NCBI GenBank assembly: GCA_029212405.1
Contig: JARGNR010000008.1
Span: forward strand, 1 to 64,000
Source: Saprospiraceae bacterium
GTDB taxonomy: Bacteria; Bacteroidota; Bacteroidia; Chitinophagales; Saprospiraceae
DNA: 64,000 bases
Reading direction: 5' to 3'
The notes beneath the pieces were generated by a model. That model worked only from the letters and a program-made list of their open reading frames with translations, had not been told where the DNA came from and made no database searches. Below are positions 1 through 64,000 of the stretch, in pieces. Both the position numbers and the translations under genes were made by a program. How positions within the stretch are numbered: position 1 is the first letter of the stretch; the number at the start of each line of letters is the position of its first letter.

Positions 1-439
1 TTCTGTTCTTGCCATCTTCATTCACAAATGATTCTTTCAATTCTTCATACACTATAGAATCGATTTGAACAGGAGGCGGAAATCCTGAAAAGTCAGAAGT
101 AACTTCACCACCATTCGGAATATCAATCAACAATCTATAATTCCTATCTCTACTTCCTTCAAATAACGATTGATATATGCCTGGTTCTGCTTCATTAAAA
201 ATCGTTTGATTCCCAAGATCATCTTCTACGCTCACAGTTGCACCTTGCACACCAATAAATTGTTGGCTATCTAGTTTATTGAATTTAGATAGTTTGATTT
301 CCTGAACGCTCAAACGATCCGTCAACTCAGCATCTACAACAACTGTATTTTCTACTTCTGTACTATCAAAATCATATGGTTCAATACAACCAAAAATGAA
401 AAGTGAAATGACTAAAACAAATAGATATCTTATTCTCAT
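1..439 (-). CDS. DUF4249 family lipoprotein (3' part missing)
   Basis: The minus-strand frame opens with ATG at 439 and runs without a stop to the window edge, giving 146 residues of a longer protein. A lipoprotein signal ends at Cys18 (LFIFGC), followed by EPYDFDSTEVENTVVVDAEL and a beta-rich segment. This pattern (lipid anchor, then VVVDAxLTD) fits the DUF4249 family, which in Bacteroidota is usually encoded directly after a TonB-dependent receptor and is thought to sit on the outer membrane as its partner. The receptor gene ends only 11 bases upstream here, so the two should be co-transcribed. Family assignment is from remembered sequence character; the ligand is unknown. Confidence 0.75.
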   Translation of the reverse strand, partial: MRIRYLFVLVISLFIFGCIEPYDFDSTEVENTVVVDAELTDRLSVQEIKLSKFNKLDSQQFIGVQGATVSVEDDLGNQTIFNEAEPGIYQSLFEGSRDRNYRLLIDIPNGGEVTSDFSGFPPPVQIDSIVYEELKESFVNEDGKNR

Positions 440-450
440 TTTTCTCTTAT

Positions 451-3159
451 TTAATCAAATACAAAGTTCCATGATAAAGATGGAACAACAGCCCCAATAA
501 TAGCCAGTTGGAACCCTTTAATATTTCCGCCTACACTTTTACGGAAAAACACATTGTTCACATTGTTATTTCCTAATAAATTATACAACCCAAAGGTGAA
601 CGAATTTCTAAATCCACTTTGCGAGTTCTTCCTGAGATCAAGGGTAATGGCCAAATCAAATCTTTTGTAACTCGGCAATCGTTGGGCATTTCGTTGTGAA
701 TACTGAGGAATTACAAAACCATCAATAATTGCAGTACCTTCTGGAACCGTAAATGGTCTACCTGATTTATACGAATACCCTCCTGAAAAAATAAATGTAG
801 GCGTCAACCTATAGGAGAAAACCAAATTTATTTGATGGGGTATATCTATATCCGACGAAGTCCAATTACCGAAATTTACAGGAAATCGATCCGTTGTTGT
901 TCTAAATCGTGTTTTAGAAAACGTATACGCAATAGATCCCTTAAGTTTACCAGAAGTTTTTTCTGCAAAAAACTCTACTCCGTAACTTCTTCCAATTGAT
1001 TCACTTACCTCAGTCTCCAAATTTTCATTAGAAATAATCGAAGGAAAATCCTTTAAGACAAAGTCATTTGCAGTGGTCTTTCTAAAGCCTTCGATCGAAA
1101 AAGAAAAATTCCTTTTGAACGAATTATGAAAAATACCTAATGAATATTGATCGACAATTCGAGGCAAGATATACTCATTTGAAAAAATCCACAAATCTGT
1201 AGGAATGCTGGTATTTGCAATACTCACCAACTGGGCATTTTGGCTAATCCTATTAAAACTGCTCTTCACCGACCATTGAGAGTTAAGTAGATAAGCCAAC
1301 GAAACCCTTGGTTCTATTAAAGAAAATGTATGCAATCGTTCACCATTCTCAACTTGTCGAGAGTCTATTATTGTACTTTCTGTCGCTATATCATTTTGAT
1401 AGGTATATATGGTTCCAGGACCCTTAGACCCATAGGTAGTAAGCCGAACTCCCCCTTCAATAGACCATTTAGAAGTAATTCCTACTTTAGCTCCAATAAA
1501 TGGTGCAATTGATACAGAACTCAATCGCTGTGCTGACACATTTTGTATGACAGACAGATCCTCATTCGGTGTCAAATCTTCCGGGTCTAGTTTGTAGTCA
1601 ATAAATTCTATCCCTCCTTTTATATAGCTGTTATCTCCAAAACTAAATGTATTGTTTTGTACCACTTTCAAGTATTGAATCCCATTTTTATATGAAAAAG
1701 CATCTGATGCATTGATTGTAAATTGATTCGTTTTATAAGAACCTGTACTTACATTTATTTTAGATGAGAATTTCTCATTCCACAAATGGTTTAGGCCAAA
1801 AGAGACAAACCTATTTTGCCATTCAAATCCAAAATCTTCATTGTACAAAAAATAATCATCCGATAAGTAGGAGCTAAAAGAAAAAGTAGTACGATCACTG
1901 AATTTATGTTGTAATGTAAAATTTGCATCGTAAAAGTTGGCTGAACTATTCTGAACTTCATTATTGGCTACCAAATTCAATAAATAGTCGCTAAAACTTC
2001 CTCTTGCAGAAGCAGCAAATGTGGTTTTGTTAGACAACGGTCCCTCTACAAATAACTTCATCATACTTGTCCCTAATCCACCTTTCATTATCCATTTTTG
2101 ACCTCCTTTTTTACTTACAATATCTAAAACGGCAGATGATCTATTTCCAAACTCAGGCTCTACAAATCCTTTATACAATGTTGCACTTTTCACCACATCG
2201 GAATTAAACGCAGAAATAAACCCAACAACATGAGTAGGATTAAAAATGATTGCATCATCAATTAACACCAAACTAGCATCCAACTTTCCTCCTCTTACAT
2301 TGAAGCCACTAGATATTTCACCTGCACTAGTAACGCCTGGCAGTATTTCCAATGATTTAATTAAATCTGACTCTCCTAGAGCTTGAGGTATAGATTCTAC
2401 TTTAACCATATCAATTCGTTCAACACCTGTTTTTGAATCCTCAATTTTAATGCTGGCATTGTTAGCTACAATTTCTACTTCATCCAGTAAATAAATTGAA
2501 GGATTCATTTCTAACTTTTCTGTAGCCGATTCAAATATGTCAATAGAAAGCAAAATTGTTTGGTAAGAGGTATACTTAATCGAGAAAACATAGGAGCCTG
2601 GAGTAAGCTGAATTGTGCAAAGTCCATTTTCGTCAGTAACATCGTTTAATTTTAAGTCTTCTGTGTATACCAATGCGCCAATCATTGGTTCCTTAGTTAG
2701 TTTATCCCTTAATTGAATTTGATACGAAAGAGAAGTTCCATTCATCTCACTATTCCCATATGATCTTGATATTTCTATTGTTTCTTCTCTTTTAGGGTAG
2801 TCCATCTCTCCATTTTTCCACAAAAGAACAAGATTCTCAATTTTCTCTCTAGTTACCTTATCTATATCGATTACCACAATTTCATCATCATCGTAGGATA
2901 ATGACTTCAACCTAGTTCCGTTCAAAAGATCCGACACAATTGACCATATTTGTTTTTGTTTGTAATTGCGAGTTACGCGAAATGTAGGTGTATTTTGAAT
3001 ATCAAAGTAGACTTTAATATTATGCGTATTTTCTAAGTCATAGAATATCTCTGTGATTGACTTATTGGTATACGTGGCATCTATCTTTTTATCTATCGCT
3101 TTCTGAGCGCATAGGTTTATCGTCATAAAGAATAGAAAAATTACTGAAAAATATTTCAT
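451..3159 (-). CDS. TonB-dependent receptor with STN-like and carboxypeptidase-like N-terminal domains
   Basis: Outer-membrane active transporter of about 902 residues. A signal peptide (MKYFSVIFLFFMTINLCAQ) marks ATG 3159 as the start; an upstream TTG at 3207 would place extra residues before the signal. Order: STN-like domain about 25-95, carboxypeptidase-regulatory-like beta domain about 155-235 (GALVYTEDLKLNDVTDENG), plug about 250-360 (SGFNVRGGKLDASLVLIDD), then the barrel. The STN-like domain resembles those that signal to sigma regulators or bind substrate, but no sigma/anti-sigma pair lies next to it. The DUF4249 lipoprotein gene follows after 11 bases, a common Bacteroidota pair. Substrate cannot be read from the sequence. 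Confidence 0.9.
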   Translation of the reverse strand: MKYFSVIFLFFMTINLCAQKAIDKKIDATYTNKSITEIFYDLENTHNIKVYFDIQNTPTFRVTRNYKQKQIWSIVSDLLNGTRLKSLSYDDDEIVVIDIDKVTREKIENLVLLWKNGEMDYPKREETIEISRSYGNSEMNGTSLSYQIQLRDKLTKEPMIGALVYTEDLKLNDVTDENGLCTIQLTPGSYVFSIKYTSYQTILLSIDIFESATEKLEMNPSIYLLDEVEIVANNASIKIEDSKTGVERIDMVKVESIPQALGESDLIKSLEILPGVTSAGEISSGFNVRGGKLDASLVLIDDAIIFNPTHVVGFISAFNSDVVKSATLYKGFVEPEFGNRSSAVLDIVSKKGGQKWIMKGGLGTSMMKLFVEGPLSNKTTFAASARGSFSDYLLNLVANNEVQNSSANFYDANFTLQHKFSDRTTFSFSSYLSDDYFLYNEDFGFEWQNRFVSFGLNHLWNEKFSSKINVSTGSYKTNQFTINASDAFSYKNGIQYLKVVQNNTFSFGDNSYIKGGIEFIDYKLDPEDLTPNEDLSVIQNVSAQRLSSVSIAPFIGAKVGITSKWSIEGGVRLTTYGSKGPGTIYTYQNDIATESTIIDSRQVENGERLHTFSLIEPRVSLAYLLNSQWSVKSSFNRISQNAQLVSIANTSIPTDLWIFSNEYILPRIVDQYSLGIFHNSFKRNFSFSIEGFRKTTANDFVLKDFPSIISNENLETEVSESIGRSYGVEFFAEKTSGKLKGSIAYTFSKTRFRTTTDRFPVNFGNWTSSDIDIPHQINLVFSYRLTPTFIFSGGYSYKSGRPFTVPEGTAIIDGFVIPQYSQRNAQRLPSYKRFDLAITLDLRKNSQSGFRNSFTFGLYNLLGNNNVNNVFFRKSVGGNIKGFQLAIIGAVVPSLSWNFVFD

Positions 3160-3211
3160 CGGTAGTATAAGGATTCTATTGAACAATTTGATCTTGTAGT
3201 ATCTCAATGTG

Positions 3212-3219
3212 CAAACATG
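3212..3219 (-). promoter_or_regulatory. possible -7 element for the TonB receptor operon
   Basis: Read on the minus strand this is CATGTTTG, one base off the Bacteroidota -7 consensus TAnnTTTG, about 52 bases before the preferred ATG at 3159. No TTTG -33 element is visible at 19-21 bases, so this is weak. It does lie downstream of the GNAT stop, where a separate promoter would be needed. Confidence 0.3.
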
Positions 3220-3232
3220 AAAATATAACTAT

Positions 3233-3757
3233 TTATTTAAATGTTACTTCCCTTTCCATAATTATGTCCGTTTGATTTTCATCTCCAAAAACAAAAATAT
3301 GACTACCACTTTCTTCAAAACCCATTCCTTGATAAAATTTGATTGCTTTAGGGTTTTTATCCCACACTCCCAACCAAATTTTATCCTTGGTCATCTCTTT
3401 TGCTATTCTATTTGCAAAATGAATCATCTGTTTACCAATGCCCATTCCTTGGTATGTATGATTAAGATAAATTCGCTCAACTTCAAGATATTCTTTACTA
3501 TGTACCTCTGTCTGAGCCTTGCCCACATTAAACTTTAAATACCCTATAATTATATCCTGTTGGAGTACAAAATACAGCCAACTTTCTCCATTTTTAATTT
3601 CACTCAATAGTTGGCTTTTGTTGAATGCTCTTTGAACGTACCACTGAAAGTTAGAAGCAGTATTCAAATGCTTATAGGAATCTTCAAACGTTTTCAATGC
3701 GATATTTTGTAAATCGTCTACATCGTTTTCCAAAATTCTTCTAAAGGAAATGTTCAT
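3233..3757 (-). CDS. GNAT family N-acetyltransferase
   Basis: 174 residues, the normal size for a single GNAT domain that transfers acetyl from acetyl-CoA to an amine. The acetyl-CoA loop is visible as the stretch YQGMGIGKQMIHFA (family pattern Q/RxxGxG/A), preceded by the beta-4 strand VERIYLNHTY, and followed by the typical end NPKAIKFYQGMGFEESG. ATG 3757 is preferred over a TTG nine bases upstream. The SDR gene stops 9 bases before this ATG, so both are probably one transcript. The acceptor (small molecule, peptide or protein N-terminus) is not predictable. Confidence 0.85.
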   Translation of the reverse strand: MNISFRRILENDVDDLQNIALKTFEDSYKHLNTASNFQWYVQRAFNKSQLLSEIKNGESWLYFVLQQDIIIGYLKFNVGKAQTEVHSKEYLEVERIYLNHTYQGMGIGKQMIHFANRIAKEMTKDKIWLGVWDKNPKAIKFYQGMGFEESGSHIFVFGDENQTDIIMEREVTFK

Positions 3758-3766
3758 TAGAGACAA

Positions 3767-4468
3767 TTATAAATCTCCTAATTGGGGTCGAATCACAATG
3801 TCTTCAATCACCGCTGATGGACTCATTTCAAGTGCACTCCAAACTATTTTTGCTATGTCTTCTGCCTGCATTAACCTTGTCTTTGGTAAATCTACACCTT
3901 CCCAACTTGCTGACCAAGTGGCTCCCGGTAATATCGATGTTACTTTAATGCTCATAGACTTCAATTCTTCTCGTAAGACTTTTGAAAATCCTAACAAGGC
4001 AAACTTAGAAATGCTATACGATCCTCCATTTGGATAAGCTATTTGACTTGCAATGGAACACATATTGAAGATATGTCCACTTTTATTTGCAATCATGTTA
4101 GGGACTATCGCTCGAGTCAAATGATAGGCACTGTATAAATTAGTTTCAATCATTTTTTCCAAGGCTCCATCTTCTTCTTTGGTTAATTCCCCAGGTAAAA
4201 ATATTCCCGCATTATTGACCAAAATGTCTATTGTTTCAAATTCCTTTAACACAAAATCTGCAAATTCTAGTACTTCAGACTTAATGCTCATATCTGTTTT
4301 CTTACCTATTGCTTTTACGTTATGGCTAGATGCATCAATAGCTTTCAAAAATGAATTGATTTCATTTTCATTTCTAGAACATATCGCCACATTAATACCT
4401 TTCGATACCAATAATTCTACTATGGCCTTACCTATGCCTTTTGTGCTCCCAGTAACTATTGCATTCAT
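3767..4468 (-). CDS. SDR family NAD(P)-dependent oxidoreductase
   Basis: 233-residue classical short-chain dehydrogenase/reductase. The Rossmann nucleotide-binding motif TGSTKGIG is at residues 6-13, NNAGI about residue 87, and the catalytic Ser and YxxxK are in CSIASQIAYPNGGSYSISK. Arg/Asn residues after the first strand (CSRNENEI) favour NADPH. It resembles 3-oxoacyl-ACP reductase-like members, but the sequence does not show the substrate. It is the first gene of a two-gene unit with the GNAT protein. Start is ATG 4468, with the usual very short lead before the first beta strand. Confidence 0.88.
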   Translation of the reverse strand: MNAIVTGSTKGIGKAIVELLVSKGINVAICSRNENEINSFLKAIDASSHNVKAIGKKTDMSIKSEVLEFADFVLKEFETIDILVNNAGIFLPGELTKEEDGALEKMIETNLYSAYHLTRAIVPNMIANKSGHIFNMCSIASQIAYPNGGSYSISKFALLGFSKVLREELKSMSIKVTSILPGATWSASWEGVDLPKTRLMQAEDIAKIVWSALEMSPSAVIEDIVIRPQLGDL

Positions 4469-4559
4469 ACTTGATATTATATTTAAATATGTGACTTGTG
4501 AATTTTATATAAGTCTAAAGGACACAATTAACAAAAACCATAATCCTACGGACACCCTG

Positions 4560-4590
4560 AAATCCAGTCGAAATGGCTGGATTTTTTATT
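4560..4590 (+). terminator. terminator-like hairpin without an obvious upstream plus-strand gene
   Basis: An 8-bp perfect stem AAATCCAG/CTGGATTT (4560-4567 with 4577-4584) closes a 9-base loop and runs into TTTTTTATTTT on the plus strand. The flanking genes are both on the minus strand, where the hairpin follows the desaturase stop by about 50 bases but lacks a T-run. It may end desaturase transcription imperfectly, or stop antisense transcription into the desaturase gene. Confidence 0.45.
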
Positions 4591-4632
4591 TTCTAAAATA
4601 TCTAAGATTAATAATGTGAAAGCTCTAGAGTA

Positions 4633-5676
4633 CTAGGCCAATCTCAATCGCTCAATTTTATAATATTCAGCGAAAGATATCATTCTCTGTCTTTCTTCAT
4701 CCCAAAGTTTATGAGAGATCAATTTGAAACTCTGCCAAAATGTTACAACTGTTACATATTTGTTGAGTATTGTATTTTCTCTCATACACTTTTCCAAATT
4801 ATAATTTGGGATCAGACTACTCAAATGGTGGATATGATGAATCCCAATGTTTCCTGTCATCCATTGGATCACTTTTGGCAGCTTGTAATAGGTACTCCCT
4901 CTAACAGCAGATACCACATAATTCCAATTGTCTTTCCATTGCTTGTAAGAGTGTTCATGCTGATGCTGTATATAAAAGAACCAAAATGCTATAATTCCAA
5001 ATGTGAAAACTAAAAACAACTGTACAAAAAGGAATTGTTTCCATCCTAAAAGATAGGCTAAAAGAGCATAAACACCAATGATAAGAATGTTGTTTTTTAC
5101 TTGATTAACTACTTCTTTTTTCCAATTCTTAAATCTAAATACTGGCCACCTATTTGATAGCCCAATATAATAAATAGGCGCAATGACAAAGGTAATAATA
5201 GGAGTTCTCCAAACCCGATATTTAAACTTCCCCCATTTTGATAGATTCCTATATTCATTCACCGTAAGTGTAGGTATATCTCCAATATCAATTGTCTCTA
5301 AAACACCTGATTGTGCGTGATGGAAATTATGAACCCTAGCCCAATATTTATAAGGCAAGGCACTGAAAACACTGCACACATATCCAACTATATTGTTCCA
5401 TCTTTTTGACTTCATAAATGACTGATGACCGCAATCGTGTTGAATAATAAAAATCCTTACCAAGAAAAAAGCATTGATGATTCCTAGACCAATTGTTATA
5501 AAGATGGACCAATTCAAACTATAATACATCAGCACCCATAAAGCGATATAGGGTAGAAAAGAATTGAGTATTTGACCAATAGCTCTTTTTGTACTGGGAA
5601 TTTGGTATTTTCTTACAATTTCTTTCCAGTTTTTTAAAGCTTCCTTTATTTCGTTATTTAGTTTAATATTATCCAT
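4633..5676 (-). CDS. membrane fatty acid desaturase (delta-12/omega-6-like)
   Basis: 347-residue integral membrane di-iron desaturase that introduces a double bond into an acyl chain. All histidine clusters are present: H80-D-C-G-H84, H116-N-F-H119-H120, H238-x-H240-x-H242 and H280-H281-x-H283-H284. Hydrophobic segments flank them at about 40-75, 160-175 and 195-235. It most resembles the bacterial fatty acid desaturases acting on phospholipid acyl chains; regiospecificity is not certain. It stands 151 bases after the DUF4230 gene and is probably its own unit, with a likely role in membrane fluidity. Confidence 0.88.
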   Translation of the reverse strand: MDNIKLNNEIKEALKNWKEIVRKYQIPSTKRAIGQILNSFLPYIALWVLMYYSLNWSIFITIGLGIINAFFLVRIFIIQHDCGHQSFMKSKRWNNIVGYVCSVFSALPYKYWARVHNFHHAQSGVLETIDIGDIPTLTVNEYRNLSKWGKFKYRVWRTPIITFVIAPIYYIGLSNRWPVFRFKNWKKEVVNQVKNNILIIGVYALLAYLLGWKQFLFVQLFLVFTFGIIAFWFFYIQHQHEHSYKQWKDNWNYVVSAVRGSTYYKLPKVIQWMTGNIGIHHIHHLSSLIPNYNLEKCMRENTILNKYVTVVTFWQSFKLISHKLWDEERQRMISFAEYYKIERLRLA

Positions 5677-5827
5677 GCGTAGTTTGAAAATGTAGAGATT
5701 AAAATTACTACAATAATTTTTATCTCTTTAATAATATTTGCAATTTCTAGCCCAAAATTTTTTATTTGATGCCAGTCTGACAATTTACAACGTTTAAGCT
5801 CTATTTATTGTTTTTGTTGCGAAATGT

Positions 5828-6427
5828 TCAATTCAAAAATGGATCCTTCTCATTTGATGTGACCACTTTCCAACCAGTAGATTGTATTATCGTGGTAAGC
5901 ATTTCCATGATGTCGTTTTTTTGCTCTTTTGCTGATAGGAGCAATTTACTATCGATTGCTTTCGCCAAAGCATATTCTTTTACACTCTTATTGATCTCAT
6001 TGTAATCCTTATTTGAAAATGTATTGAAAGATCCTTGTGTAATGTCATAATAATCTAGATCGTGTTCAATTGATAATATCTCCGCATCTGGGAAATCATC
6101 AATTCTTATTGTTTTGGATTCCTCGTCAATTGTAAGCTTCACTTTCTCAAAGTCATATCCCGCCAAGACTTTAGCATTCACCCGAACTAGCGCTGTTTTT
6201 CTGAAAAAAGAAATGTCCCAATTGTAATAATCTTTATGGTTATAAATTTCGGAAAGGTGACCTTCTACTGTTACTAATTTGAATACTTTTTGAATTTTTT
6301 CAAGCACCACAGTGACAGATGTTTCCTTTTTATTATTTACTAGACTAAACTTGGAACCAGCATACCATGTAATACCTAAAATACTTAGAGCCAAGACAAC
6401 GAATAGAATGTTTTTCGTGGTTTTCAT
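5828..6427 (-). CDS. DUF4230 domain-containing membrane-anchored protein
   Basis: 199 residues with one N-terminal hydrophobic segment (about 7-25, ILFVVLALSILGITWYAGS) and an extracytoplasmic remainder. The region from about 40 (VVLEKIQKVFKLVTVEGHLS) through the acidic, beta-rich centre to GWKV at the end fits DUF4230, a family of single-pass envelope proteins of unknown function common in Bacteroidota and Firmicutes. It lies 52 bases downstream of the DUF3108 gene and may share its transcript. Confidence 0.75.
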   Translation of the reverse strand: MKTTKNILFVVLALSILGITWYAGSKFSLVNNKKETSVTVVLEKIQKVFKLVTVEGHLSEIYNHKDYYNWDISFFRKTALVRVNAKVLAGYDFEKVKLTIDEESKTIRIDDFPDAEILSIEHDLDYYDITQGSFNTFSNKDYNEINKSVKEYALAKAIDSKLLLSAKEQKNDIMEMLTTIIQSTGWKVVTSNEKDPFLN

Positions 6428-6479
6428 AGTACCTTTTTTTTAAGTAAACACAACTCAATTGCTATTTATTTCACTAATC

Positions 6480-7316
6480 TTAATTTTCATCCAACATTGT
6501 AGGATGTCTCAAACCACTGTATGATTTCAATACTGCTTTTACTGAACCTATACTTATTGGCGACTCGATCAATAAAGGGATTTTGTTTTCATCATCCGAA
6601 ACCCAAATATTCATTACGTCGCCCTTTTTAAAAACATTCCCTACAACCAATTCTGGTTTAATTTTAAGCGTCGAATATTTTCCAAGTCCTTTTATTTTCT
6701 TGCTCTCTCTTTCTTCATAAACAACATGAATAGGATATCTCTCTTCATCAATAAACATGATAATATCTAAAAATTCTCCCGGTTGATATGCATCTACATT
6801 GGTATTCCTTAAGGTGTACATAACAGAAAGTAAATCTAAGGCACAAGAGTCTATTTCAAATTCCTTATGTTTTGCTGTGGCTTTCGTTTTCCCATTATAC
6901 GATTGAACCAATCCAACATTTTGCTCAAAGCTCAAACTATCGTATTTTCGATAATTCCCCTCTTCAATATATCTTACAAATGTCAAGGGCTTCAATGTCT
7001 CTTTATCAACTGTGGTGGCGTAATAGTCGTTGACTCTAAAAAAGTTATCATAAGAAGTATAACTTTTTCCTACTGCCTCCAACAAATACACATCCCCTTT
7101 GTCTTGAACTCTAAAACGAACTTCTCCCGCTGGAATCCAAACAATTTTCCAATTGTAATACACCCTGTAAACCAGCTCTTCTCCTCCTTCAAAACTCGTG
7201 TTCTCTATAATACATGGATTAGAACTATGATAATTGGGTTGTACAAATGCAATCAATAAAAACGTACTAATTATACATATAAAAGCTAGAATAATATTAG
7301 CCGTACCTTTAACCAT
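6480..7316 (-). CDS. DUF3108 domain-containing exported protein
   Basis: 278 residues with an N-terminal hydrophobic stretch (about 8-24) and then the family hallmark FEGGEELVYRVYYNWKIVW, followed by alternating beta strands (AGEVRFRV, KPLTFVRYIEEGNYRKYDSL). DUF3108 proteins are periplasmic beta-rich proteins of unknown function, often next to outer-membrane genes. Here it follows an OmpA-like gene after 33 bases and precedes DUF4230 by 52 bases. These three may form an envelope operon. Confidence 0.78.
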   Translation of the reverse strand: MVKGTANIILAFICIISTFLLIAFVQPNYHSSNPCIIENTSFEGGEELVYRVYYNWKIVWIPAGEVRFRVQDKGDVYLLEAVGKSYTSYDNFFRVNDYYATTVDKETLKPLTFVRYIEEGNYRKYDSLSFEQNVGLVQSYNGKTKATAKHKEFEIDSCALDLLSVMYTLRNTNVDAYQPGEFLDIIMFIDEERYPIHVVYEERESKKIKGLGKYSTLKIKPELVVGNVFKKGDVMNIWVSDDENKIPLLIESPISIGSVKAVLKSYSGLRHPTMLDEN

Positions 7317-7349
7317 TGTGCATCCTTAAGAATAGTTAACTAAATTATA

Positions 7350-8546
7350 CTATCCAATACTTAGGATTTTTATCTCTACCCGTTGATTTTTCTTTCTTCC
7401 CTCTTTGGTAAGGTTGGAAGCGATTGACTTTCTCTTTCCATACCCTTTGTATTGAAGACGTTGTTCAGGAATTCCCTTTTCTACCAGATACTCAGCTACT
7501 ACTTTTGCTCGATCTGTGGAAAGGCTGTCGCAGTAATCATGGGGTGGCACTCCATTTGTATGTCCTCCAATTTCAATAACAATATCGACATTGGTGCTCA
7601 AAAAATCATATACTTCATCGAGCACTTCATAAGAATCTGTATCGATAGATGTTTTATCTGCCCGGAAATATAAATTCTGAATTTCAATGGTTTGGCCTTT
7701 TCTAATTTTATTCCTGTCCAGGTTCAAAATTTTCTTGGAAGGTTTGGACGCTGCGACCGTAGTATTATTGTCACTCTTTGTATTTTTTCTTGTCGTAGGT
7801 TTTTTCTTTTGCTTCACTCGTTTGTGTGGTGGTAATTTTGTTTCTGGCTCCTCAACCATGACCAGCAATTCATCATCACAATCTATTTGAATGATGTCAC
7901 TACAATTATCAATTAGAATATGTCCATTATATGGAAAAACTACAGGTACCTTGTAAAATGCTTCGAATGTGATATAGCGATAATTTGCTTTTGGGGACAA
8001 TTTAAACGTGTATGTCTTCCATGCAGAATTGTTGACTGGTGTCGATTCAGCTAATAATTCTACTGTACCACAATGGGAATATCCACCCCAAAGCCTGAAA
8101 ACTGTAGGAGTGGTGTAATTATAATTAGGTTTGTCACTCTCATTTAATCTGGATCCACTAATATATCGCTCCGATTTAGAAAGTTCTACACTGAAAGAAT
8201 AACATTGCCCTGCCTTCAATGGAGTTTCTAAATCCTGAGAAACAGATTCCCAAGAATCATTGTCTCGAGTAACCATGCCTAAATAGGTCTGACCATCTGA
8301 AGGTTGCTTGGTATTCGACCAATAATCACTGGGATGGATATCTGGAGCAGTCTCCTGTCTAAAATTAAACACTCCACAATCAAACCAATGCTTAATATTG
8401 TTGGCTTGGTCAGCAGCTGTATTATTATAATATCCTCCCTTTCTAGGATTATCCTCAAAAGAAGGATTTCTCAAAGATATGGTATCGTATTGTGCACTTA
8501 CCCCGATGGCACAAAGACTAAACATTAAAATCAAAAATCTATTCAT
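7350..8546 (-). CDS. OmpA family protein with N-terminal carbohydrate-binding-like beta domain
   Basis: 398 residues. A signal peptide (about 1-18) is followed by a beta-sandwich-like region (NPSFEDNP, then GQTYLGMVTRDNDSWESVSQ), a basic linker rich in Lys/Pro/Thr about 235-275, and a C-terminal OmpA domain about 285-396. That domain has FRADKTSIDTDSYEVLDEVY, IEIGGHTNG and LSTDRAKVVAEYLVEKGI. OmpA domains bind peptidoglycan non-covalently, so the protein probably links the cell wall to the outer membrane or an exposed beta domain. It is the first gene of the minus-strand run ending with DUF4230. Confidence 0.88.
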   Translation of the reverse strand: MNRFLILMFSLCAIGVSAQYDTISLRNPSFEDNPRKGGYYNNTAADQANNIKHWFDCGVFNFRQETAPDIHPSDYWSNTKQPSDGQTYLGMVTRDNDSWESVSQDLETPLKAGQCYSFSVELSKSERYISGSRLNESDKPNYNYTTPTVFRLWGGYSHCGTVELLAESTPVNNSAWKTYTFKLSPKANYRYITFEAFYKVPVVFPYNGHILIDNCSDIIQIDCDDELLVMVEEPETKLPPHKRVKQKKKPTTRKNTKSDNNTTVAASKPSKKILNLDRNKIRKGQTIEIQNLYFRADKTSIDTDSYEVLDEVYDFLSTNVDIVIEIGGHTNGVPPHDYCDSLSTDRAKVVAEYLVEKGIPEQRLQYKGYGKRKSIASNLTKEGRKKNQRVEIKILSIG

Positions 8547-8884
8547 AAGACACTATTAATCTAATATTAAAACAATTTGATTAAAATTGTATTGTTCTAA
8601 TTTTCATTTTGTTACGATCTACTATTCTATTAAAGAACGCTCGACTAAGAGCTATTCAAAAATACAAACTATCTAACTATAATACGTAATTGTAAGAAAT
8701 AAGTGCATAAAAATGTGTTTATTAATAGATTAGTAACACTTAATCATCTGTAGAACCTCAAATAAGAACAAACTCTCTTAAATTTTATATAATTAAAAGA
8801 AGTGCTATTCTAAAAAATCATTATCGTCCATCTTAATTTCTATCTTTGAACAGTTGAAATCAAATTGTACACTGAATCAAATTT
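8547..8884. other. divergent intergenic region between the OmpA-like gene and hflX
   Basis: 338 bases of very AT-rich sequence with no open frame that looks coding. It must hold the promoters of both divergent genes. A -7-like element for hflX is at 8841-8848. For the minus strand, CAAAAATA at 8657-8664 reads as TATTTTTG, which fits TAnnTTTG but lacks a clear -33 element. No strong hairpin or repeat was seen. Confidence 0.6.
8841..8848 (+). promoter_or_regulatory. Bacteroidota -7 element upstream of hflX
   Basis: TATCTTTG matches TAnnTTTG exactly and lies 37 bases before the hflX ATG. The expected TTTG at 19-21 bases upstream is not present, so only half of the promoter consensus is supported. 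Confidence 0.4.
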
Positions 8885-10099
8885 ATGAGTGATAATTGGC
8901 AAGTTGGCCGGAAGCAAACCAAAGGATTAAAAAAAGAAATTGAAAAAGCAATTTTGGTGGGTCTAGTTACTGATCGCCAAACCGAGGAACAGGTAAAAGA
9001 ATATTTGGCTGAATTAGAATTTTTAGCCATGACTGCTGGTGCTAAAACTGTTAAAACATTCGTTCAAAAATTAAAGCATCCTAATGTTAGAACATTCGTT
9101 GGTAAAGGTAAACTAGAAGAAATAGCTACGTATATTGAAACTCATGAAGACATTGTAATGGTGATCTTTGATGATGATCTTACAGGCAAACAAAACAGTA
9201 TTTTAGAAGAAGAGTTGAAAGTAAAGATTATCGATAGAAGTTCTTTAATCTTAGATATTTTTGCAAGTCGGGCACAAACTGCTCAAGCAAGAACACAAGT
9301 AGAACTGGCACAAATGCAATATCTTCTGCCGCGATTGAGGGGACTATGGACACACCTGGAAAGACAACGAGGAGGTATTGGTATGAGAGGACCAGGGGAA
9401 ATGGAAATTGAAACAGATAGAAGGATAGTCCGAGACAAAATATCTCTATTAAAAAACAAGTTAGACAAAATAGATCGACAAGCTTCCACACAAAGAAAAG
9501 GAAGAGGAGACATGATACGAGTTTCATTGGTTGGATACACCAATGTAGGCAAATCCACTTTAATGAATTTACTGAGCAAATCTGAAGTGTTTGCCGAAAA
9601 CAAACTTTTTGCAACGTTAGATACAACCGTTCGAAAGGTGGTTCTAGACAGAATGCCATTTTTGATGTCAGACACAGTTGGGTTTATTAGAAAACTACCT
9701 CACCACTTGATTGAAAGTTTTAAATCCACGTTGGACGAAGTACGAGAAAGTGATATTTTAATTCATGTTGTGGATCTTGCTCATCCACAATTTGAAGATC
9801 ACATCAAAACAGTAAACAAAACACTGCAAGAATTGGGTGTAGAAAACAAAATTACCCTAATGGTATTCAATAAATTGGATTTGTATCGTGAACGGTACTT
9901 TGACGACTTGTTGGATGAAGATGTAAAAGTTGAAATTCTTTCAGAGCTAAAACAAAATCTTAAAAACAATTACGAACACGATAATATTTTTATCTCTGCC
10001 ATCCAAAAGGAAAATATTCAGGAATTAAGAGAAAAAATAAAAGAACTTGTCAGTAGTGCTTACAATGTTCGATATCCATACAAATCTCAATTCTTTTAA
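8885..10099 (+). CDS. hflX: GTPase HflX
   Basis: 404 residues, normal length. HflX is a ribosome-binding GTPase that splits or rescues stalled ribosomes, notably under heat stress. The N-terminal HflX domain contains GAKTVKTFVQK and TFVGKGKLEEI. The glycine-rich linker reads RGGIGMRGPGE about 162-171. The G domain shows G1 GYTNVGKS at 217-224, G3 DTVGFIRKLP about 264 and G4 NKLD about 340. A -7 element precedes it, and ligA follows after 56 bases on the same strand. Confidence 0.96.
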   Translation: MSDNWQVGRKQTKGLKKEIEKAILVGLVTDRQTEEQVKEYLAELEFLAMTAGAKTVKTFVQKLKHPNVRTFVGKGKLEEIATYIETHEDIVMVIFDDDLTGKQNSILEEELKVKIIDRSSLILDIFASRAQTAQARTQVELAQMQYLLPRLRGLWTHLERQRGGIGMRGPGEMEIETDRRIVRDKISLLKNKLDKIDRQASTQRKGRGDMIRVSLVGYTNVGKSTLMNLLSKSEVFAENKLFATLDTTVRKVVLDRMPFLMSDTVGFIRKLPHHLIESFKSTLDEVRESDILIHVVDLAHPQFEDHIKTVNKTLQELGVENKITLMVFNKLDLYRERYFDDLLDEDVKVEILSELKQNLKNNYEHDNIFISAIQKENIQELREKIKELVSSAYNVRYPYKSQFF

Positions 10100-10155
10100 T
10101 TTTATAAAGTGTTTTAAATTATAATTATCGACCCTTTATATATCTAATTATTTCT

Positions 10156-12279
10156 ATGTATTCTGCACAAGATCAAAAGCAAAAGTACGATCAATCGAAA
10201 TCCTTTTTAAAAGCTCAATATATATCTCCACTAGATATTGACACATTAAGAGAGTTGCTTAAGTTTCATGAGTGGAAATATTATGTTCAAAATGATCCCA
10301 TTTTATCCGATTTTGAGTATGACCAATTGTATAAAAAATTAGAAACACTGGAGTTGGACCATCCAGAATTGATAACACCCGACTCTCCTACTCAAAGAGT
10401 GGCCAGCGACCTAAACGAAGACTTTGCACCCGTTGCCCATACTGTACCTATGCTTTCTTTGGGAAATAGCTATAATGCTGAAGACTTATATGATTTTGAC
10501 AAACAAATTAAAAAACTCAATTTAATAGATGCAGATGCAGATATTGAATATTGTGTTGAACCAAAATTTGATGGTGGAAGTATTGCCCTAGTTTATGAAA
10601 ATGATTTTCTAGTTAGAGGAGCGACAAGAGGAAATGGTACACTAGGAGAAGAAATGACTCCCAATGCTAAATCAATGCCTTCCATACCCTTGAAAGCGGA
10701 TTTTTCCAGCCTGGGAATTGTTAAAGCAGAACTGAGGGGAGAAGCATTGATACGTAAGGATAATTTTGATGCAATCAATAAAGAGCGGGCTAAAAACGGC
10801 AAAACCCTTTTTGCTAATCCAAGGAATGCAGCTACTGGCGGATTGCGAATGAAAGATCCCAATGAAACTAGGAAAAGAGGATTGGAGGCATTTATTTTTC
10901 AACTGGGCTACGCCGTAGATGCGAATGGACAAGACATGTTGCCAACTTTAAAAACACACGATAAGGGTATTGCAACCTTGGGAGAATTAGGATTTAAAAT
11001 TCCAATCGCCGAACGAACCGTTGTTAAAAACATAAAAGGGGCAATAGATTTTTGTGCAGCTTGGGAGGCAAAAAGAGATACGTATAACTATGAGATTGAC
11101 GGGATGGTTGTCAAAGTAAATAGTCTGGAATTACAAGAACGATCTGGATCTACACAGCACCATCCTAGGTGGGCCATAGCGTATAAATTTAAAGCAAAAC
11201 AGGCCACTACCAAAATGGTCAATATAGAGTATCAAGTGGGTAAAATAGGCTCTATAACTCCAGTTGCTAAGCTTGACCCTGTACATATTGCTGGTGTTAC
11301 CGTTTCGTCTGTGTCTTTGCACAATGAAGAATTTATCACTTCTAAAGATTTACGTATTGGTGATACGGTCGTAGTAGAAAGGGCAGGTGATGTGATCCCA
11401 TACATCGTAAAATCATTAGAAGATCTTCGAGATGGGACAGAAGAACCCGTTCAATTTCCAGAAGTATGTCCCATTAATCATACCCAAGAAGAAATTAAGC
11501 TTGTAAAAGTAGAATCTGAAGCTGCTTGGAGATGCCCTAATTGTGTTTGTGGTGCACAAGATTTACAAAAAATAAGCTTTCATGTTTCTAAGGTAGCCAT
11601 GGATATTGATGGATTTGGTAAGTCTTATGTTGAGCGATTTCACCAAGAAAATTGGTTGAATGACATTTCCGATGTGTATAACTTGGATTATGATAAAATA
11701 GCATTGTTAGAAGGGTTTGGAACAAGGAGTGCACAAAAACTAGAAAGTGCCATTGAGAAAGCAAAAAACAATCCAATCCACAAATTATTACATTCGTTGA
11801 GTATACACCATTTGGGTAAAAAAGCATCCAAATTAATAGCTCAGGAAATTAATCATGTTTTTGACTTAAAGAACTGGTCGGAAGAGGACTTCACCAAGAT
11901 CAAAGACATTGGTCCTGTAGTTGCTAAAAACGTGATTGAATATTTCGAAATTCCTGCTCATATTGAAATGTTGGAACGAATGGAATCCTATGGCGTAAAT
12001 CTTAGCCAAACTAAGGAAGACAAACCGATAGAAGTTGCTGAAGATGCTCCTCTAGCTGGAAAAACCATCTTATTTACAGGGACATTGCAACAAATGGGAA
12101 GAAAGCAAGCCCAAGCATTGGCTGAAAAACATGGAGCAAAGAACATTTCTGCGGTAAGCAGCAACCTTAATATTCTTGTAGCCGGAGAAAAAGCTGGTTC
12201 TAAGCTTAAAAAAGCAACTGCATTAGGTACAGTAGAAATAGTAACAGAAGAGGAATTTTTAACACTGATTAAAGAATAA
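10156..12279 (+). CDS. ligA: NAD-dependent DNA ligase LigA
   Basis: 707 residues, slightly longer than average because of about 20 extra N-terminal residues before the Ia domain. It seals nicks in replication and repair using NAD+. The adenylated lysine is K137 in the KFDG motif; the Ia domain has the HEWKYYVQNDPILSDFEYD pattern. The adenylation and OB domains, helix-hairpin-helix region (about 530-600) and a C-terminal BRCT domain (about 630-705, AGKTILFTGTLQQMGRKQA) follow. The zinc region is odd: C438PINH442 replaces the usual CPxC, with C460PNCVC465 as the second half. It converges on the FadL gene across a terminator. Confidence 0.96.
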   Translation: MYSAQDQKQKYDQSKSFLKAQYISPLDIDTLRELLKFHEWKYYVQNDPILSDFEYDQLYKKLETLELDHPELITPDSPTQRVASDLNEDFAPVAHTVPMLSLGNSYNAEDLYDFDKQIKKLNLIDADADIEYCVEPKFDGGSIALVYENDFLVRGATRGNGTLGEEMTPNAKSMPSIPLKADFSSLGIVKAELRGEALIRKDNFDAINKERAKNGKTLFANPRNAATGGLRMKDPNETRKRGLEAFIFQLGYAVDANGQDMLPTLKTHDKGIATLGELGFKIPIAERTVVKNIKGAIDFCAAWEAKRDTYNYEIDGMVVKVNSLELQERSGSTQHHPRWAIAYKFKAKQATTKMVNIEYQVGKIGSITPVAKLDPVHIAGVTVSSVSLHNEEFITSKDLRIGDTVVVERAGDVIPYIVKSLEDLRDGTEEPVQFPEVCPINHTQEEIKLVKVESEAAWRCPNCVCGAQDLQKISFHVSKVAMDIDGFGKSYVERFHQENWLNDISDVYNLDYDKIALLEGFGTRSAQKLESAIEKAKNNPIHKLLHSLSIHHLGKKASKLIAQEINHVFDLKNWSEEDFTKIKDIGPVVAKNVIEYFEIPAHIEMLERMESYGVNLSQTKEDKPIEVAEDAPLAGKTILFTGTLQQMGRKQAQALAEKHGAKNISAVSSNLNILVAGEKAGSKLKKATALGTVEIVTEEEFLTLIKE

Positions 12280-12318
12280 TAAGGTTCAGTAATTTACTAC
12301 CAAACCTTATCATTTTAT
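12279..12318. terminator. bidirectional terminator between ligA and the FadL-type gene
   Basis: A perfect 8-bp stem ATAAGGTT/AACCTTAT (12279-12286 with 12303-12310) encloses a 16-base loop, with T-rich sequence after it on the plus strand. It overlaps the last base of the ligA stop codon and ends 13 bases before the converging stop at 12324. Confidence 0.6.
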
Positions 12319-12323
12319 ATTTT

Positions 12324-13796
12324 CTAGAATTTAAATCCAATGGTCATGGCCAATCTTCCTATCTCTGTTTCAATATTAGCCAAAGGGTCTCTATTAGATT
12401 GTTCTAAGACAACATAAGGATTATACCCTTCCTGAATTTCTTGTCTTCTGTATCCAACATCAAAAAAGAACTTATCTGCTCTAAAACCAAGTCCAGCAGA
12501 AATTGAAGAATATGTATCTGAATCGCTGATATAAGGAGATGTGCTTATTGAATACCCTACTCTCACTCTTAAACTTCCAAAAGCCATTTCACTTCCTAAT
12601 CTTATATTGGTAGCTGATCCCAGTTGATTGTCAATTTCACTGTTCACCTCCTGAGTAAAAGATGCCTCACCTGGATCGTTACTATATGCGGTAAAGTCAA
12701 ACTCGTTGTTTGTATAGTCTAAAAATTCAAAATCCGCACTAACGAATCCTTGAATTTCTCCTATTTTGTAAATCGACCCAATACTACCTACCGCTTTCCA
12801 TGGGTTTGTAAATTTATATTTAAATGATCCATCTGGTGACATCCCTTGACCCTGAAAACTCTCGTCTGTTGAAGTAAACTCATAGTTCACTTGTGTCGAA
12901 TAATCATCATTTAATGTATACCATGTAGGAGAATGTATTGCTGCTCCAATTCTTAACTTTCGCATTGCTTTATATTGAACACCAAATTTCAAATTAAATC
13001 CAGCTCCTGAAGTATTCAGTCGTTCTACATATTCCAATTCATTACTAAAATCTCCATCTGTAACTCCTTCTTTGTAGGTTTTTGTTTCTGTAAATGATAC
13101 AAAGGGAATCCCTGCACTTATTCCTATATTAATTTGATTGTCATAATTACCCGCCCAACCAATAGTAAGTTCATTGATCGATCCCTTTTGGTCAATAAAT
13201 TGTTCTTTTCTGACTACATCGTCTTCTAAATAATCCGATACATAATTTTGGGAACCATCTTCAAAAATTGCACCAGCATCATAAGCTGGTCCTGCTTCAA
13301 ACCCATCTAGATCATCCAATGAATTTCCATTAGCTCGTTCAATAAAACGTTCAGTAATACTTCCCTCCGTTTCACCTAAAATATTTACATTTCTATTAAA
13401 ATTGGCCAATTTGCTAAATCCAACTGCCCAGTTTGATGTTTGCCACCTAGACGCTCTGGTATCGGTGGCTCCAACAAAACCTATATTATCAAGTAAAAAA
13501 TTACTTCTTGATCTACGTGAATTTTGAATATCATCCACAAAGAAAGCATTGGTGTTGGAAGAAACTATGGACGGAGTAAAATTCAATTCCCCTATTCTAT
13601 ACTCTGCAATTCCAGCAGGATTGATTCCAATAACTGAAAAATCTCCACCCATCGCACCGAACGCACTTCCAACTCCAAGAGTACGGGCAGTACCAATAGG
13701 TTCATAATTTGAATAACGCACTGCATCAGAAATCCCTTGGGCAGATACAAAGTGAACACTTAAAAATGTAATTAGTATAATTGAAAAATATCTCAT
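12324..13796 (-). CDS. OmpP1/FadL (PorV-like) family outer membrane protein
   Basis: 490 residues with a signal peptide (about 1-19) and the family N-terminus: TARTLGVGSAFGAMGGDFSV followed by IGINPAGIAEYR. The rest is amphipathic beta strands ending in LAMTIGFKF with a terminal Phe, as expected for a barrel. FadL proteins pass hydrophobic compounds through the outer membrane; Bacteroidota relatives are often annotated as hemin receptors or PorV-like. The next gene on this strand is the Ser/Arg-rich secreted protein and the divergent neighbour is proS, an arrangement I recall from other Bacteroidota. Confidence 0.88.
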   Translation of the reverse strand: MRYFSIILITFLSVHFVSAQGISDAVRYSNYEPIGTARTLGVGSAFGAMGGDFSVIGINPAGIAEYRIGELNFTPSIVSSNTNAFFVDDIQNSRRSRSNFLLDNIGFVGATDTRASRWQTSNWAVGFSKLANFNRNVNILGETEGSITERFIERANGNSLDDLDGFEAGPAYDAGAIFEDGSQNYVSDYLEDDVVRKEQFIDQKGSINELTIGWAGNYDNQINIGISAGIPFVSFTETKTYKEGVTDGDFSNELEYVERLNTSGAGFNLKFGVQYKAMRKLRIGAAIHSPTWYTLNDDYSTQVNYEFTSTDESFQGQGMSPDGSFKYKFTNPWKAVGSIGSIYKIGEIQGFVSADFEFLDYTNNEFDFTAYSNDPGEASFTQEVNSEIDNQLGSATNIRLGSEMAFGSLRVRVGYSISTSPYISDSDTYSSISAGLGFRADKFFFDVGYRRQEIQEGYNPYVVLEQSNRDPLANIETEIGRLAMTIGFKF

Positions 13797-13921
13797 TTGA
13801 TTCGTTTAGTAATTGAAAAATGGGAATACAGGGATTGCAATCTATAAAATTGTGTATAAAAATGGGGTGAATAAATGCCTTTATCCGCCCCATACTTATT
13901 ATCGTTGTCGTTATTTAGTAT

Positions 13922-15073
13922 CTATTTCCCTCCTCTCTTTGAAGAGCTTCTAGAAGAACTTCTAGATGAACTTCTGGATGAAGATCCTCTAGATGAAGAC
14001 CTTGAAGAGCTTTTCATAGATGATCGAGATGAACCTCTGGATGAACTTCTCGCAGATGATCGGTTAGAAGACCCTCCTCTAGACATACTAGATCGAGATG
14101 AATTATTCCTTGAAGATCTAGCGCTATTCTGTCTACTAGAAGAATTATTTCTTCTGCTTACTCCTTGATTTGATCTTCGTCTATCATTTGGATTTACACT
14201 TCTTGAACTTCTATTTGTTCTCTTTCTACCAGAATAGATGGAATTGCCATTACTTCTTCTTCTTGTTGTTGTTTTGGCTTTTGAGCGATTATCTCTAGTA
14301 ATATCTTGCCCGTCTCCTTTTCTATTTCTAACTCTATCATCTCTTACAGACCTAGTTGTAGATACTACACCAGTTTCATCTCTATTCGGTTTGGTTAATC
14401 TAGGTGATTTTGTTCGTCCATTTGTGGATGATCCTACAGAACCATTTCTTCTCGATCCATAGTGCGTTCCATTCGGATTATTATTGTTGATAATAACCGT
14501 GTTGTTGTTGTTATTACCGTAGTAGTTATTTCCCCAACCTCCATAGTAACCAGTGTTCGCATATCCAAATGGAGCAGCAGGTCCACAATAAGGATTTCCC
14601 CATCTATTCCAACCAAAAGTGCTGAATGTATTCCAATTGTTCCATCTATTCCATCTTCCCCATCTGTTCCACCTATTCCAAGGTGAGAACCCAACATTTA
14701 TACTTACAAAACTTCCTCCTCCGTGGAAGAAAGGATCGTAGAATGGGTCGTAGAAGAAAGGATCGTTGTAAAATACTGTGGAATAATAATTAGAAACACC
14801 TACATTTCTTCTAAATCGGTTAATTCTTCGAGTATAAGTATAATCATCATAGTAATCTGAATCATAGTCAGAGTCATAATCTGAATCATAATCATAGTCA
14901 TCTACATCGTCGTATAGATAAGTTTGATCTTCATCAATATATCCGTTATCTAAAATAGATCCGCTATCATTGGCTGGATCGTAATATAAATCGTCAAACT
15001 GTGCTGTAGAAACCATCGCCAAAAAGGAGAAGGCAACTAAGCTAAAAATTGATTTGATGTTTACTATTCTCAT
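13922..15073 (-). CDS. secreted low-complexity Tyr/Asp-, Trp/Asn- and Ser/Arg-rich protein
   Basis: 383 residues with a signal peptide (about 1-24) and four biased zones. These are an acidic tract with DYDSDYDSDYDSDYYDDY (about 57-77); a hydrophobic FFYDPFYDPFF patch (about 105-115); Trp-Asn-Arg repeats of the kind NRWGRWNRW (about 130-160) leading to an Asn run; and a strongly basic C-terminal third built of Ser-Arg and Ser-Ser dipeptides ending in KRGGK. The DNA shows matching short tandem repeats. No enzymatic domain is visible. Similar proteins beside proS in this phylum have at times been mislabelled as vitellogenin or prolyl-tRNA synthetase. Function is unknown; a charged surface or matrix protein is a guess. 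Confidence 0.8.
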   Translation of the reverse strand: MRIVNIKSIFSLVAFSFLAMVSTAQFDDLYYDPANDSGSILDNGYIDEDQTYLYDDVDDYDYDSDYDSDYDSDYYDDYTYTRRINRFRRNVGVSNYYSTVFYNDPFFYDPFYDPFFHGGGSFVSINVGFSPWNRWNRWGRWNRWNNWNTFSTFGWNRWGNPYCGPAAPFGYANTGYYGGWGNNYYGNNNNNTVIINNNNPNGTHYGSRRNGSVGSSTNGRTKSPRLTKPNRDETGVVSTTRSVRDDRVRNRKGDGQDITRDNRSKAKTTTRRRSNGNSIYSGRKRTNRSSRSVNPNDRRRSNQGVSRRNNSSSRQNSARSSRNNSSRSSMSRGGSSNRSSARSSSRGSSRSSMKSSSRSSSRGSSSRSSSRSSSRSSSKRGGK

Positions 15074-15134
15074 CGTTTAGGATTTACTTTTTAATTAATC
15101 CGATTCTCTTACTAAGCTACAATTGCTAATTTAT

Positions 15135-15142
15135 TACTTTTG
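15135..15142 (+). promoter_or_regulatory. possible -7 element for proS
   Basis: TACTTTTG fits TAnnTTTG on the plus strand, 169 bases before the proS ATG. No convincing -33 element is seen. If used, proS would have a leader of about 160 bases that includes the hairpin at 15188-15227. Confidence 0.35.
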
Positions 15143-15187
15143 TGCTTATTTATCTGTTAATATTCAATTAAAAGATATAAAGGATTC

Positions 15188-15227
15188 GTGAAAACCTGAA
15201 GTTTAGCATTCTAACTGACGGTTTCAC
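15188..15227. repeat. long imperfect inverted repeat upstream of proS
   Basis: Outer arms GTGAAAACC and GGTTTCAC pair over 8 bp with one bulged A. Inner arms AGTTTAG and CTAACT pair over 6 bp with one bulged T and a CATT loop. Three unpaired bases on each side separate the two stems. It starts 84 bases before the proS ATG, between divergent genes. It could be an operator or a structured mRNA leader; no T-box features were found. Confidence 0.45.
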
Positions 15228-15310
15228 TATATACGACGCATAAAAGAGAGACAAAGTTTCGCTTTTTAAAGCATTATTAAAAAATTAACTAAACGCATTA
15301 AAATAAACTA

Positions 15311-16780
15311 ATGGCAAAGGAAATTACTAATAGAGAAGAAAACTATTCGCAATGGTACAATGATATTGTTCGGAAAGCAGATTTGGCCGAAAATAGTGCA
15401 GTAAGAGGATGTATGGTTATTAAGCCTTATGGATTTGCTATTTGGGAAAATATGAAAGCGGAATTGGATCGTATGTTTAAAGAAACAGGTCATCAAAATG
15501 CCTACTTTCCTCTTTTGGTGCCTAAAAGTTTATTTGAGGCTGAAGAGAAAAATGCAGAAGGATTTGCAAAAGAATGTGCCGTTGTCACGCATTATCGATT
15601 AGAAAATGATCCTGATAATGAAGGAAAATTACGCGTAGATCCAAATGCAAAACTGGAAGAAGAATTGATTATACGTCCAACTTCAGAGGCTATAATCTGG
15701 AATACCTACAAAAATTGGATTCAATCTTATCGTGATTTACCCATTCTAATCAATCAATGGGCAAATGTTATGAGGTGGGAAATGAGAACTAGACCTTTCC
15801 TTAGAACATCTGAGTTTTTGTGGCAGGAAGGACATACTGCTCATGCAACAAAAGAAGAGGCAGTAGAAGAAGCGGCAATGATTCATGAAGTGTATACACG
15901 TTTTGCTGAAGACTATATGGCCATGCCTGTAATTAAAGGACACAAATCGGAGTCAGAACGTTTTGCAGGTGCCGACGATACACTTACTATTGAAGCCCTA
16001 ATGCAAGATGGTAAAGCATTGCAAGCGGGAACCAGTCACTTTTTAGGTCAAAATTTTGCGAAAGCATTTGATGTCAAATATTTGAACTCTCAAAATAAAG
16101 AGGAATATGTATGGGCCACTTCTTGGGGCGTATCTACCCGATTGGTTGGTGGTTTGATTATGACACACTCTGATGACGATGGTCTTGTTTTACCTCCAAG
16201 ACTGGCTCCTATCCAAGTTGTGATTGTACCTATACCAAAACCAAATCCTGAGATCATGGAGGTGGCTGATAAAATTGCTATTGAATTAAAGGGCAAAGGT
16301 ATCCGAGTAAAAGTAGATCGCGATGACAAAAAAAGGCCAGGTTTCAAATTTGCAGAATACGAAATGAAAGGTATTCCTGTTAGAATTGGAATAGGAAAGA
16401 GAGATTTGGAAAAAGGATTGGTAGAAATCGCAAGAAGGGATACCAAAGAAAAAGAAAGTATTGCTCTTGAATTGTGTGTAGATCATGTTTCTGGATTAAT
16501 GGACATTATTCAAAATAACCTGCTTGAACGTGCCATACAATTCCGAACAGATCGTACGACCACTGTAGATTCATTTGATGAATTTAAGAAAGTCTTAGAG
16601 GAGAATCAAGGATTTATCTATGCACATTGGGATGGTACAGCTGAGACAGAAGAAAAAATAAAAACAGAAACAAAAGCCTCCATTCGATGTATTCCAGTAG
16701 ATGCCAAAGATGAAGATGGAGTATGTGTATACAGTGGTAAACCAAGTAGACGAAGAGTATTGTTTGCTAAAGCCTATTAG
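15311..16780 (+). CDS. proS: proline--tRNA ligase (short, archaeal/eukaryote-like type)
   Basis: 489 residues, the length of the ProS type that lacks the bacterial editing insertion and carries a C-terminal extension. It charges tRNA-Pro with proline. Class II motif 1 is near [16 protein letters not shown], motif 2 in [20 protein letters not shown] (about 156-175) and motif 3 in [18 protein letters not shown] (about 273-290). The anticodon-binding domain follows (about 300-400), and the sequence ends in [13 protein letters not shown], the terminal Tyr typical of this type. It is followed by a repeat-built hairpin and nadC. Confidence 0.96.
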
Positions 16781-16875
16781 AGATTGTGGATTGGAAAGAT
16801 TGTGGATTGGAGAGATTGTGAACATTTAAGTGATCTCTCCAATCTCTCCAATCTTTCCAATCTTTCCAATCTTTA
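16781..16875. repeat. hairpin made of two different tandem repeats between proS and nadC
   Basis: Starting directly after the proS stop, the left half repeats a 16-base unit (GATTGTGGATTGGAAA) about 2.4 times. The right half repeats a 9-base unit (AATCTCTCC or AATCTTTCC) about five times. The halves are complementary: 16806-16816 pairs perfectly over 11 bp with 16833-16843, and 16790-16801 pairs over 12 bp with either 16850-16861 or 16859-16870. It probably ends proS transcription as a large stem. Repeat numbers look variable, so it may be polymorphic. Confidence 0.75.
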
Positions 16876-16879
16876 TCCT

Positions 16880-16887
16880 TACCTTTG
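16880..16887 (+). promoter_or_regulatory. -7 element for nadC
   Basis: TACCTTTG fits TAnnTTTG exactly and lies 39 bases before the nadC ATG, just outside the repeat hairpin. The -33 position falls inside the 9-base repeats, whose TTTC gives only a partial match at a 22-base gap. This gives nadC its own promoter downstream of the proS hairpin. Confidence 0.5.
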
Positions 16888-16925
16888 CGCCACTTTTAAT
16901 AATTACACTTCAAGTAAAGATCAAT

Positions 16926-17783
16926 ATGGAAGGAATTTCAAAAGCCCAAATAGAAAAATTTATTGATGATGCTTTGTATGAGGACGTTAGAGACGGTGAT
17001 CATACCTCATTGGCATGCATTCCTGAGGAAGGACGATCCAGAGCAAGACTTCTAGTAAAAGATCCAGGAGTTATCGCAGGTGTCGAATTGGCTGAAATGA
17101 TTTTCAAAAAAGTGGACCCAACAGCTGTTTTGGATATTAAGATTTCTGATGGAGCAGACGTATTTTATGGAGATGAAGCATTCTATGTAGAATGTGGCAG
17201 CCAAGCCTTATTAAAAGCAGAACGATTGGTTTTGAATACCATGCAAAGAATGAGTGGAATTGCAACAATGAGCAGTAGATTTGCTGTTGAAGTAGAAGGG
17301 CTTGATGTAAAAATCTTGGATACAAGAAAAACCACTCCTTTACTACGTTTCTTAGAAAAATGGGCAGTAAAGATTGGAGGTTGTACCAATTATAGAGATG
17401 GTCTATATGATTGGATAATGATAAAAGACAATCACATAGATGCCTGTGGAAGTATCACAAAAGCAGTTGAAAAAGTACACGAATACTTTCAAAAAACTGG
17501 AAAGGATCTTGGTATAACTGTGGAAGTACGAAATCTTGTCGAATTATACGAAGTTTTGGAAGTTGGGGGAATAACTAGAATTATGTTGGATAATTTTGAA
17601 ATTCCAATTCTGAGAGAAGCTGTAGCGACGATTGACGGTCGTTTTGAATCCGAAGCTTCAGGTGGAGTTACATTAAACACAGTAAGAAGAATTGCCGAAA
17701 CGGGTGTCAATTTTATTTCGGTAGGAGCCTTAACACACTCAGCAGGAAGTTTGGACTTGAGCTTAAAGGTGATTAAAGATTAA
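16926..17783 (+). CDS. nadC: nicotinate-nucleotide pyrophosphorylase (quinolinate phosphoribosyltransferase)
   Basis: 285 residues, normal length. It converts quinolinate and PRPP to nicotinate mononucleotide in de novo NAD synthesis. Key pieces are DGDHTS, the LNTMQRMSGIAT segment, LDTRKTTPLLR with the substrate-binding Arg/Lys cluster, KIGGCTNYRDGL, IMIKDNHI, and the phosphate-binding end SGGVTLNTVRRIAETGVNFISVG. ATG 16926 is chosen because it starts the conserved fold; an in-frame ATG at 16830 would add a Pro/Ile/Phe tract encoded by the tandem repeats. No nadA or nadB is nearby. Confidence 0.95.
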   Translation: MEGISKAQIEKFIDDALYEDVRDGDHTSLACIPEEGRSRARLLVKDPGVIAGVELAEMIFKKVDPTAVLDIKISDGADVFYGDEAFYVECGSQALLKAERLVLNTMQRMSGIATMSSRFAVEVEGLDVKILDTRKTTPLLRFLEKWAVKIGGCTNYRDGLYDWIMIKDNHIDACGSITKAVEKVHEYFQKTGKDLGITVEVRNLVELYEVLEVGGITRIMLDNFEIPILREAVATIDGRFESEASGGVTLNTVRRIAETGVNFISVGALTHSAGSLDLSLKVIKD

Positions 17784-17798
17784 TACAAAACATAAAGT

Positions 17799-17827
17799 GT
17801 AAGGCTGATGAGTTCACATCGCCTTAC
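17799..17827. terminator. convergent-gene hairpin after nadC
   Basis: GTAAGGC/GCCTTAC (7 bp) extends through GATG/CATC with one bulged T, closing an AGTTCA loop. It lies between the nadC stop (17783) and the convergent lipoprotein stop (17843). There is no T-run on either side, so termination is inferred mainly from position. Confidence 0.5.
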
Positions 17828-17842
17828 TGCATATTCAATAGA

Positions 17843-18583
17843 TTATAATTCTACTGACGTTCCATCTTCAAAAAGAATGGTCCATATGCCTTCCAAAAGC
17901 TCTACCGTACCAGCATAGTCCTTTTTACTATATGGGATTGGATCTCCCTCGTTGGTTTCAATTTGCAACTCAAAACGTATGATTGAAGATTCCGTAAGAA
18001 TAATGTTTTGATCATCGTATTGACAACTGGGGAGAACCATATATAATCTAGCAGTTGGATCTAATTCTGCGGACATTCCTTTGGTAATAAGAATATCTCT
18101 AAGTGCTATATTGCTATAGGTATATACGTCATCTTCAAAATTTCCTGCAATGGTTTGTTTATCGGATAATCTCATTTCTAAATCAAATACATCAGATGCA
18201 GCTACTTGTGTTCCTAATCCAACATTTCCAAAATACCGTCGATCATTGTACACTCCCCACCCAGCACCACAACTAATCAAGACCTCACTTGTATAAGATA
18301 ACATATATTCAATAGCTGATTCATCTTCCAATACTACTTCCATGGTAGTATCACAAGGTAGGCCCTCTACTCGAACACGGTTATGGTACAACTCGAAAAG
18401 CTTGAATACACCACCATATTCTTTAAGTATGTTAAGCCTTAGAATTTCTGCAGCCTCCATATTTGTGATTTCATGAATTGATTTGAATTCTAGATTTATT
18501 TGTTGCTCTTGTTCTTCTTTGGTACAGGAAGAAATGAACAGTAGAAGTAAAAAAAGTGGTACAATGTAATTTTTCATTTTCAA
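17843..18583 (-). CDS. lipoprotein of unknown function, third gene of the sigma-factor operon
   Basis: 246 residues with a lipoprotein signal (LFISSC, Cys about residue 20) and no recognised domain. The body is mixed alpha/beta with YHNRVRVEGLPCDTTMEVVL, a Cys-Gly-Ala-Gly-Trp-Gly patch and a beta-rich C-terminus ending in WTILFEDGTSVEL. Three further Cys residues lie after the lipobox. It starts 11 bases after the stop of the barrel/anti-sigma-like gene, so it is almost surely co-expressed with it. I infer an envelope role in the same circuit (sensor accessory or target), without direct evidence. Confidence 0.7.
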   Translation of the reverse strand: MKMKNYIVPLFLLLLFISSCTKEEQEQQINLEFKSIHEITNMEAAEILRLNILKEYGGVFKLFELYHNRVRVEGLPCDTTMEVVLEDESAIEYMLSYTSEVLISCGAGWGVYNDRRYFGNVGLGTQVAASDVFDLEMRLSDKQTIAGNFEDDVYTYSNIALRDILITKGMSAELDPTARLYMVLPSCQYDDQNIILTESSIIRFELQIETNEGDPIPYSKKDYAGTVELLEGIWTILFEDGTSVEL

Positions 18584-18594
18584 TTGATTTTTTC

Positions 18595-19944
18595 TTAATT
18601 AATGGTGTATCGAATGCCTAATAAAACTTGATAATCTTGAAATGTTCCCAGTGTGTTTTCTCTAGCTAATGATTTGGATTGAAGCTGATCCGTAAACTGT
18701 GTTCTATACACTACTCCCGTAAACATTTGTAGATTATTTAGAAGATAATAGTTGACTTTAATTTGGGCTTGGTATGTAGGAGTTGTATTCATAGCAAATA
18801 CAGTTTTTGTGTAATCTCGATACTGAATAGATCCATCTACCCAGGTCGGTTTTTGTTCAAATTCAATTTTGTCAATTTTTGATAAACCAAAACTAAAACC
18901 ACATTCAACATCTACTTTCTTGTGCACAAATAAATTCATTCCATATCCAAGGGATAGATTATTGTCTTTATAAATTCTTTTTATTCGTTCGCCTACAAAC
19001 TCCTCTTCACCATCCAACCTGTTATACGAAAGATTGAAAAAAGTATTAAAATACCGAGTGCGTAGATGTTGGTAATTAATAGCTGTATGAGACACTCTAA
19101 TCTTATTATTTGAGTCAAGTAATTTAAAATCACTAGTCAAACCATAGTCCTTACCGACACTAAAGCCAATGTCAAATGACCACCTTACCATAGAATTGGC
19201 AACAAACGGTTCAACTAATTTATTATGCATATTCAGTACAATTGAAGAAGAAAGGTGTGTTGTAAGGTTGTTTATTACTGGAAACCTCAAGATTTTTCTA
19301 CTCATTGTACCCTTCGGTAAATTACCAATTTCAATATCTTCTGTCTGTGAAGTTTGAGTCTCAGAATCCTTATCTTCAAATAGTGAGGATGAAGAGTTTT
19401 TCTTACTAAAATTTTGATCTGCAGTTAAACCAGACTCTGAATTTTTAAATCCTTTTGTATACTCTGATTGCAATTTTTTATTCCTCGCTTTTGTCATTTT
19501 ACTGTTTCCATATCCAATAGAATTATCCATGGAGATACTTCCGTTGGTAACCTTTAAGGTGATCGCAGATTCAACATTTTGTTTGTTCTCGACTTTAGCT
19601 ATCTCTCTAGTTTTGCTTCCTTCTATTTTTACTCCAGCCTCTTTTTTTGTGGATTGGTAAGCATAATTTTCTTGTTTTTTATTGTCTAATGAAATATCTT
19701 TTGATTCTTCAATTTGCGAGGTTTGATTTGTCTTTGAAATTGTTTTTGTAACAAAATAAGTAGATATAGCAATTACTAAAAGTGTTAGAAACGTTATCAA
19801 ATATGTATACTTTGAAAAACCGCTATACTTTCTTTTTTCTTCAAATTGTGCCCATCCTACAGATGGATCAAGCTGTATATCATTTGCTTGAAATTTATCT
19901 GCATAAAACTGGTCCAAAGATTTATTCTGGTAGTCTTCCTTCAT
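18595..19944 (-). CDS. putative dual-membrane anti-sigma factor: cytoplasmic tail, TM helix, outer-membrane barrel-like domain
   Basis: 449 residues. Residues 1-44 are a polar N-terminus with DQFYADKFQANDIQLDPSVG, then a single TM helix about 45-66 (YTYLITFLTLLVIAISTYFV). A polar Ser/Lys/Glu-rich linker spans about 70-215. From about 225 there are alternating amphipathic beta strands (WSFDIGFSVG, NLSLGYGMNLFVHKK, YQVLLGIRYTIN) that look like an outer-membrane barrel. Its start codon overlaps the sigma-factor stop by one base. A family of anti-sigma factors spanning both membranes was described in Bacteroides thetaiotaomicron (Dma proteins), and the layout matches. Direct anti-sigma activity here is inferred. 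Confidence 0.72.
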   Translation of the reverse strand: MKEDYQNKSLDQFYADKFQANDIQLDPSVGWAQFEEKRKYSGFSKYTYLITFLTLLVIAISTYFVTKTISKTNQTSQIEESKDISLDNKKQENYAYQSTKKEAGVKIEGSKTREIAKVENKQNVESAITLKVTNGSISMDNSIGYGNSKMTKARNKKLQSEYTKGFKNSESGLTADQNFSKKNSSSSLFEDKDSETQTSQTEDIEIGNLPKGTMSRKILRFPVINNLTTHLSSSIVLNMHNKLVEPFVANSMVRWSFDIGFSVGKDYGLTSDFKLLDSNNKIRVSHTAINYQHLRTRYFNTFFNLSYNRLDGEEEFVGERIKRIYKDNNLSLGYGMNLFVHKKVDVECGFSFGLSKIDKIEFEQKPTWVDGSIQYRDYTKTVFAMNTTPTYQAQIKVNYYLLNNLQMFTGVVYRTQFTDQLQSKSLARENTLGTFQDYQVLLGIRYTIN

Positions 19945-20471
19945 TACATATATGGTTTAAGTAGTTCTTGAAGATTTTTCCTTGCTTGATTCAAATACCA
20001 TTTCGATGTTCCTTCAGAAATATTGAGCTCTTTTGCAATCTCTTTATGTTTATATCCATCAATTGCGAACATCGAAAAAACAATTCTCTCATGATCACTT
20101 AATGAATGTATTTGTTTCATGATTTCTTGTAGACTTAAGGATTCTAATGCATCATTAATTACAATGGTATGAATCTCATCCATGTCCGTATGTCGTTGAT
20201 CATATTTCACCCTTTTTCGCACATAATCCAAGGTTGTATTTCTAACCATTGTACTCGACCACGGAATTAAACTTTCAGCGTTTTTAAGCTTTTCTATTGA
20301 GTTAAATATTTTCATAAAGCTATCATTTACTATCGTGAGGGCATCAGATTGGGTTCTTACATACCTCAATGAAATTTGCATAAAACGACTATAATGATTT
20401 TGGTAAAACTCTTTTTGCGCTTGTTTTTCCTTTCTAACAAGACGATTCACTATTGAGCTGGTTTCACTCAT
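19944..20471 (-). CDS. ECF-type RNA polymerase sigma factor
   Basis: 175 residues from ATG 20471; a GTG at 20522 would add 17 residues and is less likely. Region 2 spans about 10-90 (YSRFMQISLRYVRTQSDALTIVNDSFMKIF), with core-binding and -10-recognition character. Region 4 covers about 110-170, with LSDHERIVFSMFAIDGYKHKEIAKELNISEGTSKWYL as its helix-turn-helix. The NISEGTSKWYLNQARKNLQ ending is typical of Bacteroidota ECF factors. The stop overlaps the next ATG (TAATG), suggesting translational coupling with its probable anti-sigma partner. No clear target promoter motif was identified. Confidence 0.9.
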   Translation of the reverse strand: MSETSSIVNRLVRKEKQAQKEFYQNHYSRFMQISLRYVRTQSDALTIVNDSFMKIFNSIEKLKNAESLIPWSSTMVRNTTLDYVRKRVKYDQRHTDMDEIHTIVINDALESLSLQEIMKQIHSLSDHERIVFSMFAIDGYKHKEIAKELNISEGTSKWYLNQARKNLQELLKPYM

Positions 20472-20688
20472 TATTTCGTGATTGTGGTATTTTGCGTTTT
20501 GAAATGTAATCGAAATCGACACAATAATAATTCTTGTTTACCTTTAAGTCGAAGTCAAATACTAAATGGTTGGTAAAAACCCAACATTTTTTAAAATTTC
20601 ATCATTCATTTCGCAGATTAAACATGATTGTAGCTCTAAAAAGAATAAATATCCATTATTGCATTACCAGTACATTGCTCTGTAGATT

Positions 20689-22998
20689 TTATCGCCAGGT
20701 GTATTTGACTGATACGGATGCAAAATAATTACGAGGTAATCCTGGATAATAATATCGTGGTGGATTTCCACCAAAGCTTCCTGCATTGATCAAAATCATG
20801 GAAGCATATTTTTCATTGAAGATGTTGCGCATTCCAAATGATACATCAACTTCAAATGAATCAAATAACTCCTTCTCAAAACCTAATTTAATATTTGAAA
20901 CATGATATGATTCAGAATATATACTGTTGTCATCACGCATTGGAAATGCATCTATAAATCGATAATTAATACTGCTGTAGAAGCCTGAAGAAGAAGAAAT
21001 ATCTATACCCATATCCAATTGATGAGGAGGAGTTCCAGTGAGTTCATTGCCAGAATAATCATTGTCCTCATCTACAAAGTCTTCGAATTGATAGTTGGAA
21101 TAGGTATATGATAAAAAAGGTGTAGCAACAAAGTGAGAGTTGATCTCTGTTTTATATTCCAAATATAATTCTAGTCCATTATGGTTGGTCCTTCCTGCAT
21201 TCAATCCCACAAACTGATCCTCACTTACTCTTTTCGACACCAACAAATCATTTATTTGCATGGTATAGGCTGTCAACTCATAGATAAATTTCGAATTGAT
21301 CTTACCTCGACTTCCAATCTCAAAATTCCATCCTTTTTCAGGTTGGATTTCTGGGTTGATTTGTCCATCTGGTGTTAAGGTTTCTGATAATGAAGGCGGA
21401 GAAAATCCATGGCTAATGGTAGTAAATAATGAAATCGTATAGTTGAATTGATAACTCAGCCCTATATGAGGAGACAAAATACTCCCAAAGTTATAATCCC
21501 CTGAACTATCGTTTCCATCTAACAAAAACAAATCTTTATAAGAATATCGAGTCGCATTAAAATTCAAACCGCTCAGTAACGTAATATTTTCTCCGAAGGA
21601 TAAATAGCTCTGAAGAAAGATATTCATATTCTTCCGCACTTCATCATTATCACTCAACAATTCTTCTTTTGCCCCATCGTCAGTTTCAAATGTTTTCCAT
21701 TCATACTTTTCTCTAAAGGATTCGATTCCTATTGTAACCAATGGAAGTCTGTTTTTTTGTCCTCCATTGTGATGAAGTTCAAAAGTCGATCGTATACCTA
21801 GACTGGCACTTTCTTCCTCCAAGATATTGAATGGTCTAGATTCATATGAGTTTCTGGTATTCCCAAACAGACTTGATTTATTGATCAAGGAAATTTGTCC
21901 TATATCGGCCAATTTGTGTTTATGAGAAAGGCCAAAGAGAGATTTGTTGTATTCTTCAAACCCCTTAATTCTCCCCCAAGTAAACGCTGCTTTTTCAGGG
22001 TTTTGTAAATAATCGTCTCGACTTAAAGAACTCGGAATAAATGCTTTTAGATCAATGTAGTTTCCAAAAAAGGTTGTCTCATGAGTAGAGTTGGGTGCAT
22101 ATTTCAAGAAGATATTTGCTCCATCCCTATCATATGCATTATTCACTCTATATCCATCACTATGCGTTGTATTTAATGTCGCTCCAATTTGTAATTCTTT
22201 GCCTTCACTTAAATAATTTCCTCTTAATACATTTCTAATGAGGCCATACGAACCGATTGTAGTTTTATTTTCTATTTCTGTTCCTATCGTTGACCCAACA
22301 CCACTTCTTAAATGGATCATACCTCCCAATCCAGCTCCATATATACTTGCAGTAGGTCCTTTCCAAACATCCACCTTTCTAATCAAACTCAAATCAATGT
22401 CTTCAATGGTGGTTTCTCCATCTCCAGATGTCAAGGGGATATCATCGAGATAGGCTCTTATTTTTGTTGTTGAAAATAAAGATCTATTGCCCACCCCTCT
22501 TATTGTAATTCTATTGGTATTCAATGCCCCAGAATGCATATATAGACCTGTCACTCGATTTAAGGCAGGGGTAATCGAAATATCTACATCTCGTTTTAAA
22601 TGTTCGGGATATATCTGCATTAAGGGTGCTGGCAATTTCAGCTGAATTGCCCTGCCAGATATAGTAACTGCTGAATTATCTTCTAATAACATTGAATTAT
22701 CAGCATTTAACTGAATATTATAAACTCCACTCTTTGAAATTTCAATTGATTCCGTTGTATATCCCAAATAAGAAAATGAAATCATGCCTGAACTAGGCAG
22801 TTCAATTTCATAAAACCCTTCTTCATCCGTGACTGCTTCAATTGAATAACCCTCAAAAGTTATTGAAACTAGCGGCAATGGTTCTCCACTATCCTTATCA
22901 CTTACTATTCCACTAATTTGAACTTGCCCATTCAATGTACAGACAAGTAAAAGGAATTGAAGTGTCAAGAACAAATGGTTACAACCATCTAATTTCAT
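20689..22998 (-). CDS. TonB-dependent receptor with carboxypeptidase-like N-terminal domain
   Basis: 769 residues: signal peptide (about 1-24), carboxypeptidase-like domain about 26-105 (ISGIVSDKDSGEPLPLVSI, ending in FSYLGYTTESI), plug about 125-235 (NRITIRGVGNRSLF, then DVWKGPTASIYGAGLGG) and a barrel ending in FASVSVKYTWR. The plug and barrel resemble siderophore/metal-type receptors of the FecA/CirA kind more than SusC, and no SusD gene is present. It begins 14 bases after the CocE-like gene, which itself follows an S10 peptidase. The three probably form an operon for import and breakdown of one class of compound. Confidence 0.9.
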   Translation of the reverse strand: MKLDGCNHLFLTLQFLLLVCTLNGQVQISGIVSDKDSGEPLPLVSITFEGYSIEAVTDEEGFYEIELPSSGMISFSYLGYTTESIEISKSGVYNIQLNADNSMLLEDNSAVTISGRAIQLKLPAPLMQIYPEHLKRDVDISITPALNRVTGLYMHSGALNTNRITIRGVGNRSLFSTTKIRAYLDDIPLTSGDGETTIEDIDLSLIRKVDVWKGPTASIYGAGLGGMIHLRSGVGSTIGTEIENKTTIGSYGLIRNVLRGNYLSEGKELQIGATLNTTHSDGYRVNNAYDRDGANIFLKYAPNSTHETTFFGNYIDLKAFIPSSLSRDDYLQNPEKAAFTWGRIKGFEEYNKSLFGLSHKHKLADIGQISLINKSSLFGNTRNSYESRPFNILEEESASLGIRSTFELHHNGGQKNRLPLVTIGIESFREKYEWKTFETDDGAKEELLSDNDEVRKNMNIFLQSYLSFGENITLLSGLNFNATRYSYKDLFLLDGNDSSGDYNFGSILSPHIGLSYQFNYTISLFTTISHGFSPPSLSETLTPDGQINPEIQPEKGWNFEIGSRGKINSKFIYELTAYTMQINDLLVSKRVSEDQFVGLNAGRTNHNGLELYLEYKTEINSHFVATPFLSYTYSNYQFEDFVDEDNDYSGNELTGTPPHQLDMGIDISSSSGFYSSINYRFIDAFPMRDDNSIYSESYHVSNIKLGFEKELFDSFEVDVSFGMRNIFNEKYASMILINAGSFGGNPPRYYYPGLPRNYFASVSVKYTWR

Positions 22999-23012
22999 AT
23001 AAAATCTAAATT

Positions 23013-24911
23013 TTATGGACGTATTTCTCTTTTATTAGTGACTGCTGCACCTCCTGCTTTGACCGTTGATGCTCCGTACACGATAATGTCTGATTTTATA
23101 AAATCTTCTTCTTCAGCTTTATAAATATTGTCCACATATTTTTGTGGGTTTCGATCGATATACGGAAACCAAGTACTGTGGACTTGAATCATAATCCGAT
23201 GTCCTTTTTTGAACGTATGTAAAATATCTTGAAGGGGTACACTCACCTCTGTCTTTTGTCCTGGTACAAATGGCTTTGGGTTGGAGTAGCTGTCTCTATA
23301 TCTTCCTCGAAAAACTTCATGTCGTACCAACTGTTCATAATTTCCCATTTTTATATTCTTTGGGTTGTGTTCGTACTCAGGATGATCAGGCGGATATTTA
23401 TCAATGAGTTTCACGACAAAATCAGCATCTGTTCCTGTCATTGATACGACTAAATTAGCTAGTATTTCTCCCGCAATCGTAACATCCTCTTCTAAAACAT
23501 CAGTACAAAACGTGACAACATCTGGTCGACGACCAGCTTCTCTTTGATCATCTGTTATAAATTGTCTTGGAGTGAATGTGAGGCCTTCAGTAACAGATCG
23601 ATAGGGCACAGGTTTAGCTGGATCACTGGTATATTCAAATTCCAATTGTGGATCTGTTGGTGCATTTACATAAAGCTTGCCCTTTTCCCCAAAATACAAT
23701 TCGGTAGGTGTTATATTTTCTGGTGGCCATGCTTCAAATTTTTTCCATTCTTTTTTTCCTGTATCAAACATTATTGCCTCAGGAAGCGGGTTTGCTTCTT
23801 GATCCTTTAAATGGTGGGCAAAAAACGGAGCTTCTATTTCATTTTGATAGTAACTGGATATGCTATCTCCAAAATAGATGTGATTTACCGTCTGTTGGCC
23901 TCTTTCTCTTGCCCATCCTCCATGAGTCCACGGCCCCATAACAATTGTATTTTTCGCTTTAGGATTATGTTTTTCTACTGTTTTATAAATATTCAAAGGT
24001 CCACATAAATCTTCTGCATCGTACCAACCTCCTACGGTCATCACTGCATGATCAATGTCTCCACCAGTCAATGCGGGAAGTAAACTTCTTTTTTGCCAAA
24101 ATTCATCATAATTTGGATGTTCAACAATTTGATTCCAGAAAAAATTATCATGATGAAATTCTTCTGTAATATTTTTTAGGGGCCCTTTTTCTAAATAAAA
24201 ATCGTATCCATCGGCAATTTTTTGTGAATAAAATCGCATCATTTTATCCATATACCAAGGAGACCGAGTAAGCGTATCTTTTTGATATCCAAACACTGCA
24301 AAAGCAGGGGTATAGCTTTGTAAAAAAGCTCCATGATGGTGAAAATCGTCAAAATAGAAATCTGAAATTGGTGCTTGTGGAGAAGATGCTTTCAGAGCAG
24401 GATGTGCGTCTGGCAGTGCTGCGGCTGTATAAAATCCAGGATATGAAACACCATACATTCCCACTTTTCCATTATTATTCTTTATGTTTTTTACCATCCA
24501 ATCAATAGAATCATACGTATCCGAACTTTCATCAATTGCCTTTTTATTATTGAGATCATTCCCATTCACATTTGGACGCATATTGTCAAATTTGCCTTCC
24601 GACATGTACCTTCCTCTCACATCTTGAAATGCAAAAATGTACCCTTCTTTTATCAAAGCTGTAGAAGGTTGACTACCAAATTGAAAATTATCACTTCTGG
24701 AAGCATTATAACATGTTCTTTTTAATAAAATTGGATAATCTCCCTCCGCTTTGGGTGAATAAACCAGTGTGTAGAGTTTTATACCATCTCTCATTTCGAT
24801 AAAATATTCGGCTTTATCAAAATTTTCTTTTAAGTAGGTACTATCTATGGTTTGGCCTTGCACATTACTTAGCACATAGAAAGATATAAGGAGTGAATAA
24901 ACTAATTTCAT
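23013..24911 (-). CDS. CocE/NonD family serine hydrolase, exported
   Basis: 632 residues from ATG 24911, which begins a clear signal peptide (MKLVYSLLISFYVLSNVQG). The alpha/beta-hydrolase core has the nucleophile motif GVSYPG (in KVGMYGVSYPGFYTA) and the cap domain with FYFDDFHHHGAFLQ. The acid/histidine region includes MTVGGWYDAEDLCG and GPWTHGGWAR, followed by the C-terminal jelly-roll DIIVYG end. Family members are cocaine esterase, Xaa-Pro dipeptidyl peptidase and glutaryl-7-ACA acylase, so acyl-ester or peptide cleavage outside the cytoplasm is likely. It lies 37 bases after an S10 peptidase gene and 14 before a TonB receptor. Confidence 0.9.
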   Translation of the reverse strand: MKLVYSLLISFYVLSNVQGQTIDSTYLKENFDKAEYFIEMRDGIKLYTLVYSPKAEGDYPILLKRTCYNASRSDNFQFGSQPSTALIKEGYIFAFQDVRGRYMSEGKFDNMRPNVNGNDLNNKKAIDESSDTYDSIDWMVKNIKNNNGKVGMYGVSYPGFYTAAALPDAHPALKASSPQAPISDFYFDDFHHHGAFLQSYTPAFAVFGYQKDTLTRSPWYMDKMMRFYSQKIADGYDFYLEKGPLKNITEEFHHDNFFWNQIVEHPNYDEFWQKRSLLPALTGGDIDHAVMTVGGWYDAEDLCGPLNIYKTVEKHNPKAKNTIVMGPWTHGGWARERGQQTVNHIYFGDSISSYYQNEIEAPFFAHHLKDQEANPLPEAIMFDTGKKEWKKFEAWPPENITPTELYFGEKGKLYVNAPTDPQLEFEYTSDPAKPVPYRSVTEGLTFTPRQFITDDQREAGRRPDVVTFCTDVLEEDVTIAGEILANLVVSMTGTDADFVVKLIDKYPPDHPEYEHNPKNIKMGNYEQLVRHEVFRGRYRDSYSNPKPFVPGQKTEVSVPLQDILHTFKKGHRIMIQVHSTWFPYIDRNPQKYVDNIYKAEEEDFIKSDIIVYGASTVKAGGAAVTNKREIRP

Positions 24912-24948
24912 ATTAATTGCTTCAGTTTTAATTTTATAATTCAAGACT

Positions 24949-26448
24949 CTAGTACTTTGCTGGAACATTTTCTCCAGGAAGGCTTTTAAGTATAAAGTCT
25001 CTCAAGTGATTGTTTGCCTTCTTTAAATCTTCACGTCTCAGATACATCATGTGTCCCGATCTGTATCCTTCAAATCTCAACCTGTCCTTCATTTTTCCAC
25101 TTGGATCCAATTGCCACATAGAATATTTTGCATCAAAATAAGAAGTTGCTCCGTCATAATATCCAGATTGAATCATGACATTCAGGTAAGGATTTTGAGC
25201 CATCGCTTGTCTAAGGTTTTCTCCCGTTTTGTCACCTGATCTATCCCATGGACGGACAGGTCCAAACATATTGTACTTTACATCAGTTTCAAAATTGAGT
25301 TCATTTCTGAAGTAATAATTGATAGCAGGAGTAAAAGAATGCAACCAAGAGGTCAATTCAGAATTAAAATCTGGTCGAACTCCAGATTCCGTTTTATCTA
25401 GTCCTTTATATCTCGAATCTAATCGACCCACTGTGAGTCCATCTCTTTCTCTCAACAAATCTTTCCAAAAAAATGAAGTTGAAACATCTAAGTTGTTTTG
25501 AAGAATACTCTTTTCTGACAACCCCGAATACATAGACATTTTCTTCGCAAGGGATTTCATTTCATCTTCTGGTAAAAAACCTCCTCTGGCCATCGCGGGT
25601 AGTAACTCATCCATCGCAAAAGCTTCTGCTTTAGGCAACAACTCATCTAAATCCAATGCCTGTAATTCCGGAGAAAGAGCATTATGAAACCATGCAGCGG
25701 CTGCAAAATAAGGCAATCGATTGGCTGATTTTACAATTCCATCCCTTTTGATTCCCAAATCTGTTGGAGAGACGAGCACGACTCCATTGAGATACATCCA
25801 TTGTCTATTTTGAAGCTCCAATGCTAACCCTGAGACTCTGGTTGTTCCGTAACTCTCTCCTATCAAAAATTTAGGTGATCTCCATCGGTTCGAACGAGTC
25901 ACAAAAGTATTGATCCAATCAGCAAGGTATTTTACATCCTGGTTCACTCCAAAAAACATTTTTTTTGCGTCTACTTCCTTATCCACAACTCTTGAGTAAC
26001 CCGTATTTACAGGGTTTACAAATACAATATCTGCTACATCCAATACAGAAAATGGATTTGTCTTTACCCCATACGGCTGAATAGGATATCCTTCGTCATC
26101 GATGGTCAATGTCATTGGTCCTGTGTAGGCAATATGCATCCATACTGAAGCCGAACCAGGACCTCCATTAAATGAGATTAATAGTGGACGATTACTTTGG
26201 TCAGCAACATCTGTTCGAGAATAGTAGGTATAAAATAATGTTGCTGCCACTTTACCATTTTCATCCCATACTGGCTGTGTCCCTACTGTTGCTTTATATG
26301 GTATTTTCTTATCATTAATTGTGGTCGTGTGATTGGTGACCACTTCTGTTTCTACTGGAATACTTCGATCATAGTTTTTATCCTCATTCTGGGCGAAGGA
26401 TAAAAAAGAAAGCATACAAAAAATCAATATTGAATAAAGTATTTTCAT
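24949..26448 (-). CDS. S10 family serine carboxypeptidase-like peptidase, exported
   Basis: 499 residues starting at ATG 26448 with a signal peptide (MKILYSILIFCMLSFLSFAQ). The S10 signatures are FNGGPGSASVWMH (oxyanion region), the nucleophile in FLIGESYGTTRVSG, the Asp region SGYYDGATSYFD, and the terminal His in GYRSGHMMYLR. S10 enzymes remove C-terminal residues from peptides, usually at acidic pH in eukaryotes; bacterial members are secreted or periplasmic. It is the first gene of a minus-strand unit with a CocE-type hydrolase and a TonB receptor, and is divergent from the ABC exporter operon. Confidence 0.92.
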   Translation of the reverse strand: MKILYSILIFCMLSFLSFAQNEDKNYDRSIPVETEVVTNHTTTINDKKIPYKATVGTQPVWDENGKVAATLFYTYYSRTDVADQSNRPLLISFNGGPGSASVWMHIAYTGPMTLTIDDEGYPIQPYGVKTNPFSVLDVADIVFVNPVNTGYSRVVDKEVDAKKMFFGVNQDVKYLADWINTFVTRSNRWRSPKFLIGESYGTTRVSGLALELQNRQWMYLNGVVLVSPTDLGIKRDGIVKSANRLPYFAAAAWFHNALSPELQALDLDELLPKAEAFAMDELLPAMARGGFLPEDEMKSLAKKMSMYSGLSEKSILQNNLDVSTSFFWKDLLRERDGLTVGRLDSRYKGLDKTESGVRPDFNSELTSWLHSFTPAINYYFRNELNFETDVKYNMFGPVRPWDRSGDKTGENLRQAMAQNPYLNVMIQSGYYDGATSYFDAKYSMWQLDPSGKMKDRLRFEGYRSGHMMYLRREDLKKANNHLRDFILKSLPGENVPAKY

Positions 26449-26676
26449 TTTGGAGAGTTTTAATATCAGGCAGTGAAAGTACAATAAAGTTCACTAATAT
26501 CAAGGGCTCCAGTTAACGACCCAATGATAAACTGATTTAGATATCAAAATAGAACTGATCCCTATGCTAAAAACATCCTCCACTATATTTTCCATTTTCG
26601 GTCAAGGGTGTTCGAAAACGCACAATATAATGTTTTTTCATATGTATAATCTGTTGATTTTATGGTTATTAATTTG

Positions 26677-26692
26677 TGGCATATCCATTGGT
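26677..26692 (+). promoter_or_regulatory. sigma-54-like promoter of the exporter operon
   Basis: TGGCAT-ATCCA-TTGGT matches the sigma-54 -24/-12 pattern TGGCAC-N5-TTGCW with correct spacing. Two bases deviate: T for C in the -24 box and G for C in the -12 GC pair. It predicts a start near 26703, 22 bases before the ATG at 26725. The operon contains its own sigma-54 activator, which supports the call. The imperfect -12 element and an alternative TTTATTTG -7-like match at 26692-26699 weaken it. Confidence 0.45.
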
Positions 26693-26695
26693 TTA

Positions 26696-26723
26696 TTTGT
26701 GTCAATATAGAAATAGACACAAA
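26696..26723. repeat. perfect 8-bp inverted repeat at the start of the exporter operon
   Basis: TTTGTGTC at 26696-26703 and GACACAAA at 26716-26723 are exact complements around a 12-base AT-rich spacer, ending one base before the adaptor's ATG. It covers the predicted transcription start and the ribosome-binding area. It could be an operator, or a hairpin that masks the start codon if transcription begins further upstream. Confidence 0.6.
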
Positions 26724-26724
26724 G

Positions 26725-27975
26725 ATGGACAGAAAACTAACTTCAAAAGAACAGTCAAAAGGAAAGTATAAAAAATGGACCTATCCTATATTAGCCGTGA
26801 TGGTTTTGATCATTGGAATTTATGGCTTTAGAGCATTATTAGCAAGTAAAGCCAATTCGTCAGATTTCTTTATTGCCTCCATTGAAAAAGGAGAGGTCAC
26901 CCATACTGTATCTGCAGCTGGAATTGTCATCCCTGCTTTCGAAAGAGAAATTAATGCTCCGGTTGCGACTGAAATTAAAAGTGTAACATTATCGACTGGA
27001 GCGACTGTTACAAAAGGTGATTTGATCCTTGAATTGGACCAGGAATATACTCGATTAGAATACGAGCAACTGAAGGATGAGCTTGATCTTAGAAAGAATA
27101 ATATTGAAAAGCTAAAACTACAGTTTGACAAAGATCTGAGAGATCTGGACTATCAAGATAAGATAAAAGCACTGCAAGTAGATGAATTAAAAGCTGAAGT
27201 AAATGATCAAAAAAGACTATTGAATATTGGGGGAGGGACAGCTGAAGAGTTGGAGCAAGCTGAGCTAAAATTAAAAGTAGCAGGATTGGAGAAAAAGATG
27301 CTGGAAAACGAATTGCAGTATAAAAGAAGTGTCAATGTAAATGAAAAGAAAGGATTGGAATTGGAATATACGATCCAAGAAAAAAGACTAAAAGAATTAC
27401 AGCGAAAACTACAAGAGACAAGCGTACGTTCACCTCAGTCTGGTGTGATCACATGGATCAATGAAGATATCGGACGAACGGTGACAGCAGGAGAAACATT
27501 AGTTAGAATTGCAGATTTGGGAAGATATGTGATTGAAGCGACAAGCTCTGATAGAAACAGTGATAAGCTGAGTATTGGTCTTCCAGTAAATGTAAGAATT
27601 GGCAACAAAAACTTAGATGGTTCCATCTCTAGAATATTACCTGCCGTACAAAATAACACGGTAAAATTCTTTGTAGAATTGGACAAAAATGAATCCGAAT
27701 TCCTTCGACCCAATATGCGTGCCGAAGTATTTATCATTACAGATAAAAAAGAAAATGTTTTAAGAATTAAGAATGGTGCAGCTTTCAGGGGAGCAAATAC
27801 ACAAGAGGTCTTCTTTGTAGAAGGAAATAAAGCAGTCAAACGAAAGCTTAAGAAGGGCATATCCAATTCAGATTATGTAGAAATCCTATCCAACGCCAAT
27901 CTTGGTGATAAAATAATCATCTCTGAAACGAATGATTATAAACACCTTGATGCATTCATTCTTTTGGACAAATAA
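26725..27975 (+). CDS. MacA-like periplasmic adaptor (HlyD family) of a tripartite ABC exporter
   Basis: 416 residues. ATG 26725 is preferred over an ATG at 26662 because it gives a compact basic N-terminus before the TM anchor (about 16-37, YPILAVMVLIIGIYGFRALL). Next come the first biotinyl-lipoyl half (about 70-95), a long alpha-helical coiled-coil hairpin (about 95-230), the second lipoyl half (RSPQSGVITWINEDIGRTV) and beta-barrel domains. Such adaptors bridge an inner-membrane ABC transporter to TolC. The gene heads a plus-strand run of TolC, ATPase and two permeases, which confirms the role. Confidence 0.9.
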   Translation: MDRKLTSKEQSKGKYKKWTYPILAVMVLIIGIYGFRALLASKANSSDFFIASIEKGEVTHTVSAAGIVIPAFEREINAPVATEIKSVTLSTGATVTKGDLILELDQEYTRLEYEQLKDELDLRKNNIEKLKLQFDKDLRDLDYQDKIKALQVDELKAEVNDQKRLLNIGGGTAEELEQAELKLKVAGLEKKMLENELQYKRSVNVNEKKGLELEYTIQEKRLKELQRKLQETSVRSPQSGVITWINEDIGRTVTAGETLVRIADLGRYVIEATSSDRNSDKLSIGLPVNVRIGNKNLDGSISRILPAVQNNTVKFFVELDKNESEFLRPNMRAEVFIITDKKENVLRIKNGAAFRGANTQEVFFVEGNKAVKRKLKKGISNSDYVEILSNANLGDKIIISETNDYKHLDAFILLDK

Positions 27976-27985
27976 TCCTAAACAC

Positions 27986-29419
27986 ATGAAAAGTAACACA
28001 CTATATATCGCAATATTTTTCTTTATAGGTATTTCAAGTTTGGGTGGACAATCTAGTCTAACATTAGAAGACATACTTTCAGAGGCTAGAGACAATGCCC
28101 TATCGGTACAAAATGCAAAAATGGATGTTGAGATCGCAGCTTCGCAATTGAATCTACTCAAAGCAGAATTAAAACCAAACCTTGGTCTAGATTTGCTACT
28201 TCCAAATTTTATAAACACCTCGGCACAGGTTACACAACCTGACGGATCCATTGCTTTTCAACAAGTAACACAAAATAATTCCTCTATTTCTTTGTTTGCT
28301 AACCAGAATATTTCAGCCACTGGTGGACAACTTTTTGTACAATCTGATCTCCAACGCTTCGATGATTTCAGTACGGATGCAAAACAATACAATGGGGTCC
28401 CAATCAGGATAGGTTTTATTCAACCTTTGTTTGGGTTTAATCGATTTAAATGGAGTAAAAAAATACTTACTGTGTTGCAAGAAGAATCTGCAAATACGTA
28501 CCATATTGCTGTAGAAAATGTTCAATGGAGAGCAACCAATTTATACTTTAACGTCTTATTGGCTCAAGCAAATCAAGAAATCGCCACAACAAACAAAGGA
28601 GTCAATGAAAAACTAGTGGAAATCACAAAGGAAAGATTTGAGCTTGGAAAAACGTCTAGAGATGAATTGTTGCAAATTGAAATGAGCTTAAAGAGTGCTA
28701 TTTTATCAGAAAATCAAGCTAAAAATGAAGTAGAACAATCATTGAGATTGATGTACACCTTTTTAGGTAATACGACTATTCCAACAAATATTACCTGTAC
28801 CGTTCCTAAATTACCCAATCCAATTCAATTGGACGAATCTACCTTACTAAACAAAATGGTGGAAAATAGACCTGAAATTTTGAGATACCAAAGAGAGTTG
28901 ATTGAAAGTGAAAGAGACATCGCTCAAACAAAGGCGCAATATGGTATAAGTGCTGAATTATTTGCTGGTTTTGGCTTTGCACGTGGTTCTGAAAATATTG
29001 ATGAAATCTACAACAACCCTTTTGACGAACAGCAAGTCCGATTTTCAGTATCCTTACCTCTTGTGGATTGGGGACAAAGAAGAGAGGCAGTCAAAATAAC
29101 ACAACTTCGAAAGGCAAGTATTCAAAATCGAGTACATCAAGAAACGCTAGAATTAGAAAATAGGGTGCGTACAGGTATTGCACAATTCGAACAAATACAA
29201 AGTGATCTTATTCTTTTACAAGAAATAAAAGAGGTAGCTGAAGAGCGCTTTGAAATTAGTAATCAAAGGTACACGCTAGGCAATATTAGTATCACGGACC
29301 TTACTCTTGCTCAAAGAGAAAAAGATCAAACCTTACGAGATTTCATAAGAGCATTACGCGTGTATTGGAGCACCTACTATGAATTAAGAACCTTATGTGG
29401 AACGACCACTTTCAATTAA
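27986..29419 (+). CDS. TolC family outer membrane efflux protein
   Basis: 477 residues from ATG 27986, 10 bases after the adaptor stop. A signal peptide (about 1-22) precedes two outer-membrane-efflux repeats of long helices plus strands: SLTLEDILSEARDNALSVQNAKMD in the first, and the internal repeat around TLLNKMVENRPEILRYQREL. LPLVDWGQRREAVKI and the ITDLTLAQREKDQTLRDFIRALR helix are typical. It forms the outer-membrane channel of the exporter, probably as a trimer joined to the MacA-like adaptor. Confidence 0.92.
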   Translation: MKSNTLYIAIFFFIGISSLGGQSSLTLEDILSEARDNALSVQNAKMDVEIAASQLNLLKAELKPNLGLDLLLPNFINTSAQVTQPDGSIAFQQVTQNNSSISLFANQNISATGGQLFVQSDLQRFDDFSTDAKQYNGVPIRIGFIQPLFGFNRFKWSKKILTVLQEESANTYHIAVENVQWRATNLYFNVLLAQANQEIATTNKGVNEKLVEITKERFELGKTSRDELLQIEMSLKSAILSENQAKNEVEQSLRLMYTFLGNTTIPTNITCTVPKLPNPIQLDESTLLNKMVENRPEILRYQRELIESERDIAQTKAQYGISAELFAGFGFARGSENIDEIYNNPFDEQQVRFSVSLPLVDWGQRREAVKITQLRKASIQNRVHQETLELENRVRTGIAQFEQIQSDLILLQEIKEVAEERFEISNQRYTLGNISITDLTLAQREKDQTLRDFIRALRVYWSTYYELRTLCGTTTFN

Positions 29420-29450
29420 AATACATTAATAAAAAATAAAACAAACCACC

Positions 29451-30116
29451 ATGATACAATTAGAAAATGTTAGCAAAGTTTATCGGACAAAAACCATTGA
29501 AACAACTGCACTTAATGAAATTAACTTGACAATTTCAGAAGGAGAATTTGTGTCTATTATGGGACCTTCTGGTTGTGGTAAATCGACCTTGCTCAATGTA
29601 ATCGGATTATTGGATGAGCCTACTGAAGGTAAAATAACAGTAGCAGGAGAATCTGTACAAAATTACAATAGTAAAGCAACCTCCAAATTTAGGAATCAAA
29701 AACTAGGATTCATTTTTCAGTCTTTTCATTTGATCCCCGACTTATCAGTTATTGACAATGTAGAATTGCCTTTATTGTATAGAAATGTAAGTGCCAAAGA
29801 AAGAAAAGAACTTTCAGCGGCAGCCTTGGAGTCAGTAGGTTTGAAAAATCGGATGGATCATTTTCCTAGTCAACTTTCTGGTGGTCAAAAGCAACGAGTA
29901 GCCATTGCAAGAGCCATCGTAGGTAACCCTGCTATTCTACTTGCTGATGAGCCTACGGGAAACTTGGATAGTCACATGGGTAATGAAGTCATGGATATAT
30001 TGTTAAAGCTCAATCAAGAACAAAATACAACTATTGTGATGGTAACACATGATGAAAATATGGCGAAAAGAACCAACAGACTTTTAAGGCTCTATGATGG
30101 GAGTCAGGTCGCTTAA
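29451..30116 (+). CDS. ABC transporter ATP-binding protein (MacB/LolD type)
   Basis: 221 residues, a complete single nucleotide-binding domain. Walker A is GPSGCGKST about 38-46, the Q-loop is IFQSFHL, the signature is LSGGQKQR about 141-148, Walker B with catalytic Glu is ILLADEPTGNLD about 164-175, and the switch His is in VMVTHD. The subtype is that of LolD/MacB/FtsE ATPases, which drive mechanotransmission rather than substrate passage through the membrane domain. The two FtsX-type permeases that follow are its partners. Confidence 0.96.
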   Translation: MIQLENVSKVYRTKTIETTALNEINLTISEGEFVSIMGPSGCGKSTLLNVIGLLDEPTEGKITVAGESVQNYNSKATSKFRNQKLGFIFQSFHLIPDLSVIDNVELPLLYRNVSAKERKELSAAALESVGLKNRMDHFPSQLSGGQKQRVAIARAIVGNPAILLADEPTGNLDSHMGNEVMDILLKLNQEQNTTIVMVTHDENMAKRTNRLLRLYDGSQVA

Positions 30117-30162
30117 ATTATCATGATTTAATTCTCTTTACCCACCACTAAATTTTAAAAAC

Positions 30163-31485
30163 ATGATTAAGAATTATATAAAACTTGCTTGGAGAGTGCT
30201 TTCTCGAAAGAAGTTTTTCACGTTCATCACGCTCTTTGGTATTAGTTTTACACTCATGGTCCTGATGTTAATCACTTCCTATTTTCAAGCAGAATTTGGA
30301 TCAAAAGCTCCAATGAAAAATCAAGATGAACTTGTCATTTTAGAGTATCTCACATTACAAAAAGTCATGTATGATACGATTGCAGTTGTAGATACTACTT
30401 TTGATTCTGGTGTTGCCGTTTATGATACAACCTATGATACAAAACGAACTGGAAGAAGTATTAGTACTAGCTCATTCAACGAAAAACTATTGCAAGATCA
30501 CTTTAGGGACTTAGAGTCCATCAAGGCTTCCACTATTTTTAATACCGGAATCCGCCATGATGTTTTTGTAAATAATAGCAAATTACAGATTGCTATAAAT
30601 CACTGCGATGCTCCATTTTGGGATATTTTTAATTTTCAATTTATTGAAGGTAGACCTTTTGATGCTTCTGAAGTTACACAACAAGCACAAGTTGCCGTCA
30701 TTGCTCAAAAATTAGCAAAATCCTATTTTGGAAAGGACAAAAATGTATTGGGTAAGTTCATTACAGTTGATGCCAGACAATATAAAGTAATCGGTGTAGT
30801 AAAAGATCCAACGTCCTCACCAGATCCTATCATTGTAGATATGTTTCTACCGTATACCAATGCTGAAGAATCATACCGAGACCCCTATTTTGGTAATTAC
30901 TCAATGGCCTTGCTCTCTGATGGTAATGTCGAAAAAACAAAAAAAGAAGCAATTTCTGCTTCACATGATATTTCTTTGGATTTACAAGATGAATATAACG
31001 AATTGATTCTCAAACCTGTAACGTATAAGGAATTGTATGCAAAGGCTTTGTATTATGATGAAGATCCAGCCAAGAGTTTACAGTTCATTTCTTGGCTTTT
31101 AATCGGATTATTATCTCTTTTTATCCTATTACCGGTTTTGAATCTTATCAACTTAAATGTGAGTCGAATCATGGATCGGTCCTCTGAAATTGGAGTACGT
31201 AAGGCATTTGGAGCCACTAATTCACAGATTTTGACGCAGTTTGTATTTGAAAATATTGTCCAAACCTTGATTGGCGGTTTGATTGGTTTTCTACTTGCAT
31301 TTATAGCGATGTACTTTATCAATCAAAGCAAATCTTTAGGTGCAGTTGTTCTGGAAATGAACGTATCATTCTTCCTATACAGTCTCTTAATTTGTCTGTT
31401 CTTCGGTATTTTATCTGGACTACTTCCTGCATTAAAAATGTCCAAACTTCAAATTGTTAACGCTCTTAAAACCAATCAACTATGA
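30163..31485 (+). CDS. ABC transporter permease, FtsX/MacB type (first subunit)
   Basis: 440 residues in the MacB membrane topology: one N-terminal TM helix (about 18-40), a large periplasmic domain (about 45-310), then three C-terminal TM helices (about 315-435). The FtsX core shows MDRSSEIGVRKAFGATNSQILTQF. The periplasmic part contains VVDTTFDSGVAVYDTTYDTK, an Asp/Thr-rich insertion near its start. The start of the second permease overlaps the end of this gene (ATGA), so the two are translationally coupled and presumably form a heterodimer. Confidence 0.92.
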   Translation: MIKNYIKLAWRVLSRKKFFTFITLFGISFTLMVLMLITSYFQAEFGSKAPMKNQDELVILEYLTLQKVMYDTIAVVDTTFDSGVAVYDTTYDTKRTGRSISTSSFNEKLLQDHFRDLESIKASTIFNTGIRHDVFVNNSKLQIAINHCDAPFWDIFNFQFIEGRPFDASEVTQQAQVAVIAQKLAKSYFGKDKNVLGKFITVDARQYKVIGVVKDPTSSPDPIIVDMFLPYTNAEESYRDPYFGNYSMALLSDGNVEKTKKEAISASHDISLDLQDEYNELILKPVTYKELYAKALYYDEDPAKSLQFISWLLIGLLSLFILLPVLNLINLNVSRIMDRSSEIGVRKAFGATNSQILTQFVFENIVQTLIGGLIGFLLAFIAMYFINQSKSLGAVVLEMNVSFFLYSLLICLFFGILSGLLPALKMSKLQIVNALKTNQL

Positions 31486-32648
31486 TTAAGCATATCTTTA
31501 AACTTATCTGGAATAAGAGGAGAAGCAATGCCCTTATTTTAATCGAAATATTCTTGGCCTTTTTAGTTCTTTTTGCGGTATTGTCTTACGTTATTTATAA
31601 TATGAGAATGCTATCTGCACCTCTTGGGTTTGAGACAAAAGACAAATGGATGGTTTATTTGGACGATCTAAGTTCGAAAGATAGCCTAGAGGTCTTAGAA
31701 ATGAAAAATACACTTCACCGAGAACTTTTGAATCTGGACAATATTGAATCTGTTTCTTATACAGAGAACATCAATCCTTACTCAGGAAATCAATCTAGAA
31801 CTGGGGGAGATGCGATGGGTTTCAATATATCCTCACTTCTTGCCTTTGTAGACTCAGATTTTGCCAACGCATTAGATATGAATGTCGTCCAAGGTAGGTG
31901 GTTCCAAGAAGAAGATTTAAATTCAACTTATCCATCAATCATTTTGAATCAAGCATTTATCGATGAATATTTTGGAGGTAAGAATATGATTGATAGCATG
32001 CTCCTTTTTAGAGGAGAGCACAAAGTGATTGGAGTGGTTGATGCATTCCGATATTTAGGAGAATTTTCTGAAAACCAACCCCATGCATTTTATCAAGTAC
32101 CTCGACATAGTAAAGAGGCAAACAACTTAGTTTTGGGAATGGCTCCCAATACTCCAGCTGCATACGAAGAGAAAGTAAATAACTTAATATCCGATATCAC
32201 AAAATCATCTTCTTTCATCATAAAAAATATTGATCAGATGAAAAAAAGTGACAGTCGAGATACTTGGATTCCTTTGATTGCACTGTTGAGTATTTGTGGA
32301 TTTCTATGCATTAATGTTGCCTTAGGTTTATTTGGAGTACTTTGGTACAATATCAATAAAAGAAGAGGGGAAATTGGATTGAGAAGGGCCGTTGGCGCTC
32401 ATAGTTCAGATATAAGTAAGCAATTCATTTTCGAAATTCTAATTCTTACATTTATTGCTGTTTTTCTGGGAATCTTTTTCGCCATTCAAGTTCCACTTTT
32501 AAAAATAGGTCCTCTTGAACCCATCAACATGTATTATGCCATAGCTATTTCGACTGGGATAATATTGACACTGGTCACTTTATGTGCATTGCATCCAAGT
32601 TGGCAAGCATCAAAACTTCATCCGGCAACAGCACTGCATGAAGACTAA
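31482..32648 (+). CDS. ABC transporter permease, FtsX/MacB type (second subunit)
   Basis: 388 residues with the same layout as the preceding permease: N-terminal TM (about 17-37), a periplasmic domain with the MacB-like FVDSDFANALDMNVVQGRWF and IILNQAFIDEYFGGKN motifs, and three C-terminal TM helices. The coupling region RRGEIGLRRAVGAHSSDISKQF matches FtsX/MacB permeases. It overlaps the first permease by 4 bases and is followed by a strong terminator, which marks the end of the exporter part of the cluster. Confidence 0.92.
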   Translation: MIKHIFKLIWNKRRSNALILIEIFLAFLVLFAVLSYVIYNMRMLSAPLGFETKDKWMVYLDDLSSKDSLEVLEMKNTLHRELLNLDNIESVSYTENINPYSGNQSRTGGDAMGFNISSLLAFVDSDFANALDMNVVQGRWFQEEDLNSTYPSIILNQAFIDEYFGGKNMIDSMLLFRGEHKVIGVVDAFRYLGEFSENQPHAFYQVPRHSKEANNLVLGMAPNTPAAYEEKVNNLISDITKSSSFIIKNIDQMKKSDSRDTWIPLIALLSICGFLCINVALGLFGVLWYNINKRRGEIGLRRAVGAHSSDISKQFIFEILILTFIAVFLGIFFAIQVPLLKIGPLEPINMYYAIAISTGIILTLVTLCALHPSWQASKLHPATALHED

Positions 32649-32655
32649 ATCATAG

Positions 32656-32695
32656 AGAATTCTGAATATGTATTGATTTATTCGGAATTCTTTTT
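32656..32695 (+). terminator. strong terminator between the permease and the regulator gene
   Basis: AGAATTC-T-GAATA pairs with TATTC-G-GAATTCT (32656-32668 with 32679-32691), giving 12 paired bases around one T/G position and a 10-base loop, followed by TTTTCTTCTTT. The regulator ATG is only 27 bases further on. The two-component genes are therefore expressed by read-through at a lower level, or from a promoter inside this hairpin region. Confidence 0.75.
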
Positions 32696-32721
32696 CTTCT
32701 TTACATTTCTAATTCCTTTGT

Positions 32722-34107
32722 ATGTCCAATGAGCGAATACTAATAATTGACGACGACCAGGCAGTTTGCTTGAGTTTAAAGCTATTGCTGAAAAAGAAAG
32801 GATATGAGACGATTTCTGTAAATCATCCCTCTATAGCTATGGAAACCATCGCTGAATTTAATCCTGACTTAATTTTGTTGGATATGAATTTTACCATAAA
32901 CACCACAGGTAAACAAGGGTTGGCCATGTTGAAAAGAATCGTAGACGATCACCCTACAGTTTCTGTAATACTAATGACCGGCTGGGCTACCGTACAATTG
33001 GCCGTAGAAGGAATGAAAATTGGAGCAAAAGATTTTCTTGCCAAACCTTGGGACAATAATCATTTGGTTAAATCTATTCAAGATATATTGGCTTTAACTT
33101 CCACAGCAAACCCTCAGAGAATATCAAGTTCTTCAACTCAGTCAGAGGATCAATTTGCTCATATTATTGGACAAACCGAACCATTTATGCATGCAATGGA
33201 CATAGCTAAAAGGGTCGCTAAAACCGATGCAAGTGTCTTGATTACTGGAGAAAGTGGTACAGGAAAAGAAGTAATAAGTGAAGCGATCCATGAAATGAGC
33301 CAACGAAGCGCTCAACCATTTGTCAAAGTTAATTTAGGGGGAATATCTACTACTCTATTTGAGAGTGAAATGTTTGGCCATAAAAAAGGAGCATTTACCG
33401 GAGCAATAGCAGATCGAACAGGTCGCTTTGAGTTAGCAAATAAAGGTTCAATATTTCTTGATGAATTGGGTGAACTTCCTATGGATAGTCAGGTAAAACT
33501 TTTAAGAGTTTTACAGGAAAAAACATTTGAACCCTTGGGGTCTAGTAGGAGTAAGCGATCGGATGTAAGAGTAATAAGTGCGACCAATAAAGACCTATTA
33601 GAGATGGTGGCTAAAGGAAGTTTTAGGGAAGATCTCTTTTATAGAATCAATCTAATCACCATCCATTTACCTTCTTTAAGAGAACGAAAGGAAGATATTC
33701 CACTCCTTGTAAAACATTTTGTGAAATCAACTTGTCAAGCATATAATTTTGACCAACCCATACTAGAAGACACTACTATGAATTGGTTGAAAAACCAAGC
33801 ATATCCTGGCAACATTCGACAATTAAAAAACATGGTCGAGCGGACAATTTTGTTGAATACCAACTCTAAAATATTAAATGTAAAAGATTTTCAATCCTAT
33901 ACTAAAATAAATCCTGCTTCGACTCACGTATCTTTACCAGAAGTAGGAAAAATTACCCTTCAAGAAATGGAAATCAATATGATTAAAAAGGCATTGGCCT
34001 ATCATCATCACTCTATAAGCAAAACAGCTGCTTCACTAGGTATCACTCGAAGTGCTTTGTATAGAAGATTAGAAAAACATAACATTCCGCATGAGTCTCA
34101 GATTTAG
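32722..34107 (+). CDS. NtrC-family sigma-54-dependent response regulator
   Basis: 461 residues. The receiver domain spans 1-120 with acidic pocket D10-D11-D12, phosphoacceptor D54 and the conserved Lys in DFLAKPWD. The AAA+ domain spans about 145-375 with Walker A GESGTGKE about 176-183, the sigma-54-contacting GAFTGA loop at 223-228, and Walker B in GSIFLDELGEL. A Fis-type helix-turn-helix ends the protein (SISKTAASLGITRSALYRRLEK). It activates sigma-54 promoters when phosphorylated; the exporter operon upstream is its most likely target. Its stop overlaps the kinase start by 17 bases. Confidence 0.96.
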   Translation: MSNERILIIDDDQAVCLSLKLLLKKKGYETISVNHPSIAMETIAEFNPDLILLDMNFTINTTGKQGLAMLKRIVDDHPTVSVILMTGWATVQLAVEGMKIGAKDFLAKPWDNNHLVKSIQDILALTSTANPQRISSSSTQSEDQFAHIIGQTEPFMHAMDIAKRVAKTDASVLITGESGTGKEVISEAIHEMSQRSAQPFVKVNLGGISTTLFESEMFGHKKGAFTGAIADRTGRFELANKGSIFLDELGELPMDSQVKLLRVLQEKTFEPLGSSRSKRSDVRVISATNKDLLEMVAKGSFREDLFYRINLITIHLPSLRERKEDIPLLVKHFVKSTCQAYNFDQPILEDTTMNWLKNQAYPGNIRQLKNMVERTILLNTNSKILNVKDFQSYTKINPASTHVSLPEVGKITLQEMEINMIKKALAYHHHSISKTAASLGITRSALYRRLEKHNIPHESQI

Positions 34108-35386
34108 ATATTTTCTTTTTATGGGCATCTTGCACCTACTTATGGCAGTAGGTTTATATTATTTATTAAAAGATCATAAAATATACTTTCTCCTCTGTGA
34201 AGGATTACTTCTTATTTCTTTGGGTATAAGCGTCAGTCTCTATAAAAAATTAATTCGTCCTATTGAACTTATGCAAACCGGAACCAATGCATTAGCCAAT
34301 AAAGATTTCACGGTAAAATATGTGAAGACTGGAGCTTCAGAAATGGACAGATTGATTGAAGTATACAACACAATGATCGATACATTACGAGTAGAACAGA
34401 CTCGAACGGTTGAACAAAGTTACTTTCTAGAAAAATTAATCCAAGCATCACCTATTGGAATGATAATCATGGATTTCGATGGAAATATAGCCGATATAAA
34501 CCCTGTTGCTGCCAAAATCTTATCCATCCAACTTCCTGCTAAAGGAAACCCTTTAGAACATTATCATCACCCACTCATTCCTCAAATAGTTACTTTGAAT
34601 AGTGGAGAAACAAAGTTACTCAGCGTCAATGGATATCATAAATTCCGCTGTCAAGTTGACATGGTCATTCACAAAGGATTTCCACGAAAATTTATCATAC
34701 TTACTGATTTGACAGCTGAACTTTTAGAATCTGAGAAAGAAGCTTATGGCAAAGTAATCCGAATGATGGCTCATGAAGTAAATAATTCCATGGGAGCTAT
34801 TAATTCTATTTTACATACTGTGGTCGAATATGGTTTTAGTTCTGATGACTCAGACCCTGACCTGAAAGACTCACTTAATGTGGCCATTGATAGAAATAAA
34901 AGCCTGGCAAAGTTCATTGATAATTTTGCTGATATTATTCGGTTACCAAAACCTACAATGACTAGACATCAACTGAATAAATTGCTACTCAATGCCTCTA
35001 AACCTTGGGAAACAAGTGCACGGAACAAAAATATTGTTTTCACCTACAAGCTTTCTAAACAAGAAGTAGAAGTTGATATGGATGCTTCTCAAATAGAAAG
35101 GGTATTAAGCAATGCATTGAAAAATGCTATGGAGTCTATTGGTTCCGATGGAGAAATTATCATTTCATCACAGACAAACCCAGTACAATTTGAAGTAATT
35201 GACAATGGTCCTGGAATATCAAAACGCATAGAGAAAAAAATATTTACTCCGTTTTATTCCACTAAAACCAATGGGCAGGGTATAGGTCTTATGTTGAGTC
35301 GTGAAATTATAGAAAATCACAATGGAACACTTCGTTTAGAAACTGAGAAAAAGAGTGGATTAACTCACTTTACCGTAACTTTATAA
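34091..35386 (+). CDS. sensor histidine kinase with minimal periplasmic loop
   Basis: 431 residues starting inside the regulator gene (17-base overlap). Two TM helices (about 8-26 and 31-51) are joined by only about four residues (KDHK), so it cannot have a periplasmic sensor domain. HAMP-like segment about 50-105 (RPIELMQTGTNALANKDF), PAS-like domain about 110-210 (IIMDFDGNIADINPVAAKIL), phosphoacceptor H228 in MMAHEVNNSMGAI, and an ATPase domain with DNGPGISKRIEKKIF and GQGIGLMLSREI. It should phosphorylate the adjacent NtrC-type regulator. It probably senses within the membrane, or through the exporter. Confidence 0.94.
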   Translation: MSLRFRYFLFMGILHLLMAVGLYYLLKDHKIYFLLCEGLLLISLGISVSLYKKLIRPIELMQTGTNALANKDFTVKYVKTGASEMDRLIEVYNTMIDTLRVEQTRTVEQSYFLEKLIQASPIGMIIMDFDGNIADINPVAAKILSIQLPAKGNPLEHYHHPLIPQIVTLNSGETKLLSVNGYHKFRCQVDMVIHKGFPRKFIILTDLTAELLESEKEAYGKVIRMMAHEVNNSMGAINSILHTVVEYGFSSDDSDPDLKDSLNVAIDRNKSLAKFIDNFADIIRLPKPTMTRHQLNKLLLNASKPWETSARNKNIVFTYKLSKQEVEVDMDASQIERVLSNALKNAMESIGSDGEIIISSQTNPVQFEVIDNGPGISKRIEKKIFTPFYSTKTNGQGIGLMLSREIIENHNGTLRLETEKKSGLTHFTVTL

Positions 35387-35453
35387 TGATGCCACCATTA
35401 ATGAAAAAGGCCACTAATAAAAGCAGCCTTCAAGTTTTGATTTGTGTTTGAGT

Positions 35454-36089
35454 CTATTCGCAATCATAAGTGTTTTTCATAAATGACCATATCTTATTAA
35501 AAGATGAACCTCTTGCAGAACAATTGGTCAAATCAATCTCTTTTTTGCCTTGGGAAGCAAACTTGGTTGCATAATTATCTCCTGCAGTAAGTGTACCTAT
35601 AAATAAACCAATCAACTGTTTCTTATAACATTCGCTGCTGCTATTTCTCGTCATAATCTCTGGTGCAGAAAGACACGCAAGCTCAGTCATCATATCTCTA
35701 TCTGTATCAAAATTCTTTTTGTTTGCTTGTTTTATATCGTACACCACTCTTCCTGCCTCTACCATCCAATCATGTACAGCTAAAGCAGACTCAAAACCCA
35801 TTTTATCAACAATCTCATTTAAAAGTTCTGTTGCCTCATCCGCTACCCCTCCATTATAATCTACAAACTGTACATATCCTCCACAGAGATTAATTGTAAC
35901 ATTGGTATTAAAAATAGCAGACACATTTCCTTCAATCTCTCCAGCTACTGAAACCATGGCGTTGGCTTCTTCTACATAATTTTGTAGAAACTGAACATCC
36001 TCTGAGGATACATCTAATTCATTGCTCTTTGAACAACTTGAAAATCCAATTAACAATACTAGAAATGATAAGAAACACAGATTTTTCAT
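35454..36089 (-). CDS. uncharacterised lipoprotein
   Basis: 211 residues with a lipoprotein signal (GFSSC, Cys about 19). The remainder is mostly helical (SEDVQFLQNYVEEANAMVS, DEATELLNEIVDKMGFESAL) and contains five further Cys, including CGGY and a final YDCE, which may form disulfides. No known domain was recognised. It converges on the histidine kinase gene, with a stop only about 67 bases away, and has its own upstream region of 269 bases. Function unknown; it is real by its signal, its codon-consistent length and clean ends. Confidence 0.65.
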   Translation of the reverse strand: MKNLCFLSFLVLLIGFSSCSKSNELDVSSEDVQFLQNYVEEANAMVSVAGEIEGNVSAIFNTNVTINLCGGYVQFVDYNGGVADEATELLNEIVDKMGFESALAVHDWMVEAGRVVYDIKQANKKNFDTDRDMMTELACLSAPEIMTRNSSSECYKKQLIGLFIGTLTAGDNYATKFASQGKKEIDLTNCSARGSSFNKIWSFMKNTYDCE

Positions 36090-36191
36090 ACTTATTAATT
36101 TTGAACAAGTCTAAATATACAGTATCAAAACAAACTTTACTTCTCAAAAATAAAATAATCTGTTGGCTAAAAGACATATAGGCAAATCAAT

Positions 36192-36207
36192 TGGCTTCGG
36201 TTTTGCT
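36192..36207 (+). promoter_or_regulatory. orphan sigma-54-like promoter match
   Basis: TGGCTT-CGGTT-TTGCT on the plus strand has GG and GC exactly 12 bases apart (36193 and 36205), fitting TGGCNN-N5-TTGCW. It predicts a start near 36218, with no protein gene on that strand until 39242. A hairpin at 36282-36336 lies downstream, so a short non-coding RNA is possible. One such match can occur by chance in this window. Confidence 0.3.
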
Positions 36208-36281
36208 ACCAAAAGAAATTAAAGTCTGATTTGACAATGGTTCGTAGGTTTAGGTATTCGTATAGTACTGCTGAAACTAAA

Positions 36282-36336
36282 AAAGCATTGAATTAAAGAA
36301 AAAGGAGTCAATACCTTATCTAAAATTCAATGCTTT
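36282..36336 (-). terminator. terminator of alaS
   Basis: A perfect 13-bp stem AAAGCATTGAATT/AATTCAATGCTTT (36282-36294 with 36324-36336) with a 29-base loop. Read on the minus strand it comes 22 bases after the alaS stop and runs into GCTTTTTTAG, as for an intrinsic terminator. The loop is unusually long. Confidence 0.75.
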
Positions 36337-36358
36337 CACTTACTATTCATGTTCAGTA

Positions 36359-38983
36359 CTAGAGCATTTCTTCCAATTTGGAGAAGGCATTGCCCAATCC
36401 ATCTGGGTTTTTACCTCCTGCGGTTGCGAAGAAGGATTGTCCACCTCCACCGCCTTGTACTTCTTTTGCAAGTTCTCTAATAATATTTCCTGCATGAAGA
36501 TCTTTAGACTTAGTCAATTCCTCTGTAATCAATAACATCAATTGAATTTTCGTGCCATCAACAATACCAAACATTACTACACTATCATCTAATTCTTTCG
36601 AAACATTAAAAGCAAGTGTTTTGGCTGTTTTATTATCCATGCCTTCCAGCCTCTTAGTGATTAATTTTACACCATTGATTTCCTTTGCTGAAGCGATCAA
36701 ATCGCCTTGCATATTACTTGCCTGAGCAGCCATCAAACTTTCGATTTCCTTCCTCAAAGCCTTATTTTCTTCTTGAAGGTCTTCAACACTTTTAATGGTA
36801 TTTTTTGGATTTTTGAATAGTGTCTTAATGGTGTTCAATTCTGACAAGTGACTATTGATGTAAGATTCTGCACGATCTGCAGTAATGGCCTCTATCCTAC
36901 GTACTCCAGCAGAAATTCCACCTTCACTCACAAGTTTAAAAAAACCGATTTGCCCAGTTCTAGAAACGTGGCAACCTCCACACAATTCTCTAGAAAAGTC
37001 TGCATCAAATGTAATCATACGTACATGATCTCCATACTTTTCCCCAAATAACATGGTGGCCCCTGCATCTTTAGCATCTTCAATAGGAATACTTCGATGT
37101 TCTTCTAATGAAATATTTTCACGAATTCTCTTATTCACAATTTGTTCAACTTCTGCTATCTCTTTAGATGTCATACGCTGAAAATGAGAAAAATCAAATC
37201 GCAAATACTCGTCTTTCACCAACGATCCTTTTTGCTGTACATGACTACCTAATACTTGTTTCAAAGCTGCATGCAACAAGTGGGTAGCGGTGTGATTGTT
37301 TTCAGTCAATGCTCTTTTTTCAGAGTCAATAACCGCCTCCACCAAGCCCGACATATTTTCAGGAAGTCTATCCACAAAATGAATGGTCAAGTTGTTTTCC
37401 TTCTTTGTATCCAATACGTTGATCGTCTCTCCATTTATCAATAATGTTCCTGTATCACCGACTTGTCCACCTCCCTCTGCATAAAATGGAGTTTTAGACA
37501 ATACCAATTGATATACTGGTTTTTTCTTCTCTACAAGTGTTCGATATTTTAGAATTCTGGCATCCATCACATCGTGATCATCATAACCTACAAATTCAAC
37601 ATCGTTATCCTCTGTAACAATTTCCCAGTCTCCTGTTTCTCTTTTGGCATCTGCTCTTCCTCTTTCCTTCTGTTCTTGCAACGCTGCTTTGAAGCCTGGT
37701 TCATCAATAGTCCATCCTTTTTCATCAGCAATCAATCTAGTAAGGTCAATAGGAAAACCATATGTGTCATACAGTTCGAATGCTTGTTTACCATCCAAAT
37801 TATTATTCGTTAATTCAAGCGTATTAATTCTTTTTAGACCTCCCTCAAGTGTTCTCAAAAATGACTTTTCCTCTTCAAGAATCACTTTGGATACAAATCC
37901 ATATTGAGCTTTTAATTCTGGGAACACATTTTCAAACTTATCAGCAAGCATTTGAACCATGGAATTCAAAAATGGCTCCTTCATATTTAGGAAAGAATAA
38001 TAATAGCGTACTGCTCTTCTCAAAATTCTTCGAATCACATATCCAGCTCCATTATTACTAGGTAATTCCCCATCTGCAATAGCAAAACTAACAGCTCTGA
38101 GGTGATCTACCAATACACGCATTGCTATATCTGTCATTGCAGATGGATCATAGCTATTGGTGTATTTAACCCCCGTTTTTTCTTCAATATATTTAATAAA
38201 AGGAGTAAACACATCCGTATCATAATTGGAGTATTTTCCTTGCATGGCCATACATAATCGCTCAAAACCCATTCCTGTATCAATGTGTTTCTCAGGCAAT
38301 TCAGTCAGGGATCGATCTGCTCTTCGATTAAATTGAATAAAAACTAGATTCCATATCTCGATTACCATAGGATCATCCATATTGACCAAAGTGGCTCCAT
38401 CCAATTTGGCTCTCTCCTCATCAGGTCTTAAATCTATATGCAACTCTGAACAAGGACCACATGGACCTACATCACCCATTTCCCAAAAGTTATCCTCCTT
38501 GCCACAATACAAAATATGTTCTTTGGGTAAATGTTTTTCCCAAAGTTCAGCAGCCTCCTCATCTCTACCCAGTCCTTCATTTTCATCACCACCAAATACT
38601 GTTGCATAAATCCGATCAGGATCAAGTCCAAATTCAGTAACCAATAACTCCCATGCCCAATCAATTGCCTCTTTCTTGAAGTAATCGCCAAAAGACCAGT
38701 TTCCTAGCATTTCAAACATTGTGTGGTGGTAGGAATCTCTTCCTACTTCTTCTAAGTCATTGTGCTTTCCCGAAACCCTCAAACACTTTTGTGTGTCGGC
38801 AACTCTTCTCACCTCAGGCGTCTTATCTCCTAAGAAATAATCCTTGAACTGATTCATCCCTGCATTCGTAAACATCAATGTAGGGTCATCTTTAATTACA
38901 AGAGGGGCCGAAGGCACAATCTTGTGATCTTTATTTTCGAAAAAATCGAAAAATTTCTGTCTAATTTGATTTGCGTTCATCAT
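36359..38983 (-). CDS. alaS: alanine--tRNA ligase
   Basis: 874 residues, full length. It charges tRNA-Ala and clears mischarged Ser/Gly. The class II catalytic domain starts with RQKFFDFFENKDHKIVPSAPL and has MFTNAGMNQFKDYFLG. The editing domain carries the HxxxH site in NNHTATHLLHAAL and the downstream ELCGGCHV (C-x3-H), which together bind zinc. The C-terminal DHHA1-type end contains GGGGGQSFFATAGGKNPDGL. Two ATGs stand in tandem at 38983 and 38980. A clear terminator follows, and the gene is divergent from an M23 peptidase. Confidence 0.97.
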   Translation of the reverse strand: MMNANQIRQKFFDFFENKDHKIVPSAPLVIKDDPTLMFTNAGMNQFKDYFLGDKTPEVRRVADTQKCLRVSGKHNDLEEVGRDSYHHTMFEMLGNWSFGDYFKKEAIDWAWELLVTEFGLDPDRIYATVFGGDENEGLGRDEEAAELWEKHLPKEHILYCGKEDNFWEMGDVGPCGPCSELHIDLRPDEERAKLDGATLVNMDDPMVIEIWNLVFIQFNRRADRSLTELPEKHIDTGMGFERLCMAMQGKYSNYDTDVFTPFIKYIEEKTGVKYTNSYDPSAMTDIAMRVLVDHLRAVSFAIADGELPSNNGAGYVIRRILRRAVRYYYSFLNMKEPFLNSMVQMLADKFENVFPELKAQYGFVSKVILEEEKSFLRTLEGGLKRINTLELTNNNLDGKQAFELYDTYGFPIDLTRLIADEKGWTIDEPGFKAALQEQKERGRADAKRETGDWEIVTEDNDVEFVGYDDHDVMDARILKYRTLVEKKKPVYQLVLSKTPFYAEGGGQVGDTGTLLINGETINVLDTKKENNLTIHFVDRLPENMSGLVEAVIDSEKRALTENNHTATHLLHAALKQVLGSHVQQKGSLVKDEYLRFDFSHFQRMTSKEIAEVEQIVNKRIRENISLEEHRSIPIEDAKDAGATMLFGEKYGDHVRMITFDADFSRELCGGCHVSRTGQIGFFKLVSEGGISAGVRRIEAITADRAESYINSHLSELNTIKTLFKNPKNTIKSVEDLQEENKALRKEIESLMAAQASNMQGDLIASAKEINGVKLITKRLEGMDNKTAKTLAFNVSKELDDSVVMFGIVDGTKIQLMLLITEELTKSKDLHAGNIIRELAKEVQGGGGGQSFFATAGGKNPDGLGNAFSKLEEML

Positions 38984-39122
38984 ACAGTTGTCCTTTAATA
39001 GAAGCGTTATTTTTTACTAAATCTCTAAGTCTATAATTTTCTATGTTCAAAATTTAAGTTGGAACATTCACACAATCAAGCAATTAAGTATTATAATTAA
39101 ATGCATATACTTTATTTATATA

Positions 39123-39150
39123 TTTTGGACAATAATTTTGTTATCCAAAA
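39123..39150. repeat. inverted repeat overlapping the M23 promoter
   Basis: TTTTGGA at 39123-39129 and TCCAAAA at 39144-39150 are exact complements. The centre can pair further (CAA with TTG). The dyad covers the TTTG -33 element of the M23 gene promoter, so it could be an operator. Confidence 0.45.
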
Positions 39151-39167
39151 ATGAAGTGCTACATTTG
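39137..39167 (+). promoter_or_regulatory. Bacteroidota housekeeping promoter of the M23 peptidase gene
   Basis: TTTG at 39137-39140, a 19-base gap, and TACATTTG at 39160-39167 match the -33/-7 consensus TTTG-N19-21-TAnnTTTG exactly. The start of transcription is expected near 39174, giving a leader of about 68 bases before the ATG at 39242. This is the best promoter match I found in the window. Confidence 0.7.
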
Positions 39168-39241
39168 AGTTCCCTTTAGTCCCCTGAACATGCGTACTCA
39201 CATAGTGGCTGCAAAAGTAGTCAATTAGTCGAAAAAAAGTG

Positions 39242-40225
39242 ATGAAAAGAGAAAAATACGTATACAACGAGCATACATTACAGTATGAGAAACACAAACT
39301 TAACCCTACCGAAAAGCTGACTCGGTTTCTGGGTTTTCTTACCGCAATAATCATCTGTTCTTCCATAATTTTTGGAATCGCCTACAATTATTTCCCTACA
39401 CCAAAAGAAAAATCTCTAGAAAGAGAAAACCAACAGATGGTATATCATTTCAGTAACCTCAAATCAGATTTCGGAATTATTGCACAAGATTTAAATCAAC
39501 TCCAACGGAAAGATGCCGATGTACATCGTATGATTTTTGGTCTTGACCCGATCGATGAATCTGTATGGAATGGTGGTATAGGGGGCCATAATAAATATTC
39601 CATGCTTGAGAATTATGGCAATACTGGGGAAATGATATCTGAATCTTTAGAAGATGTAGATAAATTGAAGCGTAAGATCGAGTTACAAAGAGAATCATTG
39701 GATATGATTTTTGCAATGGCTCAAGAAAAAGAAAAAAGATTAGCTTCTATTCCAAGTATCAAACCTGTTGTAGAAGATAAATTAAAAAGGAAAATAAAAC
39801 ACCTATCTGGATACGGTATCCGTTTACATCCTGTTCATAAAGTTAGAAAATTTCATAAAGGTATTGACTTTACTGCCCCAACAGGCACTGCCATACAATC
39901 TACTGGAAATGGTACTGTGATTAGAGTAGAAAAGAAAAAGAGAGGGTACGGACATAATGTAGTGATTGATCATGGATATGGGTATACTACTCTTTATGCA
40001 CATATGAAAACCATCGATGTCAAAAAAGGACAAAAAGTTACAAAAGGACAAAAAATTGGAGAGATTGGCAGTACTGGGACATCCACTGCACCTCATCTTC
40101 ACTATGAAGTAAGAATAAATGGAAAGGCTGTAAATCCAATTGATTATTGTTTAGACGGATTAAGCCCAACAGAATATAAAGAACTGGTAGCAAAAGCCAG
40201 CGAAGAAAATCAATCTTTTGATTAA
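39242..40225 (+). CDS. M23 family metallopeptidase (LytM-type), membrane-anchored
   Basis: 327 residues. An N-terminal cytoplasmic stretch of about 30 residues precedes a TM helix (about 32-50, FLGFLTAIIICSSIIFGIAY), a helical coiled-coil region (about 60-180) and a C-terminal LytM domain about 195-300. Zinc ligands are visible in GYGIRLHPVHKVRKFHKGIDF and HLHYEVR, with the catalytic-site TLYAHM. M23 enzymes cut peptidoglycan cross-bridges; with a coiled coil some act as amidase activators, but intact ligands here suggest real activity. ATG 39242 is chosen over a GTG three bases upstream. Confidence 0.93.
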   Translation: MKREKYVYNEHTLQYEKHKLNPTEKLTRFLGFLTAIIICSSIIFGIAYNYFPTPKEKSLERENQQMVYHFSNLKSDFGIIAQDLNQLQRKDADVHRMIFGLDPIDESVWNGGIGGHNKYSMLENYGNTGEMISESLEDVDKLKRKIELQRESLDMIFAMAQEKEKRLASIPSIKPVVEDKLKRKIKHLSGYGIRLHPVHKVRKFHKGIDFTAPTGTAIQSTGNGTVIRVEKKKRGYGHNVVIDHGYGYTTLYAHMKTIDVKKGQKVTKGQKIGEIGSTGTSTAPHLHYEVRINGKAVNPIDYCLDGLSPTEYKELVAKASEENQSFD

Positions 40226-40258
40226 AGACAAAACGAAACAACATTGAACTATCGAAGG

Positions 40259-40284
40259 AGCTGGCAGAAATGCTGGCTTTTTTT
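40259..40284 (+). terminator. intrinsic terminator of the M23 gene
   Basis: AGCTGGCA pairs with TGCTGGCT over 8 bp, including two G-U pairs in RNA, around a GAAA tetraloop (40267-40270), followed by a run of seven T. It sits 33 bases after the stop and 22 bases before the converging esterase stop. Confidence 0.75.
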
Positions 40285-40306
40285 ATTTGAGTTTAATTAA
40301 AAAAAT

Positions 40307-41455
40307 TTAATCCGTTTTGATTAAAATAATTTGCTGCCTTCCTATTTGTAATAGATAATTTCCCGACGCAAACTCTGTCAAATCTAACACTTCATTTTTG
40401 TTATTAAAAACACCACTTTTAATAATTCTGCCTAATGGATCACTCAACGTATAATCTAAATGAGATGGAATCTTATCAAAATTTATCGAATAGAATGACG
40501 ACGATGGGTTTGGAAAGATTTGAATCGTCGCATTTTCTTCGAGTGGTTCTTCCAATGAGGTTTCCATATCAATTCGTCCGTTAATGTCGAACTGAGATAG
40601 AAATTCCCAGATTGCTTCAGACGCATCAAAGTCTTGATTTGTTCCAGGTGTATTAAACAGGGTACCAGGCCATGTGTGGCCTCCATCAATTACTTTATAA
40701 TGCACCACTTCAGTATTTGAAATTCCGTTTAAATAGGAAATCACCTCGACCGTACTTCCATCTGAAGTATCATTATTTGGAATAGAAGATAAGACAGCAT
40801 CCTCATCACATTCATTTTTTAATCCCCAATATTCTAGAACATCCTCCACATCTTTGGTCCATAAAGCACCCGTATAAGGAACTACATTGTCGGAAGTTCC
40901 ATGAATATATAAAACTGGAGTCGAATGTTGTGGATCACAATTGTTGAAGATAGAAGGAGTCATAGATCCTGTAACCGAAGCAATCGCAGCTATCCTATTG
41001 CTTAATTGACATGCTAAAAGAAAAGACATAAATCCTCCATTGGACATCCCAGTCGCATATATTCTATCCAAGTCAATCGAATATTCTATAGCAATTTCAT
41101 CGATTAATTGATCCGTAAAGCCTACATCGTCTACTGTACTACCCAAGGTCCATCCACCAACGTTCCAATGTGTTTGCCCATTGAATAGCGTTCCCTCAGG
41201 GTGCACAACAATGAAACCTTCTTCATCAGCTATTTTCCGAAAATCGCCATAGACCATTTGCTCTGTAGCATTACTTGTATATCCATGAAAATTTAATAAT
41301 AGTGGGGTGTTGGATGAAGCATTGTAGGACTCAGGAATGTAAATAATATAAGACCGATCCATTCCATCGTGCTGAATATTTTTTGTTAATGTTTGTTGAC
41401 CAAACATATACAAACAAAGAAAATTGAATAGCAAAACAAGAAATAATTTTCTCAC
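40307..41455 (-). CDS. PHB depolymerase/feruloyl esterase-like secreted esterase with T9SS sorting domain
   Basis: 382 residues from GTG 41455; TTG 41458 is also possible, and no ATG lies before the signal peptide (about 1-19). The alpha/beta-hydrolase has the nucleophile in YATGMSNGGFMS, an Asp in IHGTSDNVVPY and His in VIDGGHTWPG. The C-terminal 80 residues (IQIFPNPSSSFYSINF through DPLGRIIKSG to GNYLLQI) form a type A T9SS sorting domain, so the enzyme is exported and attached to the surface or released. The substrate is probably a polyester or esterified polysaccharide. A lipoprotein gene precedes it by 69 bases. Confidence 0.88.
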   Translation of the reverse strand: MRKLFLVLLFNFLCLYMFGQQTLTKNIQHDGMDRSYIIYIPESYNASSNTPLLLNFHGYTSNATEQMVYGDFRKIADEEGFIVVHPEGTLFNGQTHWNVGGWTLGSTVDDVGFTDQLIDEIAIEYSIDLDRIYATGMSNGGFMSFLLACQLSNRIAAIASVTGSMTPSIFNNCDPQHSTPVLYIHGTSDNVVPYTGALWTKDVEDVLEYWGLKNECDEDAVLSSIPNNDTSDGSTVEVISYLNGISNTEVVHYKVIDGGHTWPGTLFNTPGTNQDFDASEAIWEFLSQFDINGRIDMETSLEEPLEENATIQIFPNPSSSFYSINFDKIPSHLDYTLSDPLGRIIKSGVFNNKNEVLDLTEFASGNYLLQIGRQQIILIKTD

Positions 41456-41527
41456 CAAAACATATGATTTAGTTAATTAGGATACCACAAGTTGAGGTAT
41501 AGAATTTATGGAATTATTGCAGGCAGT

Positions 41528-42268
41528 TTATGAACATTTGCAATCTTCAGTAACAACTCCTAACTCACCCTTCCCGTTCCTACAGTCATCACCAATATTT
41601 GCCTCTAATTTGGGACAGTCCAATTCTTCTGAATCCTTATCACTTTGGCTGCATCTTTTTTTCAGTTGAATCATTTGATCTTCGTCATTGATCGTGATTA
41701 CTTGCCCACCCTTTACTTTCACATCTACTGGGTAAACAAGTTCTGGTTTTTCTTCAGCATCAGGATTATTAGCATACCATTCCTTTATTTGAGACTTTGA
41801 CCCTTCCTCATTATCTATAGTAATGGTTGTTCCATCAGGCATTAAATAATTCAATGGGAAGACCATTCGAAAACAAACTTTACGTTCTTTCCCTGCTTTT
41901 TCTTTACAATATTTTCTGAGACGCATCATCTGTTCACTGCTCTTAATTCTTTTGGATTTATCTCCCTCAAAAATTACTATTACAGGATAATTTAAACTTG
42001 GTCTTTCTTTAATGTCAGGATTTAATGCATACCATGATTTTAATTGGTCTCTTAAATCTTCTTCGTTATTTGCAGTAAGTGAAGATTGATCTGGAAGGGT
42101 AATCTCTATTGGAAATTTGAGCCTAAAGCAATCTTTTGTATCTCTTAAGTTGCCTTCTCTTAACATGATCTCATTATCATCAAACACATTTGAATCAATT
42201 GATTCATTGTTGCACGAACTAAAAAGTATAAAACAAATGCAAATGAGTAATAAATTTAAACGCATCAT
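41528..42268 (-). CDS. lipoprotein with two tandem copies of a ~75-residue domain
   Basis: 246 residues, lipobox LFSSC (Cys about 19). Two clearly homologous units follow: one starts CFRLKFPIEITLPDQSSLTA and the second CFRMVFPLNYLMPDGTTITI. Both continue with NNEE/DNEE, a SWYALNPD/EWYANNPD helix, a YPV strand, and a final QMM(I)xLRKyC helix. A Cys-rich tail follows (GDDCRNGKGELGVVTEDCKC). The unit (FPxxxxxPDGT with a WYxxNP helix) recurs in Bacteroidota lipoproteins as I recall, but has no known function. Two ATGs, 42268 and 42265, are equally good. Confidence 0.75.
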   Translation of the reverse strand: MMRLNLLLICICFILFSSCNNESIDSNVFDDNEIMLREGNLRDTKDCFRLKFPIEITLPDQSSLTANNEEDLRDQLKSWYALNPDIKERPSLNYPVIVIFEGDKSKRIKSSEQMMRLRKYCKEKAGKERKVCFRMVFPLNYLMPDGTTITIDNEEGSKSQIKEWYANNPDAEEKPELVYPVDVKVKGGQVITINDEDQMIQLKKRCSQSDKDSEELDCPKLEANIGDDCRNGKGELGVVTEDCKCS

Positions 42269-42455
42269 AAACTTCTGATTTTGAATTGATTGCTAAACTT
42301 AAATAAATTTTATAATAACAACAGACACATTTAATAAGATTTATCTTTTCCATCCGACATTTATTAAAAAAGAACCCTGTCGAAATCAAGCTAACTATTC
42401 TTAGAAAATGTGGTTTTTAATCGTTTAGGTATGAATCTATGCTCACATATTGTAT

Positions 42456-42463
42456 TATTTTTG
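42456..42463 (+). promoter_or_regulatory. -7 element for the M20 peptidase operon
   Basis: TATTTTTG fits TAnnTTTG and lies 25 bases before the ATG at 42489. No TTTG is found at the expected -33 distance. Confidence 0.4.
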
Positions 42464-42488
42464 GTACTGAAACGAAGTATACACTACA

Positions 42489-44006
42489 ATGAAAAATTTT
42501 ATCCTCTGTATAGTTTTATTGGGTTTTGGCCAATCAACACTAGCTCAATCCATTGACACTAAACATATCACTTATCCAATTGCCAAGAAATCATTGCATC
42601 AGCTGAAAGAACTATTAGCCATACCTAATGATGCGAATTTTCCAGAAGACATTGAAAGAAATCTATCGTGGGTCGATAGTGTATTTCACGATATGGGTTT
42701 TCGTACTCAACGATTAGAGACAGAAACCGTCCCCTTATTGTTGGCAAATTATAACTCCAATAATCCTACTAAAAAAACAGTCTTGTTTTATTTTCATATT
42801 GATGGTCAACCGGTAGACCCACAATTTTGGTTTCAGGATAATCCTTATGAAGCGACATTAAAAAAAGAAGTGGAAGGAGAAGGTTGGATAGACATGGATT
42901 GGTCTAACGTAAACTCGGAAGTTATTGATTCTGATTGGCGCATCTTCGCAAGATCATCATCGGATGACAAATCGCCGTTTGTTATGTTTTTAACGGCACT
43001 TAAAGAACAAAGAGATCGAGGTGTATTTCCAGACTATAATCTAAAAGTAATCTTAGATTTCGAAGAAGAGAAAGGGTCCCCTCGTCTAGCAGGAGCTGTT
43101 GAAAAATACAAGAGCGCACTAGAGTCTGACATGTTGCTCATATTTGACGGGCCCAAGCATATCAGTAACCAACCTACCATCACCTATGGTGCTAGAGGAA
43201 TTACTACCGTTACGATCAAAGTATATGGTCCAACTTTTCCTTTGCATTCAGGTCATTATGGAAATTATGCTCCCAACCCTGCGCTTCGGCTTGCTCAATT
43301 ATTGACTACAATGAAAGACGATGACGGAAGAGTTACCATTTCTGGATTTTATGATGGAATTGAATTTGATGAAAAGACAAAAGCCATTTTGGCAAATGTT
43401 CCAGACAATGAAAATGAATTTAGAGTAAAGCTTGGAATTGGTAATACGGACAAAGTCGGAAGCAACTACCAAGAATCTATTCAATACCCTTCATTGAATA
43501 TAAGAGGAATGGGGTCTGGATGGATCGGTAGCGAGGCTAGAACAATTGTTCCCGCAACAGCTACTGCAGAAATAGATATTCGACTCGTAGTAGAAAGCCC
43601 GCCCCAAAGACAAATTGGCCTCGTAAAAAATCACATTTTGGACCAAGGATATCTTGTATTGGATAGAAAACCCACTTCTAAGGAGCGATTTGATAACCCA
43701 AAAATCTGTCAATTTATCAACAATAGAGCATATGAGGCCTTCAGGACCGAAATAGATTCTCCTCTTGGTGTTTGGGCATATGAAACGATTAAAGAAGAAT
43801 TTGGTGGTGAGCCAATTAGAGTTCGAACACTTGGAGGAAGTGTTCCTATCTCTCCATTCATACAATCCCTAAATGTTCCTGCTGTAATCATTCCTTTGGT
43901 AAATAGCGATAACAATCAACATAGTCCTAATGAAAACCTTAGAATTGGCAACTATTTTGATGGAGTTAAAACCTTTTATGCATTCCTCAATTCAACCATT
44001 CAATAA
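42489..44006 (+). CDS. M20 family metallopeptidase, exported
   Basis: 505 residues with a signal peptide (about 1-20). M20 di-zinc hydrolases include dipeptidases and deacylases. Metal-site motifs are FYFHIDGQPVDP (H-x-D), RSSSDDKSP (bridging Asp), the catalytic Glu pair in LDFEEEKGSP, and the C-terminal His in NNQHSPNENLRIGNY. The dimerisation/lid domain is marked by HSGHYGNYAPNPALRL. It heads a plus-strand run with DUF2891 (17-base gap), a thioesterase and a small zinc-ribbon protein. Location is probably periplasmic, acting on imported peptides. Confidence 0.9.
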   Translation: MKNFILCIVLLGFGQSTLAQSIDTKHITYPIAKKSLHQLKELLAIPNDANFPEDIERNLSWVDSVFHDMGFRTQRLETETVPLLLANYNSNNPTKKTVLFYFHIDGQPVDPQFWFQDNPYEATLKKEVEGEGWIDMDWSNVNSEVIDSDWRIFARSSSDDKSPFVMFLTALKEQRDRGVFPDYNLKVILDFEEEKGSPRLAGAVEKYKSALESDMLLIFDGPKHISNQPTITYGARGITTVTIKVYGPTFPLHSGHYGNYAPNPALRLAQLLTTMKDDDGRVTISGFYDGIEFDEKTKAILANVPDNENEFRVKLGIGNTDKVGSNYQESIQYPSLNIRGMGSGWIGSEARTIVPATATAEIDIRLVVESPPQRQIGLVKNHILDQGYLVLDRKPTSKERFDNPKICQFINNRAYEAFRTEIDSPLGVWAYETIKEEFGGEPIRVRTLGGSVPISPFIQSLNVPAVIIPLVNSDNNQHSPNENLRIGNYFDGVKTFYAFLNSTIQ

Positions 44007-44023
44007 CAAGAAATTTAGCGTAT

Positions 44024-45124
44024 ATGAAGTCGTTGATCAAACTACTCGAATTGTGCCTACTGATAGGATTGGTATCCTGCAATGAAGTTCCATCGTCTAA
44101 TAAAACATCCGAAAAAGTAATCTCGGCAAAGTCCATTCAGTTGGATCTAAAAGGTGCCAATAACTTAATACAACTGCCTTTAGCGTGTGTTTTGCAAGAA
44201 TATCCTAACAAATTGGGTCAAGTAGTAGGCGACAAAACAGATCTACAAGAACCGAGTTCATTACATCCCTCTTTCTATGGGTGTTTTGATTGGCATTCTG
44301 CTGTACATGGACATTGGTCATTGGTAAAATTACTAAAGGAGTTTCCAGAAATTGATCATAAAGAAGAGTCAATTAAGAAATTACAAACCACACTGACGAA
44401 GGAAAACATCTTAAAAGAGATTGAATACTTTAATGGGAAGCACAACAAGTCTTATGAGCGAACCTATGGATGGGCATGGCTCTTAAAACTAGCTGAAGAA
44501 TTGCACACTTGGGATCATCCTGTGGCCAAAGAACTTGAAGATAATCTTGCTCCATTAACGGAACTCATCGTCAATAAGTATTTAGAATTCCTACCTAAAC
44601 TCATCTATCCAATACGCGTTGGTGAACATACGAATACCGCGTTTGGATTAAGTTTTGCGCTGGACTATGCAATGACTCTTCAAAATGTTGAATTGGAAAA
44701 TGCTATAAAAAATCGTGCAAAAGATTTCTATTTTTCTGATTCTATGTGTCCGTTAAATTGGGAACCTAGTGGGTTTGATTTTTTATCTCCTTGTCTAGAA
44801 GAAGCAAGTTTAATGAGTAAGGTGTTAGATAAAAAGGAATTTCTAAAATGGGTTGAAGGTTTCCTTCCCCAACTTTACAATCCTTCTTATACGATTACTC
44901 CAGGTAAAGTATCTGATAGAACCGATGGAAAGTTGGTTCATCTGGATGGCTTGAATTTTAGTAGAGCATGGTGTTTAAAAAACATTGCTCAAATAGACAA
45001 ACGCTTTGATCATTTAATTCCAATTGCGAATGAACATATTAATTATTCTCTTCCATCGTTAGTTGGAGATTCGTATGAAGGAGGACATTGGCTTGGATCA
45101 TTTGCCATTTATGCTTGCCAATAA
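44024..45124 (+). CDS. DUF2891 domain lipoprotein
   Basis: 366 residues with a lipoprotein signal ending at GLVSC (Cys about 19). The family hallmark HPSFYGCFDWHSAVHGHWSLVKLL is present at about 85-108. The remainder is helical with WAWLLKLAEELHTW, PIRVGEHTNTAFGLSFALDYA and a C-terminal DSYEGGHWLGSFAIYA, consistent with an alpha/alpha-barrel fold like glycan-active enzymes. That fold suggestion is inference; the family function is unknown. It begins 17 bases after the M20 peptidase gene, so both act together in the periplasm. Confidence 0.85.
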   Translation: MKSLIKLLELCLLIGLVSCNEVPSSNKTSEKVISAKSIQLDLKGANNLIQLPLACVLQEYPNKLGQVVGDKTDLQEPSSLHPSFYGCFDWHSAVHGHWSLVKLLKEFPEIDHKEESIKKLQTTLTKENILKEIEYFNGKHNKSYERTYGWAWLLKLAEELHTWDHPVAKELEDNLAPLTELIVNKYLEFLPKLIYPIRVGEHTNTAFGLSFALDYAMTLQNVELENAIKNRAKDFYFSDSMCPLNWEPSGFDFLSPCLEEASLMSKVLDKKEFLKWVEGFLPQLYNPSYTITPGKVSDRTDGKLVHLDGLNFSRAWCLKNIAQIDKRFDHLIPIANEHINYSLPSLVGDSYEGGHWLGSFAIYACQ

Positions 45125-45169
45125 AAAACCCTCTAATCTATTAAGGTGTTTATAGGTAATAAAAATAGA

Positions 45170-46030
45170 ATGATGTCACAATTAAAAGATTTACTTGAGA
45201 TTCTTGATGTGGAAAAAGAAAATGAATCCACCTTCATTGGGCACAGCTTGGATATAGGTAGTTTTAGTGTTTATGGGGGACAGGTACTTGCCCAATCAGT
45301 AGCAGCAGCAGGAAAGGTATTGGATGATGACAAGACCCTACATTCGCTACATGGCTATTTTTTACGCCCAGGAGATATCTCGATTCCAATAAAATATAAA
45401 GTTGATGTTTTTAAAGAAGGTCGAAGTTTTAATACGGTTCGTGTCAGCGGATTACAGAATGACAAAACCATATTTATTATGGCGGCTTCTTATCACATTC
45501 GAGAAGAAGGAATCCAACATCAATCGGCAATGCCAAATGTGGCACAACCTGAATCATTGACTTCATTTTCTGATCTTTTTGCACAATTTGCTGAAAAATT
45601 TGAGGTGAAACCAAAAGGCATATTCAGTCCAGACAGTCCTATCATTTTCAGACCTGTAGAACACTATAACCCATTCAATCCAGGTATACGACCTCCAAGC
45701 AATCATACTTGGTTTAAAATCAATGGCAGTCTAGAAAGTCCATCTTTAAAATTAAGTCAAGCAATACTCACCTATGCATCAGATTTCAATTTGCTAATCA
45801 CTTCAATGATGCCCCACAATATGTCTATGTTTACCAATCCAATACGATTGGCCAGTCTGGATCATGCTATGTGGTTTCATGAAGAATTTACTTTAGACGA
45901 TTGGATTCTATATGCAGTAGAAAGTCCGTATGCTGGTGCGGCAAGAGGGTTTTGTACCGGCAGGATGTATACAAGAGATGGAAGGTTGATTGCTTCTGTA
46001 ACACAAGAAGGCTTGGTGAGACAACTGTAA
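45170..46030 (+). CDS. tesB: acyl-CoA thioesterase II (TesB-like)
   Basis: 286 residues, the standard double-hotdog length. It hydrolyses acyl-CoA to free fatty acid and CoA in the cytoplasm. Visible motifs are STFIGHSLDIGSFSVYGGQV, the LHSLHGYFLRPGD core, the conserved catalytic-Asp region LASLDHAMWFHEEF, and the AAASYHIREEG strand equivalent near 115. The ending GAARGFCTGRMYTRDGRLIASVTQEGLVR is typical. ATG 45170 (with another at 45173) is chosen over a GTG 24 bases upstream. Placement behind two exported proteins is probably only shared transcription. Confidence 0.93.
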   Translation: MMSQLKDLLEILDVEKENESTFIGHSLDIGSFSVYGGQVLAQSVAAAGKVLDDDKTLHSLHGYFLRPGDISIPIKYKVDVFKEGRSFNTVRVSGLQNDKTIFIMAASYHIREEGIQHQSAMPNVAQPESLTSFSDLFAQFAEKFEVKPKGIFSPDSPIIFRPVEHYNPFNPGIRPPSNHTWFKINGSLESPSLKLSQAILTYASDFNLLITSMMPHNMSMFTNPIRLASLDHAMWFHEEFTLDDWILYAVESPYAGAARGFCTGRMYTRDGRLIASVTQEGLVRQL

Positions 46031-46048
46031 CTAAAAACAAATGAATAG

Positions 46049-46375
46049 ATGAGACTAATTACCTATTGCAAGTCGTGTAAAAAGTCGACACCTATCAACA
46101 GTAGAGGTATTTTATTGAGAACCGACTTAGAAGATAAATACGGAATCGAAGTTCCCTACCAATGTAAACACTGTGTGACCACTCAAAAAACACACCCGAA
46201 TCAAATATATGCCCAGAGCTCTAAACTGCCAATGGTCTTTACATCAATTGTTGGATTTCTGTTTTTAATTATTGGTTTTTTTATATTAGGAGCTATAATC
46301 ATCTCTGCAGGATTCATATCGTTACAAAGTTCTAATGCCACCCTTTTTAATAAGTCTACTGTATTCCAAGGATAA
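46049..46375 (+). CDS. small membrane protein with N-terminal zinc-ribbon-like cysteines
   Basis: 108 residues, no family recognised. C7-K-S-C10 and a second pair CKHC near 47-50 could bind zinc. A strongly hydrophobic segment (about 68-92, TSIVGFLFLIIGFFILGAIII) forms one or two TM passes. It starts 18 bases after the thioesterase stop and so is probably the last gene of that unit. Function unknown. Length, start and spacing support a real gene. Confidence 0.6.
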   Translation: MRLITYCKSCKKSTPINSRGILLRTDLEDKYGIEVPYQCKHCVTTQKTHPNQIYAQSSKLPMVFTSIVGFLFLIIGFFILGAIIISAGFISLQSSNATLFNKSTVFQG

Positions 46376-46433
46376 CCAATTCACATATACAAATATTCCT
46401 TATTCGTAATTCTTCATTCGGAATTATCTTAGT

Positions 46434-46441
46434 TATCTTTG
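46434..46441 (+). promoter_or_regulatory. -7 element for the DUF3127 gene
   Basis: TATCTTTG matches TAnnTTTG and is followed by GCAT, a frequent context at Bacteroidota promoters. It lies 25 bases before the ATG at 46467. The -33 element is not clear. Confidence 0.5.
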
Positions 46442-46466
46442 CATTTCAATTTTAAATACGAAAAAG

Positions 46467-46853
46467 ATGTCATTAGAAGTAGAAGGTGTATTGCACAAGA
46501 AGTTTGAAACAGAAAGTAAAACAGAAAGCTTTCAAGCAAGAGAATTTGTAATCCAAACTGAAGGACAATATCCTCAATATGTAAAATTCCAATTGGTACA
46601 AGATAGATGTGGAGCTGTGGATCCATTTAATGAAGGGGAAAAAATCAAAGTATTCTTTGACTTAAGAGGAAGAGAATGGAACGGTAAATACTTTACCAAT
46701 CTAAATGCCTGGAAACTAGAAAAAGTTGCTGTCAATCCTCCTCCAGCAGCACCAGTAGGTGACGGTGGATTACCCACTGAAGAACCACCCTTTACAAATT
46801 TCAGTGATGGAAATGATATGATGGCGGGTGATTTGGACGATCTTCCGTTCTAA
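46467..46853 (+). CDS. DUF3127 protein (single-strand-binding-like)
   Basis: 128 residues. The N-terminal 90 residues form the DUF3127 domain: VEGVLHKKFETESKTESFQAREFVI, PQYVKFQLVQDRC and KIKVFFDLRGREWNGKYFTNLNAW. It is an OB-fold-like unit that resembles SSB/PriB-type proteins. The C-terminal tail is Pro/Gly-rich and ends acidic and hydrophobic in DLDDLPF, very like the SSB C-terminal tip (DDDIPF) that recruits partner proteins. A nucleic-acid-linked role is therefore likely. It has its own promoter and terminator. Confidence 0.88.
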   Translation: MSLEVEGVLHKKFETESKTESFQAREFVIQTEGQYPQYVKFQLVQDRCGAVDPFNEGEKIKVFFDLRGREWNGKYFTNLNAWKLEKVAVNPPPAAPVGDGGLPTEEPPFTNFSDGNDMMAGDLDDLPF

Positions 46854-46892
46854 AATCATATCGAAGTCATAAAAAATTAGAAATACCATTTT

Positions 46893-46935
46893 GAATTGAA
46901 GCTCGGCTAGTTCCAAGCTTCGATTCATTTTTTTT
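46893..46935 (+). terminator. terminator of the DUF3127 gene
   Basis: GAATTGAAGCT pairs with AGCTTCGATTC (46893-46903 with 46916-46926) over 11 bp with one G-U pair in RNA and a 12-base loop, followed by A and eight T. It lies between the convergent DUF3127 and TIGR01777-type genes. Confidence 0.8.
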
Positions 46936-46941
46936 AGCCAT

Positions 46942-47850
46942 TTACACTTTTCTGGATATTAAGTCTTTAACTGCTTCTCCAAGAGCTGGAAATTCAAATT
47001 TGTACCCTATATTAGTCAGGTTTTTCGGGTATACTCTGTTGCTATTTAACACTACATTCGCCATTTCTCCCAACACCAATCTCAATCCAAACACTGGAGC
47101 AGGTAGTACAATATTTCCATTTAAGGCTTCTTTAATTTCCACTGTAAATTGTTTATTTGTCAGTGGTTCTGGTGCGACTGTATTGAATATGCCTTTCAAG
47201 GTTTCATCATTCAACTGTCTGATAAATATTTTACACAAATCATCAATATGAATCCAAGAATAATATTGCTTACCACTTCCAAAATAATTGTACACCCCCA
47301 TTTTTTTTGTCATTAATACTTTTGGCAATGCACCTCCTTTTGTAGATAGCACAATCCCAATTCTATTAATCACCAATCGATCTACTAAATGCGATAATTT
47401 ATTGGCAGATTCTTCCCATAATTGACAACATTCAGACATAAATCCTTTACCCGCAGGGCTAGATTCTTCTAAGGATTCATCCGCTCTATCTCCATAAAAT
47501 CCAACTGCTGAAGCAGATAAATATGCTTTGGGTCTGTGTCCCGTTTTCTCTAATGCATTTTGAATAAGTTGAGCACTTTTGACTCTACTACTGATGAGCA
47601 ACTCTTTGCGATTTTTAGTCCATCGTTCGTCTGCTATTCCAGCGCCATTGAGGTTGATGATGTAATCCACCTTGACTGCATTTTCATCCATTGTCATTTG
47701 CTCAAAGTCCCAACTATGATAGGTTATATCATCTCCACTTTTAGGGCTTCTTGTCAATATGTGAATATCATATACTTCTTTATCAAGCAATGAGACGATC
47801 CTACTCCCGACTAATCCTGATCCTCCAGCTATAAGAATGCTCTTTTTCAT
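46942..47850 (-). CDS. TIGR01777 family NAD-dependent epimerase-like protein
   Basis: 302 residues. The N-terminal Rossmann motif GGSGLVGSRI is at 9-18, with the family pattern YIINLNGAGIADERWT about 65-80 and the sugar-epimerase-like ASAVGFYGDRADE near 115. A C-terminal DUF1731 segment covers about 245-300 (PAPVFGLRLVLGEMANVVLNSNRVYP). These are extended SDR proteins of unclear substrate, once linked to cell-division inhibitor SulA by misannotation. It follows rodA on the minus strand after 97 bases. Confidence 0.9.
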   Translation of the reverse strand: MKKSILIAGGSGLVGSRIVSLLDKEVYDIHILTRSPKSGDDITYHSWDFEQMTMDENAVKVDYIINLNGAGIADERWTKNRKELLISSRVKSAQLIQNALEKTGHRPKAYLSASAVGFYGDRADESLEESSPAGKGFMSECCQLWEESANKLSHLVDRLVINRIGIVLSTKGGALPKVLMTKKMGVYNYFGSGKQYYSWIHIDDLCKIFIRQLNDETLKGIFNTVAPEPLTNKQFTVEIKEALNGNIVLPAPVFGLRLVLGEMANVVLNSNRVYPKNLTNIGYKFEFPALGEAVKDLISRKV

Positions 47851-47947
47851 ATTATAATAGTTGGTACTACCAAAGAAACCTTAATTGGACGCTTTTGTTT
47901 TCATCCTTGAGTTGTGGTAATAAAAAAGGTCCAAAGTAATAGATCTG

Positions 47948-49354
47948 TTACACCCTAAATCTGGCCATATCCATGCGTAATAATACCGAAATCATAATAG
48001 TAAACACCAATAACGCAGTACCACCTTTACTCAAAAAAGGCAAGGGAATTCCAATGACAGGCATTAAGCCCAATGCCATACCAATATTCACAAAAAAGTG
48101 GATAAATAAAATACCTGCAACTGCATACGCATAATTCTGGATAAATATATTTTTTGCTCTTTCGGCAATGATGACAATCCTCGCAAGTAATAATGTAAAT
48201 AGGAATATCACACCAAAACTTCCAATAAAACCTTGCTCTTCTCCGACCGTACTAAAAATAAAATCGGTTGTTTGTTCTGGAACATAGTTTAATTTAGTCA
48301 TGTCTCCCTGCAGGAAACCTTTTCCTTTTAGACCTCCAGACCCAATTGCTCTTTTTGACTGAATGATATTATATCGGGGTCCATTGGGATCACTTTTCTC
48401 TGGTCTCAACCATACATTAATCCGATCCTGTTGGTGCGGTTTTAATACGTTTTCCAACATAAAACTTGACCCAAAAGCAATGCTAGATGACAATAGTAGA
48501 GATGGAAGTACCAAAGCCAATGTTCTAAACATTCTTTCCTGAAACATCATGAACGCATACACCATAATGGAAATCACAATAATTCCTAATCCGTACCAAT
48601 ACAAATCCCGAATGTAAAACAATAATGCAACCGAAGAAATAGCAAAATAGATCAATCCTGATCGCCACGTTTGTCCAATATTATACATCAAGATACCCAA
48701 ACCAATCAATGCAATAAGAAGGGTCACACTTTTGGGATCAAAAACGATGGAACAAATAAAAATCCCAATAATGGAAAAACCCAAGATGTAAACCAAAGGT
48801 GATAATCCACGTCTGTACAGAAGAATGAAAAAAGATAAGAAGATTAACCCTGAACCTGGATCTGGTTGTAATATGATTAATAAGATCGGCAATACGATTA
48901 GTCCGAGAGCGATCAATAAGGTGTTTCGATTTCTAATATCCACCTTATAGGAGGAAAGAAAACTACTGACAGCCAATGCTGTGGTAAACTTTACAATTTC
49001 TGAAGGTTGAAAAGAAAATCCAAAAAATGAAAACCAGGATCGAGCACCCTTAATTTCGGTACCTATGAGTAAAACAAGAATGAGTAATACAATACCAACA
49101 GCATAAATAGGAAATGCAAAAGAATTCCAAAATTCCCATTCTATTACATAAATAATGACAAATGTGATCAGCGCTACTCCCAGCCACATTGTCTGTTTTC
49201 CTATTGCGCTAGTAAAATCCAGGTATGAATGTGGGTTTTCACTATCGTATACTGCCGCATACAGCATTAACCACCCAATAATCAACAAAGAGAAAAATAC
49301 TGTGAGTGTAATCCAATCAATAGACTTTGAAGCTATTCCAGACCTTCTACTCAT
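47948..49354 (-). CDS. rodA: rod shape-determining protein RodA (SEDS glycosyltransferase)
   Basis: 468 residues with about ten TM helices. RodA polymerises lipid II into glycan strands for side-wall growth with a class B penicillin-binding protein. SEDS motifs are visible: ARSWFSFFGFSFQPSEIVK, LQPDPGSGLIFL, the extracellular loop NYVPEQTTDFIFSTVGEEQGFIG with the catalytic-type Glu/Asp region, and LMPVIGIPLPFLSKGGTALL at the end. An extra hydrophobic block (about 185-270) makes it longer than the E. coli protein (370), as is common in Bacteroidota. It follows the SPOR gene after 22 bases. Confidence 0.93.
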   Translation of the reverse strand: MSRRSGIASKSIDWITLTVFFSLLIIGWLMLYAAVYDSENPHSYLDFTSAIGKQTMWLGVALITFVIIYVIEWEFWNSFAFPIYAVGIVLLILVLLIGTEIKGARSWFSFFGFSFQPSEIVKFTTALAVSSFLSSYKVDIRNRNTLLIALGLIVLPILLIILQPDPGSGLIFLSFFILLYRRGLSPLVYILGFSIIGIFICSIVFDPKSVTLLIALIGLGILMYNIGQTWRSGLIYFAISSVALLFYIRDLYWYGLGIIVISIMVYAFMMFQERMFRTLALVLPSLLLSSSIAFGSSFMLENVLKPHQQDRINVWLRPEKSDPNGPRYNIIQSKRAIGSGGLKGKGFLQGDMTKLNYVPEQTTDFIFSTVGEEQGFIGSFGVIFLFTLLLARIVIIAERAKNIFIQNYAYAVAGILFIHFFVNIGMALGLMPVIGIPLPFLSKGGTALLVFTIMISVLLRMDMARFRV

Positions 49355-49376
49355 GATTCAATTTTGGAAGTTGGTA

Positions 49377-49769
49377 TTAATAACCCACTAATTCAGTTTT
49401 TTTTATATTATCCATGACGGGTATGACACCAGGAAATTCTTCCTTTAATTCAAGTAAGAACCCCATCAACTGCATTTTATTTTCGTATGCTCCCACCTTG
49501 ACTCGGTAATAGGGAGCAACATGATTCCATTTGACCTCTATATCAGGATAAATGGATGCAAATAAACTTTTTGCTTTTTCCATCTTTCGTCTATCATTGG
49601 TTGTTATGATTTGAATTCTCCAACCTTTGATCGTTTTCTCAGATTTGTTTTTTGAAGTAAATTCATCCATCATTTGGTTGATGGTAGCACTAGCATTCAC
49701 ATTGACATCACCTTGTCCATTCAATTGTACAACAAAAAATGCACAAAAAAACATCAGTATATACTTCAT
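49377..49769 (-). CDS. exported SPOR domain protein
   Basis: 130 residues with a signal peptide (about 1-19, MKYILMFFCAFFVVQLNGQ). Residues about 45-125 form a SPOR domain: KTIKGWRIQIITTNDRRKME, AKSLFASIYPDIEVKWNHVA, PYYRVKVGAYENKMQL. SPOR domains bind denuded glycan strands at sites of wall remodelling. It is encoded between deoC (12 bases) and rodA (22 bases), so a role in wall growth beside RodA is plausible. Confidence 0.88.
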   Translation of the reverse strand: MKYILMFFCAFFVVQLNGQGDVNVNASATINQMMDEFTSKNKSEKTIKGWRIQIITTNDRRKMEKAKSLFASIYPDIEVKWNHVAPYYRVKVGAYENKMQLMGFLLELKEEFPGVIPVMDNIKKTELVGY

Positions 49770-49781
49770 AAAATATTGAGT

Positions 49782-50426
49782 TTAAATTAATTTAATCCCA
49801 GAAGAAGAACCCAGTCGAGTTGCCCCAGCATTGATTAACTCTTTAGCGAATTTCTTCGTTTTTATTCCTCCACTAGCTTTGATTTGAACAGCATCTCCTA
49901 AAAAACTCTTCATAGCTATTACATCCTCAAGGCTAGCTCCTCTAGGACCATACCCTGTTGATGTCTTTGCAAAATCAACGTTATATTTAATACAAAGATT
50001 GCAAAGAAGTTTTAATTCTTCAGAATTCAAATACGCTGTTTCGAGAATAAGCTTCATTATTTTATTTCCCTTCAGCTTACTTGCAGTAACAAAGTTGTCA
50101 ATTTCACTTTCGATTAAATCCCATTTTCCATTTTTAACAGCAGGAAGGTTGATAACTATATCCAATTCATCTGCACCCATATCAATGGCTCTCGATATCG
50201 CTTCCATTTTTGTTGCAATATGGTCGTACCCAAATGGAAACCCAATTACCGTGCATATCTTGACGTCACTACCCTTAAGTTTACGCCTTGCCAAATCAAT
50301 GTAAAATGGAGGAATACAAACTGTTGCAAAATTGTGTTGTACAGCTTCTTCGCAATGTTTTTCAACCTGTTCAATTGTAGCAACTGGAGACAGAAGAGTA
50401 TGATCAATAAATCGGTTTAATGACAT
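49782..50426 (-). CDS. deoC: deoxyribose-phosphate aldolase
   Basis: 214 residues, the short bacterial type. It cleaves 2-deoxyribose 5-phosphate to glyceraldehyde 3-phosphate and acetaldehyde. The TIM-barrel fold shows IDHTLLSP at the start, TVIGFPFG, GADELDIVINLPAVKNG with the proton-relay Asp, the Schiff-base Lys in VDFAKTSTGYG (about 154), and KASGGIKT before GATRLGSSSG, the phosphate site. It is first in an apparent deoC / SPOR / rodA transcript. It is an ordinary nucleoside-salvage enzyme whose placement with wall genes is probably operon convenience. Confidence 0.96.
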   Translation of the reverse strand: MSLNRFIDHTLLSPVATIEQVEKHCEEAVQHNFATVCIPPFYIDLARRKLKGSDVKICTVIGFPFGYDHIATKMEAISRAIDMGADELDIVINLPAVKNGKWDLIESEIDNFVTASKLKGNKIMKLILETAYLNSEELKLLCNLCIKYNVDFAKTSTGYGPRGASLEDVIAMKSFLGDAVQIKASGGIKTKKFAKELINAGATRLGSSSGIKLI

Positions 50427-50565
50427 TTAGAAAGTTTTGCGGTTTTGTTTATCTCAATGATTAAGACTCACAATATCCTATAAATTAGTCATAAAGCAGT
50501 ATAACTTCAAAAGTTTATTCTTGCATTTGGAAATAACCTTAGGGATGCAAGTCATATGATCTACA

Positions 50566-50727
50566 TTAATAAAATGAAGTTACAAAATGATCGTACAATC
50601 TAACTCTGTTAAAGTAGACATAAACTAGTATGGCCAGAATGACACATATGATGATCATTTTAGCATTGCTTGCAGCTCTCTTGTTCTTTTCGCGTCTGCT
50701 TTTATATCTAAATCTTTGAGAGGACAC
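50566..50727 (-). CDS. 53-residue single-pass membrane protein with basic N-terminus
   Basis: Read on the minus strand from GTG 50727 (an in-frame stop lies 24 bases upstream, and no ATG intervenes) to TAA at 50566. Residues 2-23 are very basic (SSQRFRYKSRREKNKRAASN), 24-40 form a hydrophobic helix (MIIICVILAILVYVYF), and the tail reads NRVRLYDHFVTSFY. The charge layout predicts an inside N-terminus and one TM pass. It lies between deoC and acpP, just beyond the acpP terminator. I recognise no family. Its compositional pattern and fit in the gap argue for a real gene. Confidence 0.6.
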   Translation of the reverse strand: MSSQRFRYKSRREKNKRAASNAKMIIICVILAILVYVYFNRVRLYDHFVTSFY

Positions 50728-50765
50728 TGATTTATTGTTTGATTTTCCTTAAAAGTACACAATAC

Positions 50766-50802
50766 TAAATAAAAATCCACAATCGAAATTCGATTGTGGA
50801 TT
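50766..50802 (-). terminator. terminator of acpP
   Basis: A perfect 12-bp stem AATCCACAATCG/CGATTGTGGATT (50774-50785 with 50791-50802) with a 5-base loop. On the minus strand it follows the acpP stop by about 28 bases and runs into TTTTTATTT. Confidence 0.85.
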
Positions 50803-50830
50803 AATTAGCTTTATATCTTATGCTCTAAGG

Positions 50831-51067
50831 TTACCCTTTTTGAGCTTCAAGGTATTCTACAGCTTGGCCAACAGTCTGAATGTTTTCAGCTTGTTCGTCT
50901 GGAATAGAAACATCGAATTCTTTTTCGAATTCCATGATAAGTTCTACCGTATCTAAAGAGTCTGCACCTAGATCGTTAGTAAAGCTGGCTTCGTTGGTAA
51001 CTTCTGACCCATCAACGCCTAATTTGTCGATGATAATTTGTACTACCTTTTCTGAAATTTCTGACAT
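50831..51067 (-). CDS. acpP: acyl carrier protein
   Basis: 78 residues, the standard length. It carries the growing acyl chain in type II fatty acid synthesis on a 4'-phosphopantetheine attached to S37 of the [10 protein letters not shown] motif. The helices [24 protein letters not shown] and [13 protein letters not shown] are present and the protein is strongly acidic. It stands alone, with its own promoter-like sequence and a strong terminator; no fab genes are adjacent. The pyk gene is divergent. Confidence 0.97.
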
Positions 51068-51096
51068 AGTGTTTGTATGTTTTTACTTAGAGAATG

Positions 51097-51128
51097 CAAA
51101 ATAAGTGCTTAAGAAATTCAAATCCAAG
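51097..51128 (-). promoter_or_regulatory. probable acpP promoter
   Basis: On the minus strand CTTG (51125-51128), a 20-base gap and TTATTTTG (51097-51104) resemble TTTG-N19-21-TAnnTTTG with one mismatch in each box. Transcription would start near 51090, 23 bases before the ATG at 51067. Confidence 0.45.
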
Positions 51129-51189
51129 CTTTTTAAGCATTATTTAACAAAAATGATTTCACACTTCTTCCCTAAAGTATTGATGATCA

Positions 51190-51233
51190 TGTGTTTATAT
51201 ACACAAATTAATATTGCTCACAAGTTGCAATAT
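51190..51233. repeat. two adjacent dyads between divergent acpP and pyk
   Basis: TGTGT-TTATAT-ACACA (51190-51205) is followed by ATATTGC/GCAATAT (51211-51217 with 51227-51233, 9-base spacer). Both are perfect in their arms. They lie midway between two divergent promoters, a position expected for regulator binding sites. No known operator consensus was matched. Confidence 0.4.
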
Positions 51234-51306
51234 AGCCAATTTTACAAAAAAAGAAGGCGATTACAAGCATAATTCACAAAAAGCGATCAAATCGAACCAA
51301 TTATTG

Positions 51307-51337
51307 TTTACTTTACACTAAGTACATTGTATATTTG
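51307..51337 (+). promoter_or_regulatory. probable pyk promoter
   Basis: TTTA (51307-51310), a 19-base gap and TATATTTG (51330-51337) match the Bacteroidota consensus except for one base in the -33 box. The -7 box is followed by CGGCC. Transcription would start near 51344, leaving a very short leader before the TTG start at 51357. Confidence 0.55.
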
Positions 51338-51356
51338 CGGCCTTAAAAGATAGAAT

Positions 51357-52799
51357 TTGAAGAAGATAAAAATAATAGACCATCAAAACACAAAGATAAT
51401 AGCTACATTAGGTCCTGCCTCAAGTAGCTCAGAAGTCTTATTAGATTTGGTAAAAGAAGGAGTAAATGTATTCCGTCTCAATTTTTCTCATGGATCACAC
51501 AGCATGCATGCCCAGACTGTTGATCGAATTATGGCACTCAAAAAAGAGTATGGACTCACTGTCGCAATTTTAGCGGACTTACAAGGGCCGAAACTTCGTG
51601 TTGGGAAAATAGAAAACGATTCTCTTCAAATCAATCAAGGAGATGTATTGACTTTTGTAAATGAGCCATGTATTGGTACCAAAGAAAAGATATACATGAG
51701 TTATAAGGACTTCGCTATGGATGTGAATAAAGGCGAGCAAGTACTTATAGATGATGGAAAATTGGTTTTAGAGGTATTAGAAACTGATAAAATAGGAAAA
51801 GTTAAACTTATCGTTCTTTTTGGAGGTACCTTATCTTCCAATAAAGGAGTAAACTTACCAGACACTAAAATTTCACTTCCTTCTTTAACAGAAAAGGATT
51901 TGAAAGACCTGGATTTTATTTTGACCCTTCCCGTAAATTGGATTGCGCTCTCATTTGTTAGAAAAGCTCAGGACATAAAGGAACTCAAACGTAAAATAGC
52001 AAAGGCAGAGCACCCCGCAAAAGTAATCGCAAAAGTAGAAAAACCCGAAGCTGTAGCGCGTATCAAAGAAATTATTAAAGCTACGGATGCTGTAATGGTC
52101 GCTAGAGGAGACTTGGGAGTGGAAGTTCCAATGGAGAAACTACCTGCAATTCAAAAACAAATCATTAAACGGTGTATTCAGAGGGCAAAACCTGTGATTG
52201 TTGCCACTCAAATGATGGAAAGTATGGTAACCAATCCAAGTCCTACTAGAGCTGAAATTACGGATGTAGCCAACGCTGTTTTAGATGGTGCGGACGCTGT
52301 AATGTTGAGTGGAGAAACATCTGTAGGTAAGCATCCAATCAAAGTGGTTCAGGCAATGAATAAAATCATTGAGGAAGCTGAGCAACACTATGAGATGCAC
52401 TCTAAGAGGCCAAAACCAAATCCCGATTCATCTACATTTTATTCCGATACCATTTGTCTTAATGCTCCAAAACTTGCAGACGAAATTGGTGCAAAAGCTA
52501 TAAGTGGTTTGACTGTATCTGGATATACCGCTTTTAAAATGTCAAGTTATCGACCAAAATGTAAAATATTTATTTTCTCAGACCAAGAACACATCTTATC
52601 TACTTTGAATTTGGTTTGGGGTGTGAAGTGTTATCCCTATAATAAATTTACAACAACGGATGAAACCATTCATGATATCTCACAAATATTAAAGGAAAAT
52701 GGTGACGTATATTCTGGAGATGTAATTGTTAATACTGGGGCCATGCCTATAAAAAAACGTTTCCGAACCAATATGATGAAAATTACGGTGGTGGACTAA
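51357..52799 (+). CDS. pyk: pyruvate kinase
   Basis: 480 residues. It makes ATP and pyruvate from phosphoenolpyruvate, the last step of glycolysis. The N-terminus TKIIATLGPASSS and FRLNFSHGS, the active-site signature AKVEKPEAVARIKEI, GDLGVEVPMEKLPAIQKQII and VATQMMESM are intact. The C-terminal regulatory domain is present (about 350-480). The only start before the conserved N-terminus is TTG 51357, since an in-frame TAG stands six bases upstream. The 3' end overlaps the converging small membrane protein gene by 17 bases. Confidence 0.95.
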   Translation: MKKIKIIDHQNTKIIATLGPASSSSEVLLDLVKEGVNVFRLNFSHGSHSMHAQTVDRIMALKKEYGLTVAILADLQGPKLRVGKIENDSLQINQGDVLTFVNEPCIGTKEKIYMSYKDFAMDVNKGEQVLIDDGKLVLEVLETDKIGKVKLIVLFGGTLSSNKGVNLPDTKISLPSLTEKDLKDLDFILTLPVNWIALSFVRKAQDIKELKRKIAKAEHPAKVIAKVEKPEAVARIKEIIKATDAVMVARGDLGVEVPMEKLPAIQKQIIKRCIQRAKPVIVATQMMESMVTNPSPTRAEITDVANAVLDGADAVMLSGETSVGKHPIKVVQAMNKIIEEAEQHYEMHSKRPKPNPDSSTFYSDTICLNAPKLADEIGAKAISGLTVSGYTAFKMSSYRPKCKIFIFSDQEHILSTLNLVWGVKCYPYNKFTTTDETIHDISQILKENGDVYSGDVIVNTGAMPIKKRFRTNMMKITVVD

Positions 52800-53103
52800 T
52801 ACTTCCTTTACGGTTGATTAATCGAGCATTCATTTTAACTAAAAACCACTTTACAAATTTGTGTTCTCCTAACAGAGACCCTACTGCAAATAACATAAAT
52901 TGGTACACGATATAAATTGCTACAAATTTCACTATGAATGAGACTGTAGCATTCTGAATGTCTACCCCTAGTATTTTGAACAGGTACTTTCTTACAACAA
53001 CTGTTGAGCTGCCTGTAATGGCAAAAATGATGAATATCCATATCATCCGTTTATCGGTGTGGACACCCCATTTTTCTTTCCACAAGTTCCAAATTCTTTT
53101 CAA
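52783..53103 (-). CDS. small membrane protein, DUF6787-like
   Basis: 106 residues. An amphipathic basic start (RIWNLWKEKWGVHTDKR) precedes two TM helices (about 20-37, IWIFIIFAITGSSTVVV, and about 60-80, IVKFVAIYIVYQFMLFAVGSLL), then a basic tail LVKMNARLINR. The KEKWGV start and two-helix layout recall DUF6787, a small Bacteroidota family of unknown function. It follows gldB after 18 bases and is probably the last gene of that operon; its stop lies inside the pyk coding end. Confidence 0.6.
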   Translation of the reverse strand: MKRIWNLWKEKWGVHTDKRMIWIFIIFAITGSSTVVVRKYLFKILGVDIQNATVSFIVKFVAIYIVYQFMLFAVGSLLGEHKFVKWFLVKMNARLINRKGSISPPP

Positions 53104-53121
53104 TGTATTCTTTTTAGCTGT

Positions 53122-54180
53122 TTATTTCTGTTTTGGCTTATACCGTGATTTGTCCATAATTTCTTGAGAATCTCTGAGTTGAATTAATTCTTCTAATGTA
53201 GTATCAGGATTTCTCTTCATATAGGCATTCACAATTTGCCATCCAATGTAATTTGCTGTTCTTCCAGGAGCTATTTCAGGCATTCCTGGTGATGTTGGGC
53301 TAGGTTGGATATATTTATTGATCTTCATGGTGTTGGACTCGTAAAACAATTCCTGGTCAAAGAAAAATGCCCACATCTCCAACTCATTAGACTTTACCCA
53401 TTCTGTTTGATCTGCAGTATATTCTAAAAGGATTGAATCCGGTGTTTCTGGCATCACTTTTTTTAATATATACATCTGTTTTCCATTGTGAATCATATGA
53501 TCCAACAACCTACTACCTGGTGCTCTCCCCAAGCGGTCAATGATCAAAATCTCCATCATCATTTTCACAATATATTCTTTTGAAAAAGAACGAGTAAGAT
53601 ATTGAGAAAAAGCAGGATTATTCGGATCAATTTGCTTGTAATCATATGATCTCCCAAGAAACATATCAAGCCCTATACCTAGACCATCCTTTGGTCCATC
53701 TTCAAAGATGAACTTTTGGTACGTATATTCTGATGTAAAAGTATAGATATTAGGTGCTACAAAATCATCAAAATAGTATTTCATGAATTTCATACTTCTT
53801 TCAAGATCTACAAGCTCGTTATCTTCAATATCATTAAAGATTTGGACAACTGTATCTTGAAGCTTTTGTATTCTTTTGTCTCCTAAATATCCTCTCAAAT
53901 TCTGTAAAAACTCATCTTTTGAATTCCCTTCGAAAGGCAATACTTCCGAGAAAAAAATAGATGTGAAATAAGGATGCTTTGCTTTAAGCATATCTACCTC
54001 ACTCTCCAGATTATTGGTATCTAATTGTGCCAATAAATGGTCGAAACGAACAATTTCTTTCTCAATACTTATATTTGAAACATCTGGAATAAAAACTTTT
54101 GAGTCTGTTTCACACCCCCACATTCCCAATACAATAAAAAAAAGTAAGAGGTAGAACACATATTTTTCACTCCCATTCAT
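53122..54180 (-). CDS. gldB: gliding motility lipoprotein GldB
   Basis: 352 residues from ATG 54180; ATG 54189 is also possible. A hydrophobic lead ends at a Cys (GMWGC), then comes the GldB pattern: ISIEKEIVRFDHLLAQLD, LKAKHPYFTSIFFSEVLPF, and near the end PGRTANYIGWQIVNAYMKRNPDTT followed by QEIMDKSRYKP. GldB is an essential lipoprotein for gliding in Flavobacterium johnsoniae and is conserved even in non-gliding Bacteroidota. It lies 38 bases after the DPP IV-like gene and before a small membrane protein. The other gld genes are not in the window. Confidence 0.88.
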   Translation of the reverse strand: MNGSEKYVFYLLLFFIVLGMWGCETDSKVFIPDVSNISIEKEIVRFDHLLAQLDTNNLESEVDMLKAKHPYFTSIFFSEVLPFEGNSKDEFLQNLRGYLGDKRIQKLQDTVVQIFNDIEDNELVDLERSMKFMKYYFDDFVAPNIYTFTSEYTYQKFIFEDGPKDGLGIGLDMFLGRSYDYKQIDPNNPAFSQYLTRSFSKEYIVKMMMEILIIDRLGRAPGSRLLDHMIHNGKQMYILKKVMPETPDSILLEYTADQTEWVKSNELEMWAFFFDQELFYESNTMKINKYIQPSPTSPGMPEIAPGRTANYIGWQIVNAYMKRNPDTTLEELIQLRDSQEIMDKSRYKPKQK

Positions 54181-54218
54181 AAAACACATTTTGTTTCCAA
54201 TTTTAAAAGTGCAAATAT

Positions 54219-56390
54219 CTATATTTTATTAAAAATAAAATCATTCATTTTTGTCCATAAATGCAGACGAGCATTATCACCATATATTCCATGATTTCTA
54301 TTCGGGTATGCATAGGTATCAAACTGTTTATTAGCTGAAATTAATGCATTCATCATTTCTGCTGAATTTTGAAAATGTACATTATCGTCCGCAATTCCAT
54401 GCACCAATAAATAATTGCCTTTCAAGAGGTTTGCATAATAAACAGGACTGTTCTCTTTATATCCAGCTTCATTTTCATCCACGGTTCTCATAAATCGTTC
54501 GGTATATACTGTATCGTACCATTTCCAACTTGTAACTGGAGCCACTGCAATGGCAGACTTAAACACATCGTTTCCTTTCAAGATGCACAACGTCGACATA
54601 TACCCCCCATAACTCCAGCCATAGATACCAATCCGTGAAGCATCCGTGTAGGATAATGCCCCTAAATATTTAGCCGCTTCTATTTGATCTATCGTTTCGT
54701 ATTTTCCAAGTTGTAGATACGTCATTTTTTTAAATTCTTCGCCTCTTCCTCCAGTTCCTCTTGGATCTACACAAGCCACAATATACCCTTCTTGTGCTAT
54801 CTGTTGATACCACCAGTAATTGTTGCCTTTCCAACTATCTGTTACTTGCTGACTACCCGGCCCACTATATTGGGTCATAAAAATGGGGTATTTTTTGGAT
54901 GCATCAAAATCTTTAGGTTTTATCATCCAACCATTCAAATTTATCCCTTCTGAGGTTGTAAATGTAAAAAACTCAACCTTTGAAGTATTATATTCTTCTT
55001 GAAGCACATTTATATTTTTATTGTCTTCAATAATTCGAATTAGATTAGCATTACGATCATATACGGTATACGTCGAGGCTTGATTAATTGTACTGTAATT
55101 ATTAACAAAGTAATCAAACGTAGAACTCCATTGCGCAGAATTTGTCCCTGAATTATTTGTTATCAACTTTTTATTGTTGCCTTCTAAATCTACAGCATAA
55201 ACATGTTTTTGTAATGGTGTTTTCTCAGCAGCTTGATAATATACGAGCCCATTTTTTTCATCTATTCCATACAGTGAAGTCACATCGTAATTGCCATACG
55301 TCAGTGCTTTCTTTTCATTTCCCTTCATATCATATAAATAGATGTGATTAAATCCTGTTTTTTCACTGGACCAGATAAAGTGTTTATTATCATCTAAAAA
55401 AGTTAAGTCATCTGTAATATCAATATAATATTTGTTCGTTTCATGCAGAAGGACCTTTGACTTATTTTTCTGGGTGTCTACCACGTATAATTTCAAGTCA
55501 TTTTGATGTCGATTTAATTTAAAAACAACAATATGATCTTTATCTGCAGTCCATTTTATTCTAGGAATATAAATATCTTTCTCATCTTCAATATCCAGTT
55601 TTCGTATGTCTTTCTCTTTCAAATAATAAATATGAGCACTAACATCCGCATTCTGTTCTCCAACTTTTGGATATTTAAAGGTCTCATATACTGGGTAGAG
55701 GCCGTCATTATACTTTGTCATCGTAAATTCCTTAACTTCAGATTCGTCAAATCGAATAAAAGCAATCTTTTCTCCATCTGGAGACCAATAAAATGCTTTA
55801 GCAAATGAAAATTCTTCCTCATATACCCAATCCGTGGAACCATTAATTATTTTATTTTGAACACCATCATTTGTAATTCTTGTTATCGTACTATTGGACA
55901 AGTCGGTATAGTATAAATTGTTTTCATGGACATATGCCACCTTATCTGCTGATGGGTTAAATGTGGCGTAACCTATTTTACCCTCGCCATTCCAAACTTG
56001 AATGAACTCCCTACTGTCCCTATCAAACACATGAAATTTTGCAATGGAACTTCTCCGATATATAGATTGAGTTTCACTTTTTATTAGAATTCTATGTTCA
56101 TCTTGGCTGAATGTATAGGCATCAATACTTCCACTAAAGCCTTCTTTTCCCTTAAGCGCTTCTCCACTCAAAAGCTCTTCTACATAAGCTCCCGTAGTAA
56201 GATCATATTTTTTAATAGAATTGTCTTGAAGTCTCGTAAAATGTTTCCCATCATTTAAAAAATTAAATCCTGGCACCGATTTAGCAAAAAAAGTATAATC
56301 TCTCCATAAATCTTCTGTCGAAATTGTCTTTTGACCTATAGCAGGAAATACAATGACCAGAAATGAAAAAATATAAAAATATGACTTCAT
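54219..56390 (-). CDS. S9B family dipeptidyl peptidase IV-like
   Basis: 723 residues with a signal peptide (about 1-19). An eight-bladed propeller domain (about 40-460) carries the DPP IV motif DWVYEEEFSFAKAF, whose Glu pair binds the substrate N-terminus. The hydrolase domain has the nucleophile in GWSYGGYMS, Asp in HGIADDNVHFQN and His in NRNHGIYGDN. It releases Xaa-Pro or Xaa-Ala dipeptides from peptides in the periplasm or at the surface. It is the first gene of a unit with gldB and a small membrane protein, and is divergent from the TMTC-like gene. Confidence 0.94.
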   Translation of the reverse strand: MKSYFYIFSFLVIVFPAIGQKTISTEDLWRDYTFFAKSVPGFNFLNDGKHFTRLQDNSIKKYDLTTGAYVEELLSGEALKGKEGFSGSIDAYTFSQDEHRILIKSETQSIYRRSSIAKFHVFDRDSREFIQVWNGEGKIGYATFNPSADKVAYVHENNLYYTDLSNSTITRITNDGVQNKIINGSTDWVYEEEFSFAKAFYWSPDGEKIAFIRFDESEVKEFTMTKYNDGLYPVYETFKYPKVGEQNADVSAHIYYLKEKDIRKLDIEDEKDIYIPRIKWTADKDHIVVFKLNRHQNDLKLYVVDTQKNKSKVLLHETNKYYIDITDDLTFLDDNKHFIWSSEKTGFNHIYLYDMKGNEKKALTYGNYDVTSLYGIDEKNGLVYYQAAEKTPLQKHVYAVDLEGNNKKLITNNSGTNSAQWSSTFDYFVNNYSTINQASTYTVYDRNANLIRIIEDNKNINVLQEEYNTSKVEFFTFTTSEGINLNGWMIKPKDFDASKKYPIFMTQYSGPGSQQVTDSWKGNNYWWYQQIAQEGYIVACVDPRGTGGRGEEFKKMTYLQLGKYETIDQIEAAKYLGALSYTDASRIGIYGWSYGGYMSTLCILKGNDVFKSAIAVAPVTSWKWYDTVYTERFMRTVDENEAGYKENSPVYYANLLKGNYLLVHGIADDNVHFQNSAEMMNALISANKQFDTYAYPNRNHGIYGDNARLHLWTKMNDFIFNKI

Positions 56391-56678
56391 GATAAGTAGC
56401 TTTATATATGATTAATCGACGTGAAAATCATTTTAAATAGAAAAATACAACTTGACAGTAATTTAAACATAAGTTGGTATCAATTTAATGTATTTCTAAC
56501 GTATTGAACAGATTCAATGTTGGATATTATTGACCTTATTTTTGATCAAATAACTGATAAATCATTCTCGTATTACAACTCTATGCATATTTTCAATTTC
56601 ATTGCAATTTCAATTCTATTTCAAACCTTCTAACCACTAATAATTTTATTACTTTTACATATATCCTATAAATTTAAT

Positions 56679-58646
56679 ATGTCTAAGAAAAGCAAAAAGA
56701 GAAAACAATTAGCAGAGGCTGCCAAAACAAAAGCTAAGCAGATTAAAAATCCTGTGCTTCCTTCATTTTGGAAAAATAAAACGCATCTAATTTCTATTCT
56801 TGCTGCTTTGGTAATAACTCTTGGGTGTTTCTACAATACTACACAGAATGAATTTGTGAATTGGGACGACGATCGCAACTTCTATGAAAATGAGTACGTA
56901 TCTACAATCAATAAGGACAATTTTTGGAAACAAACCAAAAAAATATTTACTAGTAATGTTATAGGAAATTACAATCCGCTTACCATTTGGACTTTTGCAG
57001 TTGAAAAAAGAGTATACGGCTTCGAAAATCCAGGAAAATGGCATGCAACCAATATTGCGTTGCATCTTATATGTGTCTTTTTAATTTTTAGAATTTGTAT
57101 CCTTCTCGGATTGAAATGGCAAGGATCTCTATTTGTTGCATTGTTATTTGGAATTCATCCCATGCGTGTAGAGTCCGTGGCCTGGGTAACAGAACGAAAA
57201 GATGTATTATTTGGTGCTTTTTATTTGTCGGCACTATATTTCTACATTAAAGGAAAACTCAATGGGAAGAAATACTATGCCCTTATTTTTACATTCTTCA
57301 TTTTATCCCTGTTGTCAAAAATTCAAGCAGTGGTACTTCCACTCTCAATGATTGCAGTTGACTACTATTTAGATGGTAAATTGGACTTTAAGTCCATGAT
57401 TAAAAAAGGTCCCTACTTTTTACTCTCTCTTTTATTTGGCTTTATTGGGGTATATCTTTTAAAAGGTCAGGGAGCACTGGAAAGTGCAGCAACCTATCCG
57501 ACTTGGCAGCGAATATTTGTAGGCTCATACAGTTATATGATCTATCTTATAAAAAGTATTGTGCCTTTTAGACTATCTCCCCTTTATCCCTATTCCCCTC
57601 AAATGCCTGTGTATTACTATCCTACACTTCTGTTATTTCCAGCGGTTGGATATAGCATGTTTGTCCTGTACAAACGCAATTTAAAAGTTTGGGTTTTTGG
57701 TCTATTCTTTTTTACCGTCAATATTATGTTTTTGTTGCAAATTTTAGGTGCAGGTCAAGGCTTTTTAGCTGATCGATTTACCTACATAGCATATTTTGGG
57801 TTATTCTTTATCGCTGGATACTATTTTGACAAAATGATGCAAACTAAGCCTAAGCTAAAAACTATTTTATGGTCTGGTGCAGCAGTTCTCTTCTTGATAT
57901 ATGGATACATGACTATTCAACAAAACACGGTTTGGAAAAACAGTGAAACACTTTGGACGCATGTTCTCAAGTACTATCAAAAAGCAACATTACCTTACGG
58001 CAATAGAGCTAATTATTTACGACAAGAAGGAAGAATTCAAGAGGCTTTAAAGGATTATGATATGGCTACCTCTCTAAACCCTAAAGGAGAACAAGCTTTC
58101 AACAGTAGAGCAAGGTTGTATTTTGACATAGCAAGAACTCGAGATACACTTATGTTGGCTCTTCAAGATTACAATAAGGCGATCGAACTCGACCCAGAGA
58201 ATGGAGAATTTTTAATCAATCGAGGAGCCACGTATGCAAGATTAGGTGATGTCCAAAGAGCCATTGCAGATATCGATCAAGGATTAATTTATAAACCAAG
58301 TCATGCCGTAGGCTATCTAAATCGATCTGTTTTAAACAACGGTCAAGGTAAATTTCAAGAAGCACTAAATGACATTATTACCTATCTCAAACTCAAACCT
58401 TATAATGCAGATTTATGGTATGAAAAAGCTCGAGCTTTACGAAACTTGAATAGACTACAAGAATCTATCCCTGCTTATGATAGATCTATTCAGTTAAAGA
58501 GAAATGAACCTGTATTTTATTATGAAAGAGGCAGAACTTTTAAAGCAATGGGTAGAATAGATGAGGCTAAAAGAGATATACAAATGGCGATAAATTTAGG
58601 GTTCAAAAATATAGATCCTACTTTACGTCGTGAATTGGGCATATAG
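56679..58646 (+). CDS. TMTC-like membrane glycosyltransferase with C-terminal TPRs
   Basis: 655 residues. A basic N-terminus (KKSKKRKQ) precedes about ten TM helices (about 35-420) with the GT-C-type early loop FVNWDDDRNFYENEY, the motif NYNPLTIWTFAVEKRVYG, and HATNIALHLICV then FGIHPMRVESVAWVTERKDVL. About six TPR units follow (about 435-650), for example ALQDYNKAIELDPENGEFLINRG. This matches eukaryotic TMTC O-mannosyltransferase architecture and many bacterial TPR proteins of the same family. Transfer of a sugar from a polyprenyl donor to an exported acceptor is likely by homology, not shown. Confidence 0.85.
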   Translation: MSKKSKKRKQLAEAAKTKAKQIKNPVLPSFWKNKTHLISILAALVITLGCFYNTTQNEFVNWDDDRNFYENEYVSTINKDNFWKQTKKIFTSNVIGNYNPLTIWTFAVEKRVYGFENPGKWHATNIALHLICVFLIFRICILLGLKWQGSLFVALLFGIHPMRVESVAWVTERKDVLFGAFYLSALYFYIKGKLNGKKYYALIFTFFILSLLSKIQAVVLPLSMIAVDYYLDGKLDFKSMIKKGPYFLLSLLFGFIGVYLLKGQGALESAATYPTWQRIFVGSYSYMIYLIKSIVPFRLSPLYPYSPQMPVYYYPTLLLFPAVGYSMFVLYKRNLKVWVFGLFFFTVNIMFLLQILGAGQGFLADRFTYIAYFGLFFIAGYYFDKMMQTKPKLKTILWSGAAVLFLIYGYMTIQQNTVWKNSETLWTHVLKYYQKATLPYGNRANYLRQEGRIQEALKDYDMATSLNPKGEQAFNSRARLYFDIARTRDTLMLALQDYNKAIELDPENGEFLINRGATYARLGDVQRAIADIDQGLIYKPSHAVGYLNRSVLNNGQGKFQEALNDIITYLKLKPYNADLWYEKARALRNLNRLQESIPAYDRSIQLKRNEPVFYYERGRTFKAMGRIDEAKRDIQMAINLGFKNIDPTLRRELGI

Positions 58647-58653
58647 TAATTCT

Positions 58654-59184
58654 ATGGATAACAAAAATCAATTATTTGAAACAGAACTCGTAGATGGGTC
58701 GAGATTTAGAAAATATCAAAAAAAAGTAATGTATCTGATTCTACTATTTTCTATTTTAGGAGTTGGATTTTCTATTTTTCTCGATGACAATTCATTATCA
58801 ATAGTTGAGATGACTCCATACTATATATTGACCTACGGTGTATTAATTTCATCGATAGTGCTGTATTTTTATATGAATAAAAAAGTACCAAAAGGAATAC
58901 TCAAAATTTATACAGATAAAATTGTAGTAAGTAACTCTAAGAATAATTCATATCCAATAAATTCAATTGCTAATTTTGAGATTCAACGAGGGGCTACCTA
59001 TCATTATTCCCATGATATTGGTAATGAATTAATCAAATTCAACAACTTTCTCCGTTTTAATTACAATGACATTAATCATGAATATGAGTTTATCATTGAC
59101 TCAAAAGAAAAGAATAATCAGTTTGAAACCATGATTCAACAATTGCATAAGCATAAGATCAAGCTCTATTATACTTCCATTTAA
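58654..59184 (+). CDS. hypothetical two-TM protein with PH-like C-terminal region
   Basis: 176 residues from ATG 58654, eight bases after the preceding stop. Two TM helices (about 26-43 and 55-75) are followed by a cytosolic-looking beta-rich region: GILKIYTDKIVVSN, YPINSIANFEIQRG, NNFLRFNYND and a C-terminal helix FETMIQQLHKHK. This order of strands and a last helix recalls bacterial PH-like domains, but similarity is not strong enough to assign. It is probably co-transcribed with the TMTC-like gene. Confidence 0.6.
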   Translation: MDNKNQLFETELVDGSRFRKYQKKVMYLILLFSILGVGFSIFLDDNSLSIVEMTPYYILTYGVLISSIVLYFYMNKKVPKGILKIYTDKIVVSNSKNNSYPINSIANFEIQRGATYHYSHDIGNELIKFNNFLRFNYNDINHEYEFIIDSKEKNNQFETMIQQLHKHKIKLYYTSI

Positions 59185-59224
59185 ACTAAGAGGTAATCAA
59201 GAAGAAAAATTTGAAGTAAATCCC

Positions 59225-59232
59225 TAAATTTG
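59225..59232 (+). promoter_or_regulatory. -7 element for the aldo/keto reductase gene
   Basis: TAAATTTG fits TAnnTTTG, 30 bases before the ATG at 59263. A TTTG at 59210-59213 is too close (11-base gap) to be its -33 element, so support is partial. Confidence 0.4.
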
Positions 59233-59262
59233 AATTGCGAATTATATCCAAACAAGTAAAAT

Positions 59263-60147
59263 ATGCCAAAATCTAGCTTTTCAAAAATAATAGCGGGGGT
59301 AATGAAATGGGGCCAATGGGGTGCACAATTGAATCAAACCCAAATGTCTACACTCATCGACGAATGTTATGATTTGGGTGTTACCAGTTTTGATCATGCA
59401 GATATCTATGGAGCACATACCACAGAAGCAGAATGGGGACTTGCTTTTCAGACTTCATCTTTAAAAAGAGAGCAGATTCAAATTATCACCAAGTGTGGAA
59501 TTATGATGCCTTCCCCACAGATGCCACATATAAAACAAAAGCATTACGATACCAGTCAAGGCCATGTCATTCATAGTGTCGAAAATTCACTTCGAAATTT
59601 AAAAACGGACTATATCGACATGCTTTTGATCCACAGACCAAGTCCTCTGATGGATCCAAATGAAATAATGAAAGCAATAGATCTCCTTAAAAAAAGTGGA
59701 AAGGTTTTGAATTTTGGAGTTTCAAATTTTACTACGAGCCAAATGCTTTTGATCAATTCGGCAAGTGACGTTAATGTCAATCAAATAGAAATCTCTTTAT
59801 TTGAATTGTCTGCTTTTTTAGATGGAACGCTTGACTATTGTATGCTGTATGATATCATTCCAATGGCTTGGTCTCCGCTAGGAGGAGGCAACCTATTCTC
59901 ATCTTCATCTTCTGTTGAGTTGCTCGCCAAAAGGCAACGTTTAAATGATGTAGCACAAAAATACAATTGGTCACTTGACGAAATGGTTTATCTATTTTTA
60001 TTGCATCATCCCGCTCACATTCGACCGGTAGTTGGATCGTCTAAACTAGAGCGAATAAAAGTTGCCGTTGATTGTACGCATAGAATAATTTCTGATGCAC
60101 AATGGTTTGAAATCTGGACAGCTGCTACTGGTAAAGATGTACCATAA
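59263..60147 (+). CDS. aldo/keto reductase family oxidoreductase (YdhF-like)
   Basis: 294 residues, TIM-barrel NADPH-dependent carbonyl reductase. The catalytic tetrad is visible as Asp and Tyr in FDHADIYGAHTTE, Lys in IITKCGI and His in DMLLIHRPSPLMDP. The sequence continues with VLNFGVSNFTTSQM, MAWSPLGGG and the cofactor-phosphate region HIRPVVGSSKLERI. The HRPSPLMDP variant is typical of the E. coli YdhF subgroup. The physiological substrate is unknown. It stands alone between the two-TM protein gene and ftcD. Confidence 0.92.
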   Translation: MPKSSFSKIIAGVMKWGQWGAQLNQTQMSTLIDECYDLGVTSFDHADIYGAHTTEAEWGLAFQTSSLKREQIQIITKCGIMMPSPQMPHIKQKHYDTSQGHVIHSVENSLRNLKTDYIDMLLIHRPSPLMDPNEIMKAIDLLKKSGKVLNFGVSNFTTSQMLLINSASDVNVNQIEISLFELSAFLDGTLDYCMLYDIIPMAWSPLGGGNLFSSSSSVELLAKRQRLNDVAQKYNWSLDEMVYLFLLHHPAHIRPVVGSSKLERIKVAVDCTHRIISDAQWFEIWTAATGKDVP

Positions 60148-60278
60148 TCTTAAGTAATACCCATCATTTCAAAATCAATAGATCAGAATCTTAACGAAAC
60201 CTTTTTGAAGCTATGGATACAATTCAATCATTTCCACAAAAAAACATACATTTATCCCCTTAAATCAGAAAAACGACC

Positions 60279-61970
60279 ATGGCCGGCAAACAACTCATCG
60301 AATGTGTACCAAATTTTAGTGAAGGACGAGACATGTCCATCATCCGTCAAATCACTGATGAAATTGAAAAAGTAGAGGGTATTAAATTACTTGATGTAGA
60401 TCCTGGAAAGGCTACCAATAGGACTGTTGTCACCTTTGTAGGAGAGCCAAAACCAGTCATTGAAGCTGCTTTTCAAGCCATTAAAAAAGCAAGTGAGATT
60501 ATTGACATGAGCAAACATTCTGGAGAACATCCAAGGATGGGAGCTACTGACGTTTGCCCTCTCATCCCAATATCTAATATCACATTAGACGAAGTAGCTG
60601 ATTATGCTCGTCAATTGGGAGAAAAGGCAGGAAATGAGCTTAATTTCCCATTTTATCTCTATGAACATGCTGCTTCCAAAAAGGAAAGAAAAAATCTAGC
60701 AACTGTTCGCTCTGGAGAATATGAAGGATTGCCTGATAAATTGAAAGATCCTAAATGGAAGCCTGATTATGGTCCTGCTCAGTTTAATCCACAAGCTGGG
60801 GCTACAGCCATCGGTGCTAGGGATTTTTTAATCGCCTACAATGTAAACTTGAATACCGCTTCGGTAAGAAGGGCGAATTCTGTTGCTTATGATATTAGAG
60901 AAAAAGGAAGAATAAAACGAAAAGGAAATCCAATAACCGGCCCTATTGTTTATGGAAAAAATGGACAAAAACTTTGGCAAAAAGGAAGCTGTAAATCAGT
61001 AAAAGCAATTGGTTGGTATATTGATGAATATGGATTTGCTCAGATCTCTATGAATATTACAGATATCTCACAAACTTCCTTACATAAAGCCTTCGAAGAA
61101 TGCAGAAAAAGCGCTACTAAACGAGGTATGCGAGTGACAGGATCAGAGCTTGTAGGATTAGTGCCCAAAAAAGTAATGATAGAGGCAGGCAAGTATTATC
61201 TTATACAACAAGGAAGATCAACAGGAATAGCAGAAGAAGCTATTATAGATTGTGCTATCCATTCATTGGGTCTAAATGAATTGGGACACTTTGATCCAAA
61301 GAAAAAGGTGATCGAATACATGCTTGAAGGAGAAGAGAATCGACTAGTAGACTTGACTCTGAAAGCATTTGCAGATGAAACAGCTTCTGAAAGTCCTGCG
61401 CCAGGTGGGGGAAGCATTGCAGCTTACATGGGTGCTTTAGGAGCATCCTTAGGTGCTATGGTTGCCAATTTATCTGCACATAAACGCGGTTGGGATGATC
61501 AGATTGAATTTTTCAGTGAACATGCAGAAACAGGACAAGACATAAAAGATCGATTGTTAGCTTTAGTCGATGAAGACACGGAGGCATTTAATAAAATTAT
61601 TGCTGCAAGTAGGTTACCGAAAACTTCTGTGGAAGAGCAAAACATACGAAAAAAAGCAATTGTCACTGCTACTAAAAATGCCATAGAGACCCCTCTTGAA
61701 GTGATGCAAGTTTCTTTTAATGCCTATTCTTTTCTGAAAGTAATGGCACAAAAAGGAAACCCAAATTCTGTTTCTGATGCAGGAGTGGGAGCGTTGGCAT
61801 GTAGAGCTGCCGTTCATGGGGCCTACTTGAATGTAAAAATAAATTGCGCTGGATTTGAAGATGAAAAATACATCACTAAAATTTACAAGAAAGCGGATCA
61901 GTTGCTTAAAAAGTCAGATACGGCTTGTGTCGCGATATTAAAAATAGTAGATAAAAAGATAAATGAATAA
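60279..61970 (+). CDS. ftcD: bifunctional glutamate formimidoyltransferase / formimidoyl-THF cyclodeaminase
   Basis: 563 residues covering both enzymes of the formimino step of histidine breakdown. The N-terminal transferase (about 1-325) has ECVPNFSEGRD, MSKHSGEHPRMGATDVCPL and YLYEHAA. The C-terminal cyclodeaminase (about 360-560) starts with DETASESPAPGGGSIAAYMGALGASLGAMVANLS and is helical. It moves the formimino group to tetrahydrofolate and forms 5,10-methenyl-THF and ammonia. No hutH, hutU or hutI lies within this window, so the pathway is dispersed or incomplete nearby. No terminator was seen after it. Confidence 0.95.
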   Translation: MAGKQLIECVPNFSEGRDMSIIRQITDEIEKVEGIKLLDVDPGKATNRTVVTFVGEPKPVIEAAFQAIKKASEIIDMSKHSGEHPRMGATDVCPLIPISNITLDEVADYARQLGEKAGNELNFPFYLYEHAASKKERKNLATVRSGEYEGLPDKLKDPKWKPDYGPAQFNPQAGATAIGARDFLIAYNVNLNTASVRRANSVAYDIREKGRIKRKGNPITGPIVYGKNGQKLWQKGSCKSVKAIGWYIDEYGFAQISMNITDISQTSLHKAFEECRKSATKRGMRVTGSELVGLVPKKVMIEAGKYYLIQQGRSTGIAEEAIIDCAIHSLGLNELGHFDPKKKVIEYMLEGEENRLVDLTLKAFADETASESPAPGGGSIAAYMGALGASLGAMVANLSAHKRGWDDQIEFFSEHAETGQDIKDRLLALVDEDTEAFNKIIAASRLPKTSVEEQNIRKKAIVTATKNAIETPLEVMQVSFNAYSFLKVMAQKGNPNSVSDAGVGALACRAAVHGAYLNVKINCAGFEDEKYITKIYKKADQLLKKSDTACVAILKIVDKKINE

Positions 61971-62054
61971 AAAATGTCGTTCTAAAGCTGTTTTGAAACA
62001 AATTATAAAAACATCTTAGAGGCTATAATCGTTTACAATTTCAAATAAAAGACC

Positions 62055-62468
62055 ATGGATAGAAAAGAATTTTTAGAAAAATTAGGTTTAGGAGCAGCTT
62101 TCGTTTTGACCTCTTCATGTCTTGGAGGATGTACTCGGGATGAAGCTGACCCACCAAAAGATATCAACTTCACAATTGACTTAGAAGACCCGAAGTACGA
62201 AGAGTTAAACGTGTTTGGTTCTTATGTTATAGAAGACCAAGTGGTAATCGCAAGAAGTAATACCGGTGAATATTTAGCTGCAACTCTTATTTGCAGTCAT
62301 GAAGGACTTACTCAAATTACATATAGTGATTCTCAAGGAGCATGGTACTGTACGGCACATGAAGCCTTGTTTTCAGAAACTGGAGAAGGGTTGAATGCAA
62401 ATGGAAGTAAAGGGTTGACCATATTTAATACCGAATTAACAGACAACCTACTAAGAATTTTTAGCTGA
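62055..62468 (+). CDS. Rieske [2Fe-2S] domain protein, exported or lipid-anchored
   Basis: 137 residues. The N-terminus (MDRKEFLEKLGLGAAFVLTSSCLGGC) is a short signal with Cys at 22 and 26; it lacks a twin arginine but begins like Tat-type Rieske proteins. The cluster ligands are C80-x-H82 and C99-x2-H102 with a 16-residue spacer. The two extra Cys that form a disulfide in cytochrome bc Rieske proteins are missing (CSHEGL and CTAHEA), which points to a lower-potential ferredoxin-like cluster. The electron partner is unknown. Confidence 0.85.
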   Translation: MDRKEFLEKLGLGAAFVLTSSCLGGCTRDEADPPKDINFTIDLEDPKYEELNVFGSYVIEDQVVIARSNTGEYLAATLICSHEGLTQITYSDSQGAWYCTAHEALFSETGEGLNANGSKGLTIFNTELTDNLLRIFS

Positions 62469-62505
62469 TTGCTGATTGTCAACGAATAGTGTTTTTTTAA
62501 CTAAA

Positions 62506-62558
62506 GCTTTCAGTTGAACAATAATTATTTCAACTATTGTGTTTTAATGACCGAAAGC
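62506..62558. repeat. nested inverted repeats upstream of the 78-residue protein
   Basis: Outer arms GCTTTC (62506-62511) and GAAAGC (62553-62558) enclose inner arms AGTTGAA (62512-62518) and TTCAACT (62529-62535), contiguous on the left side. The structure lies 28 bases before the ATG at 62587 and could be an mRNA leader fold or a terminator of the Rieske gene without a T-run. Confidence 0.35.
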
Positions 62559-62586
62559 AATTATTTTTTAACGCTAAATCTTCTAA

Positions 62587-62823
62587 ATGAAGCATAACTA
62601 CACTGAAAAAAAATTAATACAACTTATTTATGGTGAATGCGACATCTTCGATAGACTTGAGATGGAATATTCCTTAGAAAATAACTTGTGTCTTAAAGAA
62701 AATTATGACGAGCTTTACAAAGCATATAAGGCTCTTCCTAAAGTAAAATTCTCTCCAAAAAATTCCACAATTAACAACATCATTAGTTATGGAAATGGAA
62801 AATTGGAGACCGCCGCATGCTAA
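62587..62823 (+). CDS. small acidic/helical protein of unknown function
   Basis: 78 residues with no signal or TM segment. The opening KHNYTEKKLIQLIYGECD and the following LEMEYSLENNLCLKENYDELYKAYKAL look like the short cytosolic helical proteins of Bacteroidota that resemble N-terminal anti-sigma domains (YTEExLIxxIYGE). The tail KFSPKNSTINNIISYGNGK is also typical of that group. No sigma factor gene is adjacent. Function unknown; the resemblance is from memory. Confidence 0.6.
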   Translation: MKHNYTEKKLIQLIYGECDIFDRLEMEYSLENNLCLKENYDELYKAYKALPKVKFSPKNSTINNIISYGNGKLETAAC

Positions 62824-62840
62824 AATTATTTAGCACAAAG

Positions 62841-62877
62841 AAAAAAGACCTCATGCGATTGTATGAGGTCTTTTTTT
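62841..62877. terminator. bidirectional terminator
   Basis: AAAAGACCTCAT pairs perfectly with ATGAGGTCTTTT (62843-62854 with 62863-62874), extended by further A-T pairs, around an 8-base loop. A/T runs on both sides give it terminator character on both strands, serving the two convergent genes. Confidence 0.9.
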
Positions 62878-62880
62878 ATC

Positions 62881-63759
62881 TTATATTTTTACAAAAGAAA
62901 TAGTTGACGCCCCATCATCTGTAACAACTTGTAAAAAATATGTCCCAGCAACAAGAGTTTCTGTATTTATAAAAGGCTCAAAAGAATTTCCTATTTGAAT
63001 TACTTTTCCGAAAGGATTGATTATTTGATATTGAAAATCCGTCGAAATTCCTTCAAGATTAAAATGGGCGTACACTGGATTGGGTACAATATTAATATCT
63101 TCCACAGCTATTTGATTGGTAGAAACTAAAAAACAATCACTCGCATCTTGCCCTTTGTACAATAATTCAGAATTTTCGTAATAGCATCGTAGAGCCCAGT
63201 CTCCCTCGGGTGCATCACACAACAACCTTTGGCCCTCAAAGCCATGATTGATATCTCCAATTCCTTCAACCCAAATTGTTGTATTTAACCACCCAGAATC
63301 AATGCATTGTAAATAAATGGCCTTTCTTGTCGACCCATCCAACAGTTCGACATTATCCACTTCTGTGACCACAATAGTGTAATTATTTAAATAACTTATT
63401 AATGAATCTCCTACCTCCAATCCAAAATCAAAATATAATGCTTCTCCCACCGGCATATCATAAAAAAGAAACTCATTGTCATTTTCTGTTATGTACTTGT
63501 ATATCTTATCTCCTTCTTCTCGGAAATATCCATATACAGAGCCATCTTCTCCATCCATCGTATAGGATTGAAGCAAAGGATAGTACGTTTGACTTTCAAA
63601 ATTTTGGCCCTCCTCTCCAAAAAAATACCTTACAAAGAAGGGGGATTGACTTCCATCATCGTCAGTAATTTCTACATTCCATTGCTTGGTAAAAAGACTT
63701 TGACTTGAAAGGAAACTGATAAACGAAAAAAAGAATAAATAAGGTAAAAGTTTTTTCAT
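62881..63759 (-). CDS. secreted protein with T9SS type A sorting domain
   Basis: 292 residues from ATG 63759 with a signal peptide (about 1-20, MKKLLPYLFFFSFISFLSSQ). The middle part is beta-rich with aromatic strands (YFREEGDKIYKYITENDNEF, GLEVGDSLISYLNNYTIVV, TTIWVEGIGDINHGF). It has no recognised enzymatic motif; the EGIGDINHGFEG stretch recurs in Bacteroidota T9SS cargo proteins as I recall. The last 75 residues (NIVPNPVYAHFNLEGI, YQIINPFGKVIQIG, AGTYFLQVVTDDGAST) are a T9SS sorting domain, so it is a surface or secreted protein of unknown role. Confidence 0.85.
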   Translation of the reverse strand: MKKLLPYLFFFSFISFLSSQSLFTKQWNVEITDDDGSQSPFFVRYFFGEEGQNFESQTYYPLLQSYTMDGEDGSVYGYFREEGDKIYKYITENDNEFLFYDMPVGEALYFDFGLEVGDSLISYLNNYTIVVTEVDNVELLDGSTRKAIYLQCIDSGWLNTTIWVEGIGDINHGFEGQRLLCDAPEGDWALRCYYENSELLYKGQDASDCFLVSTNQIAVEDINIVPNPVYAHFNLEGISTDFQYQIINPFGKVIQIGNSFEPFINTETLVAGTYFLQVVTDDGASTISFVKI

Positions 63760-63795
63760 CGTTGTAATTTTTATGGTGATCAATAATCTTAGCAC

Positions 63796-64000
63796 ACATT
63801 CTATCCTTGCTTTTGATAATTAATATAAAATATTAAATCTTAGCATTCTTTGATATTTACACATAATGTTTTCTAATTACATTATTATCACTAACCTTGT
63901 GTTCGATAAGACAATCAATCTCTTGATATAGTGCAATAAAACAAGAGGGCATTACTATATATCCGATGGATTATGAAAGATATAATATCAACCACGCTTA
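63796..64000. other. terminal non-coding stretch
   Basis: AT-rich sequence with no supported gene. Two ATGs in different frames (63966 and 63973) stay open to the window edge on the plus strand, so a gene may begin here, but fewer than 12 codons are visible. No hairpin or promoter match was found. Confidence 0.4.

Follow-up and report, generated by a model that had tools for sequence, protein, structure and literature searches.

A fast-diverging, predicted Dma-type envelope-sensing operon with an orphan lipoprotein in a Saprospiraceae bacterium

We analyzed a 64,000-nucleotide stretch of DNA from a Saprospiraceae bacterium (the window) and found, on its minus strand, adjacent genes for an ECF sigma factor, a 449-residue protein and a lipoprotein. 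The locus is a fast-diverging copy of a Dma-type (dual-membrane) envelope sensor, a kind of system already known, accompanied by an orphan lipoprotein, and we consider it likely that the three genes form one self-amplifying, envelope-sensing operon of this type. Four features set it apart from a routine case: extreme divergence, an orphan lipoprotein of surface type, a promoter motif and a recurrent third slot in the operon. According to the available part of the study describing them, Dma factors are found solely in Bacteroidota, and the very few members studied all come from gut bacteria (PMC13088901); the present locus and the relatives gathered around it extend the layout to environmental lineages beyond these. 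A literature search, with subscription papers mostly outside its reach, returned no published description of such a system in Saprospiraceae.

Gene order and conservation of the sigma/anti-sigma pair

The features of the locus are as follows:
19944..20471, minus strand: ECF sigma factor, 175 aa (Pfam, NCBIfam, region-4 signature)
18595..19944, minus strand: Dma-type anti-sigma factor, 449 aa (tail 1-44 with W31, TM helix ~46-69, linker 73-214, predicted beta-barrel 254-446)
17843..18577, minus strand: orphan lipoprotein, 244 aa (lipobox ISS-C, export-signal-like CTKEEQE)
20546..20573, minus strand: predicted ECF-type promoter CCAACC-N16-CGACTT (motif learned from other sigma upstream regions)

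The three open reading frames run from 20471 to 19944, 19944 to 18595 and 18577 to 17843, and the stop of the sigma gene overlaps the start of the 449-residue gene in a TAATG at 19944, just as the first-pass annotation of this DNA had placed them. That annotation also put the lipoprotein 11 bases downstream, which is right if translation begins with the TTG at 18583; the ATG at 18577, six bases further on, is the likelier start and leaves a gap of 17 bp. A nicotinate gene converges on the operon and ends 59 bp past the lipoprotein gene.

The sigma product (ATG at 20471) matched Pfam Sigma70_r2 and Sigma70_r4_2 as well as NCBIfam sigma70-ECF above cut-offs, and carries ISEGTSKW, a region-4 signature common to its relatives. 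Such relatives are abundant, with a match at E 1e-25 in 146 of 150 family genomes and 24 matches at E 1e-8 in its own genome; the nearest among 398 family genomes shares 49% identity, and 395 genomes of the class held no match better than E 1e-40. Seven sister loci from the same genome were opened (L091-L097, on contigs 114, 213, 191, 123, 13, 107 and 74), with a second gene of 432-510 aa in six and of 115 aa in one. In the pairs L091-L096, an ECF sigma gene with 31-39% identity to that of the window is followed by a gene for a single-TM protein of 432-510 aa, and a lipoprotein gene in tight third position, of another family than the window's, is present at L095 alone.

We then read 150 sigma loci, 70 from the searched genomes including the window's own and 80 from database records (query alignment of 13 sigma factors), of which 138 were distinct by sigma sequence once repeats had been removed. 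The sigma/anti-sigma gene pair is a conserved and common arrangement: a same-strand gene followed within 400 bp in 134 of the 138 distinct loci, which bears out the pairing proposed from the sequence, and the other four had no such gene by our counting rule, the contig ending in two of them. Second genes were complete in 127 of the 134; 109 of these 127 overlap the sigma stop codon or begin no more than 15 bp from it, and 122 encode an early TM segment. Their products measure 350-760 aa in 108 cases, <300 aa in 12 and >1000 aa in 7. A loose pattern, W..[MLFIV], occurred in 120 of the 127, a count that came without a control and was set aside as evidence. By record title, the layout spans Saprospiraceae, Chitinophagaceae, Pedobacter, Cytophagales and other environmental lineages.

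Some second genes of ~1600-1880 aa have the same tail and TM helix, followed by a bacterial alpha-2-macroglobulin:
L153, 6474-11870: alpha-2-macroglobulin-type second gene
L207, 6540-11735: alpha-2-macroglobulin-type second gene
L208, 6610-12249: alpha-2-macroglobulin-type second gene
L034, L039, L042, L044, L138, L140 and L141: further second genes of this type

MG2, A2M and thioester (TED) domains exceeded Pfam cut-offs in both of the two long genes scanned, and a C-x-E-Q thioester motif was present in 7 of the 10 (L034 and L153 being the same contig, and L138 incomplete). Such domains suggest that a protease trap is coupled to a sigma factor, and a full-text search of the available literature returned no published link of bacterial alpha-2-macroglobulin with an anti-sigma factor. 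By eye, the tryptophan motif is repeated in some tails (L017/L047, L028/L087, L023/L082, L026/L085), with two to four copies ahead of the TM helix, as though such tails bound more than one sigma molecule.

The 449-residue protein and its predicted barrel

Every part that had been read by eye in the 449-residue protein is present: a tail of ~44 residues, one hydrophobic segment at ~46-69 (best 21-residue mean 1.88) with no second one ahead of the linker, a long polar linker (73-214; by composition only, 75% K/D/E/R/S/T/N/Q/G/P and 20% hydrophobic) and a C-terminus ending in YTIN. Together with a predicted outer-membrane barrel within 254-446, these parts uphold the dual-membrane, i.e., Dma-type, layout proposed earlier.

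The protein matched no Pfam or NCBIfam family; no relative was found at E 0.001 in 60 genomes, and none in viral or genome contig scans; 396 genomes of the order gave two weak partial matches (E 0.003), neither with a sigma pair. No ortholog of the whole trio was found in the genomes searched, which counts against the Dma-type reading, as does the missing family match. Pairwise comparisons were more informative: scored against shuffled versions, the tail exceeded z 3 in 46 of 117 comparisons with relatives and in 0 of 79 with unrelated proteins encoded by its own genome, and the C-terminus did so with 15 of 117 relatives vs 2 of 79 controls. In an alignment of relatives picked from database-record loci (A2), W31 aligns with W in 27 of 28, and every one of the 29 rows has M, F or L in the column of F34. 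These tail and C-terminus statistics place the 449-residue protein, as a divergent member, in a large sigma-linked family. Its tail probably holds the sigma factor inside the cell, and the protein probably reaches the outer membrane.

Profile searches were less favorable. A profile of 117 other tails placed the tail second of 514 ORFs at a weak E of 0.0026; when fifteen other members were left out in turn, their tails scored 25 to 73 bits vs 13 for the 449-residue protein. The C-terminal profile gave E 0.61 (best single domain 0.0055), and both profile results count against the Dma-type reading. The top tail-profile match in the window (26662-27975), an efflux adaptor that aligns mainly by its TM segment, was rejected.

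An outer-membrane barrel is predicted within the C-terminal 245 residues. AlphaFold2, given residues 205-449 and 25 relatives chosen partly by C-terminal similarity (alignment A4), returned a model with mean pLDDT 66.3, pTM 0.59 and eight strands of at least 10 residues, in protein numbering:
254-263, predicted strand
267-276, predicted strand
282-304, predicted strand
313-339, predicted strand
342-364, predicted strand
388-402, predicted strand
407-420, predicted strand
435-446, predicted strand

VIA-align gave Z ≥8 for 49 of the 997 chains, led by the EspP autotransporter barrel (Z 11.6, 2.8 Å over 176 residues), and by title the best 50 of the 997 are all outer-membrane barrel proteins or the complexes that assemble them. 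Foldseek gave no match to the model at E 0.001 or better, which counts against the Dma-type reading; the top 50 listed are mostly outer-membrane barrels and also include pore toxins and other non-barrel proteins. The first-pass expectation of a barrel after residue 225 is in this way borne out, with moderate confidence, by eight long strands and barrel-like structural matches. Two further alignments, A2 and A3, were not used for folding, since the barrel region of the 449-residue protein fitted them at chance level only. The fold of the model may be borrowed from the relatives because A4 was picked partly for similarity, and we call the barrel predicted, not shown, because the model depends on A4, which was chosen after A2 and A3 had fitted at chance level.

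These results also bear on a simpler reading, in which the protein is an ordinary one-membrane anti-sigma factor whose C-terminal half is a periplasmic sensing beta domain, with no outer-membrane barrel. We regard it as improbable. It would fit the moderate model confidence (pLDDT 66), the lack of any sequence family backing a barrel in this protein, and the 12 of 127 complete second genes that encode <300 aa, too short for a tether plus a barrel. It sits poorly with eight long strands whose best structural matches are outer-membrane barrels, and with a C-terminus weakly but significantly related to those of sigma-linked proteins, about half of which match Pfam OMP_b-brl_2 (15 of 28 relatives scanned).

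Predicted promoter and probable autoregulation

Upstream of the sigma ATG lies CCAACC-N16-CGACTT, its 5' end 103 nt and its 3' end 75 nt away. Word pairs made of CCAACC, 15-17 bases and CGT are enriched before sigma genes (best 6+4 pair in 15 of 136 upstream regions vs at most 6 when shuffled), and a CGT box at -10 is described as typical of ECF promoters in the available part of PMC9723704. A motif was trained on the regions upstream of 79 other sigma genes, without the window locus, and 57 loci were held out; 42 of these 57, some of which may be close kin of training loci, exceeded the 99th percentile of random stretches, vs 2 of 141 other gene upstream regions of the same genome. For 1500 random 200-mers drawn from this genome the 99th percentile is 13.2; the window site scores 20.9, which is reached by 0 of the 1500 and by 0 of the 141 gene upstream regions. 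With an earlier fit on 135 other loci, no other site on either strand of the 64-kb window came within 2 bits. Since an ECF-type promoter motif precedes the operon, the sigma factor probably drives its own operon, i.e., the operon is probably autoregulated from CCAACC-N16-CGACTT, as judged from sequence.

Two observations on this motif count against the Dma-type reading: among the sister sigma loci of the same genome it is above threshold in 3 of 7 and below in 4 of 7, and a search for further target sites found the exact pattern twice in the genome vs 3 times for a reversed control. The other exact site lies inside an ORF on the other strand and was not counted as a target. Generic sigma-70 promoter scans performed at chance (26 found, 25.4 expected) and were discarded. 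The motif provides a testable handle on target genes, turning the question of what such sensors control into a concrete search.

Directly upstream of the sigma gene and on the same strand is a TonB receptor gene (20689-22998, minus), a position that would suit FecR-kind cell-surface signalling driven by this TonB-dependent receptor. Signalling of that kind is defined by two domains, FecR in the anti-sigma factor and STN in the receptor. Here the 449-residue protein has no FecR match at Pfam E up to 0.1; the Pfam hits of the receptor are to barrel, plug and carboxypeptidase-regulatory domains, and an N-terminal STN is absent at E up to 0.1; and a separate promoter is predicted for the sigma gene, so that receptor-driven signalling appears very remote. 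The region 20689-26484 (minus) is itself likely a peptide-use operon, with a serine carboxypeptidase (S10), a CocE/NonD-type S15 hydrolase and the TonB receptor.

The lipoprotein, the third-gene slot and a proposed mechanism

The third gene had been described as an unrecognised lipoprotein, and so it is: it matched nothing in Pfam (E up to 0.1) or NCBIfam, 148 genomes held no relative, and 396 genomes gave three weak matches, none of them convincing. The best-looking of the three has mainly the signal peptide in common and lacks a sigma neighbor. A single-sequence AlphaFold2 model had pLDDT 34, and no fold was assigned. The lipobox ISSC is followed by TKEEQE. In Capnocytophaga canimorsus, the minimal surface-export signal (LES) is K-(D/E)2 near the lipobox cysteine, as given in the available part of PMC5080379; C-T-K-E-E-Q-E fits this signal, which was defined in that species and may differ in Saprospiraceae. 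A stricter pattern, C-x-K-[DE][DE], occurs in 5 of 116 lipoproteins counted. From its sequence, the lipoprotein is probably displayed on the cell surface.

Across the 138 distinct loci, a same-strand third gene of any spacing was present in 61 and a tight one (at least 100 aa, at most 30 bp after the anti-sigma gene) in 28, counts that include related loci (four Pedobacter) and are not independent. With lipoboxes and signal peptides called by simple rules, tight third genes are mostly exported (25 of 28 vs 38 of 121 among other closely following genes, Fisher p 2e-8) and often encode lipoproteins (16 of 28 vs 17 of 121, p 6e-6); without the window locus, lipoproteins make up 15 of 27 (p 1.5e-5), and the export enrichment keeps p 4e-8. 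They fall into 15 sequence clusters, one of which, with 11 members, recurs across lineages; the window lipoprotein is alone in its own. This enrichment, combined with the number of clusters, indicates that the third slot is real and its occupant varies. The first-pass idea of a new component consequently stands for the protein itself, which is new; the slot is not, since an exported third gene recurs in such operons and the published dma2 operon has three genes too (PMC13088901).

The recurrent lipoprotein family appears as the tight third gene at L048, L095, L195, L197, L200, L205, L210, L211, L215, L227 and L231; the L095 member lies in the window's own genome, and the two scanned, L048 and L095, had no Pfam match at E 0.01. 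We rejected this family as a home for the window lipoprotein, the hhalign match being confined to the signal peptide.

The closest published parallel is Dma2/Das2 of Bacteroides thetaiotaomicron, whose dma2 operon comprises BT_1558, BT_1559 and BT_1557 (PMC13088901, available part). Compared by its published description, it shares with the window locus the order sigma, anti-sigma, third gene and the four-part anti-sigma layout, and its self-induction has a counterpart here in the predicted self-promoter (PMC13088901, same part). Unlike its third gene, which is a DUF4943, the one described here has no Pfam family at E 0.1, and specifically no match to DUF4943 (PF16301) at Pfam E up to 0.1; a true DUF4943 gene occurs elsewhere in the genome, without an ECF pair in the 9.5 kb examined around it. 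Other systems are also alike, as far as the available parts of their reports go. In M0N98_03760 of Phocaeicola vulgatus and EcfO/Reo of Bacteroides fragilis, a sigma gene is followed by a long anti-sigma with an inner-membrane helix and an outer-membrane barrel; the regulon in those other organisms includes LPS and NigD-like genes, and a similar pair in P. vulgatus protects against toxins (PMC9308784). In CirY/CirZ of P. vulgatus, an ECF pair is likewise followed by a co-transcribed exported gene, which there, unlike here, is spy, for a Spy-like chaperone (PMC13114119).

We propose a switch whose first part is modelled on the Dma scheme of PMC13088901. In it, the cytoplasmic tail, around W31, would keep the sigma factor at the inner membrane, and the 449-residue protein would cross this membrane once, span the periplasm as a disordered tether and end in a small, predicted outer-membrane barrel. 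A change at the outer membrane, which could be damage, a ligand or loss of barrel assembly, would be passed from barrel to tail by the tether and TM helix as strain or structural change, and would release the sigma factor. Once freed, it would transcribe its own operon from the CCAACC-N16-CGACTT promoter, and induction would raise the lipoprotein, which may go to the outer membrane, probably its outer face, as a local output.

Alternatively, the lipoprotein may be part of the sensor, sitting beside the barrel and binding the signal or gating the switch; we hold this possible, if rather unlikely. Lipoproteins of unrelated families recur as tight third genes, as though each were fitted to a barrel that diverges, and here barrel protein and lipoprotein are both orphans. 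Against this, Delta-dma2 strongly raises das2 and bt_1557, and deleting bt_1557 in the Delta-dma2 background left vesiculation unchanged in the available part of that study (PMC13088901), a combination that favors output over sensor for third genes. Other third genes are also varied, from signal-peptide proteins to the Spy-like chaperone encoded next to cirYZ (PMC13114119, available part). Broader still, and something we offer as speculation that is probably wrong in its full form, Dma operons across Bacteroidota may have a third slot with an exchangeable occupant, an exported and often surface-located lipoprotein acting as signal partner of the barrel. Barrel and lipoprotein would diverge together, too quickly for orthologs to persist within a family, and the trio would then be a lineage-specific pair of this sort under an autoregulated promoter of its own.

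At L045, L098 and L100, lipoproteins of ~293 aa are encoded as third genes 143-189 bp downstream, and the one scanned, from L045, matches the Pfam RskA_C (anti-sigma-K) domain.
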